From the NCBI RefSeq assembly GCF_024171995.1, contig NZ_JAMTCT010000026.1, positions 1 through 64,000 of the forward strand: DNA of 64,000 bases, given 5' to 3'. The notes under the pieces were generated by a model. It had not been told where the DNA came from. It saw only the letters and a list, made by a program, of their open reading frames with translations, and ran no database searches. This document shows, in pieces, positions 1 through 64,000 of this stretch; position 1 is the first letter of the stretch, and every line of letters begins with the position of its first letter. A program made the translations under genes and the position numbers. The DNA is from Promicromonospora umidemergens (GTDB taxonomy: Bacteria; Actinomycetota; Actinomycetes; Actinomycetales; Cellulomonadaceae).

Positions 1-357
1 TCCATGCAACCACTGAAAATGTGCGACCTCACGTCGCACAGGCCGTCGCTTTTCCCAGGAACTCGTTCTCGGCGCGTAGCTCACGCACCTCGGCCTCGAG
101 CTGCTTCAATCGGGCACGTTCGGAAACGCTCAACTCCGGCTCGGTGGTCGGGGGCTGCTTCTTGTACGCGTTCACCCAGTTCCGCAGAGTCTGCTGCACC
201 ACACCATTCTCACGCGCTACCTGCGCGATAGTGCGTGAGCTCCGGATCACTTCCTGGACGCACGCGTCCCTGAACTCCGGTGAATACTTCTGTTCCGCCA
301 ACGGGCCATTCCTTCCAGTCAATCCCAAGAATTGTATCTTGGGGCCAACTGTCCGAG
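1..357 (-). mobile_element. IS3-family insertion sequence remnant (left part cut by window or deletion)
   Basis: This is the upstream end of an IS3-type element read on the minus strand. It holds an orfA reading frame (29-301) and, upstream of it, a perfect hairpin with arms CCCAAGA/TCTTGGG at 324-343. The outer edge is placed near 350-360, where the minus strand reads GGACAGTTGGCCCC, which resembles an IS3 terminal repeat. No orfB sequence is recognisable in bases 1-28, and the orfA tail ends in a short palindrome (TGTGCGAC/GTCGCACA, 20-40). The element is therefore probably broken, or it continues beyond the window. The boundary is inferred from composition and typical end sequence. Confidence 0.5.
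29..301 (-). CDS. IS3-family transposase OrfA (HTH subunit), probably truncated
   Basis: OrfA supplies the helix-turn-helix DNA-binding half of the IS3 transposase, normally joined to the OrfB integrase by -1 frameshifting. The 90-residue protein begins LAEQKYSPEFRDACVQEV, has the expected HTH (around IAQVAREN...TLRNWV) and ends in the leucine/glutamate-rich coiled coil (LKQLEAEVRELRAENEFLGKA). I chose the TTG start at 301 because GGAAGGA lies just upstream; longer frames would read into an unrelated gene. Family members usually continue about ten more residues before the frameshift window, and no OrfB-like sequence follows, so this copy is likely inactive. Confidence 0.75.
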   Translation of the reverse strand: MAEQKYSPEFRDACVQEVIRSSRTIAQVARENGVVQQTLRNWVNAYKKQPPTTEPELSVSERARLKQLEAEVRELRAENEFLGKATACAT

Positions 358-692
358 AACCGTAGGGCGCCTCACGGCCGTCTCGGTCGACCTGCAGATG
401 GGCGATGCCGTCGTCAAGCGTGCCGCGCCTGACGACACGATCGGTCTGGTCGACGAACGGCGTTCTTTTCGGGTCCTCGCGGCGTCCATGCGCAGCGTGA
501 CAGGGCAATGAGGTACCCGCCGTCGGGCAACGGCTGGACGAATACTGACTCGACGGACAGAGGCGTGACCACGACACGCGCTGGGTGGAGGTCCGAGACA
601 GTGTAAGGAGCAACGGTGCGGGCTGGCTCTTCCAGGTCGCGCCGTGCCCCCGGCACCGCTTTGCGGGTGCCCTCTCGCTCTCCAGCCCACAT
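358..692 (-). pseudogene. Frameshifted hypothetical gene abutting the IS3 remnant
   Basis: Two minus-strand frames look like halves of one protein. The upstream half starts with MWAGEREGTRKAVPG at 692 and runs through ARVVVTPLSVESVFVQPLP. After a shift near 480-500 the neighbouring frame continues naturally with KRTPFVDQTDRVVRRGTLDD and then reads straight into the IS3 end. I do not recognise a family. Inferred history: an open reading frame disrupted by an indel and by IS3 insertion at its 3' side. The call rests on codon-like composition of the two frames, so it is tentative. Confidence 0.35.
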
Positions 693-876
693 GGCGACGG
701 GGCTCTTTTGGACCCATGCCCACGGAGACGAGGGTTCCGAACCCGCTCGGTGGTACGAGCGCACCAACACGTCGCAACCTGTACTCGGTGTCCTTGGGTC
801 GCTTCTTCGTCACGAGGTCGGAGCGTAGCCCCGACGGGTGGCTCGACCTTGGCCTGATTGCTGGCAGGATGCGCCC

Positions 877-1341
877 ATGATCGCGGCCCTGGACCGAGAC
901 GACGTCGCGGGGCGAGAGTGGGACTTCCTCGCGACCGACCGGGACGGATCCGTCGCGCTCATTACCAGCGCTGGATACGGCCCGATCCCTGAGGCCGTTC
1001 TGAGTCACGGAAAGTCTGTCGAAGAAGTCGTTGCTGGCTTGCCGACGCAGTTGCCCGTGATCGGCGAATCACTCGATCGGAGGAACCAAGACCCCTCCGG
1101 TGACTACTCGGACTGGTTCGAAGCGAGCAGGCGCGGCCTGTACACCTACGACTGGCACGTCCACGGCGGTCCGTACGAACAAGTCTCGGCACCCTCGGTG
1201 GAATTGCGGGCCGGTGATCTCACCCCAGAGATCGGCTATGCCGCGAGCCTGCTGCGGCTCCCAGTCCTGTTCGCCGAGACCGCGCAGCTCTTGCTCGACG
1301 AACGGACGACCGAGCCGTTCATGAAGGGGATGCCGGCATGA
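877..1341 (+). CDS. Hypothetical protein, resembles polymorphic-toxin immunity proteins
   Basis: A 154-residue soluble protein without signal peptide or membrane segment. Its N-terminal pattern (WDFLATDRDGSVALITSAG followed by GPIPEAVL) resembles small proteins often encoded next to Rhs or contact-dependent toxins and thought to act as immunity factors. That resemblance is from memory and is not diagnostic. The ATG at 877 is preferred over an upstream in-frame ATG at 838 because AGGA sits 7 nt before it. The stop overlaps the start of the next gene (ATGATCG context), so the two are probably co-transcribed. No toxin gene is adjacent, which would make it an orphan. Confidence 0.5.
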   Translation: MIAALDRDDVAGREWDFLATDRDGSVALITSAGYGPIPEAVLSHGKSVEEVVAGLPTQLPVIGESLDRRNQDPSGDYSDWFEASRRGLYTYDWHVHGGPYEQVSAPSVELRAGDLTPEIGYAASLLRLPVLFAETAQLLLDERTTEPFMKGMPA

Positions 1342-2120
1342 TCGAGATCGACATCTTCACCGATCTGGTTGAAGTCGACGCCGACGGAATCGGGCGGGTT
1401 CAGGCGAACCGGAGTCTGCCGCACGTCGAGGCCGGAGCTTTGCTGGTGGCCGGTCGGCCGGACGGCTGGTCGTGGGTGCGAGTCCTGGAGGTCGGCAAGC
1501 AGTTCGTGACGTTCTCGCTCCTCTCCGAGAAGGAAGCAGCGAAGGAGCCTCGCGTCGGACCGTGCAACGGCCGCACTGAGTGGCCCTGGCCTCGTGTTCC
1601 ATGGCTCCGTGTCGAGGAGTACTCGCACGTCGCTCTCGATCAAGGCACGTACATGTGGGTCAGTCACGTGCAGTTCTCCCTCGATCCAGACCTTGACGAC
1701 CGTGCATTGCTCGCCGCACTGATGTCCTCGCGCTTCTATTCCTACGGGTACGGATCGCCGTACGATTTCGGCGGGGAAGCCAGCGTCGACGGAACTCCTG
1801 TCCATGGCCCGTGGCGTGCCGAGGCGCTCACGCCCGAGATGCTCGTCCTCGCCACGGCGGCCGAAGCGCGCAGTACGGTCCACAGCTGGATGGATGACGA
1901 ACTGACGGAGCCGCCCATGTCGGCCCGTTCCCACGAACGCGTGGAGCAGTTGCTGTCGCGGACGCTGGACCGTGGCACGGTCTATCGCCTCGATGGCCCC
2001 AAGGACGTCGGACAGGATCTGTGGTCCTACAGCGGTGTGAGCATGACGAACTTCCATGAGTTCGTCGCGATCGACCGTGAGCGTGAGTCCATTCACCTGG
2101 TCGTCGCTTCGGACGACTAA
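1338..2120 (+). CDS. Hypothetical protein, partner of the preceding gene
   Basis: A 260-residue acidic, probably cytoplasmic protein that I cannot assign to a family. It has an N-terminal beta-rich stretch (IEIDIFTDLVEVDADGIGRV) and a central aromatic block (FYSYGYGSPYDFGG). It shares a 4-nt overlap with the upstream immunity-like gene, indicating translational coupling and a shared role. Composition matches the neighbouring chromosome. It could be a second immunity protein or a toxin-system accessory; nothing in the sequence decides this. Confidence 0.5.
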   Translation: MIEIDIFTDLVEVDADGIGRVQANRSLPHVEAGALLVAGRPDGWSWVRVLEVGKQFVTFSLLSEKEAAKEPRVGPCNGRTEWPWPRVPWLRVEEYSHVALDQGTYMWVSHVQFSLDPDLDDRALLAALMSSRFYSYGYGSPYDFGGEASVDGTPVHGPWRAEALTPEMLVLATAAEARSTVHSWMDDELTEPPMSARSHERVEQLLSRTLDRGTVYRLDGPKDVGQDLWSYSGVSMTNFHEFVAIDRERESIHLVVASDD

Positions 2121-2369
2121 CTCTTGACAGCCTGTGAGGTGCCGGGTCGTGACAGAGTCGAACAGGTAGCCTCAGCGTGGAGCAGGCGCGAGTCCTGCTC
2201 CTCGACAATCACGACAGCCCGTCGCAGTCCCAGCTACTGCCCTCGTGGTAGCGGCGCACCCGGCCCGATTCCCCCACGGTTCCCCCAGGGCGCCAAGCCA
2301 ACCGGCGAACCACGAGGTCAGGGCCACATGACACGCTTCAACGTCTGAGCGCCTACGTACGATGGTCCT

Positions 2370-2531
2370 ATGAGCGCCAGTCGAGACGAACTGATCGACT
2401 TGATCGCCGGTATGCCTGAAGATCAGACGCGAGGCGCGAGTGAGATCGCCATGTTCGATCGGCGTCGCTTTCCGGCGATCACACCGAAGTCCGGCGGGCA
2501 CTGCACCCTGCTCCCCGAGACGGTGCCGTGA
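2370..2531 (+). CDS. Small hypothetical protein (53 aa)
   Basis: A short frame starting MSASRDELIDLIAGMPEDQ and ending LLPETVP. It has an N-terminal amphipathic helix typical of small DNA- or protein-binding peptides but no recognisable family. Its stop (TGA at 2529) overlaps the GTG start of the kinase-like gene by 4 nt, the main argument that it is translated. It lies in the block bounded by the RFNV-stop motifs at about 2349 and 3199. Confidence 0.4.
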   Translation: MSASRDELIDLIAGMPEDQTRGASEIAMFDRRRFPAITPKSGGHCTLLPETVP

Positions 2532-3199
2532 GCAATCGCGGGACCTCCGACCCGACCATGCCGACACATGATGGCCCCGCAACAGAACGGCCGCGTGACG
2601 GTGGCCGGCTGATTGCGCTGTGTGGAACGTCGAGCGTCGGCAAGTCAACGGTTGCCGGGTTGCTTCAGGAGTTACTTCCCCACCCGCACCTCGTCGTCGG
2701 GCTCGACCACTTCTTCAGCATGTTCCCTCACCACTGGGCGGGCCACCCACGAGGTCCGGGGTCGGGCTTCTGGTACGAAGACACGACCGACTCGGACGGG
2801 GGTCAGAGAACTCGGATCAGGTACGGCGAGGCCGGCGAGCGTCTGTTGACGGGCATGCGAGCAGCCGTCGTGGCGATGCTCGATCACGGCAACGACGTGA
2901 TCCTCGACGAGATGCCGATCAATGACTCGATCATTCCCGCATGGAAGCGTGACCTCGGTGCGCGTCCGTCCTTGTGGGTTCGGCTCGTTGCTCCGCTCGA
3001 CGTCGTGGAGGCGCGTGAAGCATCGCGAGAGCGTGGCAAGCACCCCGGCAATGCACGGGGCCACTTCGCGAGTGGCGTGTCGGAAGCGTACGACCTCACC
3101 ATTGACACCTCGACCGCACCTCCGCGCCGGTTGGCCGAGGGGTTGGCGGCTGATGTTCTTCGGTGGCGGAACTCGGTGGAGTTCCGGTTCAACGTGTAG
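2528..3199 (+). CDS. Chloramphenicol phosphotransferase-like P-loop kinase
   Basis: A 223-residue P-loop protein of the CPT family, whose founding member phosphorylates the 3'-hydroxyl of chloramphenicol. The Walker A motif is GTSSVGKST (about residues 33-41), followed by the family's VGLDHFFSMFP segment, where the aspartate corresponds to the catalytic base region, and later DVILDEMPI. Substrate here is unknown; many homologues have no proven drug target. The GTG start overlaps the upstream small frame. The last residues (NSVEFRFNV) are encoded by a 33-bp repeat found again at 5393-5425, so the C-terminus is supplied by that repeat. Confidence 0.75.
   Translation: MSNRGTSDPTMPTHDGPATERPRDGGRLIALCGTSSVGKSTVAGLLQELLPHPHLVVGLDHFFSMFPHHWAGHPRGPGSGFWYEDTTDSDGGQRTRIRYGEAGERLLTGMRAAVVAMLDHGNDVILDEMPINDSIIPAWKRDLGARPSLWVRLVAPLDVVEAREASRERGKHPGNARGHFASGVSEAYDLTIDTSTAPPRRLAEGLAADVLRWRNSVEFRFNV
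3167..3199 (+). repeat. 33-bp repeat, copy A
   Basis: The copy has a hairpin core (arms CGGAACT and AGTTCCG around a 6-nt loop) followed by GTTCAACGTGTAG. It differs from copy B at 5393-5425 at only 2 of 33 positions. It forms the end of the kinase-like gene, and its last three bases are the stop codon. A shorter match (CGCTTCAACGT, then a stop) lies at 2333-2349. Confidence 0.85.
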
Positions 3200-3494
3200 C
3201 CGGATCGTCCGAGGCTCAGGGTAAGAAGTAGTACTCCCGAGGTGACCGCCATAGCGGAGGAGTGCCCCAGTCGGTCGAGCAGCGCTCAGCGACGCAGCCG
3301 ATGGGCCGCGTGGTCCTTGTACTCCGAGCCGACCAGCCCACCGGCCCTGTGGCCAGGCCATTCACAAGACAGGCCGTAGGGTCAGCGCGCGAAGCTGGGC
3401 AACTCGCACTGACCCATCCTGATTGTCTACCGCTCCGAACCTTCTAGGTGCTACTCAGGCGGCAGCTTGCCGCCAGCACAAAGGAGGATCGGCT

Positions 3495-3608
3495 ATGCGT
3501 ACGTCAAGAATCGCTCTCTTCGCTGCCGCAGCGCCCCCGGCGAGCCTGCCATTGGTAGCTGCGCCGGCCGGCGCGGCAACGAGCAACGAGCTCACGCTCA
3601 GCGCATGA
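3495..3608 (+). pseudogene. Truncated start of a secreted-protein gene (signal peptide only)
   Basis: A 37-codon frame with a strong ribosome binding site (AAGGAGG, 3480-3486) encodes MRTSRIALFAAAA...LPLVAAPAGAATSNELTLSA: a signal peptide with cleavage after AGA, then almost no mature protein. Its stop overlaps the start of the molybdopterin oxidoreductase (ATGA). In many actinobacteria a fasciclin-type secreted protein is encoded immediately before this oxidoreductase, so I infer that its mature part was deleted, leaving signal and translational coupling. It could instead be a translated leader peptide. Confidence 0.45.
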
Positions 3609-5197
3609 CACAGGCAACTGAGGGCCCCGCGGCACCGTCGGGCGAGCGCTCTCCGGGCGGCGCGGGCTGGGCCACCCTCGCGGGCGTGCTCGCCGGAGGT
3701 GCCGGGCTGGCCGTCGCGGAACTCGTTGCCGCGGTCGTCGCACCCGGTGCCAGCACGCTGTTCGCAGGCGGCGCCGCCGTGGTCGACGCCGTTCCGCCAT
3801 GGCTAAAGGATGTTGCCGTGGAGTGGTTCGGCACCAACGACAAGGCCGTGCTGCTCGCCACGATGGGTGTGGTGCTGGCCCTGGGGGCGGCACTCGCGGG
3901 GTGGCTGGAGCTGCGCCGCCCGCCGACAGGCGCGGTGCTGATGGGAGTCGTCGGCGTCGTCGGGGTCGTGGTGGCGCTGCTGCGCCCGAGCGCGACGCCG
4001 CTGTGGGCGCTGCCCAGCGCCATCGGGCTGGGCGCCGCGGTGCTCCTGCTGCGTGCCGCCGTGGCGCGGCTACGGCCTGCGCCGGGGCGGAGCGAGGTCT
4101 CGGCGAGCGATACGCCGGGCGGCGCCGTGAACCGGCGTGGCTTCCTGGCCGTATCGGGCATCACCGTGGGTGTCGCGGTGCTCGCGCTGGCCGGCTCGCG
4201 CGTGCTGTCGATGGGCTCGACCGCGGTCAGCGCCGTGCGGGAGAAGCTCCGCCTGCCCACCGCGCGCACGCCGGCGCCGCCGGTACCCGCCGGGGCAGAC
4301 CTGAAGCTTGACGACCTGGCGCCGTACGTCACCCCGAACTCGGACTTCTACCGCATCGACACCGCGCTGATCGTGCCGCAGGTGAGCCCGCAGGACTGGT
4401 CGCTGGAGGTCCGTGGTCTGGTGGACGAGCCCTTCACGCTCACCTGGGACGAGCTCATGGAGCTGCCGATGGAGGAGCACTACGTCACTCTCTCGTGCGT
4501 GAGCAACGCGGTGGGCGGCGACCTGGTCGGCAACGCTCTCTGGCTCGGCTACCCGATCCGCGCGCTGCTGGAGCGCGCCAAGCCCCGCGCAGGTGCCGAC
4601 ATGGTGCTCTCCACGAGCGACGACGGCTTCACCGCGGGCACGCCGCTGGATGTGCTCCAGGACGCGGACCGCGAGTGCCTGCTGGCGATCGGTATGAACG
4701 GCGAGCCGCTGCCCGAGGAGCACGGCTTCCCCGCGCGGCTGGTGGTGCCCGGCCTGTACGGGTACGTCTCGGCCACCAAGTGGGTCACCTCGCTGGAAGT
4801 GACCACCTTCGACGCCGACGAGGGCTACTGGACGCCGCGCGGCTGGTCCGCACTGGGGCCGATCAAGATCGCGTCGCGCATCGACGTGCCGCGCTTGTCC
4901 GCGCCCCCGTCCGCCGGCGCCGTCACCGTCGCGGGCGTCGCCTGGGCGCAGCACACCGGCATCAGCAAGGTCGAGGTCCGGGCCGACGGCGGGGACTGGG
5001 TCACCGCCGAGCTCGCCGAGACAGTGGGGCCGGACACCTGGCGCCAGTGGCACACGTCGATCGATCTGGAGGCCGGCTACCACAGCCTCGCGGTGCGCGC
5101 CACGGACTCGGACGGACAGGTCCAGACCGAGACCAAGGCGCCGCCGGCTCCCAACGGCGCCTCGGGCTGGCAGACCGTCTCGATCACCGTGGAGTGA
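3605..5197 (+). CDS. Membrane-anchored molybdopterin-dependent oxidoreductase (sulfite-oxidase fold)
   Basis: A 530-residue protein with an N-terminal membrane domain (four to five hydrophobic helices within about residues 20-210) and an extracytoplasmic sulfite-oxidase-type domain. The Moco domain carries the cysteine motif VTLSCVSNAVGG, where the cysteine would ligate molybdenum, and the GLYGYVSATKWV segment. A C-terminal dimerisation domain (about 430-530) begins near SAGAVTVAGVAWAQ. Likely role: periplasmic-side redox chemistry coupled to the membrane; substrate unknown. A twin-arginine-like NRRGFLAVSG at about residues 178-187 precedes the last helix. The start at 3605 overlaps the upstream leader-like frame; a longer frame from 3467 is an artefact of reading through it. 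Confidence 0.85.
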   Translation: MTQATEGPAAPSGERSPGGAGWATLAGVLAGGAGLAVAELVAAVVAPGASTLFAGGAAVVDAVPPWLKDVAVEWFGTNDKAVLLATMGVVLALGAALAGWLELRRPPTGAVLMGVVGVVGVVVALLRPSATPLWALPSAIGLGAAVLLLRAAVARLRPAPGRSEVSASDTPGGAVNRRGFLAVSGITVGVAVLALAGSRVLSMGSTAVSAVREKLRLPTARTPAPPVPAGADLKLDDLAPYVTPNSDFYRIDTALIVPQVSPQDWSLEVRGLVDEPFTLTWDELMELPMEEHYVTLSCVSNAVGGDLVGNALWLGYPIRALLERAKPRAGADMVLSTSDDGFTAGTPLDVLQDADRECLLAIGMNGEPLPEEHGFPARLVVPGLYGYVSATKWVTSLEVTTFDADEGYWTPRGWSALGPIKIASRIDVPRLSAPPSAGAVTVAGVAWAQHTGISKVEVRADGGDWVTAELAETVGPDTWRQWHTSIDLEAGYHSLAVRATDSDGQVQTETKAPPAPNGASGWQTVSITVE

Positions 5198-5392
5198 CCC
5201 GGGGCGGTCCGGTCGCAGCCCGCGATCGGACTGCAGGCTGGCATGGGAGGACCGTACTGCAGTCGCTGTGCGGGGGAGCCGGCTCAAGCTTCTCAAGAGT
5301 GGGGTCGAGGAACTCCACGCGACCCGCGACGTACGTCGAGTGCCGTGGATGACAGCCTGCGCTCGAACCACGCCTCAGAGGTTGCGCTGTGC

Positions 5393-5425
5393 CGGAACTT
5401 GGTGGAGTTCCGCTTCAACGTGTAG
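5393..5425 (+). repeat. 33-bp repeat, copy B
   Basis: The second copy of the repeat at 3167-3199 (31/33 identical), here outside any convincing gene, 195 bp after the oxidoreductase stop. It keeps the same hairpin (CGGAACT/AGTTCCG) and the same terminal TTCAACGTGTAG. The stretch 5198-5392 before it shows no gene. Confidence 0.85.
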
Positions 5426-5479
5426 ATCCCAGGTCAAGCCGGCTATGAAGCGCCACAAACAGCTGACAGGGAGCGTAGA

Positions 5480-5866
5480 TCACCCGCGCGAGGCGTCGAT
5501 CAGCCCTTTGAGCGCATCACGGGTGCTGGTGAGCTCCGCTATGCGTCCGTCATAGGCGTGGAGGTGGTCTACGAGCAGCGGCACGGCGCACGGCTCGAGC
5601 CGGTCGGTGTCGTGGATGCAGCCGATGAGTTCGCGGATCGCCTCGATGGGCAGGCCCGCTGCGAGGAGACGACGGATGGAGCGGACCTGCTCGGCGACCG
5701 AGGGATCGAACAGGCGTTGGCCGGTCGAGGACCGGTGTGCCTCGATGAGGCCCCGGTTCTCGTAGTGCCGCAGCATCCGGGGCGTCGCTGACGTGAGCGC
5801 GGCAAGATCCCCGACACGAAGTGGCTGGTCCACGCCTGTGCGACTTGCCTCTGCCACTGGTGTCAA
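5480..5866 (-). CDS. MerR-family transcriptional regulator
   Basis: A 128-residue regulator with an N-terminal winged helix-turn-helix (LRVGDLAALTSATPRMLRHY, then ENRGLI) and the family's dimerisation helix (about residues 85-125). MerR proteins bind unusually spaced promoters and twist them on ligand binding. The C-terminal effector part is short and lacks the cysteines of metal sensors, so the signal is unknown. It is divergent from the aminotransferase-IV gene, with start codons 17 bp apart, so one operator probably serves both. The first ATG is used; a shorter start at VDQPLRVGDL is possible. Confidence 0.85.
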   Translation of the reverse strand: MTPVAEASRTGVDQPLRVGDLAALTSATPRMLRHYENRGLIEAHRSSTGQRLFDPSVAEQVRSIRRLLAAGLPIEAIRELIGCIHDTDRLEPCAVPLLVDHLHAYDGRIAELTSTRDALKGLIDASRG

Positions 5867-5876
5867 CTCCTACCTT
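5845..5876 (+). promoter_or_regulatory. Putative MerR-type promoter/operator
   Basis: TTGCCT (5845-5850) and TACCTT (5871-5876) are separated by 20 bp, the long spacing typical of MerR-controlled promoters. An imperfect dyad, CTGCCACTGGTGTCAA (5851-5866), occupies the spacer. It overlaps the start of the MerR gene and ends 8 bp before the aminotransferase start, so the transcript would be nearly leaderless. Inferred from spacing only. Confidence 0.35.
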
Positions 5877-5883
5877 CGCTGCC

Positions 5884-6687
5884 ATGACCATATCGATCAC
5901 TCAGTTCAATAGTAGGTCGGCGGACGCGGCGGACCTCGCGCCGCTGGCCTTCTCCGGCTACGCCCACTTCACTGCGATGCAGGTCCGGGACGGTCGAGTC
6001 CGAGGCATGGACCTTCATCTGGCCCGTCTCCGCGACGCCAGTGACGAGCTCTTCGGGTGGCACCTGCCCGACGAGATGCTCCTGGAACGGTTGCACAGCG
6101 CCCTCGCGACAGCGCCATCCGACGTGTCGATGACGTGCTTCGTCACTTCACGGCCCGGAGAGTTTGCGTCGACGGGGGGCTCCGTAGACCTCGACGTCCT
6201 GGTCAAGATCACCGATCCCGCTGCGCCGCCTACGGGCCCGCTCTCCCTCGACGTCGTCGAACACGAGCGGCATCTGCCACATGTCAAGCACGTCGGCGAG
6301 GTCTCCAAGACCCTTCTGCTCCGGCGTGCGAACGAGCGCGGCTTCGACGATGCCGCGTTCACCGACCGCTCGGGACGACTCAGCGAAGCGACGATCTGGA
6401 ACCTGGCCTTCTGGGACGGGGAATCTGTGATCTGGCCTCGTGCCGAGATCCTCGCCGGCGTCACGATGCAGATCCTGGACCGCCGCCTCCGCGCGCTCAG
6501 CATCCCGCAGCAGACGCGTGATGTACCTTGCGACGAACTCGGAGGGCACTTCTCTGCCGTGGTGATGAACTCGTGGACGCCCGGCATCTCGATCGCACGG
6601 ATCGGCGACACACCCCTTGGTCAGGACGCCGAGTTCGTGCGCCTTCTGCATTCGGCTCACGATGACGAGCCGCTGGAATCGGTGTGA
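5884..6687 (+). CDS. Aminotransferase class IV (PLP fold-type IV) protein
   Basis: A 267-residue protein of the branched-chain aminotransferase / 4-amino-4-deoxychorismate lyase superfamily, which uses pyridoxal phosphate. The likely Schiff-base lysine lies in the HVKHVGEVSKTLLLRR segment (about residues 135-150). The motif GRLSEATIWNLAFWDG matches the family's conserved E-x-x-x-x-N phosphate-binding region, and AEILAGVTMQIL matches the LpGIT-type loop. Substrate specificity cannot be told. The ATG at 5884 is the only start compatible with the short divergent promoter region. Confidence 0.75.
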   Translation: MTISITQFNSRSADAADLAPLAFSGYAHFTAMQVRDGRVRGMDLHLARLRDASDELFGWHLPDEMLLERLHSALATAPSDVSMTCFVTSRPGEFASTGGSVDLDVLVKITDPAAPPTGPLSLDVVEHERHLPHVKHVGEVSKTLLLRRANERGFDDAAFTDRSGRLSEATIWNLAFWDGESVIWPRAEILAGVTMQILDRRLRALSIPQQTRDVPCDELGGHFSAVVMNSWTPGISIARIGDTPLGQDAEFVRLLHSAHDDEPLESV

Positions 6688-6702
6688 CAACGACGGATGG
6701 CT

Positions 6703-7041
6703 TCATCCGATCCGTCGGACTTCCTGGGGCCAGCCGCACGCCAAGGCTAGTTTGCCGGCCCACATCTTCGCCGCCTCGTCGTCGGCGACATGCACGATGG
6801 TCAGCCCGCCCAGGAACTCCTTGGTCGCGATGAATGGCCCGTCAGTGATCTGGAGCGTGCCGCTCGTCGCGTCGGCGCTGAAGGCCTTGTCGATGTCTTC
6901 CAGCCCACCGGCGAACACATAGACGCCGGCGTCCTTCATCTCCTCTACGACCGCATTGGCGAGCGGGCCGCGGCTGACGACCCACTCGTCGCTGTGGTCA
7001 CCCACCCACTGCTGGTTGAAGTAGATGATGTACTGGTTCAT
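6703..7041 (-). CDS. YCII-related (DGPF-domain) protein
   Basis: A 112-residue single-domain protein starting MNQYIIYFNQQWVGDHSDEW and containing the DGPF-type signature (TDGPFIATKEFLGG, about residues 64-77). YCII-like proteins are small alpha/beta-barrel-like dimers, often beside ECF sigma factors, with few defined activities. The start at 7041 is chosen because the N-terminal strand begins there; the longer frame to 7164 would overlap the neighbouring promoter region. It converges with the aminotransferase gene. Confidence 0.8.
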   Translation of the reverse strand: MNQYIIYFNQQWVGDHSDEWVVSRGPLANAVVEEMKDAGVYVFAGGLEDIDKAFSADATSGTLQITDGPFIATKEFLGGLTIVHVADDEAAKMWAGKLALACGWPQEVRRIG

Positions 7042-7153
7042 GGCTGCCCTTCGGATCAGTGGCGCACGGCCGCGCAACATACCCACGACAAAAATACGCC
7101 GATGCGGCACCTTGGTATGACTCGTGCGGCTCGACGCCTCTAGCCTCGCTGAC

Positions 7154-8074
7154 ATGAGCGCCATTCACCCAGACCAAGTGCTGCGGACGCTTGGGCTTCA
7201 TGCCGCCGACAGTGCTGACGCCCCTACGGGAGGGATGTCGGGATCCACCCTCACCCGGGCAGTCACCGACGACGGTGCACCAGTGATCGTGAAGGTGAGT
7301 GGTTTCAACTCCGACGCGGCGCGCGACCAGGCCTACCGTGAGCTGGCGGTATATACAGAGATCGCTCCAGAGCAGGCGATCCCGACACCACGGTTGATCG
7401 CCGACCACCGCGCTACTACGTGGACAGCTATTGCCCTCGCGTGGCACGATCCTGCGCCTCCCGCCCCGGCGTGGAGCGCTGATGAGTGGAGCGTATTCGC
7501 GAGGGCGCTGGGGCGCCTGCACCGCGACGTGCGGCGAGTGCCGGCCATCTTTCACCGAAAGCGCTCGACGCCTACCGATCCGCAGGGAGGCCTTAAGTCT
7601 TTCGCCGAGCGGCTCTGGCACGGTCCCGGGGATCCTGAACGAATCCGTACGGTCCTGAACGATCTTGAACTGCTGGAGGGAGGAGCGCGCTCCGGGCCGG
7701 TGTCGTTCGTCCACGGCGACTGCCATATCGGAAACGTCCTCACTGCGGACCGGCAGTTCATGCTCGTGGACTGGCAGTCCGCGCGGGTCGGACCGTCGGC
7801 AGCGGATCTCGCCTTCACGTTCACCCGCGCTGTCCCGACGGGAGCTGCCATACCCCGCGACCACACCATTGCCGCCTATTGCGACGAGGTAGGAGTAGAC
7901 GTCGCACGAACGGATCAGCAGATCACCGCCCACCAGATCCTGACCCTGGTCCGGCAGTACCCCGAATATGCTGGTTTCCTCGACCAGGTAGAAGTGGACC
8001 GCCTCCGCAACGAACTCGATGAACTTCTCGGCAGGTGGAGAAGTGGCGGAGGCCGCGGGTCGTTGACCCGGTGA
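7154..8074 (+). CDS. Aminoglycoside phosphotransferase (APH)-fold kinase
   Basis: A 306-residue protein with the APH/choline-kinase fold. The catalytic Brenner motif is HGDCHIGNVL (about residues 191-200), followed by the metal-binding MLVDWQSARVGPSAADLAF motif. The glycine-rich N-terminal loop GGMSGSTLTRAV and the lysine in VIVKVSG complete the nucleotide site. Members phosphorylate aminoglycosides, macrolides, homoserine or small metabolites; the target is unknown and resistance should not be assumed. TAGCCT lies 7 bp before the ATG, consistent with leaderless transcription. Confidence 0.8.
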   Translation: MSAIHPDQVLRTLGLHAADSADAPTGGMSGSTLTRAVTDDGAPVIVKVSGFNSDAARDQAYRELAVYTEIAPEQAIPTPRLIADHRATTWTAIALAWHDPAPPAPAWSADEWSVFARALGRLHRDVRRVPAIFHRKRSTPTDPQGGLKSFAERLWHGPGDPERIRTVLNDLELLEGGARSGPVSFVHGDCHIGNVLTADRQFMLVDWQSARVGPSAADLAFTFTRAVPTGAAIPRDHTIAAYCDEVGVDVARTDQQITAHQILTLVRQYPEYAGFLDQVEVDRLRNELDELLGRWRSGGGRGSLTR

Positions 8075-8077
8075 GCC

Positions 8078-8731
8078 TCAGGCGGGCGCCTTGCGCGTCA
8101 GGACGTGCGTCTGTGGGAAGCCACGGACGGGGTCCTCGCGCGGCGCGATGGTCAGGCGTGCGACCTCCTCGACGCCGGTCTGCCGGAGCAGACTGAGAAC
8201 ATGGTCGGCCGAGTACCGCCAGGCGGGGGAGACCTTGTGGTCGAAGGCCTCGGCAGTTCCCTCGGTGTCGGCCAGCGCCTGGAACGACACCAGCAGATGG
8301 CCGCCGGGTGCCAGGACCCGGCTGAGCTCCCCGAGCAACGCGGGCAGCACGTCCGGCGGTGTGTGGATGATCGAGTAGTTCGCCAGCACCCCGGCGAGGC
8401 TGCCTGTCGCGATGTCGAGCGCGCCCATGTCGCCGACGTCGAACCGGAGGTCCGGGTTGGCTTCGCGGGCCGCCGCTATCAGCTGGGGTGAGAGGTCGAT
8501 GCCGAAGGCGTCGACGCCCCGGTCTCGCAGGTAGGCGGTCACGTGCCCGGGTCCGCAGCCGACGTCGGCGACGGTCCCGCCGCCGGACTGCTGGACCAGG
8601 TCGGCAAAGGCCTGGACCAGCACATGGTTCAGGGGGCTGCCGGTGAACGCGTCCCCGATGAACGCGGCGTAGGCCTGCGCCATGGCGTCGTAGTCGGTGC
8701 GGACCGTTGGGAGGTGCTCGAAGCACGTCAC
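8078..8731 (-). CDS. Class I SAM-dependent methyltransferase
   Basis: A 217-residue methyltransferase. SAM-binding motif I is VADVGCGPGHVTAYL, motif II the acidic FGIDLSPQLI, and motif III lies around RVLAPGGHLLVSFQA. The N-terminal segment (YDAMAQAYAAFIG) is typical of UbiE/Methyltransf_25 relatives of unknown substrate. The GTG start at 8731 forms a GTGA overlap with the upstream membrane-protein gene and has GAGG in front, so the two genes are translationally coupled. It converges with the APH-like gene with 3 bp between stops. Confidence 0.8.
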   Translation of the reverse strand: MTCFEHLPTVRTDYDAMAQAYAAFIGDAFTGSPLNHVLVQAFADLVQQSGGGTVADVGCGPGHVTAYLRDRGVDAFGIDLSPQLIAAAREANPDLRFDVGDMGALDIATGSLAGVLANYSIIHTPPDVLPALLGELSRVLAPGGHLLVSFQALADTEGTAEAFDHKVSPAWRYSADHVLSLLRQTGVEEVARLTIAPREDPVRGFPQTHVLTRKAPA

Positions 8732-9186
8732 GAAGCCCGCCTCTGCGCGATGAAGCTCGCGTTGTACAGCCACGCGAGCACGAACATCGCCGCGAAGGCC
8801 ACCGCGGCGCACAGGAGGGCGAGCCCGCCCCGGCCCGTGACCACGAGGGCGAAAGACGCGGCGATGAGCGCGATGAAGACCACGCCCACTGCGATCAGGA
8901 TGGCCCATCCTCGGCGACCGGGCGGACGCGACATGGCGACGCCGCTCGTCCGCTCGCGGAGGGACTCGAGCGCAACGAGCGCCATCGTGCCAAGGGCCAT
9001 CACGACCGTGAACTGCCCCACGGAGCCGATTGCCGGAGCCCAGACCATGATCGCGGCGAGGAGCGCGACGGCCAGGTAATACCAAGCGTTGGTCCGTGTG
9101 ACCTCGCGGACGAGCGCACGCCGATCGTCAGCGATCCCGGCGAGGGCGACGTCGGCCGATGGCGGCCCTGTGCTTTCGCTTTCCAT
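8728..9186 (-). CDS. Four-helix membrane protein of unknown function
   Basis: A 152-residue protein with a polar N-terminus (about 35 residues) and four predicted transmembrane helices: WYYLAVALLAAIMVWAPAIG, FTVVMALGTMALVALE, AILIAVGVVFIALIAASFAL and LALLCAAVAFAAMFVLAWLY. Such small proteins are common in actinobacterial two-gene units with a PadR/ArsR regulator or an enzyme; here the partner is the overlapping methyltransferase. No catalytic motif is visible. The ATG at 9186 starts the polar N-terminus; the longer frame upstream has no coding character. Confidence 0.6.
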   Translation of the reverse strand: MESESTGPPSADVALAGIADDRRALVREVTRTNAWYYLAVALLAAIMVWAPAIGSVGQFTVVMALGTMALVALESLRERTSGVAMSRPPGRRGWAILIAVGVVFIALIAASFALVVTGRGGLALLCAAVAFAAMFVLAWLYNASFIAQRRAS

Positions 9187-9295
9187 GGTGGAAACTCTTG
9201 CAGGCCTGCTCCGGCCGGTCCACAGGGTTGCACGCCTCGGGAATGATCTTCGCCCTGGTCTGCCGGCGGTCCACAAGGACGTGGTGAGACGATCG

Positions 9296-10930
9296 TCAGC
9301 CGTGCTGGTCCGTGCGCCGGTAGACCGTCCCGGACCGCCCAATCCCACCAAGCAGCTCCACCGCCCCTGCGTCGCGGAGCCGTGCGACGGCATAGCGCAC
9401 CTGACGCTCTGACAGCCCGCCGATGTCGGCAAGAGCCTTGATGCCGAGCGGGCCGTCGGCGAGGAGGCTGAGGACTACCTCGCTGTTCTTCGTGCGGGTG
9501 GCGGGCATCACCGAGCGCAGGTTCTGATCCGCTGACGGCGCCAGCTCGTACGTCCGGCCGCGTCCGTCTCCGAGGGGCTCTGCGAGCTGGCGTTCCGCGA
9601 GATCGGTCAAGAGCGAGCGGCATGTGTGGAGTCCATCGGGAACCTGTCACGGAACGAGCGGTTCGTCCACGACGTACCGTGCCGCATCAGCGCCAGGACG
9701 TGCCGCTGCGTGTCGGAGAGCCCGCGGGCTTCCGGGAGGGCGGCCAGCCATGCAATGTCGTCCTGGTCGAGCAGTGCGTGGTCGGGCACGATTGCGGTGA
9801 AGCGGATGCCGGCGTCGATGAAATGGGGCGGTGTCATCCCGGCCCGGTTCAGCGACTGTCGGACGGCGGCGATTCCCGACCCGATGCCTTCGATCACGCG
9901 GCGTCCATCGGGCGTGCGGACGTCTTTGCAGATGTCGTACAAGCTCTGGTTCCGAGCACTGCCACCGGTTCCAGCGCCGAGCTGCTCGACGGTAAGCCCA
10001 TGGAGGCCCCCTGGGTTCGCGATGACGAGTCGGTCGTGCCGCAGCGTCATCGTGACGCGGGTGCTCAGGGCGTGGGGGCCGAGGTCGCGGTGGACGAGTG
10101 CGTTGGCAACGAGCTCACGCACTGCTTCCGCTGGGTACTCCGGCTCGTCCCGTCCGTGTCCGTCGGCGCCGAACCGCACGCGGGTCCTGGTGTTGCGCTG
10201 GACCCAGGCGACGGCCTGATCGAGCAGCTCGGCCAGAGGGCCGTCGAGATGTGCGACGTCAGCACTGCGCGTTCCCACCGGATCGTTGGGGCGAGACGCG
10301 ACGCTCGCAGTGATCGCCAGCGTCGGGTACTGCGTCTGTGGGTATGCGCCGAGCGCGTAGAGGCCCGCGAGGGTCGGGGTGTCGTCGCGCGTGACGACTC
10401 GAGTGTGCCGCAGGACGTCGTCGTCCAGATCGCTCCGCCTCGCGCCCTCGGCCGGAGCCTGGTCGTGGCGGGCTACGCCGCGGTTCGCCACGAATCCTTG
10501 GCGCTCGAGCGCGGAGAGGGGATAGTCACCGTCGTAGGACCGTAGGTAGGCATGCCCCGTTGCGGTGGCCTCGCAAGGTTTGTCCGTCGTGGGCAGCTCC
10601 CGCACCCGGGCGAGGACGACAGTGCGTCCCTCGACGACGTCGGTTACGAACGACATCCGGAGCGGCGGAGCGACTGCCTGGCGTGCTTGTGCGGCCAGGC
10701 GGCTCTGCGCATCCGCGGCGTCGTAGACGCCGACGGCCTCAAATCCGGCTCGCTCGTCGAGGCCAAGGACCACCACGCCTCCGCCGGGCATGTTTCCGAA
10801 CGCCGAGAGCGTCGGCGCGAGGTCCTGGGGGTAGCCCTGGTGCGCAGCGTTCGCTTCGATGTGCTGACGTCGCTTCCTCAGCCCGTAGCAGGTCGACGAC
10901 GTCTTCGACGCTCAAACTTACACTTTCCAT
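9296..10930 (-). pseudogene. AlbA_2/Schlafen-type ATP-binding protein gene with two frameshifts
   Basis: The parts match one AlbA_2-domain (Schlafen-like) protein with a GHKL-type ATPase domain and C-terminal winged helix. Residues MESVSLSVEDVVDLLRAEE start at 10930. After a shift near 10865 the AlbA_2 core continues in another frame (HQGYPQDLAPTLSAFGN, PGGGVVVLG). The HATPase-like region follows (VRELVANALVHRDLG, LVIANPGGLHGLT). A second shift near 9610-9620 separates MDSTHAARS from TDLAERQLAEPLG, which leads into the winged helix (ALADIGGLSERQVRYAVARL). Families of this type act in transcription control or anti-phage defence. The two indels mean either a decayed gene or sequencing errors. 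Confidence 0.7.
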
Positions 10931-10934
10931 CAGT

Positions 10935-10951
10935 CAAATATGCAATATTTG
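10935..10951. promoter_or_regulatory. AT-rich palindrome upstream of the AlbA_2 gene (candidate operator)
   Basis: CAAATATGCAATATTTG is a perfect inverted repeat with 7-bp arms and a 3-bp centre, four bases upstream of the AlbA_2 start codon. In this GC-rich DNA so A/T-rich a dyad stands out, and its placement fits autoregulation by the gene's own winged helix, which is inference. Confidence 0.5.
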
Positions 10952-11093
10952 TGACCCAGCTGTGTCAATCGTCAATCTACGCGGTGGACGTGGCAGTCCT
11001 GCAACGTGCGGTGCCGAGCCTCGGCCGGTGCTCGGCGCCTGAACTGCTCGGAGAACTAGCTCAGGTCCTCGCCGCCGATGGGATAGTGACCGG

Positions 11094-11468
11094 ATGCGCG
11101 ATCACGACACGCAGTTCTTCATCGACCTCGAGTCCGGAGTCTGGGACGCCCTCGCCAGTGGCGATGCGGGCGCCGATCGTGCGCTGCTGTCCGCAGACTT
11201 CGTCGGGGTGTATCCGACCGGCTTCGCCGACAGGGCAGGCCATGCCGACGAGCTGTCCGAGGGGCCGACCGTCGCGTCGTACTCCATCACGGACGCGCGC
11301 CTGATCGACGTCGCCGCGGATGCGGTGATGCTGTGCTATCGCGCTGAGTACCAGCGGCCAGGCAGCCATGAAGACGAAACGATGTTCATCAGCTCGCTCT
11401 GGTGCCGGCGTGACGGCCGCTGGCTGAACACGTTCAGCCAGGACTCGCCCGCTGCCCCGGTCGAGTAG
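11094..11468 (+). CDS. NTF2-like / DUF4440-type protein
   Basis: A 124-residue protein with the cone-shaped NTF2 fold pattern: helix FFIDLESGVWDALASGD, ADRALLSADFVGVYPTGFADR, and the terminal strands AVMLCYRAEY and FISSLWCRRDGRWLNTFSQDSP. Relatives include ketosteroid isomerases and many small ligand-binding proteins. No catalytic pair is evident, so the function is unknown. It is convergent with the CEOS-like gene, only 7 bp between the stops. Confidence 0.7.
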   Translation: MRDHDTQFFIDLESGVWDALASGDAGADRALLSADFVGVYPTGFADRAGHADELSEGPTVASYSITDARLIDVAADAVMLCYRAEYQRPGSHEDETMFISSLWCRRDGRWLNTFSQDSPAAPVE

Positions 11469-11475
11469 GAGAACC

Positions 11476-12687
11476 TCAGGCGGTCAGAGCGTGCGGATAG
11501 ACCGGCTCGCGATCCTGAAAGCTCAGGATGCTCGGGTTCTGGATCACGCCGTCGTGGATCTCGATCGCGCGGGAGATGGTGAGGTCCTTCGCCCACGAAG
11601 CCGGTCCTTCCATGACGGTGCGCAGGAACGGCAGGATCGCCTCGCTGACCTCCCACGTCGCCGAGTTCCACAGGTACGACGGGGTGTGGTCGACGGCGTA
11701 GTAGTGGACCCCTTGACCGACGGTGAACATCGGCTCGTCGAACGTGGTGGGCCGCGCCCACTCGAAACCCATCCCCAGGTCACACGAGACGTCGACGATC
11801 AGGCTTCCCGAGGCGAACCGCTTCAGGTCCTCGGTCCGCAGGTAGGTCAACGGTTCGGCGACATCCTGGAGCGTGCAGTTGACGACGATGTCGTGCGAGG
11901 CCAGGAAGTCGGGGAGCAGGACGTTGCCGGCCTCTGTGCGGACCTCGCTGAGGTGGGTCGCGCCGCCGTCGGTGTTGAGCTGGGTGATGTGAGCGGTGTG
12001 GATCGGCGAGCCGACCGCCGCGACACCACGCTGCGTGAGGACCTGGATGTCGTGGATCCCGTGGGCCTTGAGCGCGGTCACGGCACCTCGCGCCGTCGCG
12101 CCGAAGCCGATGACGACCGCGCTGAGCCGGGGGCCGTAGTCACCGGTCGAGCCGACCAGGCCCAGCGCGTGCAGTACGGAGCAGTAGCCGGCGAGCTCGT
12201 TGTTCTTGTGGAACACGTGCAGGCTGAAGTCGCCGCGCTGGGTCCAGTGGTTCATCGCCTCGAAGGCGATCAGCGTGAGCCGCCTGTCGATGGCCGTCTG
12301 CGTCATGCCGGAATCTTGGACGCAGTGCGGCCAGCCCCACAGGACGCGGCCCTCGGGTATCGCCGCCACGTCCGCCGCTTGCGGCTTGGGCAGCAGCAGC
12401 ACGTCAGCTGACTCGAGCACCTCGGAGCGCTCCGCGACCCGGCCCACGCGCGACTCGAGGTACCCGGGTTCCAGCTGGAAGTCGGAGCCGTAGCCGCGCT
12501 CGACGATCATCCGTGCGCGCATGTCCGGGTCGATCCGGTCCAGGTGATGGGGGTGGATCGGCAGGCGCCGCTCGTTCTCCATCGAGGAGCCCGCAAGCAG
12601 CCCGAGATTGAGCAGGTCGGTGTTCGGCGAGGAACTGCTCGACGGCACTGTCGGGACAGCAAGGGGCGGGTGAGTGACGTCGGCCAT
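11476..12687 (-). CDS. N5-(carboxyethyl)ornithine synthase-like dehydrogenase (AlaDH/PNT family)
   Basis: A 403-residue NAD(P)-dependent protein of the alanine dehydrogenase / pyridine nucleotide transhydrogenase N-terminal superfamily. The N-terminal substrate half contains NERRLPIHPHHLDRI (a lysine or arginine contacts pyruvate in this superfamily) and VLESADVLLLPKPQ. The Rossmann motif is VVIGFGATARGAVTAL (about 188-203), and HDIVVNCTLQ plus SLIVDVSCDLGMGFEWARPTT resemble N5-(carboxyethyl)ornithine synthase, which reductively couples pyruvate to the ornithine side chain. Specificity is inferred; a saccharopine- or alanine-dehydrogenase-like activity is the alternative. No obvious partner genes. 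Confidence 0.6.
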   Translation of the reverse strand: MADVTHPPLAVPTVPSSSSSPNTDLLNLGLLAGSSMENERRLPIHPHHLDRIDPDMRARMIVERGYGSDFQLEPGYLESRVGRVAERSEVLESADVLLLPKPQAADVAAIPEGRVLWGWPHCVQDSGMTQTAIDRRLTLIAFEAMNHWTQRGDFSLHVFHKNNELAGYCSVLHALGLVGSTGDYGPRLSAVVIGFGATARGAVTALKAHGIHDIQVLTQRGVAAVGSPIHTAHITQLNTDGGATHLSEVRTEAGNVLLPDFLASHDIVVNCTLQDVAEPLTYLRTEDLKRFASGSLIVDVSCDLGMGFEWARPTTFDEPMFTVGQGVHYYAVDHTPSYLWNSATWEVSEAILPFLRTVMEGPASWAKDLTISRAIEIHDGVIQNPSILSFQDREPVYPHALTA

Positions 12688-12784
12688 CGGGATTCCCGTT
12701 CATTGGGGAACCAAGGTCAGCTCCTGCTGCGACTATACGCCGATATCCGACGAGTAATGACCGAGTGCTCTGAGCTCTGTTCAG

Positions 12785-12854
12785 TCCGCTTTGAGAACGC
12801 GATCTGGCATGGTTTGGCGTCCCGGAGCATGCCAGATCGCGTTCTCGAAGCGGA
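12785..12854. repeat. Long inverted repeat (27-bp arms), possible terminator or mobile palindrome
   Basis: Arms at 12785-12811 and 12828-12854 are complementary at 26 of 27 positions around a 16-nt loop; the core is GAGAACGCGATCTGGCATG. It lies between the 3' end of the LysR gene and the start of the CEOS-like gene. No T-tract follows, so it may stop transcription only weakly. The near-perfect arms also fit a dispersed palindromic element. Confidence 0.75.
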
Positions 12855-12879
12855 CCAGCGTTGGGGTGCCCGCGAGGGG

Positions 12880-13248
12880 TCAGGCGGCGCTCTCCTGGTC
12901 CCTGTTCTTGGCGCCGAGGATGAGCGGTCGGATTTCCCAGACGTCGATGCGCGCCTGGTCGCGCAGGAGCTCGAGCGTGGGTTCGGCCTTCTCTGCGCGC
13001 CGGTAGATCATCGTCAGAACGGTGAGGAACGCGCGTGCCCAGAACACGAACCGGGTTCCCCAGGGGGTCAGGTGCACGCCTGGGGCGCCATGGTTGCGTT
13101 TGAAGAGTCTCTGGCCCAGCTCGGTCTCAACGTGCTCGACGTGCCGGGAGACGGTGGCCTGGGACCGTCTGAGGGCAGCGGCGGCACCCTTGAACGACTC
13201 TTCCTTGGCGATGACGATCACGGTCACGACGGGTTCGATCTGCAGCAC
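12880..13248 (-). CDS. Short LysR-type regulator (DNA-binding half only)
   Basis: A 122-residue protein with a LysR-type helix-turn-helix: FKGAAAALRRSQATVSRHVEHVETELGQRLFKR. It lacks the usual 200-residue effector-binding domain and ends in a short coiled segment (LELLRDQARIDVWEIRPL). It is either a shortened LysR gene or a minimal single-domain regulator. The GTG start at 13248 follows GGGGGAAC and places the HTH at the usual distance from the N-terminus; an ATG at 13338 would add an atypical basic leader. Divergent from the Rhs gene. Confidence 0.6.
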   Translation of the reverse strand: MLQIEPVVTVIVIAKEESFKGAAAALRRSQATVSRHVEHVETELGQRLFKRNHGAPGVHLTPWGTRFVFWARAFLTVLTMIYRRAEKAEPTLELLRDQARIDVWEIRPLILGAKNRDQESAA

Positions 13249-13451
13249 GACAGTTCCCCCTGCGTTGGTCGAGGCCGCGACGCCTCGGGCGGATGAAAAC
13301 GTAACGGCTGAACCGGTGCCGTTGGCACGTTTGTCCATGATTTCGGCGCGATTTCACCCGAGCGATTGCGAGATTCGGAATCGCTCTTGTGGGACAACCT
13401 GGACATGCGCTGTGCTCTGCGAGTCCGTCTGGTCCGATCCTGGAGCTCACC

Positions 13452-16400
13452 GTGCTCGTAGTTTCGTCCGCGCGTCATACCTGGCTGCGTTTGCCCGTAG
13501 CTGCTTCTGCGACGGTGGCGCTGGTCGCCACCATGCTGGTGTCCGCGCCGCCCGCGACCGCGGACGTCGATGCCGGAGCCACTGCTGTCGAGAAGGTGGA
13601 TCCCACGACGGGGGCGCCGGTCTCGGAGAACGAGGGCGTGTGGGACACGGTCGCCGGCTGGTTCACCGACGACGCCCCGGATCTGGAGCCCGCTCCTAGC
13701 CGTGGCGACCTGCCCGAGCTCCAGGCCGAGTCCTGGGACGTCGAGCCTGCGACCGCCGACGCCGCGCCCGCGGTCGACGCCCCGGCGGCGGTGCACGCTA
13801 CCGGTGCGGACCTGGTCTGGGAGCCGGGCGGGGATGGTGAGGTCTCCGAGTTCCAGGTTCACCGGTCGGTGACCCCGGGCTTCGAGCCCGGCCCGTCCAC
13901 GATGGTCGCCCCGGTCGATCCCGGTACGACGTCGTTCACCGACACGTCGATCTTGCCGGTCGCCTCGACCGGTGACGGCGCCGGTGAGCCGCGTGAGGTC
14001 TACTACGAGATCGTCACCAAGGGTCAGGACGGCACGCTGACCTCGTCGGACGAGCGGGCCGCGACGGTGCCGACGGCAGGTCTGGTCACCACGGCCGACC
14101 AGACCAGCGTTGATGGGGACTCGCCTGGGGTGTACGTCCCGGGGCTCCCGTCGCGGTTGGGCGTGGGCGAGGCGACGACGGTCGACGTCGTGGTGGCGAA
14201 CACTACCGACACCGCCTGGACCGCCGCCGACACCGTGGTCTCCCACGAGTGGACCCTGCCCGGACAGGACCCGGACGGCACCGGCCTGGTGACGGTGCCG
14301 CTGCCGAGCGACCTGGCGCCGGGGGAGTCCGTGACGCTGCCCGTCGAGGTGACCGCTCCGGACTCGATCCGGACGAACGCCGTGGCGGGGTACCGGTTGG
14401 TGTGGGGTGTGCAGGCCACCACCCCCGCCGCGGCCGCTGAGATGGGAGCCTCGACCAAGGCGGTCAAGGAGACCACCGGCACAGCCGAAGGCGTATCGGT
14501 GCGAGCCGTGGAGGCCGGAGTCGCAGCGATCGACCTGGTCGACCTCCTGGCACCCGTGGTGCTGGAGCTGGTGATCGACGAGCCCACGTCCAGCCTCCTG
14601 GGTGCGGAGGACTTCTACTCCTACAGCGGGAAGAACACCGGCGCCGGCTCAGCAGTGCTGACGAACCTGGCGCTGGGTAACGCGACGTGGAACTACGCCC
14701 CGATCTCCAATCCCGGACGTGGCTTTACCGCGTTCACCAGCTTCTCGTACAACTCGATGGACGCCGCGGACACGGGTATGGGGGTGGGCTGGTCGGCACA
14801 GATCGCCGCGCCCCAGCGGCTGGGCCTGCCTCTGGCGTACGACAAGATCCTGGCACCGGACGAGGTGTTCCTCTCCGACGGCGACGGCACCGGCCACGCC
14901 TTCCTGTGGAACGACGAGACCGACGAGTACGAATCCCCGCCGGGAGTGAACCTCCAGCTCTCCTACAAGCCCGGGAGCGACTGCCACCTGCTGGGCGATC
15001 TGCTGGGTGACCCGGCCGACGACGCGTGGACGCTGCTGCGCCCCGACGGGACCCGGTTCATCTTTGACTGCGAGGGGTACGTCCGTCAGGCGGTCGACCG
15101 CAACGGCAACACCCAGACGTTCCACTACATCGAGCGTGGTGGGCTGCTCGGCATCGGCTCCAAGACCCTGCTGGTGAAGGTGACCGACCCGGATGGTCGG
15201 GAGGTCCTCACGGTGGACTACTACGAGGCCGGTGAGGCGTACGAGTACGTCAACGCTTCCGGTGACCTGGTCACCGGGTCGCGGTTGTCGGATCTGGAGA
15301 TCATCGACCACCTCAAGTCCGTCACGGACGTCTCCGGCCGCACGGTCAAGATCGTGTATGACCGGGACGGGTTGCTGCGCCGCATGGTCGACGGCGACGG
15401 CGCGACCGACGGTGCCGGTGAATCCATCGCCAAGACGTTCCAGTTCGCGTACGACCACGACACCCTTCTCGGCGAGGCACGCCTGGTGGGCGTCACCGAC
15501 CCGCGCGGCGGAGCGACGGAGATCGACTACGCGGTCCCTGGTGAGCCGGACACTGGCTACGGGGAGCGGTGGCAGGTTGAACGCATCACGGACCGGCTCG
15601 ACCACACCACGCAGTTCGACTACTGGTGGGACGACCGCGAGGACGCCCCCGACCGGGTGGGTGCCCGGGTCACGGACGCCAGCGGGAACGCGGCGGAGTA
15701 TGTGCACGATCTCAAGGGCCGGGCCCTCGAGGTTACGAACGCATTGGACCAGACCACGACCCTGACGTGGGACCCGAACAACAACGTCTCGCGCCTGACC
15801 GAGGCCAACGGCGCCGTCGCGGCCTTCTGTTATGACCCGAAGACCGGATACCCGATCTGGGAACGAGACCCGGTCCAGAACGCCGCCCACGGGGTCCCCG
15901 CCGTCGAGGACTGCCAGCCCGGGCAGGACCCGACCACGGCGCCCGAGGGTGCGCAGGTGGTGGAGTACCAGACCTGGGAGGACGGGTACGTCGCCGACGC
16001 CTGGCGCACCACCAGCCCGGCGGGCCGGTCGTACGAGTTCGGGATCGATGCGGCGGGGAACCTGCTTTCGGTGACCGACCCCAAGGGCGTCGCTACTGCG
16101 ACGGAGGGTGACTACACGACGTCGTACACCTACGACTCCCACGGGCAGATGCTCACCCTGACCGACCCGAACGGCAACACCACCCGGTACCGGGACTACA
16201 CGCCGGTGGGTTACCCGGTCACCGAGGAGGACGCCGCCGGCGGGATCATCACGACCGAGTACGACGAGCGGGGGCAGGTCACTCGGGTCCTGGCACCTGA
16301 GGACGCCGATGGTGACCGCGCCGAGACCACGCAGACCTATGACGTGTTCGGCCGGCCGGTCTCCGGTACCGCTCTGAAGGATGCCGCCTCTGGCGAGACG

Positions 16401-19400
16401 ATCTCCACCGGGACGATCGTGTACGACCCGAACGACAACATCATCCGTTCGACGGCGCCGAACGGTGCGGTGAGCACCGCGACCTTCGACGGTGCCGACC
16501 AGGTCGTGGCCGCGTCCGCACCGCGGGACGAGGACGCGGACTCGGCCGACGGCCTCGGGCCTGAGCGGGTCACGACCTACACGTACGACCCGGTGGGGAA
16601 ACTGGTCACCACGACCGAGCCGAACGGCACGCTGACCGACGGTGACGCGTCGGACTACGTGACCCGGAACGCGTACGACGACATCTACCAGCTGGTCGCG
16701 GTCCAGAACGCGCTTGGCAGCCGGATCGAGTACGACTACGACGAGGTCGGCAACGTCATCGAGACCCGCGACCCGAAGACGGTCGCGTCGGCCGACCCGG
16801 ACGACTTCACCACCCGGGTGGAGTACGACCTGAACTATCAGCCGGTCGCCACGACCGACGCCGCGGGCACCCGCACGACGTCCACGTATGACGCCGATGG
16901 GCTGGTAGCCAGCTCGACCGACGCGCTCGGGCACACCAGCTATATGACCTACGACGAGCGTGGCGCGACCGTGGAGACCCGCACCCCCTACACCGGGAGC
17001 GGTGAGGCGGCGACGTACCGGACCACGCGGTTCGAGTACGACCAGGTCGGCAACCAGACGCGCGTGGTCACCCCCCGGGGCGTGGCCACCAGCAACCCGG
17101 ACGACTTCGCCGCCCGGACGGCCTACGACGTGCTGAACCGGCCCGTGCGCCAGTACCAGCCCTACGACCCCGCCGACGACCGGTACAACGACCCGGACGT
17201 GTATACCGAGACCCGGTACGACGGCGCCGGGAACGTGGTCGCCACGAGCCTGCCTGCCTCGGACGGGCAGGAGATACGGCCCACCACGAGGTTCGAGTAC
17301 TTCGAGACCGGGTGGATCAAGTCCTCCCGCGACCCGCACGGCATCACGACCGCCTACGACTACAACGACCTGGGCCAGCAGACCGCTCGGACGCTGACCA
17401 GCGCGTCCGGGGATGCCACCCGGACGATGACCTGGGGTTACCACCCCGACGGCAAGCAGGCCTCGATGGCCGACGACGGCGTCCCGGTCGGTCGGAACGT
17501 CACCCTGGTCGACAACTCCGACGCCCCGCACACCACCGCGGTCGGTGACTGGCAGACCGGCTCGGCCGACGGGCAGCAGGGCATCGACCACACCACCCAC
17601 CCGGCCGTGCCCGAGCCGGAAGATCCTGGTGAGTGCGACCCGGAGACGCCGGAGTGCGGGGACCCGGTTGAGTGTGACCCGGAGACGACCGAGTGCGAAG
17701 GCGAAAACCCGGCCGAACCTGTTGAGGACGAGCAAGGGTCGTTCACGTGGCAGGTCGACGTGCCGGCCGACGGCACCTACGACGTGTACGTCACTTTCCC
17801 GCAGGTGGCGGACGCCGCCACGGACGCGCAGTACACCCTGATCCACGGCGACCCCGGCGCCGCCGAGGGCTCCCCGGACGCGGAGGTCACCGAACCGGCG
17901 GTGGTGATCGACCAGACGCAGTCTGCCGGTACCTGGCAGCAGGCCGGAACCGTCGAGCTGACGAAGGGCGAGGCGACCCGCCTGGCGCTGGCGGTCTCGG
18001 CGACCGGGGTAGTGGTCGCTGACGCGGTCAAGATCGTGCGGGACAACTCCGCCGACGAGGATGCGCAGCAGAAGACGTTCACGTATTCCTATGACGCGAA
18101 CGGCGCGATGACCGGCATCGCCGACGACTCGATCGGCGCGGCCGTGCCGTCGTACGAGATGGCCTACGACCAGCTCGGCCAGATCGCCTCGGTGACCGAG
18201 CACCCCGCCGGTGGCCCGGTGACCACGACCTACGACTACGACGTCAACGGGCTGCCCGTCGAGGTGGCTCACCCCGACCAGAGTTCGCAGTACTCCTACG
18301 ATCTGCGCAACCTGGTCGAGACGGTCACGGTGACGGACGCGGTCGGGCAGAACGCCGGCCAGGCGCTGACCACCACCTACGCCCACGACACCCGCGGGAT
18401 GACCGCCACTCAGACCAAGGGCAACGGGAACGTGGTGTCCTACGGGTACAACCCCGACGGGTCCCTGGTCTCGTTGCGTGAGGAGAACTCCGCCGGGACG
18501 CTGGTCGCCTCCCATGAGTACGCGTACGACCGCAACGGCAACCAGGTCACCGACGCGGGCGTCAAGCAGGACGCGGACGACCCGGGCGCGTACCTGAATT
18601 CGACCATCGAGTACTCCTATGACCCGGCCGAGCGGATCGCGGCGAAGGTCAAGTCCGGGCACGCGGCGAGCAGCGAGTCCTACGTCCACGACGCGAACGC
18701 GAACGTCGTGGAGCAAGTCCTCGCCGGCGAGAGCACGACCTACGCGTACGACCGTAACCGTATGCAGTCGGCGACCACCGTCGGGCAGACGACGGAGCCG
18801 GGCCGGGTGTCGTTCAGCTACGACCCGTTCGGCAGGCAGGTCGCTGCTCGCGCGGACGGTGACGTGATCTCCCGTACCGGCTATGACGGGTTCGACCACG
18901 TGGTCCGGTCCGAGCAGCCGGGCGCGGACGGGGAGCTGCAGGCCACGACCTACGCGTACGACCCGCTGGACCGCACCACCTCCCAGTCCACGGGCGGGGT
19001 GACCACGGACTTCACCTACCTCGGGCTGTCCGGCACGGTGCTGACCGAAGACGTGGCCGGGCAGCTGGCCAAGTCCTACCAGTACTCCCCGTGGGGAAGT
19101 CGCCTGTCGCAGGTCACCCATCCTGGCGCCAACAACGGCGGTGACGCTGGGGAAGCCCAGCCGGTCGGGACGGTGTACTACGGGTACAACGCCCGTGGTG
19201 ACGTGGAGACCCTGACCGATGAGCAGGGTCAGGCGGTCGCGACGTACGGGTATACCGCCTACGGCAAGGCCGACGCTTCGGAGTTCACGGGTCTGGACAA
19301 GCCGGGTACGGATCAGGACGGCGACCCGGAGTTCGGGACCAGCACGTTCAACGCGTATCGGTACTCCGGGATGCGTTGGCAGGCGGGGTCGGGCAGCTAT

Positions 19401-20789
19401 GACATGGGGTTCCGTGACTACAGCCCGGGCCTGAACCGGTTCACGACCCGGGACACGTACAACGGTGCCCTGGCTGACCAGAGCCTCGGCTCGGATCCCT
19501 ACACCGGCAACCGGTACGCGTTCGGTGGCGGCAACCCGATCAGCAATGTCGATCTGGACGGGCATGAGCCGCGTGCTTGGCACGAGGAAGGTGTCGGGTT
19601 CAGCGATCTGAATCTTGATACCGAGAATCGTGAGCACGATGGTGCGCCGACCGTGCTCGGCAAGAAGGACGGGACCACCCCGCGGCCTGCTGACGGGCCT
19701 TCGCAGGCTGAGGTGGCTGACGCGCAAGCCACCCTGGACAAGTCCGTGACCGATGTCGCTCTGGATCTGGGTTGGGATCTGCTCAAGGACTTCGTCGGTT
19801 ACAACGACCTGATGGGGTGCTTGGACTCCGATGTGATGTCCTGCCTCACTCTTGCTGCGGGGATCACTCCGTGGGGTAAGGGCCTGAAGGCGATCAAGGC
19901 GCTCTACCGAATCGTCGATGGCGCAATCGACTTCTACCGTCAGCAGAAAGCCGCCCGCAAGGTCATCGAAGCGGCGGGTGCGGCCTGTAGGACACCGAAC
20001 AGCTTTGTGCCTGGGACGCTGGTGCTGCTTGCGGACGGGACCCGGAAGCCGATCGAAGATGTCGAGATCGGCGATGTCGTGATGGCGGCCAGCGAAGAGA
20101 CCGGTGAAGTTACCGACGGTCGTGCCGTCACGGCGCTGATCACCGGCGATGGTGAGAAGACTCTTGTGACGGTCACCGTGGCCGGCGCGGATGGTGATGA
20201 GCAGAGCATTGTCGCGACCGACGAGCACCCGTTCTGGTTGCCTGCCCAGACGAAGTGGGTAAACGCGATCGACCTCGTCGCAGGTGACTGGCTCCAGACC
20301 AGCGCCGGCACCTGGGTTCAGGTCACCGCACTCGACGTCGAGGTCCGACCAGCGGTCGTACACAACCTCACCGTCGCGACCGACCACACGTACTACGTTC
20401 TGGCGGGGGCCACGCCGGTCCTGGTTCACAATTCGAACTGCTCCAGTAACGCCAAGATTCTTGGCGACAATCTCGTAGCTTCTGGAGTGACTCGGCCAGG
20501 AGAGACTGCTGCACATCACATTGTGGCGAGCACCTCGCCGAAGGCGGCAGCGGCACGACAGCAGCTTGCGAACTTCGGAATCGACATCAACGATGCGAGT
20601 AATGGCGTGTTCTTGCCGCGCGGGTCGGCATCGGTTAATCCATCTAATGCATCAGTACATTCGCGAATCCATACGAATGAATACTACGCCAATGTAAACG
20701 ACCTGATTGGCGGCGCGAGAAGTGCTAGTGAAGCCCGAGATGTTCTAGGCCATGTGCGAAGGCAGTTACAGGGCGGGTATTGGCCATAG
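13452..20789 (+). CDS. Secreted Rhs/YD-repeat polymorphic toxin with Hint and AHH nuclease domains
   Basis: A 2445-residue exported toxin delivery protein. In order: signal peptide (1-37, cleavage after ATA); fibronectin-III-like domain (about 110-185); NEW/CARDB-like domain (about 215-325); long YD-repeat shell (about 480-2000) interrupted by a golvesin-like domain (about 1345-1530) reached through an acidic linker rich in CDPET; Rhs core end (YRYSGMRWQAGSG, then RDYSPGLNRFTTRD, about 1975-2010); Hint autoprotease (about 2181-2330, starting SFVPGTLVLLADGTRKPIEDV and ending TYYVLAGATPVLVHNSN); and a 115-residue tip with the AHH nuclease motif (A2354-H-H) plus VHSRIHTNEYY. The GTG start at 13452 has GGAG 6 nt upstream. 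Base composition falls sharply after about 20430, where the tip begins, a sign of toxin-module exchange. Confidence 0.9.
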   Translation: MLVVSSARHTWLRLPVAASATVALVATMLVSAPPATADVDAGATAVEKVDPTTGAPVSENEGVWDTVAGWFTDDAPDLEPAPSRGDLPELQAESWDVEPATADAAPAVDAPAAVHATGADLVWEPGGDGEVSEFQVHRSVTPGFEPGPSTMVAPVDPGTTSFTDTSILPVASTGDGAGEPREVYYEIVTKGQDGTLTSSDERAATVPTAGLVTTADQTSVDGDSPGVYVPGLPSRLGVGEATTVDVVVANTTDTAWTAADTVVSHEWTLPGQDPDGTGLVTVPLPSDLAPGESVTLPVEVTAPDSIRTNAVAGYRLVWGVQATTPAAAAEMGASTKAVKETTGTAEGVSVRAVEAGVAAIDLVDLLAPVVLELVIDEPTSSLLGAEDFYSYSGKNTGAGSAVLTNLALGNATWNYAPISNPGRGFTAFTSFSYNSMDAADTGMGVGWSAQIAAPQRLGLPLAYDKILAPDEVFLSDGDGTGHAFLWNDETDEYESPPGVNLQLSYKPGSDCHLLGDLLGDPADDAWTLLRPDGTRFIFDCEGYVRQAVDRNGNTQTFHYIERGGLLGIGSKTLLVKVTDPDGREVLTVDYYEAGEAYEYVNASGDLVTGSRLSDLEIIDHLKSVTDVSGRTVKIVYDRDGLLRRMVDGDGATDGAGESIAKTFQFAYDHDTLLGEARLVGVTDPRGGATEIDYAVPGEPDTGYGERWQVERITDRLDHTTQFDYWWDDREDAPDRVGARVTDASGNAAEYVHDLKGRALEVTNALDQTTTLTWDPNNNVSRLTEANGAVAAFCYDPKTGYPIWERDPVQNAAHGVPAVEDCQPGQDPTTAPEGAQVVEYQTWEDGYVADAWRTTSPAGRSYEFGIDAAGNLLSVTDPKGVATATEGDYTTSYTYDSHGQMLTLTDPNGNTTRYRDYTPVGYPVTEEDAAGGIITTEYDERGQVTRVLAPEDADGDRAETTQTYDVFGRPVSGTALKDAASGETISTGTIVYDPNDNIIRSTAPNGAVSTATFDGADQVVAASAPRDEDADSADGLGPERVTTYTYDPVGKLVTTTEPNGTLTDGDASDYVTRNAYDDIYQLVAVQNALGSRIEYDYDEVGNVIETRDPKTVASADPDDFTTRVEYDLNYQPVATTDAAGTRTTSTYDADGLVASSTDALGHTSYMTYDERGATVETRTPYTGSGEAATYRTTRFEYDQVGNQTRVVTPRGVATSNPDDFAARTAYDVLNRPVRQYQPYDPADDRYNDPDVYTETRYDGAGNVVATSLPASDGQEIRPTTRFEYFETGWIKSSRDPHGITTAYDYNDLGQQTARTLTSASGDATRTMTWGYHPDGKQASMADDGVPVGRNVTLVDNSDAPHTTAVGDWQTGSADGQQGIDHTTHPAVPEPEDPGECDPETPECGDPVECDPETTECEGENPAEPVEDEQGSFTWQVDVPADGTYDVYVTFPQVADAATDAQYTLIHGDPGAAEGSPDAEVTEPAVVIDQTQSAGTWQQAGTVELTKGEATRLALAVSATGVVVADAVKIVRDNSADEDAQQKTFTYSYDANGAMTGIADDSIGAAVPSYEMAYDQLGQIASVTEHPAGGPVTTTYDYDVNGLPVEVAHPDQSSQYSYDLRNLVETVTVTDAVGQNAGQALTTTYAHDTRGMTATQTKGNGNVVSYGYNPDGSLVSLREENSAGTLVASHEYAYDRNGNQVTDAGVKQDADDPGAYLNSTIEYSYDPAERIAAKVKSGHAASSESYVHDANANVVEQVLAGESTTYAYDRNRMQSATTVGQTTEPGRVSFSYDPFGRQVAARADGDVISRTGYDGFDHVVRSEQPGADGELQATTYAYDPLDRTTSQSTGGVTTDFTYLGLSGTVLTEDVAGQLAKSYQYSPWGSRLSQVTHPGANNGGDAGEAQPVGTVYYGYNARGDVETLTDEQGQAVATYGYTAYGKADASEFTGLDKPGTDQDGDPEFGTSTFNAYRYSGMRWQAGSGSYDMGFRDYSPGLNRFTTRDTYNGALADQSLGSDPYTGNRYAFGGGNPISNVDLDGHEPRAWHEEGVGFSDLNLDTENREHDGAPTVLGKKDGTTPRPADGPSQAEVADAQATLDKSVTDVALDLGWDLLKDFVGYNDLMGCLDSDVMSCLTLAAGITPWGKGLKAIKALYRIVDGAIDFYRQQKAARKVIEAAGAACRTPNSFVPGTLVLLADGTRKPIEDVEIGDVVMAASEETGEVTDGRAVTALITGDGEKTLVTVTVAGADGDEQSIVATDEHPFWLPAQTKWVNAIDLVAGDWLQTSAGTWVQVTALDVEVRPAVVHNLTVATDHTYYVLAGATPVLVHNSNCSSNAKILGDNLVASGVTRPGETAAHHIVASTSPKAAAARQQLANFGIDINDASNGVFLPRGSASVNPSNASVHSRIHTNEYYANVNDLIGGARSASEARDVLGHVRRQLQGGYWP

Positions 20790-20883
20790 AGGAGGGTGTA
20801 GCCTGGCTGCAGTGCGGACGCGTACCTGCGAGCTGCTCTGCGCGACGGCGGTAGGAATCTTGAAGTGGGCCACGGAGGAAGCG

Positions 20884-21345
20884 ATGCGGCAGCCGATCGA
20901 CTCTGCGCTTAGCGTGGCGCAAGGCATTGTTGACCAGCTTGGATCGAGGCGAGGGTTTCCAACTGCTGAGCAAGTGATCTCGGTTGTCCACACCTTCGAG
21001 CGGATTGAGTTCGACGTCCCGAGCAGTGCTGACTCCGATGGATTCCTCTTTCAGTATGGCGAAGTGAACTGGTTTTCCGAGCCGGTGTTCGCGGTGGGAT
21101 TCGTGCGCCAGATGGAGCTCGTCGACGATGAGGAGGATCACGAGGGGTACTCGCAGGTGCAGTTTGAATTTCGATACCGGGCTGATGCCGACCTGCGGTC
21201 GCTTGAAAGCCGTAGCTCCTGGTGGTTTCGTGACAGCGGAGCGCTGTTCGAAGAATGGATCGAATCGGTGAAACGTGATCCTATTTGGGGGGTAATTCGA
21301 GAGAAAATACCTCTCGAATTTGATGTCTCGCAGGAATTGCCCTGA
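20884..21345 (+). CDS. Candidate immunity protein for the AHH toxin
   Basis: A 153-residue acidic, cytoplasmic protein immediately downstream of the toxin tip, in the same lower-GC DNA. It begins MRQPIDSALSVAQGIVDQLG and has no signal peptide. I do not recognise its family. Position, orientation, size and composition are those of an immunity gene that protects the producer from its own nuclease. The ATG at 20884 has GGAGG about 6 nt upstream; the longer frame from 20752 overlaps the toxin gene and lacks a good ribosome binding site. Confidence 0.6.
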   Translation: MRQPIDSALSVAQGIVDQLGSRRGFPTAEQVISVVHTFERIEFDVPSSADSDGFLFQYGEVNWFSEPVFAVGFVRQMELVDDEEDHEGYSQVQFEFRYRADADLRSLESRSSWWFRDSGALFEEWIESVKRDPIWGVIREKIPLEFDVSQELP

Positions 21346-21429
21346 ATCTGAACGTTCAATTGTGCATCTTCTGTGCGCGGATCTGTGACGCTGGGCGGGA
21401 TGTCGATATTAGAGACGCTTCTATGTTCG

Positions 21430-22512
21430 TCAAGCTGGGACGGCGAGGGCGTTTGTCCTGGTCAGTAGCTTGAAGATCTTGCGGGTGAGGTAGCGCTTGA
21501 GCTGGCGTCGGATCTCGCGGGTGGTCTTGCCCTCGGTAGTGCGTTTCTGCAGGTAGTTGCGGGTTTCGTCGTGGGTGCGCATGCGGACGAGAGTCGCGAT
21601 GTGCAGTGCCTTGTTCAGTCGTCGGTCGCCGCCGCGGTCGAGACGGTGATGGTCGCTGCGGTTGCCAGAGGAGGCTGGGATCGGTGCGGTGCCGGCCAGG
21701 CGAGCGAACGCGGCTTCGGAGCGGACCCTGCCGGGGTGGGACCAGGCGGCCAGGATCACGGCGGCCGTGTAGGGGCCGATCCCTGGTTCCTCGAGCAGGT
21801 CAGGGGCGTGCTCGGTGACCAGGGTCCGCAGGGTGGTGTTGTTCTCTTTGAGCTGGGTGTCGAGCTCGCAGATGCGGGCCGCCAGGCGCACCGCCTCGGC
21901 GCGGGCGATCTGCTGGTCCAGGGCCTCCTCGCGGGCCCGCCAGGCTTTGACCGTCTTGATCTGAACGGTGGTGAGCGGGCCGCGGGCGTCGATGCCGAGG
22001 TCGTGAGTGCGCAGCAGCCCGGTCAGGGCGTTGACCTGGACTGTTCGGTCGCGAGAGAGGCGGTCGCGGGCGGTGGTCAGGACCTGCAGAGCGCCGGCGA
22101 CCTGCCCGGCCCGGTGGTCACGCAGCTCGTCGGCGGGTAGCCCGAGCACGTCGCGGGCAGCGCGGTCCGCGTCCAGGGCGTCGGTCTTGGCCCGGCCCTT
22201 GCCCCGCACCGGTGTCAACGCCTCGACGACCCGATATCCGACGTTGGCGAGGTGGGCTGCGGCCAGGCGTCCGTAGGAGCCGGTGCCCTCCATGCTGATC
22301 AGCACCGCTTGCGGTGTGTCGACCGTCCGCCGTGCGATCCATGACGTGGCCCGGGCCAGGCCGGTCTGTGTGGTTGGGAACGTCTGCGCGTCGACGTGCG
22401 CTCCGGTCGTCGTCTCGATGATCGAGTACATGTGCTGGCGGGCGTGGGTGTCGACCCCGACGACGAAGAGGTAGGTCTGAGCGACGGTCGGGACTTCTGC
22501 GAGTATGGGCAC
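21430..22512 (-). CDS. IS110-family transposase (DEDD RuvC-like plus Tnp_20)
   Basis: A 360-residue recombinase. The N-terminal RuvC-like domain shows the acidic set in VVGVDTHARQH, MEGTGSYG and KTDALDADRAA. A central coiled coil (about 175-235) is followed by the Transposase_20 domain, with EEPGIGPYTAAVILAAW and the serine-containing PIPASSGNRSDHHRLDRGG segment expected of the nucleophile region. All key motifs are present and there is no interruption, so it looks functional. Starts with GTG at 22512. Confidence 0.92.
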   Translation of the reverse strand: MPILAEVPTVAQTYLFVVGVDTHARQHMYSIIETTTGAHVDAQTFPTTQTGLARATSWIARRTVDTPQAVLISMEGTGSYGRLAAAHLANVGYRVVEALTPVRGKGRAKTDALDADRAARDVLGLPADELRDHRAGQVAGALQVLTTARDRLSRDRTVQVNALTGLLRTHDLGIDARGPLTTVQIKTVKAWRAREEALDQQIARAEAVRLAARICELDTQLKENNTTLRTLVTEHAPDLLEEPGIGPYTAAVILAAWSHPGRVRSEAAFARLAGTAPIPASSGNRSDHHRLDRGGDRRLNKALHIATLVRMRTHDETRNYLQKRTTEGKTTREIRRQLKRYLTRKIFKLLTRTNALAVPA

Positions 22513-22688
22513 TGCGATGTTCTCCCTTGCCTGGACGGACGTCGTTGCCGGCGTCGGCCTGGGTAGGAGTCACCGCGGGACATCACTGTCATGGGCCACG
22601 ACCCGCGAAGGTCGGACATGCTTCTGATCAGGTCATCGAGGTGGGCCAGGCTGACGTCGGCTGCCCCGGCACGCGGACGAGTCTCTAA
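22513..22688 (-). ncRNA. Candidate bridge RNA region of the IS110 element
   Basis: The 176-nt non-coding stretch between the left terminal repeat and the transposase start matches the size and place of bridge RNAs described for IS110-group elements, which guide the recombinase to donor and target DNA. On the minus strand it holds a short stem, GACC-TTCGCG-GGTC (about 22612-22599), enclosed by a larger pairing of AGCCTGG (near 22650) with CCAGGC (near 22560). The loop sequences that would pair with target and donor have not been resolved. Confidence 0.45.
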
Positions 22689-22809
22689 CAGGAGCACACC
22701 GGGACGAGCTCGGTGGCCATGCGTTATTCGAGTCACGCGCGCAGGGCAGAACGACGCCAGCCTGACCAGCCAGTCCCAGACCAGCCACTCGAAAGACTGA
22801 CAGCGTTAT

Positions 22810-23375
22810 TCAGCCGGTCAGTCGGTAGCACTCGAGGTTGACGATCGCGTGGATGACCATTGGGAGTTCGGCCAGTCGCCCGCGGTAGCCGGTCGTGAGG
22901 ATCTTCCACTGCTTGAGCAGCCCGATCGCTCGTTCGACCGGGGCGCGGAAGCTCGCGACGGCGCGGTTGAACGCGACGTCCTGGGGTGGGCGGGGCGCGT
23001 CCTTCGGCTTCTTCAGCGGGGTCCAGTCGGTGTGCCGGGCGTAGGCGCTGTCGCCGAACACGGCCGGTTGCGGATTCTGGTCGGTGGCGGCGCGGATCTG
23101 GTAGCCCCAGCCGACCAGGTCCAGGGCCACCGAGTCGTGGCGCCGGCCGGGCACGGGGTCCGAGACGTCGGCCAGGGTCCCGTCGGGCCACGCTGCGACC
23201 TGCACGTTGAGCGCCTGCTTGCGGTGTTTCCCGTTGAAGTTCTCCTTCCCGGTCACGGTGCGGTTCCCGGTCGGGACCGGGGTCCCGTCGATCAGGACCA
23301 CGCCGGAGGCCAGCGCGTCGGCGAGCCGGGTGCGGTCCATCATCGTGACCATGCCCAGAATCGGCAGCAGGTAGT
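22810..23375 (-). pseudogene. IS5-type DDE transposase fragment (C-terminal part)
   Basis: About 188 residues of a DDE_Tnp_4 (HARBI1-like) transposase. The catalytic acids lie in VVLIDGTPVP, AVFGDSAYAR and APVERAIGLLKQW. The N-terminal HTH part is missing: reading upstream from about 23375 enters the AraC gene instead. It begins LPILGMVTMMDRTRLAD and ends LECYRLTG. The segment 22689-22809 beyond its stop contains GAATAACGC twice on the minus strand, probably an IS end. Too short to transpose by itself. Confidence 0.75.
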
Positions 23376-23376
23376 G

Positions 23377-23959
23377 CCTCGTGGGTGACCCAGGCGCGCA
23401 GTACTGCGACCAGCAGCACGTCGAAGAGGCGATCGAGCACGGCTGACTGGGCGGGCGCGTCCCGCACGATCTCGTCGGCCAGGATGCTGATGAACGGGGT
23501 GTCGAGGTCGGCGCCGCGCACGTGGATGACGGGCGGGAGCGCGCCGACGAGGCGCTGCGTGACCTCACCGCGCACCTGGTAGCAGCCCATGAGCATGACG
23601 GTCTGGCCGACGGGATCATTGCCCCACGCCCGCAGGCCGAGCGACCACTCGTCGTCGACGTCGCGGCCGTCCGGGCTCTCGACGCGCATGCCGGGCAGGA
23701 TCACGACGTCGGGCCTGGCGCCCAGCTCGTGCGACACCACGACCGGTGCGGGCCCTCGCGCGACCGCGACATCGCCCGCGTGCAGCTCGAGCGGGACACC
23801 CTCGTCTCCTTCGACCCAGGCTGAACCCCGCGCGACCGCGATCAGCCCCAGCGGCGACTCGTCGGCCAGCCGTACCGACCAGGGCGGCGTCAGGCTCGTG
23901 CGCAGCAGGTAGGCGTCGCGGCCGCGTGGGGCGTCGAGCAGGCGTGCGAGCGCATCCAT
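23377..23959 (-). pseudogene. AraC-family regulator truncated by an insertion sequence
   Basis: The first 195 residues look like the cupin sensor half of an AraC-family regulator: MDALARLLDAPRGRDAYLLR, WSVRLADESPLGLIAVARG, VVVILPGMRVE, DRLFDVLLVAVLRAWVT. The reading frame then passes into IS5-type sequence at about 23377, so the two C-terminal HTHs are lost. The protein could still dimerise but not bind DNA as usual. Its regulated partner, often a dehydrogenase or epimerase, is not next to it. Confidence 0.7.
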
Positions 23960-24015
23960 GCGGTCAGCGTAGAGGCGCTGCTGTCCATGGTCGCGGCCCG
24001 TTCGACGGAGCTTGC

Positions 24016-25608
24016 CTACGCGTCGCGGAGAATGCGGTCGGCGGCGAGCCAGCCGACCACCGTCGCGGGTGCGGCGGTGTTGCCCGAGACCTGGGTGGGA
24101 AGGACGGACGCGTCGGCGATGCGTAGGCCGTCGAGCCCGCGGACACGCAAGTCGGAATCCACTACGTCGTCGTCCTCTGGCCCCATCGCGGCCGATCCGA
24201 CGGCGTGGAAGATGCCGGCGCCGGTGTCGATGGAGTACTTGAGCACCTCTTCGGGCGTCGACACGTCGGGTCCGGGGTACTCCTCGTCGAGGATGTAGTC
24301 CGCGATCGGTCCCTGGGCAAAGACCGTCCGCGCGGTGTCCAAGATGGTCGACGTGACCCTGCGGTCCTCTTCGTCCTCCAGGAACCTGGCCTCGATGACC
24401 GGAACGTTCTCGGGGAGCCGACCGGACAGGTGGATGGAACCGGTGGTGCGGGGGCTGATCTGGTATCCCATGAACATGATCCCCGAGTGCTTGGCCAGCT
24501 TCATGGTGGCACTGGTCGTGTCGAGTGCCATGGGCACGAAGAGCCCCTGGATGTCGGGCTGATCGAGCTTCGGGTCGGACTTGAACTGAGTCATCAGGTC
24601 ATAGCCACCGGTCGAGATCGGCCCCTTGCGGTTGAGCAGGTACTTGAAGCCCTCCCAGCCCTGCTTCAGGACGCTGTTGAGCTCCTGGGTCGGACCGATC
24701 TGCCGCTTGAGGCGCACCTGAGTCGCCACGCCGCGCTGCTCGATCACACGCTCACCCACATTGGGGCTCTCGACCTGCACATCGACGCCGGCGCCGTGCA
24801 GGATGTCGCCGCGGCCGATTCCGGATCGTTCGAGGAGCAGTGGTGTCTCGACCGAACCTGCCGAGAGGATGACTTCCTTGCGTGCCTTGTAGTCACGGGT
24901 TTGCTGGCCATTGCGTGCGCGGACACCGACCACTCGCTTCCCCTCGATCAACAGGTAGCCGACGCGGGTACGTGTCTGGATCGTCAGGTTGCGACGGTTG
25001 CGGATGGGACGCACGAAGGCGCTGTAGGCACTGGTGCGCAGTCCGTCCTTGATCGTCGAGGGAGTGAAGCCGACCCGCTCGGTGTTGTCGGCGTTCATGT
25101 CGTCGACACGGTCCCACCCATGGCTCTGTGCGGAGGCGAGCATCGCGGTGACCACTTCGTCGGGGTTCTCGACCACGGACACGCCCAACGGGCCACCGGC
25201 CCCGCGCATGGCCGAGGCGCCGAGGTTGTGGTCCTCGATGGTCCTGTAGGCCGGAAGGACCTGGTCCCAACCCCATCCGGGGTTCCCGCGCTCGACCAGA
25301 CCGTCGTAGTCCGCCTTGGTGCCGCGGGACCACATCATGCCGTTGACCGCAGTCGAACCGCCCAGCAGCTTGCCGCGGGTCCACTCTTCGATCTGACCAC
25401 TCGGGCCAACCGGCTGGGTCTTGTAGTGGTAGGTGTAGCGGTCGCCCTTGAGGGTGAAGAAGAAACCCTTAGGGATGTAGATCATCGGGTTGCCGTCGCC
25501 ACCCCCGTACTCCAGGAGCAGGACCTCGTTCTTGGGATCCTCGGACAGGCGGCCGGCCAGGACCGAGCCTGCCGCTCCGGCGCCGACGATGATGTAGTCG
25601 TATTCCAT
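24016..25608 (-). CDS. GMC-family FAD oxidoreductase (choline dehydrogenase-like)
   Basis: A 530-residue flavoenzyme of the glucose-methanol-choline family. The FAD-binding motif is YDYIIVGAGAAGSVLAGRLSE (residues 4-24). The GMC signature is KLLGGSTAVNGMMWSRG. The C-terminal active-site region is DTGAGIFHAVGSAAMG, where the histidine of FHAVG is the usual catalytic base, with NTAAPATVVGWLAADRIL at the end. Oxidises a primary or secondary alcohol; the substrate is not predictable. Divergent from a TetR gene that probably controls it. The ATG at 25608 places the Rossmann motif at the N-terminus. Confidence 0.88.
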   Translation of the reverse strand: MEYDYIIVGAGAAGSVLAGRLSEDPKNEVLLLEYGGGDGNPMIYIPKGFFFTLKGDRYTYHYKTQPVGPSGQIEEWTRGKLLGGSTAVNGMMWSRGTKADYDGLVERGNPGWGWDQVLPAYRTIEDHNLGASAMRGAGGPLGVSVVENPDEVVTAMLASAQSHGWDRVDDMNADNTERVGFTPSTIKDGLRTSAYSAFVRPIRNRRNLTIQTRTRVGYLLIEGKRVVGVRARNGQQTRDYKARKEVILSAGSVETPLLLERSGIGRGDILHGAGVDVQVESPNVGERVIEQRGVATQVRLKRQIGPTQELNSVLKQGWEGFKYLLNRKGPISTGGYDLMTQFKSDPKLDQPDIQGLFVPMALDTTSATMKLAKHSGIMFMGYQISPRTTGSIHLSGRLPENVPVIEARFLEDEEDRRVTSTILDTARTVFAQGPIADYILDEEYPGPDVSTPEEVLKYSIDTGAGIFHAVGSAAMGPEDDDVVDSDLRVRGLDGLRIADASVLPTQVSGNTAAPATVVGWLAADRILRDA

Positions 25609-25718
25609 TCCACTCACCCTTGACCGTGTAGTTGAAGCTCGTAGCACGAGTACCCTTGAAACGGGGAGTGGTCCACGTTTTATTCCCCGGGTGTCGCCTG
25701 CTGGCATAGATTGCCCTT

Positions 25719-26384
25719 ATGACTGCAACGGGACGCAAGCCGAGGAAGGACCAACAGCGCAATCGTGAGGCCCTACTCTCCACGGCACGAGAGGTGTTCG
25801 CGACCCAGGGCATCGGTGCACCCCTAGACGTCATCGCCAGGCGTGCGGGCTTGGGCAACGCCACCATCTACCGCCATTTCCCTACCCGAGAGGCCCTCAT
25901 CGTCGAGGTCCTCCGGTTCAACCTCCAGCGAAGTTCGGGCGTGCTCACCGTAGCTCTGCAGCGGCCTGCAGGTTGGGACGGACTTGTTGACTACCTGTCC
26001 TGGCTCTTCGCCGAGCAGATCGACAACGCCGCCTACATGAGTGCGCTCCGTGCCGTTCCAGCCGGGCAGGACGCGGAGGTCGACGCCATCCGGGATCAAA
26101 CCGTCGCCGACCTCAACCAGCTCATCGGTCGCGCCAAGGCCGACGGATCGATGCGAGCGGACCGCTGGATCGAGGACGTCTTCCTCGCGCTCAGTCTCAA
26201 CGAGACCCTCGCCACCACCGGCCACCACGACGCGCGCAGTGCTTCCCTGCGGTTTCTCGAGCTCACCCTCGCGGCTCTCGCAACCGACCCGGCCCCGGCC
26301 GAGTCGACCGACGAACCTGCCACCATCGTCGCCCTCCGCCGCACACTGGGGACCGAGCTCGCCGGTCTACCCGACCCCGACTGA
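25719..26384 (+). CDS. TetR-family regulator
   Basis: A 221-residue repressor with a TetR N-terminal HTH (REALLSTAREVFATQGIGAP, then LDVIARRAGLGNATIYRHFPTREALIVEVL) and a C-terminal ligand domain of the type found in TetR_C_33/SbtR-like proteins. It is divergent from the GMC oxidoreductase with 110 bp between starts, so control of that gene is likely. TAGATT ends 6 bp before the ATG, consistent with a leaderless transcript. Its 3' end overlaps the remnant on the other strand by 18 bp. Confidence 0.9.
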   Translation: MTATGRKPRKDQQRNREALLSTAREVFATQGIGAPLDVIARRAGLGNATIYRHFPTREALIVEVLRFNLQRSSGVLTVALQRPAGWDGLVDYLSWLFAEQIDNAAYMSALRAVPAGQDAEVDAIRDQTVADLNQLIGRAKADGSMRADRWIEDVFLALSLNETLATTGHHDARSASLRFLELTLAALATDPAPAESTDEPATIVALRRTLGTELAGLPDPD

Positions 26385-26882
26385 TTGCGCGGCCCCGGTC
26401 GCGCGGGTCCGGAGCAGGTTCACCACGTCGGTCAGGCCCACCTCGACGCGTCCGTAGACGCGGGGGTTGAGCAGCGTGGTGCCGTCGAAGTCCCCGGCCG
26501 TCGCATGGAACGCGACGGGCACGGTGAGTGCCTGGAAGAACGCGAAGAGGGGCCGCAGGGTGTGCTCCTCGGCGAGCCGGATCGCGGCCTCGACGTCCGG
26601 CGTGACCTCGTCGCGCTCGGTCGCCTGGGTGAACCCCTGGCCGAGGCAGCGGACGTCGATCCGAGACGTCTCGATCGGGAGCATCCCGCGCAGCGTGTCG
26701 AGGCTTTTCGCACGGGCGGCGACCTCGCGGCGCACCACCGGTGCTACCTCGGTGCCGAGCCGCGCGATGGCCTTGAGGTGCTCGACCTGTGGCATCCCGC
26801 CGAAGCCCATCTGGATGATGGCGCGGCCCAGGCCGTACACCTCGTGGTAGGTGAGGAGCTTGTCGATCACCTCCTGGGGGCT
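26367..26882 (-). pseudogene. Luciferase-like (LLM) flavin monooxygenase, C-terminal remnant
   Basis: About 170 residues matching the end of an F420- or FMN-dependent luciferase-like monooxygenase: SPQEVIDKLLTYHEVYGLGR, QMGFGGMPQVEHLKAIARLG and TEVAPVVRRE. The N-terminal two thirds of the barrel are absent. At about 26882 the sequence changes to the MarR remnant on the opposite strand, so a deletion probably joined the two. After the family match the frame runs on for about 115 residues, the last ones over the end of the TetR gene. Confidence 0.6.
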
Positions 26883-26903
26883 CGGAGCTGGCGGAGCGCC
26901 GCC

Positions 26904-27108
26904 GGGATAGCGCCGCTGAACGTGAGCATGACCGAGTACAACGTGCTGACCCTGCTGGGGGAGGCCGCGTGATGACCAGCGGCGGGTTCACCCGGCTCGC
27001 GGACCGGCTCGAGGCTCGTGGGCTGATCGAGCGGCGGCGGTCGGCCAGCTGCGCAACCTCGCCGACGTCTGGGCCAGCCTCGACCCGGAGAACGACGAGG
27101 GGCGCTGA
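26904..27108 (+). pseudogene. Decayed MarR-family regulator gene
   Basis: Three MarR pieces occur in order on the plus strand: LNVSMTEYNVLTLLGEA (helix before the HTH), MTSGGFTRLADRLEARGLIERRR (recognition helix and wing start) and GQLRNLADVWASLDPENDEGR before a TGA at 27106. The region between the first two, normally about 14 residues, is missing, and the wing/dimerisation segment before the third is also lost. Out-of-frame joins and a double stop confirm decay. Confidence 0.55.
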
Positions 27109-27125
27109 GGCGGCACCGGTCCGCC

Positions 27126-27605
27126 TCAGTCGTGGTCCGGATCTCCGGCGCCGAGCGCGTCGAGGAGGGCGCGTGTGCTGTGCGCGTAGTGCGTATAGGA
27201 CACGCCGCTCCGGCGGACCAGGTCGGCGAACCGTTCCTCGAGCAGGTCCTGGCCTTGCTCGACGATGGCGCTGCCCTGCGGGGTGAGCTGGAGTCGGCGC
27301 CGGTTCCCGCTGCCGGGATCCTGCCGGACGTCGAGCAGCCCCGCGTCGGCCAGCACGGCCACCATCCGGCTCGCCGACGGTTCCGAGATCCCCACCTCGT
27401 CGGCGACGGCGCGCTGGGTGACGGCGTGCGCTCCGGCCTGGTTGAGCAGCTGGACGCTGAGAAGGGTCCGAAACCTGCGGTAGGTGATCCCGTGCGCCGC
27501 CCGCAGGATGCGGTCGGCAGCTCGGTCCAGCCGCGCCGTCAGGGCGTGCAGGTCGAAGCTGAGGGTGCCGGGTACGGGTTCGCCGTCGGGGCTGGTGTCG
27601 CTCAT
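27126..27605 (-). CDS. MarR-family regulator
   Basis: A 159-residue winged-helix regulator: dimerisation helices at both ends, HTH in HAVTQRAVADEVGISEPSASRMVAVLADAGLLDV, wing DPGSGNRRRLQLTPQG. Divergent from a two-gene membrane-protein unit. A perfect 14-bp-arm palindrome begins 3 bp upstream of its start codon, which fits autorepression and joint control of the divergent unit. The ligand is unknown. It is a different protein from the decayed MarR gene at 26904-27108. Confidence 0.9.
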   Translation of the reverse strand: MSDTSPDGEPVPGTLSFDLHALTARLDRAADRILRAAHGITYRRFRTLLSVQLLNQAGAHAVTQRAVADEVGISEPSASRMVAVLADAGLLDVRQDPGSGNRRRLQLTPQGSAIVEQGQDLLEERFADLVRRSGVSYTHYAHSTRALLDALGAGDPDHD

Positions 27606-27608
27606 CTG

Positions 27609-27642
27609 GTGATGCTAACTTAGAACAGTAAGTTAGCATCAC
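27609..27642. promoter_or_regulatory. MarR operator: perfect palindrome
   Basis: GTGATGCTAACTTA (27609-27622) is repeated in inverse orientation at 27629-27642 with a 6-bp centre (GAACAG). It is A/T-rich against the local background, lies 3 bp before the MarR start codon and 43 bp before the divergent gene, and so is placed to block both promoters. Confidence 0.75.
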
Positions 27643-27685
27643 AAGGTGCCTGTTCCGAGTGCGTGCGCACGGGGAGGGAACGACC

Positions 27686-28183
27686 ATGAGTGCTGCGGTG
27701 CTGATCGTCCATGTCGTTGCCGGTTCGGTCGGCCTGCTCCTGGGTCCGGTCGTCATGTACCTGGACACCAGACGCTTCGCCGCCGGCCACCGTGTCGCGG
27801 GCCGGTGGACCGACGCATACATCCTCGTCGTCCTGGTGGTCTGCCTGACCGGCAGCGGCCTGGTCGTGCTCGACCGGCCCGACCTGTGGTGGCTGGTACC
27901 GGTGTCCGCGCTGACGTTCGGGCTCGCGACGCTCGCAAGGGACGCCGCCCGGCGCCGGTATCGGGGCTGGTCCCATGGCTACGTCCACGGGATCGGCGGT
28001 TCGTACATCGCCCAGGTGACGGCGCTGGTCGTCGTGTGGCTGGTCGTCAACGGCCCGCTCCGCGGCGGCCTCGAGCTGCTCCCGTGGCTGCTCCCGACGG
28101 TGCTCGGGACCGTCCTGATCGAGGTGTGGCGGCGGCGCCTCGTGCGGTCCGTGAGCGTCCCCGACCGTGCTGCGCGCACGTGA
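27686..28183 (+). CDS. Four-helix membrane protein (DUF2306-like)
   Basis: A 165-residue integral membrane protein. Hydrophobic helices are AAVLIVHVVAGSVGLLLGPVVMYL, AYILVVLVVCLTGSGLVVL, WWLVPVSALTFGLATLA and IAQVTALVVVWLVVNG. Histidines in LIVHVVAG and HRVAGRWTDAY recall DUF2306-type proteins. No catalytic motif. GGGAGGG precedes the ATG at 27686. It overlaps the next gene by GTGA and is probably repressed by the divergent MarR. Confidence 0.6.
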   Translation: MSAAVLIVHVVAGSVGLLLGPVVMYLDTRRFAAGHRVAGRWTDAYILVVLVVCLTGSGLVVLDRPDLWWLVPVSALTFGLATLARDAARRRYRGWSHGYVHGIGGSYIAQVTALVVVWLVVNGPLRGGLELLPWLLPTVLGTVLIEVWRRRLVRSVSVPDRAART

Positions 28184-28965
28184 TCGGGCGGTTCGCCGCG
28201 TTCACCGGGCTGGCCTTCGCCTGGTCCTGGGCCTGGTGGCTGCCGCTGACCTTCCGCGGGGAACCGGTCGCGTTCGGGGACGCGGCCCCGGCCTACGTCG
28301 CCGGGATCCCTGGCCCGTTCTTTGCCGCGGTCTGCCTCGTCGCGGCCAAGGAAGGGCGTGCGGGGCTGCGCACGTTCTTCTGGCGCCTGCTGCCCACCCG
28401 GCGTGCGGCACCGTGGTGCGTGGCCGCCGCGCTCGCCCCGGCGGGGCTGCTGGGCGTCGCGATCCTGCTCACCGGAGCCCCGGCCGAGCCTGCGTCGTTC
28501 GGTACGGCGCCTGGGCTGCCCCACCTGAGCGTCCTTGCCCTGTGCGCGTATGCCGTCCTGTGGAACGGTCTCGGCGAGGAGGCCGGCTGGCGCGGTTACG
28601 GCGTCCCCCTGCTCCTGGAGCGGTTCGGCCCTCTGGGGGCGTCGGTGCTGGTGTCGGTCGCCTGGGCGGTGTGGCACCTGCCGTTGCTGCCGGTGCTGAC
28701 CAGCTTCGCCGTCGTGGCCAGCCCTGCGATGCTGCCGGTGTTCTGGTTCGGCCTCGCGTGCCTCTCGGTGGTCCTGACCTGGTTCTTCCTGGCGAGCGGC
28801 CAGAACATCCTCGTCGTCGCGCTGTGGCACGGCACCTACAACGTCGCGGCAGGCACCGTTGCGGCGCAGGGTGGCATCAACGTGGTGTTCACCGTGTTCG
28901 TCATGGTGTGGGCAGTGGTGGTCGTCGTCGGCTGGGTCCGCAGGCGGGTGCCCCGGCCGGTGTGA
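28180..28965 (+). CDS. CPBP-family intramembrane metalloprotease (CAAX/Abi-like)
   Basis: A 261-residue membrane protein with the CPBP catalytic motifs: GEEAGWRGYGVPLLLERFG (EE-x-x-R), VAWAVWHLPLL and VVALWHGTYN, whose histidines complete the site. Six to eight helices. Members cleave membrane-bound substrates, protect against bacteriocins or tune signalling; the substrate here is unknown. The GTG start at 28180 overlaps the stop of the DUF2306-like gene, so it belongs to the MarR-controlled unit. Confidence 0.82.
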   Translation: MIGRFAAFTGLAFAWSWAWWLPLTFRGEPVAFGDAAPAYVAGIPGPFFAAVCLVAAKEGRAGLRTFFWRLLPTRRAAPWCVAAALAPAGLLGVAILLTGAPAEPASFGTAPGLPHLSVLALCAYAVLWNGLGEEAGWRGYGVPLLLERFGPLGASVLVSVAWAVWHLPLLPVLTSFAVVASPAMLPVFWFGLACLSVVLTWFFLASGQNILVVALWHGTYNVAAGTVAAQGGINVVFTVFVMVWAVVVVVGWVRRRVPRPV

Positions 28966-29114
28966 CGGCGAGGTGCGAAGGGTATGGAAGGTGGGGGTCG
29001 TGCCTGGGCACCTGTCGGCCGATAGGTTTGTCAGGTCCGGCGCCGACGCTCTCGCAGGTACGGGGCCGGCGGACGAACGAAGAGGGTGCCTTGGCGCAAG
29101 GGAGAGGGTCGACG

Positions 29115-29489
29115 ATGATTCGTAAGCTGCAGGCGGTCGCGGTGGACTGCCCGGACGCGGTCCGACTCGCGGAGTTCTACGCGGCGCTGCTGGGCGGGCA
29201 GGTCGAGATCGACGCCGACGACCCGGACTGGGTAGAGGTGCGCGGGTTCGAGGGCACACCGCTGGCCTTCCAGCGGGTGGAGGGCTACCGCGCGCCGCAG
29301 TGGCCCGGACAGGAGTCGCCCCAGCAGCTGCACCTCGACTTCGACGTGGACGACATCGAGGCGGACGAGAAGCGGGTGCTGGAGCTCGGCGCGACGGTGC
29401 TGGAGCGCACCGACCAGCTGCACCCGGGCGCCAACTGGCGGGTCTACGCGGACCCGGCGGGTCACCCGTTCTGCCTGTGCCTCCACTGA
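29115..29489 (+). CDS. VOC/glyoxalase-fold protein
   Basis: A 124-residue protein with the two beta-alpha-beta-beta-beta modules of the vicinal oxygen chelate fold. Possible metal ligands or their remnants lie in LQAVAVDCPD, LHLDFDVDDIEADEKRV and WRVYADPAGHPFCLCLH. This subgroup (PDWVEVRGF, then YRAPQWPGQ and PQQLHLDF) is widespread in actinobacteria without known substrate. ATG at 29115 follows GGAGAGGG. The 149 bp upstream shows no other gene. Confidence 0.8.
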   Translation: MIRKLQAVAVDCPDAVRLAEFYAALLGGQVEIDADDPDWVEVRGFEGTPLAFQRVEGYRAPQWPGQESPQQLHLDFDVDDIEADEKRVLELGATVLERTDQLHPGANWRVYADPAGHPFCLCLH

Positions 29490-29538
29490 GCCCGCACCGG
29501 CGCTCGCCGACGTCCCGCACCCGCGGGGCACGGGCCCG

Positions 29539-29571
29539 CGGCGGCGCCGGACACCAGGTCCGACGCCGCCG
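29539..29571. terminator. Bidirectional hairpin between convergent genes
   Basis: Outer arms CGGCGGCG and CGCCGCCG and inner arms GGAC/GTCC enclose a 5-nt loop, with a 2-bp internal mismatch. It lies between the stops of the VOC gene and the GH43-like gene and can act in both directions. No T-tract. Confidence 0.55.
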
Positions 29572-29576
29572 ACGGG

Positions 29577-31280
29577 TCACGAGCAGGCGGCCAGCTCCTC
29601 CTCGTCCGGGGTGAAGCGGACCCAGTCGAACGCGGCGGTCAGCTCCGGCGTGGCCGACGGGCCCCGGTAGGCGAACGGCCCGACGTCGGTCGCGGCGAGC
29701 TGGTCGGCGGGCGTGGCGCGGCCCAGGTTGACGAAGGTCGCGCCGTCGATGCTGTACGAGGCGGTCAGCCACGCGCCGTGGTGGGTGATCCGCAACCACA
29801 CGGTGTCCCCGGTCCCAGGCGGGGCCAGCGCCGAGTCCTCCGCGGTCCACGCGTTGTTCCGGTCCACGCCGTTCTCGCGCCACACGAAGTCGAACCGCTT
29901 GCCGGCGTCCACGTGGGAGATGTCGATGCGCACCGAGTTGGCGTCGTCGCGCCGGACGATCAGGCCCGCCTGCTGGAAGTTCACCTGCGGGTCCAGCGTC
30001 ACCTGCGTCGTCACCTCCCACGGCGCGTCGGGCACCGGCTGCAGCAGGAGCGGCGCCGACGTCGAGTTGCCCTGGTACGTCGGGATGCGCCACGCGCCGT
30101 CCGACACTGTCGAGCGGTCCAGGCCGCCCCGCACCGTCGTCGACCAGAGCGACCGGTCCAGCGCGGCGCCGTCGAGCTCGTCCGAACCGGCACCCGTGCA
30201 CTGCGCGTACATCGGGTCCTCTGGCCGGGTGTTCAGCGGGTCCCGCACCCCGTCCGGGTCGAGGACGGCGTGCGCGATGGTGGTGTGCGAGCGCTCTCCG
30301 TGCTCGTAGATCAGGTGCAGCGTCCCGTCCGCCTTGACGATCTGCGGCGACGTGGCGCGCCCGGCCTCCGGCGGGGCCGGCTGCGGGATGAAGAGGGGCT
30401 CCGGCTCGCCCACCTCGGTGAGCGTCCGGTCGACGGGCCGGGCGAGGATCGTGCCGACGGTCGCGCCGTACACGATGTAGTGCTGCCCCTTCCACTTCCA
30501 CAGGTCCGCGGCCGACACGTTGATGCCCTCCACCGGACCGGGCGTCACGATCGGCTCCGGCTCGACCTGCCAGTCCCTGCCGTCCCGCGACCAGGCCAGG
30601 TTGATGTGCCGTACGTTGGTGTCGTAGTTGGTCATGAAGAGCATTCCCCAGCGCTGGGCCGACGAGCGGTCCGGGTTGCGGAAGACTCGCGCGTACGACG
30701 TCTCGGTGGCGTGCCGGCCGGGCTGCGCGGCGTCGACCATCTCCGTCGTGACCGCCTCGCCGCCGTAGGTGAACGTCACCCCGTCGGCCGAGGTCGCGTA
30801 CCTGGTCACCGTGTTGTCGCCGTGGAAGTACAGGTACATCCGGTCCTCCGCGGCGTTCCACACGGCGTCGGGCGACGAGACGTGGGGGACGTCGTAGATG
30901 TCCTCCCACTGGTTGGCGACCACCGGGCTGGCCTCGTGCTGGGTCCATGGCCCGTCGAGCGAGTCGGCGTACATCAGGTTGATGCCGCCCGGGTCGTCGT
31001 GCGGTGCGTAGTAGACGTACCACTCACCGAGCGGGTCCTCCAGGTGCGCCCCGGCGTGGAACACCGACGGGAAGATGAACTCCTGGTTCGGGTTGTGCGG
31101 GAGCGTGCCGTCGAACGGGTCGACTATCGCGCCCGTCGAGGTGAAGACCGGCAGCTCGGTGCCGGGCGCACCGTCGGAGGGGTGCGGTGCGGGCGCCGCG
31201 TGGGTCACCCCGGGCACCAGCCCGGCGATGACGGCGAGGGCGGCGCCCGCGAGGGCGCGGCGGGCCGTGAGGAAGGCCAT
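29577..31280 (-). CDS. Secreted GH43-like five-bladed propeller protein with DUF1349-type C-terminal domain
   Basis: A 567-residue exported protein. The signal peptide is residues 1-29 (cleavage after THA). A five-bladed propeller (about 40-340) carries GH43-type features: VDPFDGTLPHNPNQEF near the start, GEWYVYYAPHDDPGGINLMYADS, VPHVSSPDAVWN and VEGINVSAADLWKWKG. A concanavalin-like domain (about 365-565) resembles the C-terminal domain of beta-xylosidases (DUF1349). Likely hydrolyses an arabinose- or xylose-containing glycan outside the cell; specificity is not decidable. Divergent from the LacI gene; operator-like sites lie between them. Confidence 0.72.
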   Translation of the reverse strand: MAFLTARRALAGAALAVIAGLVPGVTHAAPAPHPSDGAPGTELPVFTSTGAIVDPFDGTLPHNPNQEFIFPSVFHAGAHLEDPLGEWYVYYAPHDDPGGINLMYADSLDGPWTQHEASPVVANQWEDIYDVPHVSSPDAVWNAAEDRMYLYFHGDNTVTRYATSADGVTFTYGGEAVTTEMVDAAQPGRHATETSYARVFRNPDRSSAQRWGMLFMTNYDTNVRHINLAWSRDGRDWQVEPEPIVTPGPVEGINVSAADLWKWKGQHYIVYGATVGTILARPVDRTLTEVGEPEPLFIPQPAPPEAGRATSPQIVKADGTLHLIYEHGERSHTTIAHAVLDPDGVRDPLNTRPEDPMYAQCTGAGSDELDGAALDRSLWSTTVRGGLDRSTVSDGAWRIPTYQGNSTSAPLLLQPVPDAPWEVTTQVTLDPQVNFQQAGLIVRRDDANSVRIDISHVDAGKRFDFVWRENGVDRNNAWTAEDSALAPPGTGDTVWLRITHHGAWLTASYSIDGATFVNLGRATPADQLAATDVGPFAYRGPSATPELTAAFDWVRFTPDEEELAACS

Positions 31281-31377
31281 GATGCGTACTCCTTTGTCGC
31301 GGTGTCATGACGGCGCCAGCCTTCGGCGGGAGCCCACCGGGGGTCAAGGGAGGTAATCAGATCCACCAACGCAGCCG

Positions 31378-31397
31378 TTGATAATGCGCCCCATCGC
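31378..31397. promoter_or_regulatory. Second, weaker LacI-type site
   Basis: TTGATAATGC followed by GCCCCATCGC repeats the left half of the operator at 31457 but has a poor right half. It is 98 bp upstream of the GH43-like start codon, where a repressor would control that gene. Inferred from similarity to the first site. Confidence 0.35.
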
Positions 31398-31456
31398 CTC
31401 ACGTACGACGGCGCAGGCTGGTGGCTGCGCAGGACAGGGTCCACGCCGAGCGCCTG

Positions 31457-31476
31457 CTAATAATGCGCATCATCAG
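31457..31476. promoter_or_regulatory. LacI-type operator
   Basis: CTAATAATGCGCATCATCAG is a 20-bp dyad centred on GC, with 8 of 10 positions symmetric, the usual LacI layout. It lies 75 bp upstream of the LacI start. A half-site match (TTGATAATGC) lies at 31378-31387, nearer the divergent GH43-like gene. Confidence 0.55.
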
Positions 31477-31550
31477 ATTGACCCGCCGATCCGCGACCCG
31501 TGACACTCCTGACATCAGCCGCCGGTCGGAACAGGGTTCGAGGAGGAGCC

Positions 31551-32651
31551 GTGCCACGTCGCCGCATCACCCAGACGGACGTCGCCGCGATGGCCGGCGT
31601 CAGCCAGGCCACCGTCTCGTTCGTGCTCAACGGCAGCACGCCCGCCGGAGTGCGCATCAGCGAGGAGACCCGCCAGCGCGTGCTCGACGCGATCCGGATC
31701 ACCGGTTACACGGCGAACCCGGCTGCGCAGCGGCTCGCGGGCGGAGGCCTCGCCCAGATCCTCGGCGTGTTCACCTACGAGGCGACGTTCCCGCGCGCCA
31801 GCCGCGACTTCTACGGCCCGTTCCTGACCGGCATCGAGCACGCCGCCGAACGGCTCGGCGTCGACCTCCTGCTCTTCACGAGCGCCCCGGTCCAGGACGG
31901 ACGCCGCAGGCTCACCCGAGAGGGCTGGCAGCGGCTCGGCGTGGCCGACGGCTGCCTCCTGCTCGGACAGCACGAGCACCGGGGCGAGCTGCAGCACCTG
32001 CTCGACACCAACTACCCGTTCGTCTTCATCGGCAAGCGGGGCAGCGACGGCGGCCGGCTGCCCTACGTGGGCGCCGACTACGTCGGGGGAACCGTGCGGC
32101 AGATCGACCGCCTCGTCGCGCTCGGGCACCGCCGCATCGGCTACGTCGGGATGCGCGGCACCGACCAGCCCACGCTCGACCGCGTCGACGGGTACCGCAG
32201 TGCGATGAAGGCGCAGGGGCTCACCACGCGGTTCGTCGAGCTCGACGACGTCGCCGCCACGGCGGCCGAGATCGTCGACCAGCGCTTCACCGCTGTGGTC
32301 GTGGCCCCGGAGAACCACCCGGAGGAGCTCGCAGACGAGCTCGAGCGCCGCGGCAGGCGGGTGCCCGACGACGTCTCGGTGCTGCTGCTCGGACAGCCGC
32401 ACCACCCACGCCGCGGCGGCAGGCCCTGGTCCGGATTCTCCGTGCCCCGCGAGGAGATGGGCGCCCGAGCGCTGTACCTGCTGTCGCGCCTCGTCGCCGA
32501 CGACAGCCCCAAGCGGGACCGCGGGACCGGCCGCACGCCTACCGACCTCGAGCTCCACCAGATCCTCGTGTGCCCGGACGTGGAGGGCGGCACCGCCGCA
32601 CCGGCCCGCGACCCCCGACCAGAGACCGACAACAGGACGGACCCCGCGTGA
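31551..32651 (+). CDS. LacI-family transcriptional regulator
   Basis: A 366-residue repressor: N-terminal HTH (RRRITQTDVAAMAGVSQATVSFVLNG, then RVLDAIRITGYTANPAAQRLAGG hinge) and a periplasmic-binding-protein-like sensor (about 62-340). The segment with VLLLGQPHHPRRGG replaces the usual serine/aspartate of sugar-binding LacI proteins, so the ligand may be unusual. The GTG at 31551 follows AGGAGG. The stop overlaps the FAD-oxidoreductase GTG by 4 nt, so the repressor heads the operon it presumably controls. Confidence 0.9.
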   Translation: MPRRRITQTDVAAMAGVSQATVSFVLNGSTPAGVRISEETRQRVLDAIRITGYTANPAAQRLAGGGLAQILGVFTYEATFPRASRDFYGPFLTGIEHAAERLGVDLLLFTSAPVQDGRRRLTREGWQRLGVADGCLLLGQHEHRGELQHLLDTNYPFVFIGKRGSDGGRLPYVGADYVGGTVRQIDRLVALGHRRIGYVGMRGTDQPTLDRVDGYRSAMKAQGLTTRFVELDDVAATAAEIVDQRFTAVVVAPENHPEELADELERRGRRVPDDVSVLLLGQPHHPRRGGRPWSGFSVPREEMGARALYLLSRLVADDSPKRDRGTGRTPTDLELHQILVCPDVEGGTAAPARDPRPETDNRTDPA

Positions 32652-34270
32652 CCCATCAAGACCTGCAGACCGACGTCCTCGTGGTAGGCGCTGGGCTCGG
32701 CGGTATCGCCGCGGCGCTCGCGGCCGCCGACCGGGGCGCCCGCGTCGTCCTCACCGAGGAGCACCCCTGGATCGGGGGGCAGCTGACCTCGCAGGCGGTC
32801 CCGCCCGACGAGCACCCCTGGGTGGAGAAGTTCGGCGTGACCACCCGCTACCGCGCGCTGCGCGACGGGATCCGGGACGTCTACCGGCGCCGCTACCCGC
32901 TCACCGCCGGCGCGCAGGGATGGCAGGAGCTCAACCCGGGCGCCGGGTGGGTCTCGAAGCTGTGCCACGAGCCCCGGGTCGCCGTAGGCGTGCTGGAGGA
33001 GATGCTCGCCCCGTACCGCTCGGCCGGCCGCATCCAGCTCCTTGAGCGGGTCCGCCCGGTCGCGGCCACCACGGACGGCGACCGGGTGACGTCGGTGACG
33101 CTCACCTCCGTCGTCGGCCGACCGGACACGACGGTGAGCGCCGCGTACACGATCGACGCCACCGAGACCGGCGAGCTGCTCCCGCTGACCGGCACGGAGT
33201 ACGTCACGGGTTTCGAGTCGGCGCGCGTGACGGGGGAGCCGAGTGCCCCCGACGAAGCGCAGCCGGACAACGTCCAGGCCCTCAGCGTGTGCTTCGCCGT
33301 CGAGCACGTCGACGGGGACCACACGATCGACCGGCCCGACCGTTACGACTTCTGGCGCTCGTACGCGCCCGCCGCCTGGGGCGGCGAGCGGATGCTCTCG
33401 TGGACGGCGCCCAACCCGCGCACCCTCGCGCTCGACGAGCGGTCGTTCACGCCCAACCCGGGTGACGACCCGCTGGCCGTCGACGCCGACCAGTCGAAGA
33501 ACGCCGGTGACGGCAACCTGTGGCTGTTCCGGCGCATCGCCGCCCGCGACCTCCACGCGCCAGGGTTCTACGCCGGCGACCTGTGCCTGGTGAACTGGCC
33601 GAGCATCGACTACTTCCTCGACCACGTCCTCGACGTGCCGCGCGAGGTGGAGGAAGCGCGGATCGCCGACGCCCGGCAGCTCAGCCTGTCGATGCTCTAC
33701 TGGATGCAGACCGAGGCACCGCGGGCCGACGGCGGAACGGGCTTCCCCGGTCTACGACTCCGCCCCGACGTCATGGGCAGCGCGGACGGGCTGGCCCAGG
33801 CCGCCTACCACCGCGAGTCCCGGCGGATCCAGGCGGTGACGACGATCACGGAGAACGACGTCTCCTACGCCGTGCGCGGCGACCGGGGCGCCACCCGGTA
33901 CGAGGACTCCGTCGGCGTGGGCATGTACCGGATCGACCTGCACCCGTCCACGGGCGGCGACACGTACATCGACGTCCCGTCGACGCCGTTCGAGATCCCG
34001 CTCGGCGCCCTGCTGCCCCAGCGGACGACCAACCTCCTCGCGGGCAACAAGAACATCGGCACCACCCACATCACCAACGGGTGCTACCGCCTGCACCCCG
34101 TCGAGTGGAACGTCGGAGAGGCCGCAGGCCACCTCGCCGCGCACTGCCTCGCCACCGGCCGGACCCCTCATGCGGTCCAGGCCAAGCCGGAGCTGCTCGC
34201 CGACTACCAGGCGGAGCTGGTCGCCGCGGGCGTCGAGCTCCGCTGGCCGGACGGCGTCCACCCGTACTGA
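32648..34270 (+). CDS. FAD-dependent oxidoreductase (FAD_oxidored family) of the sugar locus
   Basis: A 540-residue flavoprotein with the dinucleotide motif DVLVVGAGLGGIAAALAAADRGARVVLTEE (residues 9-38), the family's WIGGQLTSQAVPPDEHPWVE motif and a C-terminal cap ending near NLLAGNKNIGTTHITNGCYRLHPVEWNVGEAAG, where the last helix contacts FAD. Members of this family sit in polysaccharide-utilisation loci but lack a well-defined reaction. Here it is translationally coupled to the LacI gene and followed by a sugar ABC transporter, so oxidation of an imported sugar or derivative is inferred. No signal peptide. Confidence 0.75.
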   Translation: MTHQDLQTDVLVVGAGLGGIAAALAAADRGARVVLTEEHPWIGGQLTSQAVPPDEHPWVEKFGVTTRYRALRDGIRDVYRRRYPLTAGAQGWQELNPGAGWVSKLCHEPRVAVGVLEEMLAPYRSAGRIQLLERVRPVAATTDGDRVTSVTLTSVVGRPDTTVSAAYTIDATETGELLPLTGTEYVTGFESARVTGEPSAPDEAQPDNVQALSVCFAVEHVDGDHTIDRPDRYDFWRSYAPAAWGGERMLSWTAPNPRTLALDERSFTPNPGDDPLAVDADQSKNAGDGNLWLFRRIAARDLHAPGFYAGDLCLVNWPSIDYFLDHVLDVPREVEEARIADARQLSLSMLYWMQTEAPRADGGTGFPGLRLRPDVMGSADGLAQAAYHRESRRIQAVTTITENDVSYAVRGDRGATRYEDSVGVGMYRIDLHPSTGGDTYIDVPSTPFEIPLGALLPQRTTNLLAGNKNIGTTHITNGCYRLHPVEWNVGEAAGHLAAHCLATGRTPHAVQAKPELLADYQAELVAAGVELRWPDGVHPY

Positions 34271-34315
34271 CATCCCCGGCGACACTCCGTCGCTGATCAG
34301 TCCAAAGGAGAACTG

Positions 34316-35626
34316 ATGTCTGCACAGCACACCCCCCGGCGGGCCGCGGGAACCGCGGCCGCCCTCGGGGCGGCACTCGCCCTCACCTCGTGCGGCGGAG
34401 GAACCGACGCCCCCGTCGGGGAGCCCGACGCGCCGTCCGAACCCGTCGACCTGCGGATGACCGTCTGGACCGCCGACGAGACACAGCTCGGCCTCTTCCA
34501 GAGCATCGCCGACGACTACGTCGAACAGAACCCCGAGCTGGTCTCCGGCGTGACGTTCGAGACCATCCCGTTCGAGGACTACACGACGGCGCTGACCACC
34601 CAGCTCGCCGGGGGCAACGCCCCGGACCTGGCCTGGATCTTCGAGAGCAACGCCCCGGAGTTCGTCTCCAGCGGGGCGCTCGTCGACCTGCGTCCACTGC
34701 TGGACTCCACCGATGGCTATGAGCTGGACGACATCGTGCCCAGCTCGCTCGGGCTCTGGGAGGACGGCGAGGGCCTGTACGCCTACCCGTTCTCCAACAG
34801 CCCGTTCGCGATGTTCGTCAACACCGACCAGGTCTCCGCCGCCGGCCAGCCCGACCCGGCCGACCTGGTCGAGTCCGGCGACTGGACCTTCGACGCGGCC
34901 CGGGACATCTCGGCGGCCACCGCCGAGGACACCGGGAAGCAGGGCCTGGTGGTGCGGGACTTCGACTACCAGGCGTGGGAGAACCTGGCCACGGTGTGGT
35001 CCGGCTGGGGCGCGGCGCCCTGGAGCGCGGACGGCACGCAGTGCACCCTGGCCGAACCCGAGATGGTCGACGCCATGACGTGGATCCACGACGCCGCGTT
35101 CAAGGACGAGGCGATGCCCGGCCCCGGCACGACCGCCGACTTCTTCGCCGGTGACGCCGCCATGACGATCACCCAGATCAGCCGGGCGTCGTCGCTCGAC
35201 GGCTCGTTCGACTGGGACGTCGTGCCGATGCCCGCAGGCCCGGCCGGCAAGCAGAACGTCATCGGCCAGGCCGGGATCGGCGTCTTCGCCGCCGGCGAGC
35301 ACCCCGATGTCGCCGCCGACTTCCTCGCGCACTTCACCAGCCCGGAGAACGCCGAGCAGCTCGCCGCCTACTTCCCGCCGCCCCGTGCGTCCCTCCTGAA
35401 CGCGGAGACCCTCGCGGCGGCCAACCCGAGCCTCAGCGAGGAGCAGCTGCAGGCAGTGGTCGTGGAAGGCGTCGAGGAAGCCGTGACGAAGCCGGCGCAC
35501 AAGAACTTCGCCAAGCTGTCGCAGACCGTGCGCGCCGAGCTCGACGCGCTGTGGACGGCGGACGCCGACGTCGAGGCGGTCCTCACGGACACCTGCTCGG
35601 CGATCGGGCCGCTGCTGGAGGAGTGA
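34316..35626 (+). CDS. Sugar ABC transporter substrate-binding lipoprotein
   Basis: A 436-residue family-1 extracellular solute-binding protein. The signal peptide ends in a lipobox (ALTSC, Cys26), which anchors it to the outer face of the membrane. The mature protein begins with an acidic linker, then MTVWTADETQLGLFQSIADDYV, LAGGNAPDLAWIFE and GLYAYPFSNSPFAMFVNTD, typical of oligosaccharide binders. AAAGGAG precedes the ATG. First gene of a binding protein-permease-permease set within the LacI operon. Confidence 0.9.
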   Translation: MSAQHTPRRAAGTAAALGAALALTSCGGGTDAPVGEPDAPSEPVDLRMTVWTADETQLGLFQSIADDYVEQNPELVSGVTFETIPFEDYTTALTTQLAGGNAPDLAWIFESNAPEFVSSGALVDLRPLLDSTDGYELDDIVPSSLGLWEDGEGLYAYPFSNSPFAMFVNTDQVSAAGQPDPADLVESGDWTFDAARDISAATAEDTGKQGLVVRDFDYQAWENLATVWSGWGAAPWSADGTQCTLAEPEMVDAMTWIHDAAFKDEAMPGPGTTADFFAGDAAMTITQISRASSLDGSFDWDVVPMPAGPAGKQNVIGQAGIGVFAAGEHPDVAADFLAHFTSPENAEQLAAYFPPPRASLLNAETLAAANPSLSEEQLQAVVVEGVEEAVTKPAHKNFAKLSQTVRAELDALWTADADVEAVLTDTCSAIGPLLEE

Positions 35627-35628
35627 CC

Positions 35629-36519
35629 GTGGCAACAGTGTCAGCGGCAGTACGCCGTGACTGGCTCGTCGGGTACGCCATGGTGGCGCCCGTGGTCCTT
35701 GGCGCGCTCGCCTTCGTCGTCCTGCCGCTCGGCATGGTGGTCTGGTACTCCCTGCACGAGTGGAACGTCCTGGCGGGCACCTTCACGTTCGCCGGGGCGG
35801 ACAACTACCAGCGTCTGGCGTCCGACGGCGGGCTCGGGGACGCGCTCCTGGCGAGCCTGTGGTTCTCGATCGGGCTCGTCGTCCTGAACATCGCGCTGGC
35901 GCTGCTGCTCGCCGTGCTGCTCAACCAGCGGCTGCCCGGCACCACCACGTTCCGGACGTTCTTCTTCTCGCCCGTCGTCGTCTCGCTGGTCGCGTGGACG
36001 ATCGTGTGGAGCTTCCTGCTCCAGGCCGACGGCGGCATCAACGGGTTCCTCGCGGTGCTCGGCATCGACGGGCCGAACTGGCTGCGACACCCGACGACGG
36101 CCATGGTCTCGGTGATCGTCGTCCAGGTCTTCAAGAACGTCGGGCTCAACATGATCCTGTTCCTCGCGGCGCTCCAGGGCGTGCCGGAGGAGCTGCAGGA
36201 GGCGGCCCGGCTGGACGGGGCCGGCGCCTGGCGCCGGTTCCGGTCGATCACCCTGCCGCTGATCAGCCCGACGATCCTGCTCGTCTCGATCATCACGATC
36301 GTCGGCTCGCTCGAGGTCTTCGCGCAGATCGACGTCCTCACGGGCGGCGGGCCCGGGAGCTCGACGACCGTGCTCGTCTACTACCTGTACCAGCAGGCGT
36401 TCCAGTTCAACGACTTCGGGTACGCCAGCGCCGTCGCGGTGCTCCTGTTCGTCATCGTCCTCGTACTGACGCTCCTGCAGTGGCAGTCGCGCAAGAGGTG
36501 GGTCTTCCATGAAGTCTGA
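35629..36519 (+). CDS. Sugar ABC transporter permease (MalF/UgpA type)
   Basis: A 296-residue permease with six predicted helices and the cytoplasmic EAA loop EELQEAARLDGAGAWRRFRSITLPLISP that docks the ATPase. Start GTG at 35629 lies 2 bp after the binding-protein stop. The second permease overlaps its end by 11 bp. No ATPase gene follows, so a shared MsiK-type ATPase encoded elsewhere presumably powers it. Confidence 0.92.
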   Translation: MATVSAAVRRDWLVGYAMVAPVVLGALAFVVLPLGMVVWYSLHEWNVLAGTFTFAGADNYQRLASDGGLGDALLASLWFSIGLVVLNIALALLLAVLLNQRLPGTTTFRTFFFSPVVVSLVAWTIVWSFLLQADGGINGFLAVLGIDGPNWLRHPTTAMVSVIVVQVFKNVGLNMILFLAALQGVPEELQEAARLDGAGAWRRFRSITLPLISPTILLVSIITIVGSLEVFAQIDVLTGGGPGSSTTVLVYYLYQQAFQFNDFGYASAVAVLLFVIVLVLTLLQWQSRKRWVFHEV

Positions 36520-37468
36520 CGTGCTACCCGTGACGACGTCGGGCCCGCCGGAGCCGAACGCTCCGGCGGGGCCACCCGGCGACCCGCGGCGGTCCGCGAC
36601 CGCGGCGCTCCGGCCCCGCCGGGCCGGCGCCCGAGCGCGCCGGCGCTGGAAGCAGTGGCTGCTCGTCCTGCTCCTCGTCCTGCTGAGCGTGCCGTTCATC
36701 TTCCCTACCTGGTGGATGGCGACGTCCAGCCTCAAGCCGATGAGCGAGATCCTGCGCAGGGTGCCGACGATCTGGCCGCAGGACCCGTCGCTCGACGCGT
36801 ACGGCCAGGTGTTCGCGCTCCAGCCGTTCGCGCAGCAGTACTGGAACTCCCTGTACATCGCGGCCCTGGTCACGATCGGCACCATGTTCGTGGCAGCCAT
36901 GGCGGGCTACGCGTTCGCGCGGATCCGGTTCCCCGGGGTCAACGCGCTGTTCGTCCTGGTGCTCGTGGGACTGCTCGTGCCGTCGGAGGTGACGATCGTC
37001 CCGCTCTTCCGGATCGTCAACAGCCTCGGGCTCATCAACACGCACTGGCCGCTGATCGTCATCCCGATGCTCGGGGCGCCTGCCGTGCTCGCCGTGTTCA
37101 TCATGCGGCAGTTCTTCCTCGCGCTGCCGGTGGAGCTCGAGGAGGCGGGTCGGATCGACGGTCTCGGGCGCTGGGGGACCTTCTGGCACATCGCGCTCCC
37201 GCTGTCGCGGTCGGCCCTCGGCGCCGTCGCCATCTTCACGTTCCTGAAGTCCTGGAACCTCTACCTCGAACCCATCGTCTACCTGTCCAGCAAGGAGAAC
37301 TTCACGCTGCCGCAGGCACTGACGCAGTACGTCGACGCCTACGGTGGTCCGATGTGGAACGTGCAGCTCGCCGCCACCACGCTGACGGTGCTGCCGGTCC
37401 TGGCCGTGTTCCTCGTGGCGCAGAAGCAGTTCGTCCAGGGCCTAGCGCACAGCGGGCTCAAGGGCTGA
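36509..37468 (+). CDS. Sugar ABC transporter permease (MalG/UgpE type)
   Basis: A 319-residue permease with a longer, proline- and arginine-rich cytoplasmic N-terminus (about 45 residues), six helices and the EAA loop ELEEAGRIDGLGRWGTFWHIALPLSRS. The ATG at 36509 overlaps the first permease gene by 11 bp, as is common for MalF/MalG pairs. It is the last gene of the LacI-headed operon; 136 bp separate it from the BCCT gene. Confidence 0.92.
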   Translation: MKSDVLPVTTSGPPEPNAPAGPPGDPRRSATAALRPRRAGARARRRWKQWLLVLLLVLLSVPFIFPTWWMATSSLKPMSEILRRVPTIWPQDPSLDAYGQVFALQPFAQQYWNSLYIAALVTIGTMFVAAMAGYAFARIRFPGVNALFVLVLVGLLVPSEVTIVPLFRIVNSLGLINTHWPLIVIPMLGAPAVLAVFIMRQFFLALPVELEEAGRIDGLGRWGTFWHIALPLSRSALGAVAIFTFLKSWNLYLEPIVYLSSKENFTLPQALTQYVDAYGGPMWNVQLAATTLTVLPVLAVFLVAQKQFVQGLAHSGLKG

Positions 37469-37604
37469 GCGGCCCGAGGTGATCAGGAGGTGAAAGTTCG
37501 ACGTGGTGTTAACGTGGCATCGCTCGTAGACCCCGTGTCGCATGTAAAGGAGTTCCGGCGCCCCCGGTGTGATGGCTGGCTAGACTGGCAAGCGGGGTGC
37601 CACT

Positions 37605-39458
37605 GTGATGAGTAATTCAGAATCCACCAAGACCCTGCTCGGACGCGTCCAGCGCGCCGCACACCGTGTCGAGCGCGCTGCTCTGGGCACGAAGGGGCAC
37701 CGTACCGGGACCGACAAGATCGTCTTCGGCGTCGCCGGCGTGATCGCCGTCGCGTTCGTCGTGTGGGGATTCACCAGCTCCGAAAGCCTGGGCAGGGTGT
37801 CGACCTCGGCACTCGACGGCATCATCAAGAACTTCGGCTGGCTGTTCGTGATCGCCGCCACCGTGTTCACGGTCTTCGTGCTCGTCGTGGCGCTGGGCAA
37901 GTTCGGCAAGATTCCGCTGGGCCAGGACGATGAGAAGCCGCAGTACAAGACGTCCTCCTGGATCTCGATGATGTTCGCGACCGGCATGGGTATCGGCCTC
38001 ATGTTCTACGGCGTCGGCGAGCCCCTGTACTTCTACATGGCCCCGCCGCCAGGAACAGTCGAAGGGTCGACGCCCGAGGCCGCGGCCACCGCGATGGGCA
38101 CCACCCTCTTCCACTGGACGCTGTACCCGTGGGCCATGTACGCGATCGTCGGCCTCGGCATGGCTTACGGCACCTACCGCCTCGGCCGGAACCAGCTGTT
38201 CAGCTCGATGTTCACCTCGCTGTTCGGCAGCAAGGCCGTCAACGGCGGCGGCGGGCGGGTCATCAACATCATGGCGATCCTCGCCACGCTGTTCGGCTCC
38301 GCCTGCTCCCTCGGCCTCGGCGCCCTCCAGATCGGCGGCGGCCTGCAGCACTCCGGCTTCCTGGGGAACATCGGCACCGTCACCCTCGTCGGCATCATCG
38401 CGATCCTGACGATCCTCTTCGTGATCTCTGCCGTCTCCGGTATCGAACGCGGTATCCAGCTGCTGGCCAACACCAACATGTGGCTCGCCCTGGCGCTCGC
38501 GGTCATCGTCTTCATCGGCGGGCCCACGCTGTTCATCCTCAACGTGCTGCCAGCTTCGCTCGGCGCGTTCGTCGGGGACCTGCCGGAGATGGCCTCGCGC
38601 ACGGCCGCGTCCGGAGACCAGTCCCTGTCCGACTGGATGGGCACCTGGACGATCTTCTACTGGGCCTGGTGGGTGTCCTGGACGCCGTTCGTCGGCCCGT
38701 TCATCGCTCGCATCTCGCGCGGTCGCACGGTGCGCCAGTTCGTCGTCGGGGTGCTGCTCGTGCCCTCCATCGTGTCCACGCTGTGGTTCGCGATCTTCGG
38801 CGGCGGCGCGATCGGTCTGCAGGAGCGCGCCGAGAGAGCCGAAGACACGGGCGCGGCGCTCGCCGCGATCGGTGAGGGCGGGGCTGACATCGACTTCGAC
38901 CTCATCCTGTTCCAGACCCTGGGTGCGCTGCCCGTTCCCGGCTGGGTCGGTCTCATCCTGATGGGCCTGGCGGTCGTGCTGGTCGCGATCTTCTTCATCA
39001 CGGGCGCCGATTCCGCCTCCATCATCATGGGCGGGCTCTCCCAGAACGGTGCGGAGCACCCGACCAAGAAGGCGGTCGTCTTCTGGGGAGTGAGCACGGG
39101 CGCCGTCGCCGCCGCCATGCTGCTGGCCGGCGGTGACGACCCTGCTGCCGCGCTGAACGGGCTCAAGAACATCACCATCGTCTCGGCCTTGCCGTTCGTC
39201 GTGGTGATACTGGTGCTCTGCGTCGCGCTGTGGAAGGACCTTGCGCGCGACCCGCTCGTCCTCAAGCGGGAGCTGGCGGTCCAGGTGCTTGCCGAGACGG
39301 TGTCCACCGGCGTCGAGAAGCACGAGGGTGAGCCGTTCGAGCTCTCCACGGCGGCGTCGGCCACCGAGGAGGACAGCCCGGCGTCGGCCACCGAGGAGGA
39401 CAGCCCCTCGACCCCGAGCGGTGGCGTGCCCGTCGTCCGACGGCCCGACAAGAGCTGA
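37605..39458 (+). CDS. BCCT-family betaine/choline/carnitine transporter
   Basis: A 617-residue secondary transporter for osmolytes such as glycine betaine, driven by Na+ or H+. Twelve helices are expected. Family signatures are FATGMGIGLMFYGVGEPLYFYMAPP and the tryptophan-rich GTWTIFYWAWWVSWTPFVGPFIARISRGRTVRQFV, whose aromatic residues bind the quaternary ammonium group. The acidic C-terminal tail contains a tandem SATEEDSP(A) repeat; such tails serve osmosensing in relatives. Starts GTG (37605) or ATG (37608); no strong ribosome binding site. Probably its own promoter, since CTAGACTGG lies about 30 bp upstream. Confidence 0.93.
   Translation: MMSNSESTKTLLGRVQRAAHRVERAALGTKGHRTGTDKIVFGVAGVIAVAFVVWGFTSSESLGRVSTSALDGIIKNFGWLFVIAATVFTVFVLVVALGKFGKIPLGQDDEKPQYKTSSWISMMFATGMGIGLMFYGVGEPLYFYMAPPPGTVEGSTPEAAATAMGTTLFHWTLYPWAMYAIVGLGMAYGTYRLGRNQLFSSMFTSLFGSKAVNGGGGRVINIMAILATLFGSACSLGLGALQIGGGLQHSGFLGNIGTVTLVGIIAILTILFVISAVSGIERGIQLLANTNMWLALALAVIVFIGGPTLFILNVLPASLGAFVGDLPEMASRTAASGDQSLSDWMGTWTIFYWAWWVSWTPFVGPFIARISRGRTVRQFVVGVLLVPSIVSTLWFAIFGGGAIGLQERAERAEDTGAALAAIGEGGADIDFDLILFQTLGALPVPGWVGLILMGLAVVLVAIFFITGADSASIIMGGLSQNGAEHPTKKAVVFWGVSTGAVAAAMLLAGGDDPAAALNGLKNITIVSALPFVVVILVLCVALWKDLARDPLVLKRELAVQVLAETVSTGVEKHEGEPFELSTAASATEEDSPASATEEDSPSTPSGGVPVVRRPDKS
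39354..39406 (+). repeat. Tandem duplication in the BCCT tail
   Basis: A 26-bp unit occurs at 39354-39379 and exactly again at 39381-39406 (period 27 bp), so the reading frame is kept and ASATEEDSP is duplicated in the cytoplasmic tail. Confidence 0.9.
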
Positions 39459-39520
39459 CCGGGTTGGGTGGCGGCCGATAATCCGTTGCCCATCCCACCG
39501 CCACCGAGGACCGTGTGCCC

Positions 39521-40309
39521 ATGACCGACCCCTCCCGCCTGCTGCGGGCCTACGACGAACAGCTCCGGACCGACGCCGAGACCCCGAGCGCCGTCTCCGT
39601 CACCCGTCTCGGACCGCTGCGGCTGGTGACCTTCCTGGGCGGGCGGGGCTTCGTCACGTACCGCGACCTCGCCGGCGCCGACGACGCGCGGGTGCGCACG
39701 CTGGTCGACGAGACCGTCGCCCACTTCCGGGCCGACGGCGGCATCACGAGCGTCGAGTGGAAGACCCGTGGCCACGACCACGCCCCCGGCCTGCACGAGG
39801 CGCTGCTCGAGCACGGGTTCGTCCCGGAGGACCCGGAGTCGATCATGATCGGTGAGGCTGCGGCGCTCGCGGTGGACGTCCCGCTGCCCGACGGCGTCAC
39901 CCTGCGCCGCATCACCGAGGAGTCGGACGTCCGCGCGATGTCCACGATGGCTGACGAGGTGTTCGGCGAACCGGCGTCCGACAGGTACGCGAACCAGATC
40001 CTGCGCCGCCTGGAGCTGGACGACGGTATGGAGCTCTGGGTCGCGGAGGCCGACGGCCAGATCGTCACGACGGGCCGGCTCGAGCCCGTGGCCGACACCG
40101 ATTTTGCCGGGGTCTGGGGCGGCTGCTCCCGGCCGGAGTGGCGGGGTCGCGGCATCTACCGGGCGCTGACGGCGGCCCGCGCGCGCTCGGCCCTTGCGCT
40201 CGGCAAGACGCTGGTCCACAGCGACTCGACCGAGTACTCCCGCCCCATCCTGGAGCGGTACGGCTTCGTCAAGGTGTCCACGACGACGCCTTACGCCTGG
40301 AAGCGCTGA
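39521..40309 (+). CDS. GNAT-family N-acetyltransferase (two-domain type)
   Basis: A 262-residue protein whose C-terminal half has the acetyl-CoA-binding GNAT motif: ADGQIVTTGRLEPV, then CSRPEWRGRGIYRALTAARARSA (Q/R-x-x-G-x-G/A loop) and YSRPILERYGFVKV. The N-terminal half is probably a degenerate GNAT-like domain. Substrate unknown. ATG at 39521 or GTG at 39515, both after GAGGA at 39506-39510. Its 3' end overlaps the next GNAT gene on the other strand by 19 bp. Confidence 0.8.
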   Translation: MTDPSRLLRAYDEQLRTDAETPSAVSVTRLGPLRLVTFLGGRGFVTYRDLAGADDARVRTLVDETVAHFRADGGITSVEWKTRGHDHAPGLHEALLEHGFVPEDPESIMIGEAAALAVDVPLPDGVTLRRITEESDVRAMSTMADEVFGEPASDRYANQILRRLELDDGMELWVAEADGQIVTTGRLEPVADTDFAGVWGGCSRPEWRGRGIYRALTAARARSALALGKTLVHSDSTEYSRPILERYGFVKVSTTTPYAWKR

Positions 40310-40863
40310 GGGGCAGTGGCGGCCGGACCACGCTCACCCACCCGCCGTCGGCCCATGATGTTCGCCGGCTCGGTGATCCCTGCGTACCGGAACCCAGGCA
40401 CCAGGTCCACGAACCCCAGGCGGCGGTAGAGCAGCTTCGCGCGGTCCGCGGGGTCGGCAGTGGTGGACAGCAGCATGTGCCGCTGCGGAGCCAGGTCGAG
40501 CAGCGCGCGCAGCAGCGCGGTGCCGAGCCCCCGCCCCTGGTGCTCCGGCAGGATCTCCAGCTCGTTGAGCTCGAAGGCGTCCCTCGTCCATCCGGCGTGC
40601 CCGGCCCGGTCGAGAGCCGGCCCGACCTGTTGCGGCCACCAGTGCTCCGGCTGGTACTCGAACCCGTACACGAATCCCACGAGGGCCTCGCCGTCGAACG
40701 CGCCGAAGGCCAGCGCGCCGTCGTACAGCGGGAGGTAGGCGATCCGGGTATCCCGGAAGTGGTCGCGGCGCTCGTCCGAGTAGCCGAAGGCACGCTGGTA
40801 GATCCCGGCTATCGCGTTCGCGCGCCGCAGCACCTCGGTCGTCCCCAGCGCGCGGATCGTCAT
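40291..40863 (-). CDS. GNAT-family N-acetyltransferase
   Basis: A 190-residue single-domain acetyltransferase: FDGEALVGFVYGFEYQ, LNELEILPEHQGRGLGTALLRALLDL (acetyl-CoA pyrophosphate loop HQGRGLG) and KLLYRRLGFVDLVPGFRYAG. The histidine/tyrosine-rich N-terminus (IYQRAFGYSDERRDHFRDT) may hold the acceptor. It is tail-to-tail with another GNAT gene and unrelated to it in detail. Confidence 0.85.
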   Translation of the reverse strand: MTIRALGTTEVLRRANAIAGIYQRAFGYSDERRDHFRDTRIAYLPLYDGALAFGAFDGEALVGFVYGFEYQPEHWWPQQVGPALDRAGHAGWTRDAFELNELEILPEHQGRGLGTALLRALLDLAPQRHMLLSTTADPADRAKLLYRRLGFVDLVPGFRYAGITEPANIMGRRRVGERGPAATAPQRFQA

Positions 40864-41062
40864 GTCGGCACGCTAGCGCCGTCCTTCCCGGTCGGCGCGT
40901 GGGACGACCGTCGCCGGGTGGGCCGCGGCCACGGTGCCGGACCAGCCGTGGAGCATGGTTCTGGGGGAACCAGGGCGACACGACGCGCGTTTGACGACAC
41001 GGAGTTGGACAAGCGTCCTAGACTCGACGCAGCAGGGATCCTTACGAGGCGGAGTGTGTGTC

Positions 41063-41506
41063 GTGGTTCAAGGCAAGGTCATCAGGTTCGATGAGGTTCG
41101 CGGCTACGGGTTCGTTGCGCCGGACACGGGGGGCGACGACGTGTTCATCCACGTCAACGACCTCGAGTTCGACAAGCGACATCTCGCGGTGGGCGCAGTG
41201 GTGGACTTCGCGGTCGAGGACGGTGACCGGGGTCTGAAGGCCTCGACGGTCACCCTGGTCGCGCCGGCCCCGGCGTTGGCGGCGGTAGCCGTCGGCGCTG
41301 CGGCGCCGTCAGCGCCCGCCCCGACCTTCCTCCCGCCGCTGCCCGACCTCGGTTCCCGGCCCGACGGCGACGCGCCGTCCGAGCGGGAGCTCGCGGCCGA
41401 GGTCACCGAGGTGCTGCTCGCAGGGGTGCCCAGCCTCACCGCCGAGCAGGTGCTCGCCACCCGAGGTGCCTTCGTCGCCGTGGCGCGGTCGCACGGCTGG
41501 GTGTGA
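41063..41506 (+). CDS. Cold-shock-domain protein with C-terminal extension
   Basis: A 147-residue protein. Residues 1-65 form a cold-shock domain with RNP-1 GYGFVAPD and RNP-2 DVFIHVNDL, binding single-stranded nucleic acid. An alanine/proline linker follows (about 68-100). The last 45 residues (SERELAAEVTEVLLAGVPSLTAEQVLATRGAFVAVARSHGWV) form a helical domain found in longer actinobacterial cold-shock proteins and of unknown use. The GTG at 41063 gives the standard MVQGKVIRFDE start. Likely acts in mRNA folding or translation. Confidence 0.85.
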   Translation: MVQGKVIRFDEVRGYGFVAPDTGGDDVFIHVNDLEFDKRHLAVGAVVDFAVEDGDRGLKASTVTLVAPAPALAAVAVGAAAPSAPAPTFLPPLPDLGSRPDGDAPSERELAAEVTEVLLAGVPSLTAEQVLATRGAFVAVARSHGWV

Positions 41507-41740
41507 CGTTCGGTCCGAGGTGTTAACTCCCTGTTTCCATCTCTGATGCTTGGCGACGGTACCGCTACGGGGCGATATCAGGTCGGTAACGATCAGATCC
41601 GGCTCACGGTGAATTAGGGCAAAACCTCCCACAGCGTGAGTAGCGTGGCCGGAAACCATGACGGTGACGGACGTCTCACCTGGCGCGCGCCGCGGCGCGC
41701 TGCCACTTTTCCGTGGCCGGCATCCCTTTGAGGAGGAACA

Positions 41741-43558
41741 TTGAAGATCAGGCGACTGAGCGCCGCCGTCGCAGTGGCCGCCACGGGCGCGCTGCTGTTC
41801 TCGGCGTGCACGAGCCCCGCAGGCAGCGACGACCCGGCGGACGGCGAGTCCACCGCGTCCTCGGCCGAGGCCGACGGCCCGTGCAAGGCCGACATCGGCG
41901 AGGTCGAGACCGCCGACGGCGAGATCAAGGTGTCCGTCGAGGACGAGTTCCTCGGTTACAACTCGTTGACCCCGGAGACCTACTCCACGTACAACAGCGC
42001 CGTGACGGAGCGGCTCATCAGCACGTTCTACTACTTCGGCGTCGACGGGACGATCTGCCCCGACGAGTCCTACGGCACGTACAAGGCCCTCTCGGAGGAC
42101 CCGCTCCAGGTCGAGTACACCCTCAACGACGAGGCTGCCTGGTCGGACGGCGTGCCGGTGACCTACGCGGACTACATGCTCGACTGGGCCGCCCGGGCGA
42201 TCACCACGGACGGCGAGGTGACGGAGGACGGCACCGAGAAGCCGCTCTTCAACCACATCGACGGCCTGTCGCTGGGTGACTACGTCCCCGAGGGCCCGCA
42301 GGCGGACTCCGTGGACGCCAAGACCTTCACGTACGACTACGAGCGTGTGTACGCCGACTGGAAGATCCACTCCTACCCGCCGTTCCCGGCTCACATCGTC
42401 GCGGAGCAGGCGGGCGTCTCCACCGAGGAGCTCGTCACCGCCATCCAGGACCGCGACATGGCGGTCCTGGAGAAGGCCGCCAAGTTCTGGAACGAGGGCT
42501 GGCTGTCGCAGCCGGGCCAGGTCCCTGACCCGGCCATCACTCCTGTCACCGGCCCGTACAACTTCAAGGCCGACGGCTGGGAGGCCGGTCAGTACATCAC
42601 CCTCGAGGCGAACCCCGAGTACTGGGGCACGCCGGCCGCCACGAAGGAGCTCACGTTCCGCTTCGTCGGTGCCGACGCGCAGATCCAGGCGCTCGCCAAC
42701 GGTGACCTCGACGTCATCCAGCCGAACGGCCCGACCGTCGACACGGTGACCCAGCTCGAGCAGCTCGGTGACGCCGTCAGCGTGGACACCGACCAGGGCC
42801 TGACCTGGGAGCACCTCGACTTCAACTTCGGCTCCGGTGTCTTCTCCGAGAGCCTGGAGGCACGGGAGGCGTTCGCGCACTGCGTGCCGCGCCAGAAGAT
42901 CGTGGACGACCTGATCAAGCCCATCGCCCCCGAGGCGACGATCATGAACGCCCGCGAGGTCTTCCCGTTCCAGGACGGCTACGAGGAGCTCGTCGAGGGT
43001 TCCTACGACGGCCGGTACGACGAGGCGGACCTCGACGCCGCCAAGGAGAAGTTCGAGGCCGCCGGCCTCGAGGAGGGCGAAGAGATCCGCATCGGCTACG
43101 CCGCGCCGAACCCGCGTCGTGCCGCCCAGGTAGAGGCCATCAAGTCCTCGTGCGACCAGGTCGGCTTCGAGATCGTCGACGCTGCCGCGCCGGACTTCTT
43201 CGACAAGGCCCTGCCGAACGGTGACTACGAGGTCGCCATGTTCGCGTGGGCCGGCTCCGGCCAGATCGCCTCGGGCGAGAACATCTACTCGACGCCCGGC
43301 ACGCAGAACTACGGCGGGTACTCCGACGAGACCGTCGACGAGGCCTGGAAGACGCTGGCCTCGTCCACGGATGAAGCGGTGCACACCGAGCAGCTGGTGA
43401 TCATCGAGAAGCAGCTGTGGGACACGCTCTACGGCATCCCGCTGTTTGCCCACCCTGGCGTCATCGCCAGCAGCTCGGACCTGCAGAACGTGCGGAACAC
43501 CGCCACCCAGAACGGCGTGATGTGGAACGCCGAGCAGTGGGCCCGCGCCGCCTCCTGA
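41741..43558 (+). CDS. dppA: Peptide ABC transporter substrate-binding lipoprotein (DppA/OppA type)
   Basis: A 605-residue family-5 binding protein. Lipobox FSAC (Cys23) after a short signal peptide. Typical features: YNSAVTERLISTFYYFGVDGT, LSEDPLQVEYTLNDEAAWSDGVPVTYADY, and YNFKADGWEAGQYITLEANPEYWG. It captures oligopeptides or related solutes for the permeases downstream. The TTG start follows AGGAGGAAC. A strong hairpin after the stop separates it from the permeases, as for binding proteins made in excess. The 234 bp upstream hold the operon promoter region but no clear hexamers. The symbol is by type, not proven specificity. Confidence 0.9.
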   Translation: MKIRRLSAAVAVAATGALLFSACTSPAGSDDPADGESTASSAEADGPCKADIGEVETADGEIKVSVEDEFLGYNSLTPETYSTYNSAVTERLISTFYYFGVDGTICPDESYGTYKALSEDPLQVEYTLNDEAAWSDGVPVTYADYMLDWAARAITTDGEVTEDGTEKPLFNHIDGLSLGDYVPEGPQADSVDAKTFTYDYERVYADWKIHSYPPFPAHIVAEQAGVSTEELVTAIQDRDMAVLEKAAKFWNEGWLSQPGQVPDPAITPVTGPYNFKADGWEAGQYITLEANPEYWGTPAATKELTFRFVGADAQIQALANGDLDVIQPNGPTVDTVTQLEQLGDAVSVDTDQGLTWEHLDFNFGSGVFSESLEAREAFAHCVPRQKIVDDLIKPIAPEATIMNAREVFPFQDGYEELVEGSYDGRYDEADLDAAKEKFEAAGLEEGEEIRIGYAAPNPRRAAQVEAIKSSCDQVGFEIVDAAAPDFFDKALPNGDYEVAMFAWAGSGQIASGENIYSTPGTQNYGGYSDETVDEAWKTLASSTDEAVHTEQLVIIEKQLWDTLYGIPLFAHPGVIASSSDLQNVRNTATQNGVMWNAEQWARAAS

Positions 43559-43577
43559 ACGCGAGCCTGACGTACGA

Positions 43578-43615
43578 CCTGCGGGGAAGGGAGCGTCTGT
43601 TCCCTTCCCCGCAGG
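43578..43615 (+). terminator. Strong intercistronic hairpin after dppA
   Basis: Perfect 15-bp arms (CCTGCGGGGAAGGGA and its complement) enclose an 8-nt loop, 20 bp after the dppA stop. Likely a partial terminator or a 3' barrier that stabilises dppA mRNA. No T-tract. Confidence 0.7.
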
Positions 43616-43681
43616 GCTGTCTGCCGCCGTTCAGGAATATTTCCAGGCGTGACCTGGGCGAATCGCGGCAATTTTCATCCG

Positions 43682-43698
43682 GTGTCCTATAGTGACAC
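43682..43698 (+). promoter_or_regulatory. Promoter/operator candidate upstream of dppB
   Basis: TATAGT (43688-43693) is a good -10 hexamer and sits inside a small palindrome, GTGTC-CTATAGT-GACAC. No convincing -35. It would give the permease genes a second promoter after the hairpin, possibly controlled by a protein that covers the -10. Confidence 0.35.
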
Positions 43699-43752
43699 GC
43701 TGATCGTTTCCCCCAGCAGACGCCGTGCTGCGTCCGCCTCGAAGGGCCAACC

Positions 43753-45273
43753 GTGCTCAAGTTCATCCTCCGGCGCATCGGCGCCTCGGCGCTCGTCCTG
43801 CTCGGCGCCTCTTTGCTCATGTTCTTCCTGACCATCAACTCGGGCGACCCGCTGAAAGACCTGCGTGAGTCCAACGATCCGAACCGCGAACAGCTCATGG
43901 CCGAGCGCAGCGAGCGGTTGCGGCTCGACGACTCGCCCTGGGAGCGGTACTGGGACTGGCTCAGCGGCGTTGGCGGGTGCTTCACCGGCAACTGTGACCT
44001 CGGTGTCACCATCAACGGCATCGACGTGCTCGGCCTCACGCAGCAGGCGGCGTCCTCGACGCTGCGGCTCATCACCCTCTCCACGCTGCTCGCCATCGTC
44101 GTCGGTGTAGCGCTCGGAATCCTCACCGCGATCCGCCAGTACTCCGGGTTCGACTACACGGTGACGTTCGGTGCCTTCCTCTTCTTCTCGCTGCCGGTGT
44201 TCTGGGCGGCGACGCTGCTCAAGGAGTTCGCGGCCATCCAGTACAACAACTGGATCGCCGTCGGCCAGTACGCACCATGGACCATAGTGTTGGTCGCGGC
44301 GTTAGCGGGGTTCCTGCTCCAGGCGGTCCTCGGCGGGTCGACGAGACGCCGGCTGGCCACGGCCGCCGGGGTGTTCGCCTTCGTCGCGGTCATGCTCTTC
44401 GTCTTCAACGCGCTCGACTGGTGGCGCAACCCGATGTTCGGCATCGGCGGCGTGCTCCTGGTCTCGGCCGCGGCGGGCGTGCTCGTCACGGCGCTGACGG
44501 CCGGCCTGCGCAACCGGCGGGTGCTCTACGCGGCGCTCACCACCGCCGTCGTCGGCGTGATCGCCTACTGGTTCACCGCCCCGCTCCTCGTCGACGAACC
44601 GACGTGGCTGCTCCTCATCGGGCTCTTCGTGGTCGCCGTGGTGGTCTCGGTGGCCATCGGCGCCGCCTGGGGTGGCTACGCGCGCAAACAGGCGATGCTG
44701 GTCACCGGCATCACGGGTGTCATCACCAGCTTCGTGGTCGTGGCGGACATCCTCATCGCGCACTGGAGCGATTTCCTGGGCCTCAAGTCGCGGCCCATCT
44801 CGACCATCGGCTCGCAGACGCCGAACTTCGACGGCGAGTTCTGGGAGCGCGTGCTCGACATGGGCACCCAGATCCTGCTGCCGACCATCCTGCCCACCCT
44901 GGTCTCCGTGGCGACGCACTCCCGCTACACCCGGTCCTCCATGCTGGAGACCCTGAACCAGGACTACGTACGGACCGCGCGGTCGAAGGGCCTGTCCGAG
45001 CGCGAGGTCATCGTCAAGCACGCGTTCCGCAACGCGCTGATCCCGATCACGACGATCGTCGCGTTCGACTTCGCCGCCCTCATCGGCGGCGCGATCATCA
45101 CGGAAGAGGTCTTCGGCTGGACGGGCATGGGCGCCCTGTTCCAGGACGGCCTCAACGCCGTGGACCCCGCACCGGTCATGGCGTTCTTCCTCGTCACCGG
45201 CATCGCAGCCGTGCTGATGAACCTGCTGGCAGATATCGCGTACGCGGCCCTCGACCCCCGGATCCGGCGCTGA
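43753..45273 (+). CDS. dppB: Peptide ABC transporter permease (DppB type) with a large membrane insert
   Basis: A 506-residue permease, about 170 longer than typical DppB. Residues 1-170 hold the first helix, the extracellular loop and helices 2-3. Residues 341-506 hold the last helices and the EAA loop (YVRTARSKGLSEREVIVKHAFRNALIPI). Between them residues 175-340 add six extra hydrophobic segments, for example LATAAGVFAFVAVMLFVFNAL and WLLLIGLFVVAVVVSVAIGAAW. The even number keeps the topology. GTG start. Forms the pore with the next gene's product. Confidence 0.9.
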   Translation: MLKFILRRIGASALVLLGASLLMFFLTINSGDPLKDLRESNDPNREQLMAERSERLRLDDSPWERYWDWLSGVGGCFTGNCDLGVTINGIDVLGLTQQAASSTLRLITLSTLLAIVVGVALGILTAIRQYSGFDYTVTFGAFLFFSLPVFWAATLLKEFAAIQYNNWIAVGQYAPWTIVLVAALAGFLLQAVLGGSTRRRLATAAGVFAFVAVMLFVFNALDWWRNPMFGIGGVLLVSAAAGVLVTALTAGLRNRRVLYAALTTAVVGVIAYWFTAPLLVDEPTWLLLIGLFVVAVVVSVAIGAAWGGYARKQAMLVTGITGVITSFVVVADILIAHWSDFLGLKSRPISTIGSQTPNFDGEFWERVLDMGTQILLPTILPTLVSVATHSRYTRSSMLETLNQDYVRTARSKGLSEREVIVKHAFRNALIPITTIVAFDFAALIGGAIITEEVFGWTGMGALFQDGLNAVDPAPVMAFFLVTGIAAVLMNLLADIAYAALDPRIRR

Positions 45274-45300
45274 GCGCGGGCGAAGGCAGGAGACACAGAC

Positions 45301-46299
45301 ATGAATGACATCAGGAACAGCAACCCCGGTGGCGAGGACTACGAGCCGCAGGTGTCGGTGGCCGGCACCGACGCGGTCGGCCTCGCGGCCGGCGGCTCGG
45401 CCGCCCCGCTGCCCGGCGAGGACAAGTCGTACAGCCAGGGCCAGCTCGTCGCGCGCCGCTTCTTCCGGCACCGGGGTGCGCTCACCGCGATGATCGTGCT
45501 CGGCATCGTCATCGTCGTGGCGTTCACCTCGATCGGTGTCGGCCCCATCCCGGGCTGGTGGCCCAAGGACTACACGCTCCAGTACGACAAGATCGGTGAC
45601 GGCGCACCCACCTGGGCGTACCCGTTCGGCCAGGACACGGGCGGCAAGGACTACTTCGCCCTCGTCATGCGCGGCACCCAGTTCTCGATCATCATCGCGT
45701 TCGCCGTCGGCATCATCTCGACGGTCGTCGGCACCGTGATCGGCGCTCTGGCCGGGTTCTACCGCGGCTGGCTCGAGGCGGTCCTCATGCGCATGACCGA
45801 CGTCTTCATCGTGATCCCCCTGCTGGCCGTGGCCGCCGTGCTCGGCCGCATGGCCGGTGAGTCCGGTATCTGGGGCCTGGCCTTCGTGCTCGGCCTGGTC
45901 ACGTGGACCAGCCTGGCGCGCCTGGTGCGCGGCGAGGTGCTGTCGTTGCGCGAGCGCGACTTCGTGCTCGCGGCCCAGGCTGTCGGTACCAGCGCGTGGC
46001 GCATCATCACCCGGCACGTGCTGCCCAACGCGATCGGCGTCGTCATCGTGTCCGCGACGCTCTCGATCTCCACCGCGATCCTGCTCGAGACCTCGCTGAG
46101 CTTCCTCGGGTTCGGCGTGCAGGCACCCGACACCTCGCTGGGCACGCTCATCAACGAGTACCAGTCGGCGTTCTCGACGCGGCCGTGGCTGTTCTGGTGG
46201 CCGGGTCTGATGATCCTGACGATCGCCCTGTGCGTGAACTTCATCGGCGACGGCCTGCGTGACGCGTTCGATCCCCGCCAGAACCGGACCAAGGACTGA
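45301..46299 (+). CDS. dppC: Peptide ABC transporter permease (DppC type)
   Basis: A 332-residue permease with a polar 55-residue N-terminal extension, the first helix TAMIVLGIVIVVAFTSIG, the periplasmic loop with the DppC-typical FGQDTGGKDYFALVMRGTQFS, and the EAA loop FVLAAQAVGTSAWRIITRHVLPNAIGV. Partner of DppB. AGGAG about 10 nt before the ATG. The ATPase gene begins 2 bp after its stop. Confidence 0.92.
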   Translation: MNDIRNSNPGGEDYEPQVSVAGTDAVGLAAGGSAAPLPGEDKSYSQGQLVARRFFRHRGALTAMIVLGIVIVVAFTSIGVGPIPGWWPKDYTLQYDKIGDGAPTWAYPFGQDTGGKDYFALVMRGTQFSIIIAFAVGIISTVVGTVIGALAGFYRGWLEAVLMRMTDVFIVIPLLAVAAVLGRMAGESGIWGLAFVLGLVTWTSLARLVRGEVLSLRERDFVLAAQAVGTSAWRIITRHVLPNAIGVVIVSATLSISTAILLETSLSFLGFGVQAPDTSLGTLINEYQSAFSTRPWLFWWPGLMILTIALCVNFIGDGLRDAFDPRQNRTKD

Positions 46300-46301
46300 G
46301 C

Positions 46302-48116
46302 ATGACTACTCTCGACATCAGTGCGCCCGGTCCCGTCTCGGCGGCCGGCGACGCAGTCCTCGCGTTCGAGGGCCTCGACGTGACGTTCAAGACCGAGTTC
46401 GGTGACGTGCACGCCGTCAAGGGCATCGACCTGGAGGTGCGCCCCGGCGAGGTCGTCGCCCTCGTGGGTGAGTCCGGTTCGGGCAAGTCCGTCACCTCCA
46501 TGACGGCGCTCGGCCTGCTGCCGCGAAACGCGCGCGTCAGGGGCACCATCCGCGTGGGCGACAAGGTGGTGGGCGGTCTCGACGGCAGGGGCCTGCGCAA
46601 CATGCGCGGCAACGACATCGCCATGGTGTTCCAGGAGCCCATGACCGCACTGAACCCGGTGCTCACCATCGGCGACCAGCTCACCGAGGGACTGCAGCTG
46701 CACGGCCTCGCCTACGGCCAGAAGGCGACGGAGCGGGCCACCGAGCTGCTCGACATGGTCGGGATCCCCGAGCCGGAGCGGCGCCTCAAGCAGTACCCGC
46801 ACGAGCTCTCCGGCGGTCAGCGCCAGCGCGTGGTCATCGCCATGGCCATCGCGTGCGACCCCAAGGTGATCATCGCCGACGAGCCGACCACGGCCCTCGA
46901 CGTGACGGTGCAGGCCGACATCCTCGACCTGCTCCGCTCGCTCAAGGACAAGCTCGATACCGGCATCCTCCTGATCACCCACAACATGGGTGTCGTTGCG
47001 GACATGGCCGACCGGGTCGCCGTCATGCTCAAGGGCGACCTCGTGGAGACCGGGACCGCCGACCAGGTGCTGAACCACCCGCGGCACGAGTACACGAAGC
47101 GCCTGCTCGCCGCGGTGCCGCACCTGGGGTCCGGCCCTGGCCAGTTCGGCGACGTCGCGCCGGTGCGGGCGGCTGCGGGTGACCTGCCCGCACTCGAGCT
47201 GAGCAGCCTCGTCATCGAGTACCACCGGCTCGGCAAGCCGACGTTCCGGGCAGTCGACGACGTGTCGGTGTCGGTGGCGCAGGGCGAGATCGTCGGTCTC
47301 GTGGGCGAGTCGGGCTCCGGCAAGTCCACCATCGCGAAGTGCGCGCTGGGGCTCATCCCGGCCGCCTCGGGTTCCGTGTCGATCCTCGGGCGCGACCTCA
47401 CGAGGCTCCGTGGCAAGGAGCTCAAGACACTCCGCAAGCGCATCGGCGTCGTGTTCCAGGACCCGGCGTCGTCCCTCAACCCCCGGCTGCCGATCGGTGA
47501 CGTGATCGCCGAGCCGCTGGTGGTGCACAAGGAGGGCGACGACAAGTCCCGGCGCGCGCGTGTGCTGGAGCTGCTCGACGCCGTCGAGCTGCCCCGCAGC
47601 GCCTACAACCGCTACCCGCACGAGCTGTCCGGTGGCCAGCGCCAGCGCGTCAGCATCGCCCGCGCCCTCACGCTCGACCCCGAGCTGCTGGTCGCCGACG
47701 AGCCGACGTCGGCTCTCGACGTGTCCGTCCAGGCCAACGTGCTGAAGATGTTCACGGCGCTGCAGGAGCGCTACAAGTTCGCCTGCCTCTTCGTGAGCCA
47801 CGACCTGGCCGTGATCGACCTGCTGGCCCACCGGGTGGTGGTGCTGCAGAACGGCAGGATCGTGGAGCAGGGGGCGCGCGAGGACGTGCTGCACAGTCCT
47901 CGCGAGGAGTACACGCAGCGCCTCCTCGCGGCAGCACCCGTGCCGGAGCCGCTGGAGCAGCGTCGCCGGCGCGAGGCGCGGCACGCCCTGCTGGCACAGC
48001 TCGGTGACGAGGTCGCGGAGCTCCGCGTCGACGAACGCCCCGAACGCCCCGCGCCGCGGCAGAACGAGGGCGGCAACGCCTCGGGCCTGGGCGGTTTCAC
48101 GGGCGGCGCCGGCTGA
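46302..48116 (+). CDS. Fused dipeptide ABC transporter ATPase (DppD-DppF in one chain)
   Basis: A 604-residue protein with two complete ATPase domains. The first (about 20-270) has Walker A GESGSGKSV, signature LSGGQRQRV and Walker B KVIIADEPTTALD. The second (about 290-560) has GESGSGKST, LSGGQRQRV and LLVADEPTSALD. Each carries the peptide-transporter C-terminal motif (HEYTKRLLAAVPHL and REEYTQRLLAAAP). It powers the DppBC pore. The fusion replaces the usual separate DppD and DppF. The C-terminal tail is charged and disordered. Confidence 0.95.
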   Translation: MTTLDISAPGPVSAAGDAVLAFEGLDVTFKTEFGDVHAVKGIDLEVRPGEVVALVGESGSGKSVTSMTALGLLPRNARVRGTIRVGDKVVGGLDGRGLRNMRGNDIAMVFQEPMTALNPVLTIGDQLTEGLQLHGLAYGQKATERATELLDMVGIPEPERRLKQYPHELSGGQRQRVVIAMAIACDPKVIIADEPTTALDVTVQADILDLLRSLKDKLDTGILLITHNMGVVADMADRVAVMLKGDLVETGTADQVLNHPRHEYTKRLLAAVPHLGSGPGQFGDVAPVRAAAGDLPALELSSLVIEYHRLGKPTFRAVDDVSVSVAQGEIVGLVGESGSGKSTIAKCALGLIPAASGSVSILGRDLTRLRGKELKTLRKRIGVVFQDPASSLNPRLPIGDVIAEPLVVHKEGDDKSRRARVLELLDAVELPRSAYNRYPHELSGGQRQRVSIARALTLDPELLVADEPTSALDVSVQANVLKMFTALQERYKFACLFVSHDLAVIDLLAHRVVVLQNGRIVEQGAREDVLHSPREEYTQRLLAAAPVPEPLEQRRRREARHALLAQLGDEVAELRVDERPERPAPRQNEGGNASGLGGFTGGAG

Positions 48117-48121
48117 CGCGT

Positions 48122-48138
48122 CGCGGACCTTGTCCGCG
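48122..48138. terminator. Short hairpin between convergent genes
   Basis: CGCGGAC-CTT-GTCCGCG, 7-bp stem with a 3-nt loop, lying between the ends of the dipeptide operon and the opposing gene. GC-rich, without a T-tract, as is usual for intrinsic terminators in actinobacteria. Confidence 0.5.
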
Positions 48139-48147
48139 GCTACTCGA

Positions 48148-49107
48148 CTACCCGGCGGAGTCCGCCGTGATGCGGACCTCGCCCCTGCGGAGCGGGGTCT
48201 CGGCCTCGACCCAGGCAGCCGCCTCGCGCAGCCACACCCGGTCGGCCACCTGCACCTCGACCGCCTGTGTGGCCTGGGCGGTCGCGACGGCCCACTGGCC
48301 GGCGGCCCAGGCGCCGCGCTCCGGGTCGTCCGGCGCGAGCGGTGTCGCGTCCACGGTCACCGTGGACGACGCCGGGTCCTGCCGGTCCGGGTCCGCCGCG
48401 CCGGTCGCGGGGGCGAGCCCGAGGTCGCGGCCCAGGCGGCCCGCGATCACGCCGCGGGCGGCGTCGGAAGCGATCTGGTCGCCGTCGGCGACCGGGCCCA
48501 GCTCGCAGGACAGCACCCCGGGAGAGTTCCCGGTGAGGGCTGAGGCCCAGGCACGCGACCGCGTCTCGTGCTGCGCGTACGCGTCGGGGAAGCCCGACCG
48601 TTGGACGGTCTGCGCGGCGTCCGTCACCGACATGTCCTCGTACCCCTCGACCTTGACCAGTGCGTCGTAGAACGCGTTGGTCGAGTACACGGGGTCGAGG
48701 ATCTCCTCGACGCTGCCCCAGTCCTGCGACGGGCGCTGCTGGAACAGCCCCACCGAGTCGCGGTCGCCGTAGTCGATGTTGATGAGCTTCGACTCCTGCA
48801 GGGCGGTGGCCAGCGCGATCGTCGCCGCTCGTGCGGGCAGGCCACGGGCCACGGCGGTGCCGGCCACGAGTGCCGCGTTGTCCGCCTGGTCGGGCGACAG
48901 GTACCAGTCCGACCCGTCGAGCTCCGCGGTGCACCGTTCCGTGACCGGTCCTGCGTCCGTGAGGTGGTTCAGCCCGACGACGACGCCGATGGTCGCGGCC
49001 GCGCACACCGAACCGATGACCACCACGTACCTCAGCGCACGCCGCACCGGACGACGCGGTGGTGAGACGGCGGTGGACGGCGGCATCAGTGAGCCAGCCT
49101 TGACCAC
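48148..49107 (-). CDS. Membrane-anchored protein with lysozyme-like segment, actinobacterial conserved
   Basis: A 319-residue protein with one N-terminal helix ([21 protein letters not shown], about 27-47) and an extracytoplasmic part. The segment [38 protein letters not shown] resembles lytic transglycosylases: the glutamate in LQES sits where the catalytic acid would be, and GLFQQRPS is the conserved glycan-contact motif. The rest is unassigned. Possibly a cell-wall-remodelling enzyme or a pseudoenzyme. GTG at 49107 or ATG at 49086. Transcribed away from dapD's 3' end, 30 bp downstream of it. Confidence 0.65.
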
Positions 49108-49137
49108 GAGTGCCGGGCGTGTTCTCGGTCGTCCCGG

Positions 49138-50085
49138 TCAGTTGGCGTGCAGGGCCTCATTGAGCTCGATCCCGACGCCGGTGCGGTCGAGCACCTCGAC
49201 CGCACCCGTGGTGGAGTTCCGGCGGAAGAGCAGGTTGTTGCGCCCCGCGAGGTCACGCGCCTTGACGGTGGCGGTTCCATCACCGGTCGGGTCCACCGCG
49301 GCGCCCAGCACCGTGACCTTGGTACCCGCAGTGACGTACAGGCCGGCCTCGACCACGCAGTCGTCGCCGAGGGGGATGCCGAGGCCCGCGTTGGCGCCCA
49401 GGAGGCACCGCTCGCCGAGCGACACCACTTCCTTGCCCCCGCCGGACAGCGTGCCCATGATCGAGGCGCCACCGCCGACGTCGGACCCGTCGCCGACGGT
49501 GACTCCGGCCGAGATGCGGCCCTCGACCATGGAGGCGCCGAGCGTGCCTGCGTTGTAGTTGACGAAGCCCTCGTGCATCACGGTGGTGCCGGGGGCGAGG
49601 TGCGCGCCGAGGCGGACGCGGTCGGCGTCGGCGACGCGGATGCCCGACGGGACCAGGTAGTCGACCATGCGCGGGAACTTGTCGACCCCGAAGACCGTGA
49701 CATGCCCCCGGGCGCGCAGGCGCAGGCGCGTCTGCTCGAAGCCCTCGACCGCGCACGGGCCGGCGCTCGTCCAGACGACGTTCGTCAGCACCCCGAAGAT
49801 GCCGTCCAGGTTGAGGCCGTGCGGGCGCACGACGCGGGCGGAGAGCAGGTGGAGGCGGAGGTAGGCGTCGGAGACGTCCGTCGGCGGGTCAGCGAGATCG
49901 ATCCGCGTGGTCACGACCTCCAGCCGGACACGCCGCGCCTCGTCCGCGCCGACGAGCGCCGCGAGGGCCTCTGGCGGGGTGGCGCCGGCAGGAGCCTCGC
50001 CGAGGGCGGGCTCCGGGTACCAGGTGTCGAGGGTGGTGCCGTCGTCGGCGATCGTGGCAAGGCCGAAACCCCATGCGGTCGTCAT
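49138..50085 (-). CDS. dapD: 2,3,4,5-tetrahydropyridine-2,6-dicarboxylate N-succinyltransferase
   Basis: A 315-residue enzyme of the succinylase route of lysine and meso-diaminopimelate synthesis; it succinylates tetrahydrodipicolinate with succinyl-CoA. The actinobacterial DapD form has an N-terminal domain (1-140) and a left-handed beta-helix of hexapeptide repeats (about 150-270), with [31 protein letters not shown] and [31 protein letters not shown]. Divergent from dapE, whose product acts two steps later, with 42 bp between the start codons; the gene order matches Mycobacterium Rv1201c/Rv1202. Confidence 0.95.
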
Positions 50086-50127
50086 GGCCCCAGCCTATCG
50101 GCCGCGCAAGCCTCTAAGGTTGCGCCT

Positions 50128-51255
50128 GTGGATACCGCGATCGACCCTGCCCTGCTCGACCCGTCCGGCGCGGAGTCCGACCTCGTCGCCCTCACCCGGA
50201 CGATCTGTGACATCCCGTCGGTCAGCGGCGCCGAGACGGCCCTCGCCGACGCGATCGAGGCCCTCCTGCGTGGCTACCCGCACCTCGAGGTGCTGCGGGA
50301 CGGTGACGCGCTGGTCGCCCGCACCAACCTGGGCCGGGACCGGCGCGTGGTCGTGGCCGGGCACATCGACACCGTGCCGATCGCGGACAACCTGCCCACC
50401 CGTCTGGTGGGCGCGGGACCCGACGCCGTGCTGTGGGGCCGGGGCACCGTCGACATGCTGGGTGGCGTGGCCGTGGCGCTCGCGCTGGCCACCGAGCTCG
50501 GGGCACCGGGCAGCGAGCCCGCGCACGACCTGACGTGGATCTTCTACGACCACGAGGAGGTCGACTCCGCCCTGAACGGGCTCGGCCGGCTCGCGCGCAA
50601 CCATCCGGAGCTCCTGCGCGGGGACTTCGCGATCCTGGGTGAGCCCTCGAACGCCGGCATCGAGGGTGGCTGCAACGGCACGATGCGGGTCGAGCTGCGC
50701 ACCCGTGGCGTCGCCGCGCACTCGGCACGAGCCTGGACCGGCGAGAACGCGATCCACGCGGCCGCCCCCGTGCTGAGCAGGCTCGCCGCGTACGAGCCCC
50801 GCGAGGTCGAGGTCGACGGCCTGGTCTACCGCGAGGGGCTCAACGCGGTGCGGATCGACGGCGGTATCGCGGGCAACGTCATCCCCGACGCGTGCACCGT
50901 CGAGGTGAACTACCGGTTCGCGCCGTCGCGCTCCGTCGAGGAGGCCGAGGCGCACCTGCGCGAGGTCTTCGAGGGGTTCGACCTGGTGGTGACCGACGCT
51001 GCAGGGGGTGCCCGGCCGGGCCTCGACGACCCGCTCGCCGCCCAGTTCGTGGAGTCGGTGCTCGCCACCACCGGCGGTGCGCCGGCACCGAAGTACGGGT
51101 GGACCGACGTCGCCCGGTTCTCCGAGCTGGGCATTCCGGCGGTGAACTTCGGCCCGGGCGACCCGCTGCTCGCGCACAAGGACGACGAGCGCCTTCCGGT
51201 GGCACAGCTCGCGCAGTGCCGCGACGCGCTGCGAGCTTGGCTCCTCGGCGGATAG
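50128..51255 (+). CDS. dapE: Succinyl-diaminopimelate desuccinylase
   Basis: A 375-residue zinc peptidase of the M20 family that removes succinate from N-succinyl-LL-diaminopimelate. Metal and catalytic residues are in [27 protein letters not shown] and ILGEPSN, with the second-metal histidine in [13 protein letters not shown]. The dimerisation lid is about 180-290. GTG start at 50128; TAAGGT lies 8 bp upstream, consistent with leaderless transcription. The divergent dapD supplies the upstream step. Confidence 0.95.
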
Positions 51256-51264
51256 TTTGGTCGC

Positions 51265-52119
51265 ATGAGCGACGACGGCATACCCCAGTCCGGCCGCGGA
51301 TACCGCCGCGGCCCGGTGCTGCTGCGCGGGAACCAGATCCCGCAGACCACCACGGACCAGCGCCTCCTGGCGTCCGACCAGGAGACCGACTGGCTGCACA
51401 GCGACCCGTGGCGCGTGATGCGCATCCAGAGCGAGTTCGTCGAGGGCTTCGGTGCGCTCGCGGAGCTCGGGCCGGCGGTGTCGGTGTTCGGCTCGGCGCG
51501 GACCAAGCCGGACCACGAGGACTACCGGGCGGGGGAGACCGTGGGCCGGCTCCTGGTGGAGGCGGGGTACGCCGTCATCACGGGTGGTGGACCCGGCGTG
51601 ATGGAGGCCGCGAACAAGGGCGCCGCAGAGGCGGGCGGTACCTCGGTGGGCCTTGGTATCGAGCTGCCCTTCGAACAGGGCGTCAACGAGTTCGTGAATC
51701 TCGGCATCAACTTCCGGTACTTCTTCGCGCGAAAGACGATGTTCCTGAAGTACGCACAGGGATTCATCGTGATGCCGGGGGGATTCGGTACCTTCGACGA
51801 GCTCTTCGAGGCAGTCACTCTCGTTCAGACGCACAAGGTGACGCAGTTCCCGCTCGTCCTCGTGGGCAAGGACTACTGGGGCGGTCTCCTGGAGTGGATC
51901 CGGTCGACGGCGCTGACGCACGGCACCATCAGCGAGGCGGACCTCGACATCATGTATCTCACCGACGACCCCGCCGAGGCGGTGCGGCACGTCGTCGAGC
52001 GTGCCCACCAGATCGCGGCGGAGCAGGCGGCCCTGCAGGCGGCGGCCGCGGCGGAGCGCGCCACCGAGGAAGCGGCGCTCGAAGGGCCGGGGCTGCCGAG
52101 CACCCTCGGCGGCGCGTAG
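51265..52119 (+). CDS. LOG-family (TIGR00730) Rossmann-fold protein
   Basis: A 284-residue protein of the Lonely-Guy family. Motifs: SVFGSARTKPDHEDY, VITGGGPGVMEAANKGA, FFARKTMFLKYAQGFIVMPGGFGTFDELFEAVT (PGGxGTxxE). LOG enzymes release adenine-type bases from nucleoside 5'-monophosphates; the M. tuberculosis paralogue in the same context is Rv1205. The alanine-rich C-terminal helix (about 245-270) is an extension. TAGTTT ends 6 bp before the ATG. The folP-like gene follows without a gap. Confidence 0.9.
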   Translation: MSDDGIPQSGRGYRRGPVLLRGNQIPQTTTDQRLLASDQETDWLHSDPWRVMRIQSEFVEGFGALAELGPAVSVFGSARTKPDHEDYRAGETVGRLLVEAGYAVITGGGPGVMEAANKGAAEAGGTSVGLGIELPFEQGVNEFVNLGINFRYFFARKTMFLKYAQGFIVMPGGFGTFDELFEAVTLVQTHKVTQFPLVLVGKDYWGGLLEWIRSTALTHGTISEADLDIMYLTDDPAEAVRHVVERAHQIAAEQAALQAAAAAERATEEAALEGPGLPSTLGGA

Positions 52120-53061
52120 GTGGACGGTTCCGACGTCCTCGACCCGACCGTTCCGCAGGCTTCCGCGCCGTTGGTGCTGCGCGGGCGGGAGGTGGGCCGT
52201 GCGGGGCGCGCGGTGCGCCCCGTCGTGATGGCGGTCCTCAACCGCACCACCGACTCGTTCTACGCCCCCGCCCGGGTGCCGGACGACGCCGCGGCGCTTG
52301 ACGCGGCGGAGCGTGCGTTCGAGGCGGGTGCCGAGATCCTCGACGTCGGTGGCGTCCGGGCCGGCAACGGCTCGCCGGTGGACGAGGCGGAGGAGATCCG
52401 CCGTGTCGTCCCGTTCGTCGCGGCGGTCCGCCGCGCGGTGCCGGACCTGCTCGTCTCGGTCGACACCTGGCGAGCGGGCGTGGCCCGCGCGGCGATCGAC
52501 GCAGGGGCCGACCTGATCAACGACACCTGGGCCGGGCACGACCCGGGTCTCGTGGAGGTGGCGGGAGCGGCCGGCGTCGGCGTCGTCTGCTCCCACACGG
52601 GCGGAGCGACGCCACGCACGGACCCCTACCGCGTGGAGTACGGCCCATCGGCCGACGGGCGTGACGGGCTGCTGGCGGACGTCGTGGCGACCCTCCTGGC
52701 GGCCGCGGAGCGGGCCGTGGAGTGCGGGGTGCCGCGTGCGTCGGTGCTCGTGGACCCGACGCACGACTTCGGCAAGAACACCTGGCACTCCCTGCACCTG
52801 CTGCGGCGCACCGGCACATTGGCGGGGCTCGGATTCCCGCTGCTCATGGCGCTTTCCCGCAAAGACTTCGTGGGGGAGACGCTGGACCTTCCGCCCGAGG
52901 AGCGCCTCGAGGGAACGCTGGGTGCGACGGCGGTGGCCGCGTGGCTCGGTGCACGGGTCTTCCGGACCCATGACGTGGCCGCGACGCGACGTGTTCTCGA
53001 CCTCGTGGCGGCGGTCCGCGACGAGGCGCCACCGGCCGCGGCGCTGCGCGGACTTGGCTGA
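52120..53061 (+). CDS. Dihydropteroate synthase-like protein (FolP2 type)
   Basis: A 313-residue TIM-barrel protein of the DHPS family. Pterin-binding motifs are recognisable but altered: VMAVLNRTTDSFYAPARV instead of N-x-T-P-D-S-F-S-D-G, EILDVGGVRAGNGSPV instead of GGES-TRPG, and SVDTWRAGVARAA, LINDTWAGHD, VLVDPTHDFGKNTWH, LLMALSRKDFVGE. M. tuberculosis FolP2 (Rv1207), in the same gene order, lacks DHPS activity, so folate synthesis should not be assumed. GTG start directly after the LOG stop; part of the same operon. Confidence 0.8.
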   Translation: MDGSDVLDPTVPQASAPLVLRGREVGRAGRAVRPVVMAVLNRTTDSFYAPARVPDDAAALDAAERAFEAGAEILDVGGVRAGNGSPVDEAEEIRRVVPFVAAVRRAVPDLLVSVDTWRAGVARAAIDAGADLINDTWAGHDPGLVEVAGAAGVGVVCSHTGGATPRTDPYRVEYGPSADGRDGLLADVVATLLAAAERAVECGVPRASVLVDPTHDFGKNTWHSLHLLRRTGTLAGLGFPLLMALSRKDFVGETLDLPPEERLEGTLGATAVAAWLGARVFRTHDVAATRRVLDLVAAVRDEAPPAAALRGLG

Positions 53062-53078
53062 TCCGACGAAGGGCGACG

Positions 53079-53110
53079 AATTGGCGCGTGGAAAGTAAGA
53101 GGCGCCAATT
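53079..53110. promoter_or_regulatory. Inverted repeat upstream of the DUF3117 gene
   Basis: Perfect 9-bp arms AATTGGCGC / GCGCCAATT with a 14-nt spacer. TAGAAT (53115-53120), a good -10 hexamer, begins 4 bp after it, so the dyad covers the -35 region of the likely DUF3117 promoter. It may be an operator or the terminator of the upstream operon. Confidence 0.5.
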
Positions 53111-53194
53111 GAACTAGAATGTGTCTGTGCCCTCGGCGTTCGCCGGGAACATGAATGCTGCTACACACCGGACAACGGAATGGGAGAGCCACAC

Positions 53195-53362
53195 ATGGCT
53201 GCGATGAAGCCGCGAACGGGTGACGGACCGCTCGAGGTCACCAAGGAGGGGCGCGGCATCGTCATGCGTGTGCCGCTCGAGGGCGGCGGTCGGCTCGTCG
53301 TCGAGCTCAACGCGACCGAGGCAAGCGAGCTCGGCGACGCTCTCCAGACCGTCGTCGGCTGA
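53195..53362 (+). CDS. DUF3117-family small protein
   Basis: A 55-residue protein (MAAMKPRTGDGPLEVTKEGRG, ending ELGDALQTVVG) of a family nearly universal in actinobacteria (M. tuberculosis Rv1211). It is probably a small beta-rich cytoplasmic protein; no activity is known. The ATG at 53195 follows GGGAGAG. It has its own promoter region with TAGAAT at 53115. The 140 bp beyond its stop contain only a GC-rich palindromic patch (around 53380-53425). Confidence 0.9.
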   Translation: MAAMKPRTGDGPLEVTKEGRGIVMRVPLEGGGRLVVELNATEASELGDALQTVVG

Positions 53363-53502
53363 GCCGGAGATGTAGCGCAGGCTGCGGGCCGCAGCGAAGC
53401 AAGGCACGCGCCCGTAGCGGAGCCGCATGTTCAGCCGATACGGATAGAGCCTGAGTCTGGGGTCTCCCGGTCGTCCGTCGCGCGAACCGGCCAATCGGCA
53501 GG

Positions 53503-54153
53503 TCAGCGGCGGACGGCCAGCAGCAACCCGTCTCCGCTGGGCAGCATGGCAGGCAGGACCCGCTCGTCGTTCCGCAGCGTCCGGCCCACCTCACGAACCA
53601 CGGTGGTGAGCTCGTCGCGGCGGGCAGGATCCGCCACCCGGTCCCGCAGCAGGGCGCCGTCGACGGCGAGCACGCCGCCCGGTCGCAGCAGGCGCAGAGC
53701 CTCGTTGACGTACTCCGGGTAGCCGAGCGGGTCGCTCGCAACCAGCACCAGGTCGTAGGCGCCGTCGGCGAGCCGGGGCAGCACGTCCCCCGGGCGACCA
53801 GGGATGATCCGGGTCCGCTGAGGAGCTACGCGGTCCTCGGTGAACGCCGTGCGAGCGGCCCGCTGGTGCTCCACCTCCCGGTCGATGGTGGTGAGCTGGC
53901 CGTCGAGCGGCATGCCGCGCAGCAGCCAGAGGGCCGCTACCCCGGCGCCGGTACCGACCTCCACCACGGCGTGCGCGTTCGTGGCGGCGGCGAGCACCCG
54001 CAGCACCGCTCCGACACCGGGGAGGACCGCCGGGCAGCCCAGCTCGGAGGCGCGTTCGCGGGCGCGCAGGAGCACCTCGTCCTCAGGGACGAAAGCCTCG
54101 CTGTAGACCCAGGCCGCGACCTTGCCGTGGCCGGACGGCTCCGCTGTGCTGAT
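53503..54153 (-). CDS. O-methyltransferase (Rv1220c type), possible ATC start
   Basis: A 216-residue class I methyltransferase of the catechol-O-methyltransferase-like family: [19 protein letters not shown] (SAM motif I), [51 protein letters not shown]. It corresponds in position to M. tuberculosis Rv1220c beside sigE. No ATG, GTG or TTG lies at a sensible place: an in-frame ATC at 54153 has GGAGG 5 nt upstream and gives the family length. The upstream ATG alternatives would overlap the sigE promoter. Divergent from sigE. Confidence 0.8.
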
Positions 54154-54215
54154 GGTTGCCTCCGCTGAACTCGTACAGATGTGTGCATCCCGTGCGGCGT
54201 CAGGGTACAGCCAGT

Positions 54216-54241
54216 GGGAACGACTGGGCATGCACGTACGT
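54216..54241 (+). promoter_or_regulatory. SigE-type ECF promoter upstream of sigE
   Basis: GGAAC (54216-54220) and CGTT (54238-54241), 17 bp apart, match the ECF sigma-E promoter pattern (GGAAC - 15 to 18 bp - CGTT), suggesting autoregulation. The -10 lies 10 bp before the ATG, so the leader would be very short and exclude part of the GAGAGGA ribosome site; a second promoter may exist. Confidence 0.4.
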
Positions 54242-54251
54242 TGAGAGGACG

Positions 54252-54854
54252 ATGACTTCTGTGAGCACTCGCGCAGCAGACCCGAGCGCGTCGGTACCCT
54301 CTGGGGCCGACGCCGTCGACATGCCTTGGCAGCCACCGAGCTGGGAAGAGATCGTGCGTGAGCACTCAGCTCGCGTCTATCGGCTTGCCTACCGGCTGAC
54401 CGGCAACAAACAAGATGCCGAGGACCTCACGCAGGAGACCTTCATCCGGGTGTTCCGTTCGTTGTCCAGCTACACGCCGGGCACGTTCGAGGGCTGGCTG
54501 CACCGCATCACCACCAACCTGTTCCTGGACGGCGCACGCCGCAAGAAGCGCATCCGCATGGAGGCGATGGGTGACGATGACGGACACGTAGCCGACACAC
54601 GAGAGTTCGGTCGCCCGGAGCGCGGGTACGAGCACGCCAACCTGGACCAGGACGTGCAGCGGGCGCTCGACGCCCTGCGTCCCGAGTACCGCGCCGCCGT
54701 CGTGCTGTGCGACATCGAGGGCCTGAGCTACGAGGAGATCGCCGTGACCCTTGGCGTCAAGCTCGGAACCGTGCGTTCCCGCATCCACCGGGCCCGCGCC
54801 CAGCTCCGCGACGCATTGGAGCACCTGGCGCCCACGCGCGGGGGCGTGCGATGA
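54252..54854 (+). CDS. sigE: ECF RNA polymerase sigma factor SigE
   Basis: A 200-residue ECF sigma factor for envelope stress. Region 2 (about 35-105): [37 protein letters not shown]. Region 4 (about 140-195): [44 protein letters not shown]. The neighbours (anti-sigma factor, HtrA, TatB, divergent methyltransferase) are those of M. tuberculosis sigE (Rv1221). The ATG at 54252 follows GAGAGGA. Its stop overlaps the anti-sigma start (ATGA), coupling their synthesis. Confidence 0.93.
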
Positions 54855-55801
54855 GCCACCTCGGAGACCTGGTCAGTGCGCTGGCCGACGGCCAGCTCTC
54901 GCCCGCCGAGACCGAGCGGGCGCTCTCTCACGTGACTATGTGCCGCCTGTGCGCCCGCGAGCTGGACTCGGCTCGTGCGGCCCGGCGTGCGCTCTCCTCG
55001 GCCGCCGACGTGGTGCCCGACCCGGCCCTCACCGCGCGCCTGATGGCGCTCCAGGCGAGCATCCCGCCCACCGATGAGGACCCGCTGCGCCGTCCGTTCC
55101 TCGGCCCCGACCCGCTGTCCGTGCCGATGTGGCAGGCCGGGGCGTTCGACGGCGTGGACGGGTTCGACGGCAGGCTCGACCGGCCCGCGCGGCGTCGTCG
55201 GGCCGCGCGGTTCACCGCGCTCGGTGTCGGTGGGGCCGGCGTGCTGGGGCTGGCGCTCTTCACGCTCGGCGACGTCCCGGTGGTGTCCCCGCAGCTTTCC
55301 GCGCAGACCAGCATGACCATGCTGGGTCGCACGGGCCCGGACACGACGGCGGCGGGCCAGGACGTGCTCGCCACGCTCGACGTCGCTCCCGACCAGCTCA
55401 CGCCCGCCGCGCTCGACTGGGCTGCGGACAACGGCTGGGCGGCGCCCTCCGACCTGCCCGACGGGTACAGGGTCTCGGCGATGCGCCTGGTGGGCGAGCA
55501 GGGCCAGACGCTGGAGATCGACCTCGTCGGCCCGTCGGGCCACGCGGTGGTCCGCGAACGCCCGGGGCAGCTGGCCCAGAACGGCTCCGCCGCGCTCGGT
55601 GAGGTCCAGGTGCTGGCCTCCGAACCCGCCCATGTGGCGTGGCAGTCCGATGACATGGTGGTCGACGTCGTGGCCGACGCGCCGGAGGAGGTGCTGACCG
55701 ACCTCGTGGCATCGTTCGGTGAGCATGGCTACGATGCCGGGGTCCTGCCCCGCATCGCCCGCGGGTGGCACACCGTGACAGGAGCCATCGAAAGCCCATG
55801 A
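54851..55801 (+). CDS. Membrane-anchored zinc-type anti-sigma factor (RseA-like)
   Basis: A 316-residue protein. The N-terminal anti-sigma domain has the H-x3-C-x2-C motif (H27, C31, C34 in [12 protein letters not shown]). A single helix (121-140, [19 protein letters not shown]) follows a basic stretch. Residues 145-316 lie outside the membrane and may sense signals ([21 protein letters not shown] resembles MucB/RseB-type pieces). It should hold SigE inactive until zinc-site oxidation or proteolysis. M. tuberculosis RseA is shorter and soluble, so this version differs. Overlaps sigE and htrA at both ends. Confidence 0.85.
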
Positions 55802-57201
55802 CCGACGAGAACCCGTTCGCGCCGCCCACGCCGCGTGCAGCAGTGCCGTCCGCGAACGAGCCGAAGACGCCGGCCGCGGCTCCCCGACCCGAACCCACGC
55901 CCGATCCCGATCCCGAGACCGGCCCGCCTGCCGAGGGGCCTGTCGGGCAGCGCACCGCGCAGCTCCCGACGTCGGGCTACCTGACCACACTGCCCGCTCC
56001 GCCCCCAGCCGGGTCGGAGACGCCGCGCGCCTACACCCCCCACCCGGCCCCGCACGTGCCCGGATCGCACGCCACGCAGCCGGCGTCCCGGTCCAGGCGC
56101 GGCGGGATCGGTGCGCGCGCGGTGTCCGGCGTCGTGCTGCTGGGCCTGCTGGCGGGTGCGGGCGGCGGCGTCGCCGCCTTCGGCCTGCTGGACGGACAGG
56201 ACGCGGTGCGCCCGGCGGACGCCGCCCTGCCGAGGCCCGCGGGCGGCGCCGACCCGGTGCAGCGCCCCGAGGGCTCCGTGGCTGCCATCGCCGCCGCGGC
56301 GCTGCCGAGCGTGGTCTCGATCGAGGTGCGGGCCCGGCAGGGCGTCGCTACGGGATCGGGAATGATCCTCAAGGCTGACGGCTACATCCTGACGAACAAC
56401 CACGTGGTCGCGGAGGCGGCATCGGGGGCGGACGTCACCGTGACGTTCTCCGACGGCCACGAGCAGCCCGCCGAGCTCGTCGGTGCGACGCCCGACTACG
56501 ATCTCGCGGTGATCCGGGTCGAGGAGAAGGGCCTGGAGCCGCTGGTGCTCGGCGACTCCGACGACGTCGTCGTCGGTGACGCGGTGCTCGCCGTCGGCTC
56601 ACCGCTCGGCCTTGAGGCTACTGTCACCACCGGGATCGTCAGCGCGCTGCACCGCCCGGTGAAGGCGGGCGAGGCCGCAGAGGCCGCGTTCATCGACGCC
56701 ATCCAGACGGACGCAGCCATCAACCCCGGCAACTCTGGCGGGCCGCTCGTGAACTCCGCCGGCGAGGTGATCGGCATCAACTCGGCCATCGCGCAGGGGC
56801 CGGGCACCGCAGCCGCGACCGGCAACATCGGCCTGGGCTTCGCCATCCCGTCCAACCAGGCGCGGCACACCGCCGAGCAGCTCATCGAGACGGGCACCGC
56901 GACGTTCCCGATCATCGGTGTGCTGCTCGACCCCAGCTATCAGGGCGAGGGCGTGCAGGTGTCCCAGGAGGCGCAGCAGGGCACGCCGGCCGTCACGCCA
57001 GGCGGCCCCGCCGACCAGGCAGGCATCGAGGCGGGCGACGTGATCCTCTCGATCGACGGCCGCCCGGTCTCGGTGGCCGACGAGCTCATCGTCGCCATCC
57101 GGGCCAAGGCCCCCGGTGAACCGGTGACGCTCAACGTGCGCTCCGGTGGCGACGAGCGCGACGTCCGCGTGGTCCTCGAAGAGCAGTCGAGCGGCCAGTG
57201 A
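55798..57201 (+). CDS. htrA: HtrA/DegP-type membrane serine protease with PDZ domain
   Basis: A 467-residue protease. Residues 1-105 are a proline-rich cytoplasmic part, 108-131 a transmembrane helix, 160-355 the trypsin-like domain with catalytic H202 (TNNHVV), D235 (DYDLAVI) and S313 (GNSGGPL), and 370-460 a PDZ domain (GGPADQAGIEAGDVILSIDGRPV). It degrades damaged exported proteins and can take part in SigE control. It starts 4 nt inside the anti-sigma gene, so the operon is sigE-rseA-htrA-(tatB). Confidence 0.93.
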   Translation: MTDENPFAPPTPRAAVPSANEPKTPAAAPRPEPTPDPDPETGPPAEGPVGQRTAQLPTSGYLTTLPAPPPAGSETPRAYTPHPAPHVPGSHATQPASRSRRGGIGARAVSGVVLLGLLAGAGGGVAAFGLLDGQDAVRPADAALPRPAGGADPVQRPEGSVAAIAAAALPSVVSIEVRARQGVATGSGMILKADGYILTNNHVVAEAASGADVTVTFSDGHEQPAELVGATPDYDLAVIRVEEKGLEPLVLGDSDDVVVGDAVLAVGSPLGLEATVTTGIVSALHRPVKAGEAAEAAFIDAIQTDAAINPGNSGGPLVNSAGEVIGINSAIAQGPGTAAATGNIGLGFAIPSNQARHTAEQLIETGTATFPIIGVLLDPSYQGEGVQVSQEAQQGTPAVTPGGPADQAGIEAGDVILSIDGRPVSVADELIVAIRAKAPGEPVTLNVRSGGDERDVRVVLEEQSSGQ

Positions 57202-57256
57202 ACCGGGTTCATCCGGCGTTCTCCGAGCGGTCCCGCGACACGAGTAGGCTCTGAGC

Positions 57257-59293
<2,037 letters not shown>

Positions 59294-59613
59294 CCGTCGC
59301 TGGGTCGGTCGAGCGGAGTCGCGGGCCTGCCGGGCGGGTTCCCGAGCCTGCCGGGCTCGCCGAACCGCAGGTTGGCCGTCACCGGGCTCGCCGAACCGCA
59401 ACAGACGCGTGCTCTGGGTGCCCGATCCACGTGTACCTATCGGCTCGGCCGGTAAGACGACCGCCAAGGTGCGGTTCGACCTGCTCGATGACGACCAACG
59501 TGCGGCTCGACCCTGTTCGAAGTCCGCTGACGTGCGGTTCGACGGGCGTCCGGCGCGTTCGCCGGGACGATCCAAGTGTGCCGTCGGGCTCGGTGCCGTC
59601 TAGTGTCAGCCGG
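59294..59613. repeat. Periodic repeat cluster in non-coding DNA
   Basis: 320 bp without a gene. CCGGGCTCGCCGAACCGCA occurs exactly twice, 31 bp apart (59351 and 59382). GTGCGGTTCGAC occurs at 59469 and 59532 and as GTGCGGCTCGAC at 59500, spacing 31 and 32 bp. All five share the core TGCGG(T/C)TCG, two on the minus strand and three on the plus strand, phased by three helical turns. A degraded copy may precede 59351. TAGTGT (59601-59606) is a possible -10 for the next gene. Confidence 0.85.
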
Positions 59614-60522
59614 ATGAAGCGGCTGCTCGAGCTGGGGAAGGCGGCCTGGGCGCGCTGGGAGGCGACCCGGCCAGGCCGCACGCTGAGCCGGTTCAACACC
59701 GCGAACGGCGCGGTACTGAGCGGCGGCATGGCGTATGCGGCGCTGTTCTCGCTCTTCGCTGCCCTCGCCATCGGCTACACGGTGTTCATCCGGGTGCTCG
59801 GCGGCGACGCGAACCTGCGTGACGCGGTGCTGGCCCAGGTGGACACCTGGGTGCCGGGCCTGGTCGACACCGGGAGCGGGGGCGTGCTCTCGCCGTCGGA
59901 CCTCGTGCTCGCCACGGGCCTGAGCTGGACGTCGATCGTGGCAGCGGCTGTGCTGCTCTGGTCGGCCACGAACTTCATGGGTGCGCTGCGCTCGTCGGTG
60001 CGGGCGATGTTCGGCGAGACGGAGAGCGCGGGCAACCCGCTGACGGACCGACTGCGGCAGGTCCTGGGCTTCGTGCTGCTCGGGGCAGGCATGCTGATCA
60101 CCGCGGGTACGAGCGTGGCGGTCTCGGCGGCCGTGCCGTGGACGCTGGGCCTGGTCGGCCTGGGTGAGGGGGCCGGCTGGGGGGTCCGTGGGGTGGGCCT
60201 GTTCCTGGCCGTGCTGCTCGACACCGGCGTGGTCGCGGCTGTGATCCGGTTCGTAGGCGGTGTGCGCCCACCGCGGCGTGATCTGCTGCTCGGCGCCCTG
60301 GCCGTCGGCATCGTGGCGGGCGGACTACGCCTCCTCGGCGCCGAGATCATCGCGAGCACCGCCTCCCGCAACGCCCTGCTGGCCTCGTTCGCCGTGGTGA
60401 TCACGGTCCTGGTCCTGGTCAACGTCCTGGCCCGAGTGCTGCTCCTGGCCAGCGCCTGGATGTCGAACCCCGACCGGGACAACCCAGACCCCGACTCCCC
60501 CGCCCCGGCGAGCGCCGCCTGA
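59614..60522 (+). CDS. YihY/BrkB-family inner-membrane protein
   Basis: A 302-residue membrane protein with about six helices: GMAYAALFSLFAALAIGYTVFI (with the family's A-x-A-L-F-S motif), WTSIVAAAVLLWSATNFMGALR, VLGFVLLGAGMLITAGTSVAV, GLFLAVLLDTGVVAAVIRFV, LLGALAVGIVAGGLRLLG and VVITVLVLVNVLARVLLLASAW. Once annotated as RNase BN in error; true role unknown, perhaps envelope transport. ATG at 59614. Convergent with sdhB across a long hairpin. Confidence 0.88.
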   Translation: MKRLLELGKAAWARWEATRPGRTLSRFNTANGAVLSGGMAYAALFSLFAALAIGYTVFIRVLGGDANLRDAVLAQVDTWVPGLVDTGSGGVLSPSDLVLATGLSWTSIVAAAVLLWSATNFMGALRSSVRAMFGETESAGNPLTDRLRQVLGFVLLGAGMLITAGTSVAVSAAVPWTLGLVGLGEGAGWGVRGVGLFLAVLLDTGVVAAVIRFVGGVRPPRRDLLLGALAVGIVAGGLRLLGAEIIASTASRNALLASFAVVITVLVLVNVLARVLLLASAWMSNPDRDNPDPDSPAPASAA

Positions 60523-60555
60523 ACGAGCGTCGGTTGGGGCGCGCCGACAGCAGAG

Positions 60556-60653
60556 CCGCGGGCGGAAGGTAGGGGCGGCCGGCCGTAAAGCCGTAGCGGA
60601 GCGCCCCCTGGGGCGCGTGAGCGAGGCCGGCCGCCCCTACCATCCGCCCGCGG
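60556..60653. terminator. Compound long hairpin between yihY and sdhB
   Basis: Arms 60556-60584 and 60625-60653 (29 bp each) pair with one mismatch. The 40-nt loop contains a second hairpin, GCGCCCC-CT-GGGGCGC (60601-60616). Placed between two convergent genes and symmetric, it can terminate both; no T-tract. Confidence 0.75.
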
Positions 60654-60674
60654 CGGAGGAGGAACAACAAACGA

Positions 60675-61433
60675 TCAGAACGCGCGAGTAATCATTGCCC
60701 GCTTCACTTCCTGGATCGCCTTGGTGACCTCGATCCCACGAGGGCAAGCCTCGGTGCAGTTGAAGGTCGTGCGGCACCGCCACACGCCCTCCTTGTCGTT
60801 GAGGATCTCCAGGCGCTGCGACCCACCCTCGTCACGGCTGTCGAAGATGAAGCGGTGCGCGTTCACGATCGCGGCCGGGCCGAAGTACTGGCCGTCCGTC
60901 CAGAACACCGGGCAGGACGACGTGCACGCGGCGCACAGGATGCACTTGGTGGTGTCGTCGAACCGGGCGCGGTCCTCGGGGGACTGGTAGCGCTCCTTGG
61001 AGGGCTCGTTCCCCGTGGTGATGAGGAACGGCATGATCTCGCGGTAGGAGGCGAAGAACGGCTCCATGTCGACGACGAGGTCCTTGATCACGGGCAGGCC
61101 CTTGATGGGCTCGACGGTGATCGGCTTGTCCGGGTTGACGTCCTTGAGGAGCGTCTTGCACGCCAGGCGGTTGCGGCCGTTGATCCGCACCGCGTCCGAA
61201 CCGCAGACTCCGTGTGCGCAGGACCGGCGGAACGTGAGCGAACCGTCCATGTCCCACTTGATCTTGTGCAGGGCGTCGAGCACGCGGTCGGTGCCGTGGG
61301 CCTCGACCGTGAAGTCCTCCCAGGTGGACTCCTCGGACACCTCGGGGTTGAACCGCCGGACCCGCAGCGTGACCGTGAACGAGGGGATCTCGCCCGCGGA
61401 GGACGGTGCGGTGGCTTCGAGAGTGGCAGTCAT
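60675..61433 (-). CDS. sdhB: Succinate dehydrogenase iron-sulfur subunit
   Basis: A 252-residue subunit that carries electrons from the flavoprotein to quinone. N-terminal plant-type ferredoxin domain with 2Fe-2S ligands C72, C77, D80 and C92 (SCAHGVCGSD; an aspartate takes the usual cysteine position). C-terminal domain with C164, C167, C170, C174 (CILCAACTSSCP) and C220, C226, C230 (CRTTFNCTEACPRG) for the 4Fe-4S and 3Fe-4S clusters. Last gene of the operon; its ATG overlaps the sdhA stop by one base. Confidence 0.97.
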   Translation of the reverse strand: MTATLEATAPSSAGEIPSFTVTLRVRRFNPEVSEESTWEDFTVEAHGTDRVLDALHKIKWDMDGSLTFRRSCAHGVCGSDAVRINGRNRLACKTLLKDVNPDKPITVEPIKGLPVIKDLVVDMEPFFASYREIMPFLITTGNEPSKERYQSPEDRARFDDTTKCILCAACTSSCPVFWTDGQYFGPAAIVNAHRFIFDSRDEGGSQRLEILNDKEGVWRCRTTFNCTEACPRGIEVTKAIQEVKRAMITRAF

Positions 61434-63265
61434 CAGTACTTTCGCTCCATCGGCTCGTACCGGGTCTGGACAACGGGCTTGGAGCCCAGGACGACCTTGT
61501 AGCCGTCGAACTCCTCGACGTGGTCGAAGTAGCCCTTGACGTGGCCTTCGGCCTTGTCCGACGCCTCGGGCGGGCGGCGGTAGGCCATCGTGTGCAGCAT
61601 GTAGTGCGCGTCGTCGCGGTCGGGGAAGTCCTCGCGGTAGTGACCGCCGCGGGACTCCTTGCGGTTGATGGCCGCGACCACGGTGACCTCTGCGATGTCG
61701 AGCAGGAAGCCCAGCTCGATGGCCTCGAGGAGGTCCGTGTTGAACAGCTTGCCCTTGTCCTGCACCGACGCGTTGCGGTACCGCTTCTGCAGCGCACGGA
61801 TGTCGGTGAGGGCCTCGTTCAGAGAGTCGCCCGTGCGGAACACCTGGGCGTTGAGGTCCATGGTGTCCTGGAGCGCCTTGCGGATGTCGGCGACGCGCTC
61901 GCCGTCGGGCCGGTTGCGCATCTCGTCGAGCTGCGCGACGACGCGGACCGTCGGGTCCTCCGGCAGCTCGTGGAACGACGCGGTCTTCGCGTACTCGGCG
62001 GCCGCGCGACCGGAGCGCTTGCCGAACACGTTGATGTCGAGCAGCGAGTTGGTGCCGAGCCGGTTGGAGCCGTGCACGGACACGCAGGCGACCTCGCCGG
62101 CGGCGTAGAGGCCCTTGACCACGTTGACGCCGTCGCGGAGCACCTCGCCCTTGATGTTGGTCGGCACGCCGCCCATGGCGTAGTGCGCCGTGGGGTAGAC
62201 GGGAACCGGCTCGGTGTACGGCTCGATGCCGAGGTAGGTCCGCGCGAACTCGGTGATGTCCGGGAGCTTGGCGTCGATGTGCGCGGGCTCAAGGTGCGTG
62301 AGGTCGAGCAGCACGTAGTCCTTGTTCGGACCGGCGCCCCTGCCCTCGCGCACCTCGTTCGCCATGGACCGGGCCACGATGTCGCGCGGCGCGAGGTCCT
62401 TGATGGTGGGGGCGTAGCGCTCCATGAAGCGCTCGCCCTCGGAGTTGCGCAGGATGCCGCCCTCGCCGCGGGCCGCCTCCGACAGGAGGATGCCCAGCCC
62501 TGCGAGACCTGTGGGGTGGAACTGGAAGAACTCCATGTCCTCCAGCGGCAGGCCACGGCGGTACGCCAGGGCCATGCCGTCACCGGTCAGGGTGTGCGCG
62601 TTCGAGGTGGTCTTGAAGATCTTGCCGGCACCGCCGGTGGCGAAGATGATCGACTTGGCCTGGAACACGTGGAGCTCGCCGGTGGCCAGGTCATAGGCGA
62701 CGACGCCGGTCGCGTTGACCTCCTCGCCCGCCGCGATCTCCTCGGTGGTGAGGTCGTGGTCGGTGATGAGGTCCAGCACGTAGAACTCGTTGAAGAACTC
62801 GACGTCCTGCTTGACGCAGTTCTGGTAGAGCGTCTGGAGGATCATGTGACCGGTGCGGTCGGCGGCGTAGCACGCGCGGCGCACGGCGGACTGGCCGTGG
62901 TCACGGGTGTGCCCGCCGAAGCGGCGCTGGTCGATCTTGCCCTCGGGGGTGCGGTTGAACGGGAGGCCCATCCGCTCCAGGTCGAGGACCGACTCGATGG
63001 CCTCCTTGGCGAGGATCTCGGCCGCGTCCTGGTCGACGAGGTAGTCGCCGCCCTTGACGGTGTCGAAGGTGTGCCACTCCCAGTTGTCCTCCTCGACGTT
63101 CGCGAGGGCTGCCGCCATACCGCCCTGGGCGGCACCGGTGTGGGAGCGGGTGGGGTACAGCTTGGAGATCACCGCTGTGCGGGCCTCCTTCGACGATTCG
63201 AGGGCTGCGCGCATGCCTGCGCCGCCTGCGCCGACGATGACGACGTCGTACTGATGGGTCTGCAT
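61433..63265 (-). CDS. sdhA: Succinate dehydrogenase flavoprotein subunit
   Basis: A 610-residue flavoprotein of complex II. FAD-binding motif [20 protein letters not shown] (4-23), then [14 protein letters not shown], whose neighbouring histidine receives the covalent FAD. Substrate-site and capping residues lie in [23 protein letters not shown] and the [18 protein letters not shown] segment. C-terminal helical domain (about 480-610). Sits between sdhD (67 bp upstream) and sdhB. Confidence 0.97.
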
Positions 63266-63332
63266 CGGGCTCGATGCCTCCTGCTGAAGAGTTTCGGAGT
63301 GTGGGGCTGGGACGTGCTGGTGCTGCGCCGTG

Positions 63333-63797
63333 CTAGGCCGTGCAGAAGGAGGCCAGGAGCTCCGCGGGAGCGTCTGCCGGGCACGCGTCGAACGTGAAGA
63401 TCACCAGGGTGCCGAGCACGACCACGACGGTGAACGCCAGGAGGAGCAGGCCCTTGAGGATGCCGCGCGTCAGGTCCCGGGTGGCGTAGTCGTTGATGAT
63501 GGTGCGCACGCCGTTGGTGCCGTGGATCATGGCGAGCCACAGCATGAGGAGGTCCCAGACCTGCCACATCGGGTTCGACCACTTGCCGCCCACGAAGGCG
63601 AAGTCGATGGCGTGCACGCCCTCGCCGACCATCAGGTTCACGAACAGGTGGCCGAAGATGAGGACGAGCAGCACGACGCCGGACGCCCGCATGAACACCC
63701 AGGAGTACAGCTCGTAGTTGCCGCGCGTCGTCTTGCGCCGCGCGTACGGGGAGCGGGGGGAGGCGACCTTCGCCACCGCTGTGGTTGCGTTCGCCAT
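63333..63797 (-). CDS. sdhD: Succinate dehydrogenase membrane anchor subunit D
   Basis: A 154-residue anchor with three helices: [53 protein letters not shown] and [21 protein letters not shown]. Histidines in IFGHLFVN and AMIHGTNG are the usual heme b/quinone-site ligands. The ATG at 63797 overlaps the sdhC stop by one base. Confidence 0.92.
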
Positions 63798-64000
63798 CAG
63801 TGACCCCCGGTGAAGACGTTGATGAGGTGCCGCGGCAGGAAGCCCGCCATCGTCACGACGAAGAGGCCGACGACCACCCAGAGCATCGTCTTCTGGTACT
63901 TCGGGCCCTTGGCCCAGAAGTCCACCAGGAGGATGCGGATGCCGTTGAAGGCGTGGAAGACGATCGCGGCCACGAGGCCCGCTTCGCCCAACCCCATGAT
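63797..64000 (-). CDS. sdhC: Succinate dehydrogenase cytochrome b subunit C (3' part only)
   Basis: The last 67 residues of SdhC are visible; the gene continues past the right edge. They include the conserved VAAIVFHAFNGIRILLVDFWAKG helix, whose histidine ligates heme b, and the final helix TMLWVVVGLFVVTMAGFLP. Gene order sdhC-sdhD-sdhA-sdhB is the usual actinobacterial operon. Confidence 0.92.
   Translation of the reverse strand: MMGLGEAGLVAAIVFHAFNGIRILLVDFWAKGPKYQKTMLWVVVGLFVVTMAGFLPRHLINVFTGGH

Follow-up and report, generated by a model that had tools for sequence, protein, structure and literature searches.

The 64,000-nucleotide window analyzed here, from Promicromonospora umidemergens, carries an IS110-type transposase gene with a non-coding region on its 5' side, and the question raised by this locus is whether that region encodes a bridge RNA and, if so, which sequences the RNA would read. 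A sequence-only reading had placed such an RNA in positions 22513 to 22688, taken as the 176-nt 5' end of an element with matching 8-bp inward repeats at both edges. Our analysis indicates, with a probability of about 0.93, that the locus is an intact IS110-group element whose left end encodes a bridge RNA reading the element's own ends and the end of an IS5-like element.

The transposase gene and the boundaries of the element

The transposase gene is complete.

21430..22512, minus strand: DEDD recombinase (transposase), 360 aa, GTG start, assigned from Pfam, NCBIfam, PDB sequences and the conserved DEDD and Ser residues

The protein contains both domains of the IS110 group, the DEDD RuvC-like domain (Pfam DEDD_Tnp_IS110, 1.5e-15) and Transposase_20 with its conserved serine (4.1e-20), exceeds the cut-off of the NCBIfam IS110 equivalog (173.7 bits, cut-off 140) and, in a search of PDB sequences, resembles the transposases of IS621 (6.9e-10) and ISCro4. 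Residues D21, E75, D111, D114 and S281/S282 are invariant columns in an alignment of 11 sequences; the roles of the DEDD and Ser residues follow PMC11208158. The view that the element is intact and keeps all transposase motifs is borne out by this complete minus-strand gene. When the protein was searched against plasmids, each of the 1342 records returned had less than 60% identity.

The boundaries of the element were placed using the divergence of a second full copy in the same genome and homology to copies in Micropruina, and the extent of the left end using an alignment with 29 relatives.

21413..22801, minus strand: IS110-group insertion sequence, 1389 bp including the right-hand CT core
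22513..22801, minus strand: left non-coding end (LE), 289 nt
22802..22803, minus strand: left-hand CT core (target copy)
21413..21414, minus strand: right-hand CT core

The second full copy (C18, locus L040) is 98% identical to the window element and remains colinear with it, free of gaps, up to position 22812, i.e. 124 bp beyond 22688, before diverging. Positions 22801 down to 22689 belong to the element, and 22812-22802 (TGAATAACGCT) are a target shared by the two copies. The first base past the CT core (22803-22802) is 22801, which is the left end; on the right, the element ends at 21413. The same genome also holds a 77% copy (L041), in which left-end homology begins only at window position 22644, and a decayed copy (L042). 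The ends are homologous to those of 12 Micropruina copies, whose printed ends are identical: the left end reads GTGAGAG...CTGGCCTGGGGCTAGCTGG, preceded by GACAAG-CT; eleven of the copies have ATAGAAGCGT-CT^CGACCA at the right end, and the remaining one (L020) has CGATTA there. In the multi-copy sets with cleanly diverging flanks (G385, G400, G176, G256, G103, G020, G072, G636, Micropruina and the window element), 273-312 nt lie upstream of the gene, shared target bases counted. One further set, G269, gives 325-343 nt because the target repeat itself is common to its copies; G151 is too diverged to place an end, and in G198, G075, G246, G360 and the Myceligenerans pair homology continues into the flanks, so that these sets alone fix no end.

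Since the left end is at 22801, the non-coding end measures 289 nt, vs. 17 nt between the stop codon and the right end, which is the long upstream and short downstream layout of the IS110 group; as in that group, a CT core is present at both junctions and terminal inverted repeats are absent. The left edge at 22688 and the extent of 176 nt thus have to be corrected, and the true ends lying elsewhere, which the sequence-only reading had itself named as grounds against its claim, is what we observe for the left end.

A conserved RNA structure in the left end

The predicted RNA covers most of the LE.

22570..22786, minus strand: predicted bridge RNA (seekRNA) with a 5' stem-loop, a target-binding loop and a donor-binding loop, ends as modelled by cmsearch

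The full 289 nt are predicted to fold more stably than shuffled sequences (z = −3.66; none of 200 shuffles at least as stable). The 176 nt ending at 22688 are no more stable than shuffled sequence (z = +0.38, with 135 of 200 shuffles equalling or exceeding their stability), and we rejected them as a folding unit. Alignment of 30 left ends yielded a consensus in which a 5' stem-loop is followed by two further stems, the first of them long, each interrupted by an internal loop; 41 of its 58 pairs show compensatory change. Across the alignment, 92.4% of the paired cells can pair, compared to 81.6% in shuffled alignments (0 of 500 reaching the observed value) and 31-45% with slid partners, with the qualification that the structure was derived from the alignment on which it was tested, which favours it over the slid versions, and that the shuffle control ignores relatedness. 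The target and donor guides described below fall in the two internal loops. This is the architecture of a bridge RNA, i.e. a 5' stem-loop followed by two stem-loops with large internal loops, supported by covariation, as the sequence-only reading had anticipated.

The covariance-model search proposed in that reading was carried out with a model trained on 25 relatives, the window element excluded. The model recovered 22786-22570 at 151.2 bits (E = 1.7e-34), the sole match in the 64 kb at E <= 10. Among 37 further loci, none of them used in training but some close kin, the model found 31 at E = 1.1e-5 or better and missed L033, L036, L042, L085, L122 and L142. Its three matches in the whole genome all coincide with IS110 copies; the one on C48 is weak (50 bits). 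Rfam models gave nothing at the gathering threshold over the window and nothing up to E = 1 over 21300-22900, so an Rfam annotation of the RNA was rejected. The kind of RNA originally proposed is supported. Within 22513 to 22688 lie the donor loop and the guide for the right target, but that segment misses the stem-loop at the 5' end, the guide for the left target and the 5' arm of the stem that carries the target loop.

At one locus in Myceligenerans indicum (L008), a transposase 78% identical to that of the window accompanies a left end that scores only 59 bits and has no readable target loop; the guide RNA of this copy may be damaged.

Target guides and flanking sequences

Two segments of the target loop correspond to the DNA on either side of the element.

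22721..22729, minus strand: left target guide (LTG) GAATAACGC, identical to the left flank GAATAACGC (22811-22803) at 9 of 9 positions
22683..22688, minus strand: right target guide (RTG) TTAGAG, reverse complement of CT-CTAA (21414-21409), comprising 6 of the 8 bases of one arm of the inward match

Scored over seven positions, the RTG of the window element matches at six. Its LTG lies one nucleotide out of the commonest register, and the second core position of the LTG (A for T) is mismatched. The expectation that the loops would be readable against both flanks thus holds for this copy.

For comparison with relatives, 63 elements were inspected; 34 carried the left-end motif in place and were aligned, and the first test took the 28 that carried the right-end motif as well, 15 of them non-redundant. 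Because the end-finding motifs include CT on the left and C on the right, these letters do not count as independent evidence. When the 28 elements were scored in a fixed register, there was no LTG signal (own flank 3.39 vs. 3.44 for the flanks of other elements; 6249 of 10,000 permutations at or above the observed mean), and the RTG was significant (6.54 vs. 3.66 of 10; 0 of 10,000). The LTG misfit arises because the register differs by one nucleotide between elements; accordingly, two offsets were allowed in the later tests, for own and foreign flanks alike. Under this scoring, the LTG of the 28 elements matched on average 7.11 of 9 positions in the own flank vs. 3.72 in the flanks of others, and the RTG 5.50 of 7 vs. 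2.93; in the non-redundant 15, the values were 7.80 vs. 3.50 and 5.60 vs. 2.56, respectively, with the own flank strictly best in 13 of 15 (LTG) and 11 of 15 (RTG). The observed mean was reached by 0 of 20,000 permutations in each of these four cases, where the permutations treat related elements as exchangeable. A second set gave similar values (LTG, 7.69 vs. 3.62 in 13 elements; RTG, 6.00 vs. 3.03 in the 9 of these 13 in which it could be tested; 0 of 20,000 permutations each). These 13 came from 26 aligned hits, the remainder being members of the first set, near-copies or L008, which lacks a readable target loop; L014 had been among the 34 aligned elements without entering the first test. 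Junctions were placed by hand on the left side of L092, L027 and L028 and on the right side of L072.

The correspondence has exceptions among the relatives. An LTG match of at least 8 of 9 was found in 21 of the 28 elements, and a poor one (<= 4 of 9 with both registers allowed) in six, i.e. L089, L140, L130, L105 and L129 (1-2 positions) and L099 (4 positions); L092 in the second set also matched at 4 of 9. For L089 and L130, inspection by eye suggests that a one-base error in the assumed junction may account for the misfit. The RTG was poor (<= 4 of 7) in five of the 28 (L135, L105, L110, L129 and L099). With these exceptions, the target loop is complementary to both strands of the flanking target, as in a bridge RNA. 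A rough chance estimate, on which we do not rely, found the LTG 9-mer in 9 of 20,000 mononucleotide shuffles and both guides in none. Clustering of guides at 10 of 14 positions gave 20 clusters from 41 elements but put unlike targets together, and it was excluded from all counts.

Donor guides and a putative junction promoter

The second internal loop corresponds to the ends of the element itself.

22620..22625, minus strand: core of the left donor guide, AGAAGC, which recurs unchanged in the element's right end
22586..22591, minus strand: right donor guide TGACAG, reverse complement of CT-GTCA at the left end
21429..21433, minus strand: proposed −35 element TTGAC, overlapping the stop codon, of a promoter that would form only in the excised circle

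All 28 elements repeat their right-end 6-mer AGRAGN (four states) identically in the donor loop, and in all 28 the donor loop also holds the complement of the left-end base N in GTNAG (three states, one seen only in the window element), although these counts come from related sequences and are not independent events. Thus, the donor loop is complementary to the joined ends of its own element. Among the 28 right ends, any of the four bases (T, C, A, G) can follow the C of the right junction, the C itself being part of the end-finding motif, so the core in this clade may be less strict than a CT dinucleotide. Of the 28 right ends, 26 contain TTGAC, which is spaced 17-18 nt from the −10-like segment of the left end when the two are joined, with a −10 that is weak by sequence; a promoter rebuilt across the junction of right and left ends, following the IS621 pattern (PMC11208160), appears plausible.

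Together with what is known of IS621, these features suggest the following course. Excision as a circle would join the right end to the left end at the CT core and bring TTGAC next to the weak extended −10-like TGTCAGTCT, and the RNA would be transcribed from the promoter so formed. The transcript is predicted to fold into the 5' stem-loop and the two stem-loops with internal loops. Its donor loop would pair with the joined ends of the element itself and its target loop with an IS5-like terminal inverted repeat (TIR), the LTG with GAATAACGC and the RTG with the core CT plus CTAA, as judged by sequence complementarity. By analogy with IS621, strand exchange by the recombinase at the CT core would follow and leave the element inserted there.

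The target is the end of an IS5-like element

The flanks of the window element, read together, correspond to the terminus of another insertion sequence.

22802..22812, minus strand: left target TGAATAACGCT, TIR of an IS5-like element, found at three places in the genome and as the same TIR in relatives
21409..21412, minus strand: right target CTAA, the last TIR base C plus TAA, read as a 3-bp target duplication by comparison with IS5-like copies in relatives
22813..23373 (upper limit approximate), minus strand: 3' part of the IS5-like transposase gene whose end is the target
Target as read across both junctions: TGAATAACG-CT-CTAA

The frame at 22810-23619 matches DDE_Tnp_4 (3.8e-22) and scores 46 bits against the NCBIfam IS5 model, below its cut-off of 140; similarity to the IS5-like element of C18 (61-63% in protein) starts at residue 83 of this frame, and the window IS5-like copy has lost its other end. 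A 408-aa open frame (22733-23959, minus strand; no NCBIfam match) begins in an upstream stretch that looks unrelated and continues into the IS5-like remnant, suggesting a deletion of the 5' part of the IS5-like element. The three occurrences of TGAATAACGCT in the 6.6-Mb genome are the window, the C18 copy and the far end of the C18 IS5-like element, where the site is empty and followed by CCCAGG. The longer form TGAATARCGCTCTRA was found at 11 places in 4 of 150 genomes of the family, none of them the genome of the window (reversed control, 0). Nine of the 11 places adjoin an IS5-like transposase, and the other two (L167 and L171), near contig ends, share the terminal sequence. Both IS5-like ends could be read at six of the relatives' loci, and the flanking 3 bp, as we read them, were equal in five (TAA, TAA, TTA, TGA, TCA) and unequal in L166; in the C18 IS5-like element, they are unequal (TGG/TGA). 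The equal triplets are why we read the right target as the last TIR base plus a duplication, and the relatives' sites as the unoccupied form. The empty-site comparison that had been suggested as a check is thus available, both in relatives and at the far end of the C18 IS5-like element.

Another element with nearly the same guides (TCGAATAACGCTTG and TCTGTTAGAG) occurs in another genus (L072) and sits in TGAATAGCG-CT^CTAAG, also given as TGAATAGCGCT^CTAAG; beside it, neither an IS5-like transposase nor an inverted repeat of >= 12 nt was found. With two full copies in the genome, the choice of target is read from two insertions plus the one in this relative. The window also encodes on the plus strand a 2466-aa frame (13389-20789), which seems to resemble an RHS-repeat protein that carries a Hint-type segment and ends in an AHH-like C-terminus, followed by a 197-aa ORF (20752-21345, no Pfam match), a possible immunity partner.

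Alternative explanations

The boundaries originally proposed, 22688 and 21409 with 8-bp terminal inverted repeats and a 176-nt 5' end, draw their appeal from a match that does exist: GTCTCTAA (22681-22688) and TTAGAGAC (21409-21416) are perfectly complementary. On the minus strand, 22688-22681 reads TTAGAGAC, and the right junction (21416-21409) reads GT-CT-CTAA. However, the two genome copies have GTCTCT in common at this junction and then diverge, to AA in the window and GA in C18 (GT-CT-CTGA). The outer AA therefore belongs to the flank, and the match does not form a terminal repeat. Among the aligned relatives, the TTAGAG column agrees on average at 5.5 of 7 letters with the reverse complement of the element's own right flank, which is why TTAGAG is read as the right target guide. 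Judged by its sequence, then, the apparent inverted repeat is mostly predicted pairing between guide and target (TTAGAG, 22688-22683, with CTCTAA, 21414-21409), the two extra matching bases (AC/GT) being probably due to chance; the match stands as a perfect 8-nt complementarity and falls as a pair of element edges. Given also the homology of the genome copies up to 22812, the 273-312 nt in relatives, the contradicting Micropruina copies and the shuffle-like fold of the 176 nt, we consider these boundaries barely credible.

That the left end might be only a promoter or 5' leader, or flank carried along in a composite unit, with the guide matches as leftovers of IS5-end ancestry, is prompted by the shared stretch adjoining an IS5-like end in both genome copies. 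Yet the structure is retained in relatives whose targets are unrelated, with guide columns that vary along with the flank, and the donor guides covary with the ends in 28 of 28 elements alongside the covariation of the structure itself, which makes this account highly improbable. Membership in the IS1111 group, which, according to PMC11208160, has sub-terminal inverted repeats of 7-17 bp and a bridge RNA in the downstream end, deserves next to no weight. A short inverted repeat can be found, the longest inverted match within the terminal 60 nt being 8 nt (CTGGTCAG), but its arms lie unequally, 33 nt from the left end and 46 nt from the right, and the right arm is inside the gene. The long non-coding end and the RNA are upstream, with only 17 nt downstream of the stop codon, and the order of the guides, bottom-strand match followed by top-strand match, is that of the IS110 type (PMC11187229). 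We accordingly rejected this assignment on the upstream position of the RNA, the 17-nt downstream end and the unequal 8-nt match reaching into the gene. Targeting of TIRs would also fit IS1111, given that IS4321 and IS5075, said to be members of that group, reportedly insert into the TIRs of Tn21.

Targets of related elements

A Pfam search of flank pieces from 27 relatives' loci, each piece searched separately, found the transposase of another element at or near the site in 15. The domain is cut at the junction in five (ISL3 in L102, rve/IS481-like in L108 and L109, Mutator/IS256 in L089 and Mu-type/IS21-like in L077; IS21, IS256 and IS481 are the family names corresponding to these Pfam domains). 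At four loci (L092, L114, L115 and L116), an rve gene is at the site or within 69 bp of it; IS3-like genes lie near a TGAATCGCC^CCGGG-type site at L093, L121 and L029 (the last with its left end not resolved); an IS4/5-type gene is 116 bp from the site at L097; and another IS110 gene adjoins L099 and L110 and also lies to the left of L121. In the flank pieces of the other 12 (L074, L096, L098, L100, L103, L105, L111, L113, L117, L088, L163 and L028), no transposase was found; among these, L074 and L098 have the TGAATCGCC^CCGGG-type site too, and L103, with no Pfam match, reads HWYN^HDRLHSS. By eye, L015, L145, L150 and L157 are in short repeats. A single Micropruina glycogenica chromosome carries twelve copies of one IS110 element (L015-L026) in TCTCGACAAG-CT^CGACCA-like sites, with L020 differing on the right.

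The loci and pieces are not a random sample and come with no background rate, so a preference of the whole clade is a lead rather than a result. As a tentative proposal, to which we give somewhat less than even odds, the bridge RNAs of this actinobacterial IS110 clade would be repeatedly aimed at other transposable elements, at terminal repeats or transposase codons of IS3, IS5, IS21, IS256, IS481-like, ISL3 and other IS110 elements; such elements would be RNA-guided parasites that land in, and often inactivate, competitors, with guide change driving target change.

Relation to known elements and implications

The window element resembles IS621 of Escherichia coli, as described in PMC11208160 and PMC11208158, in having an RNA encoded in the left end upstream of the recombinase, with a 5' stem-loop and internal loops for target and donor, in the LTG/RTG and LDG/RDG arrangement, the CT core and the DEDD plus Ser recombinase; the putative junction promoter would be a further parallel. 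It differs in the size of the LE (289 nt vs. an IS621 RNA of ~177 nt) and of the protein (360 aa vs. a chain of 328 aa), in an RTG of at least 6 nt and in its target, an IS5-like TIR rather than a REP element. ISEc21, an IS110-type element described with a seekRNA in PMC11187229, likewise has an upstream non-coding region and targets another insertion sequence; the window transposase falls in the 345-385 aa class of the ISEc21 cluster, and the bottom-strand match lies 5' of the top-strand match in both. Whereas ISEc21 targets codons of the IS3-family DDE domain, so that part of the wider pattern is already in print (PMC11187229), the window element targets the terminal repeat and target duplication of an IS5-like element.

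Insertion into inverted repeats of another element is also shared with IS1383, which reportedly inserts into those of IS1384, and with IS4321/IS5075, the latter reportedly of the IS1111 group; these elements are cited in the papers on IS110 and IS1111. No title or abstract start among the literature matches listed described an IS110 clade aimed at other insertion sequences, which is a weak negative.

The mechanism itself is already known; in this copy, the guide sequences can be read and checked. The locus provides a readable natural set of target and donor guides for an actinobacterial IS110 element, accompanied by a second copy, a relative in another genus with nearly the same guides and unoccupied sites in relatives. 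It also makes clear that what looks like a terminal inverted repeat in an IS110 element can be complementarity between guide and target, a trap in annotating IS110 ends. If the wider pattern is true, the specialization of RNA-guided insertion sequences on other mobile elements would become a testable idea.
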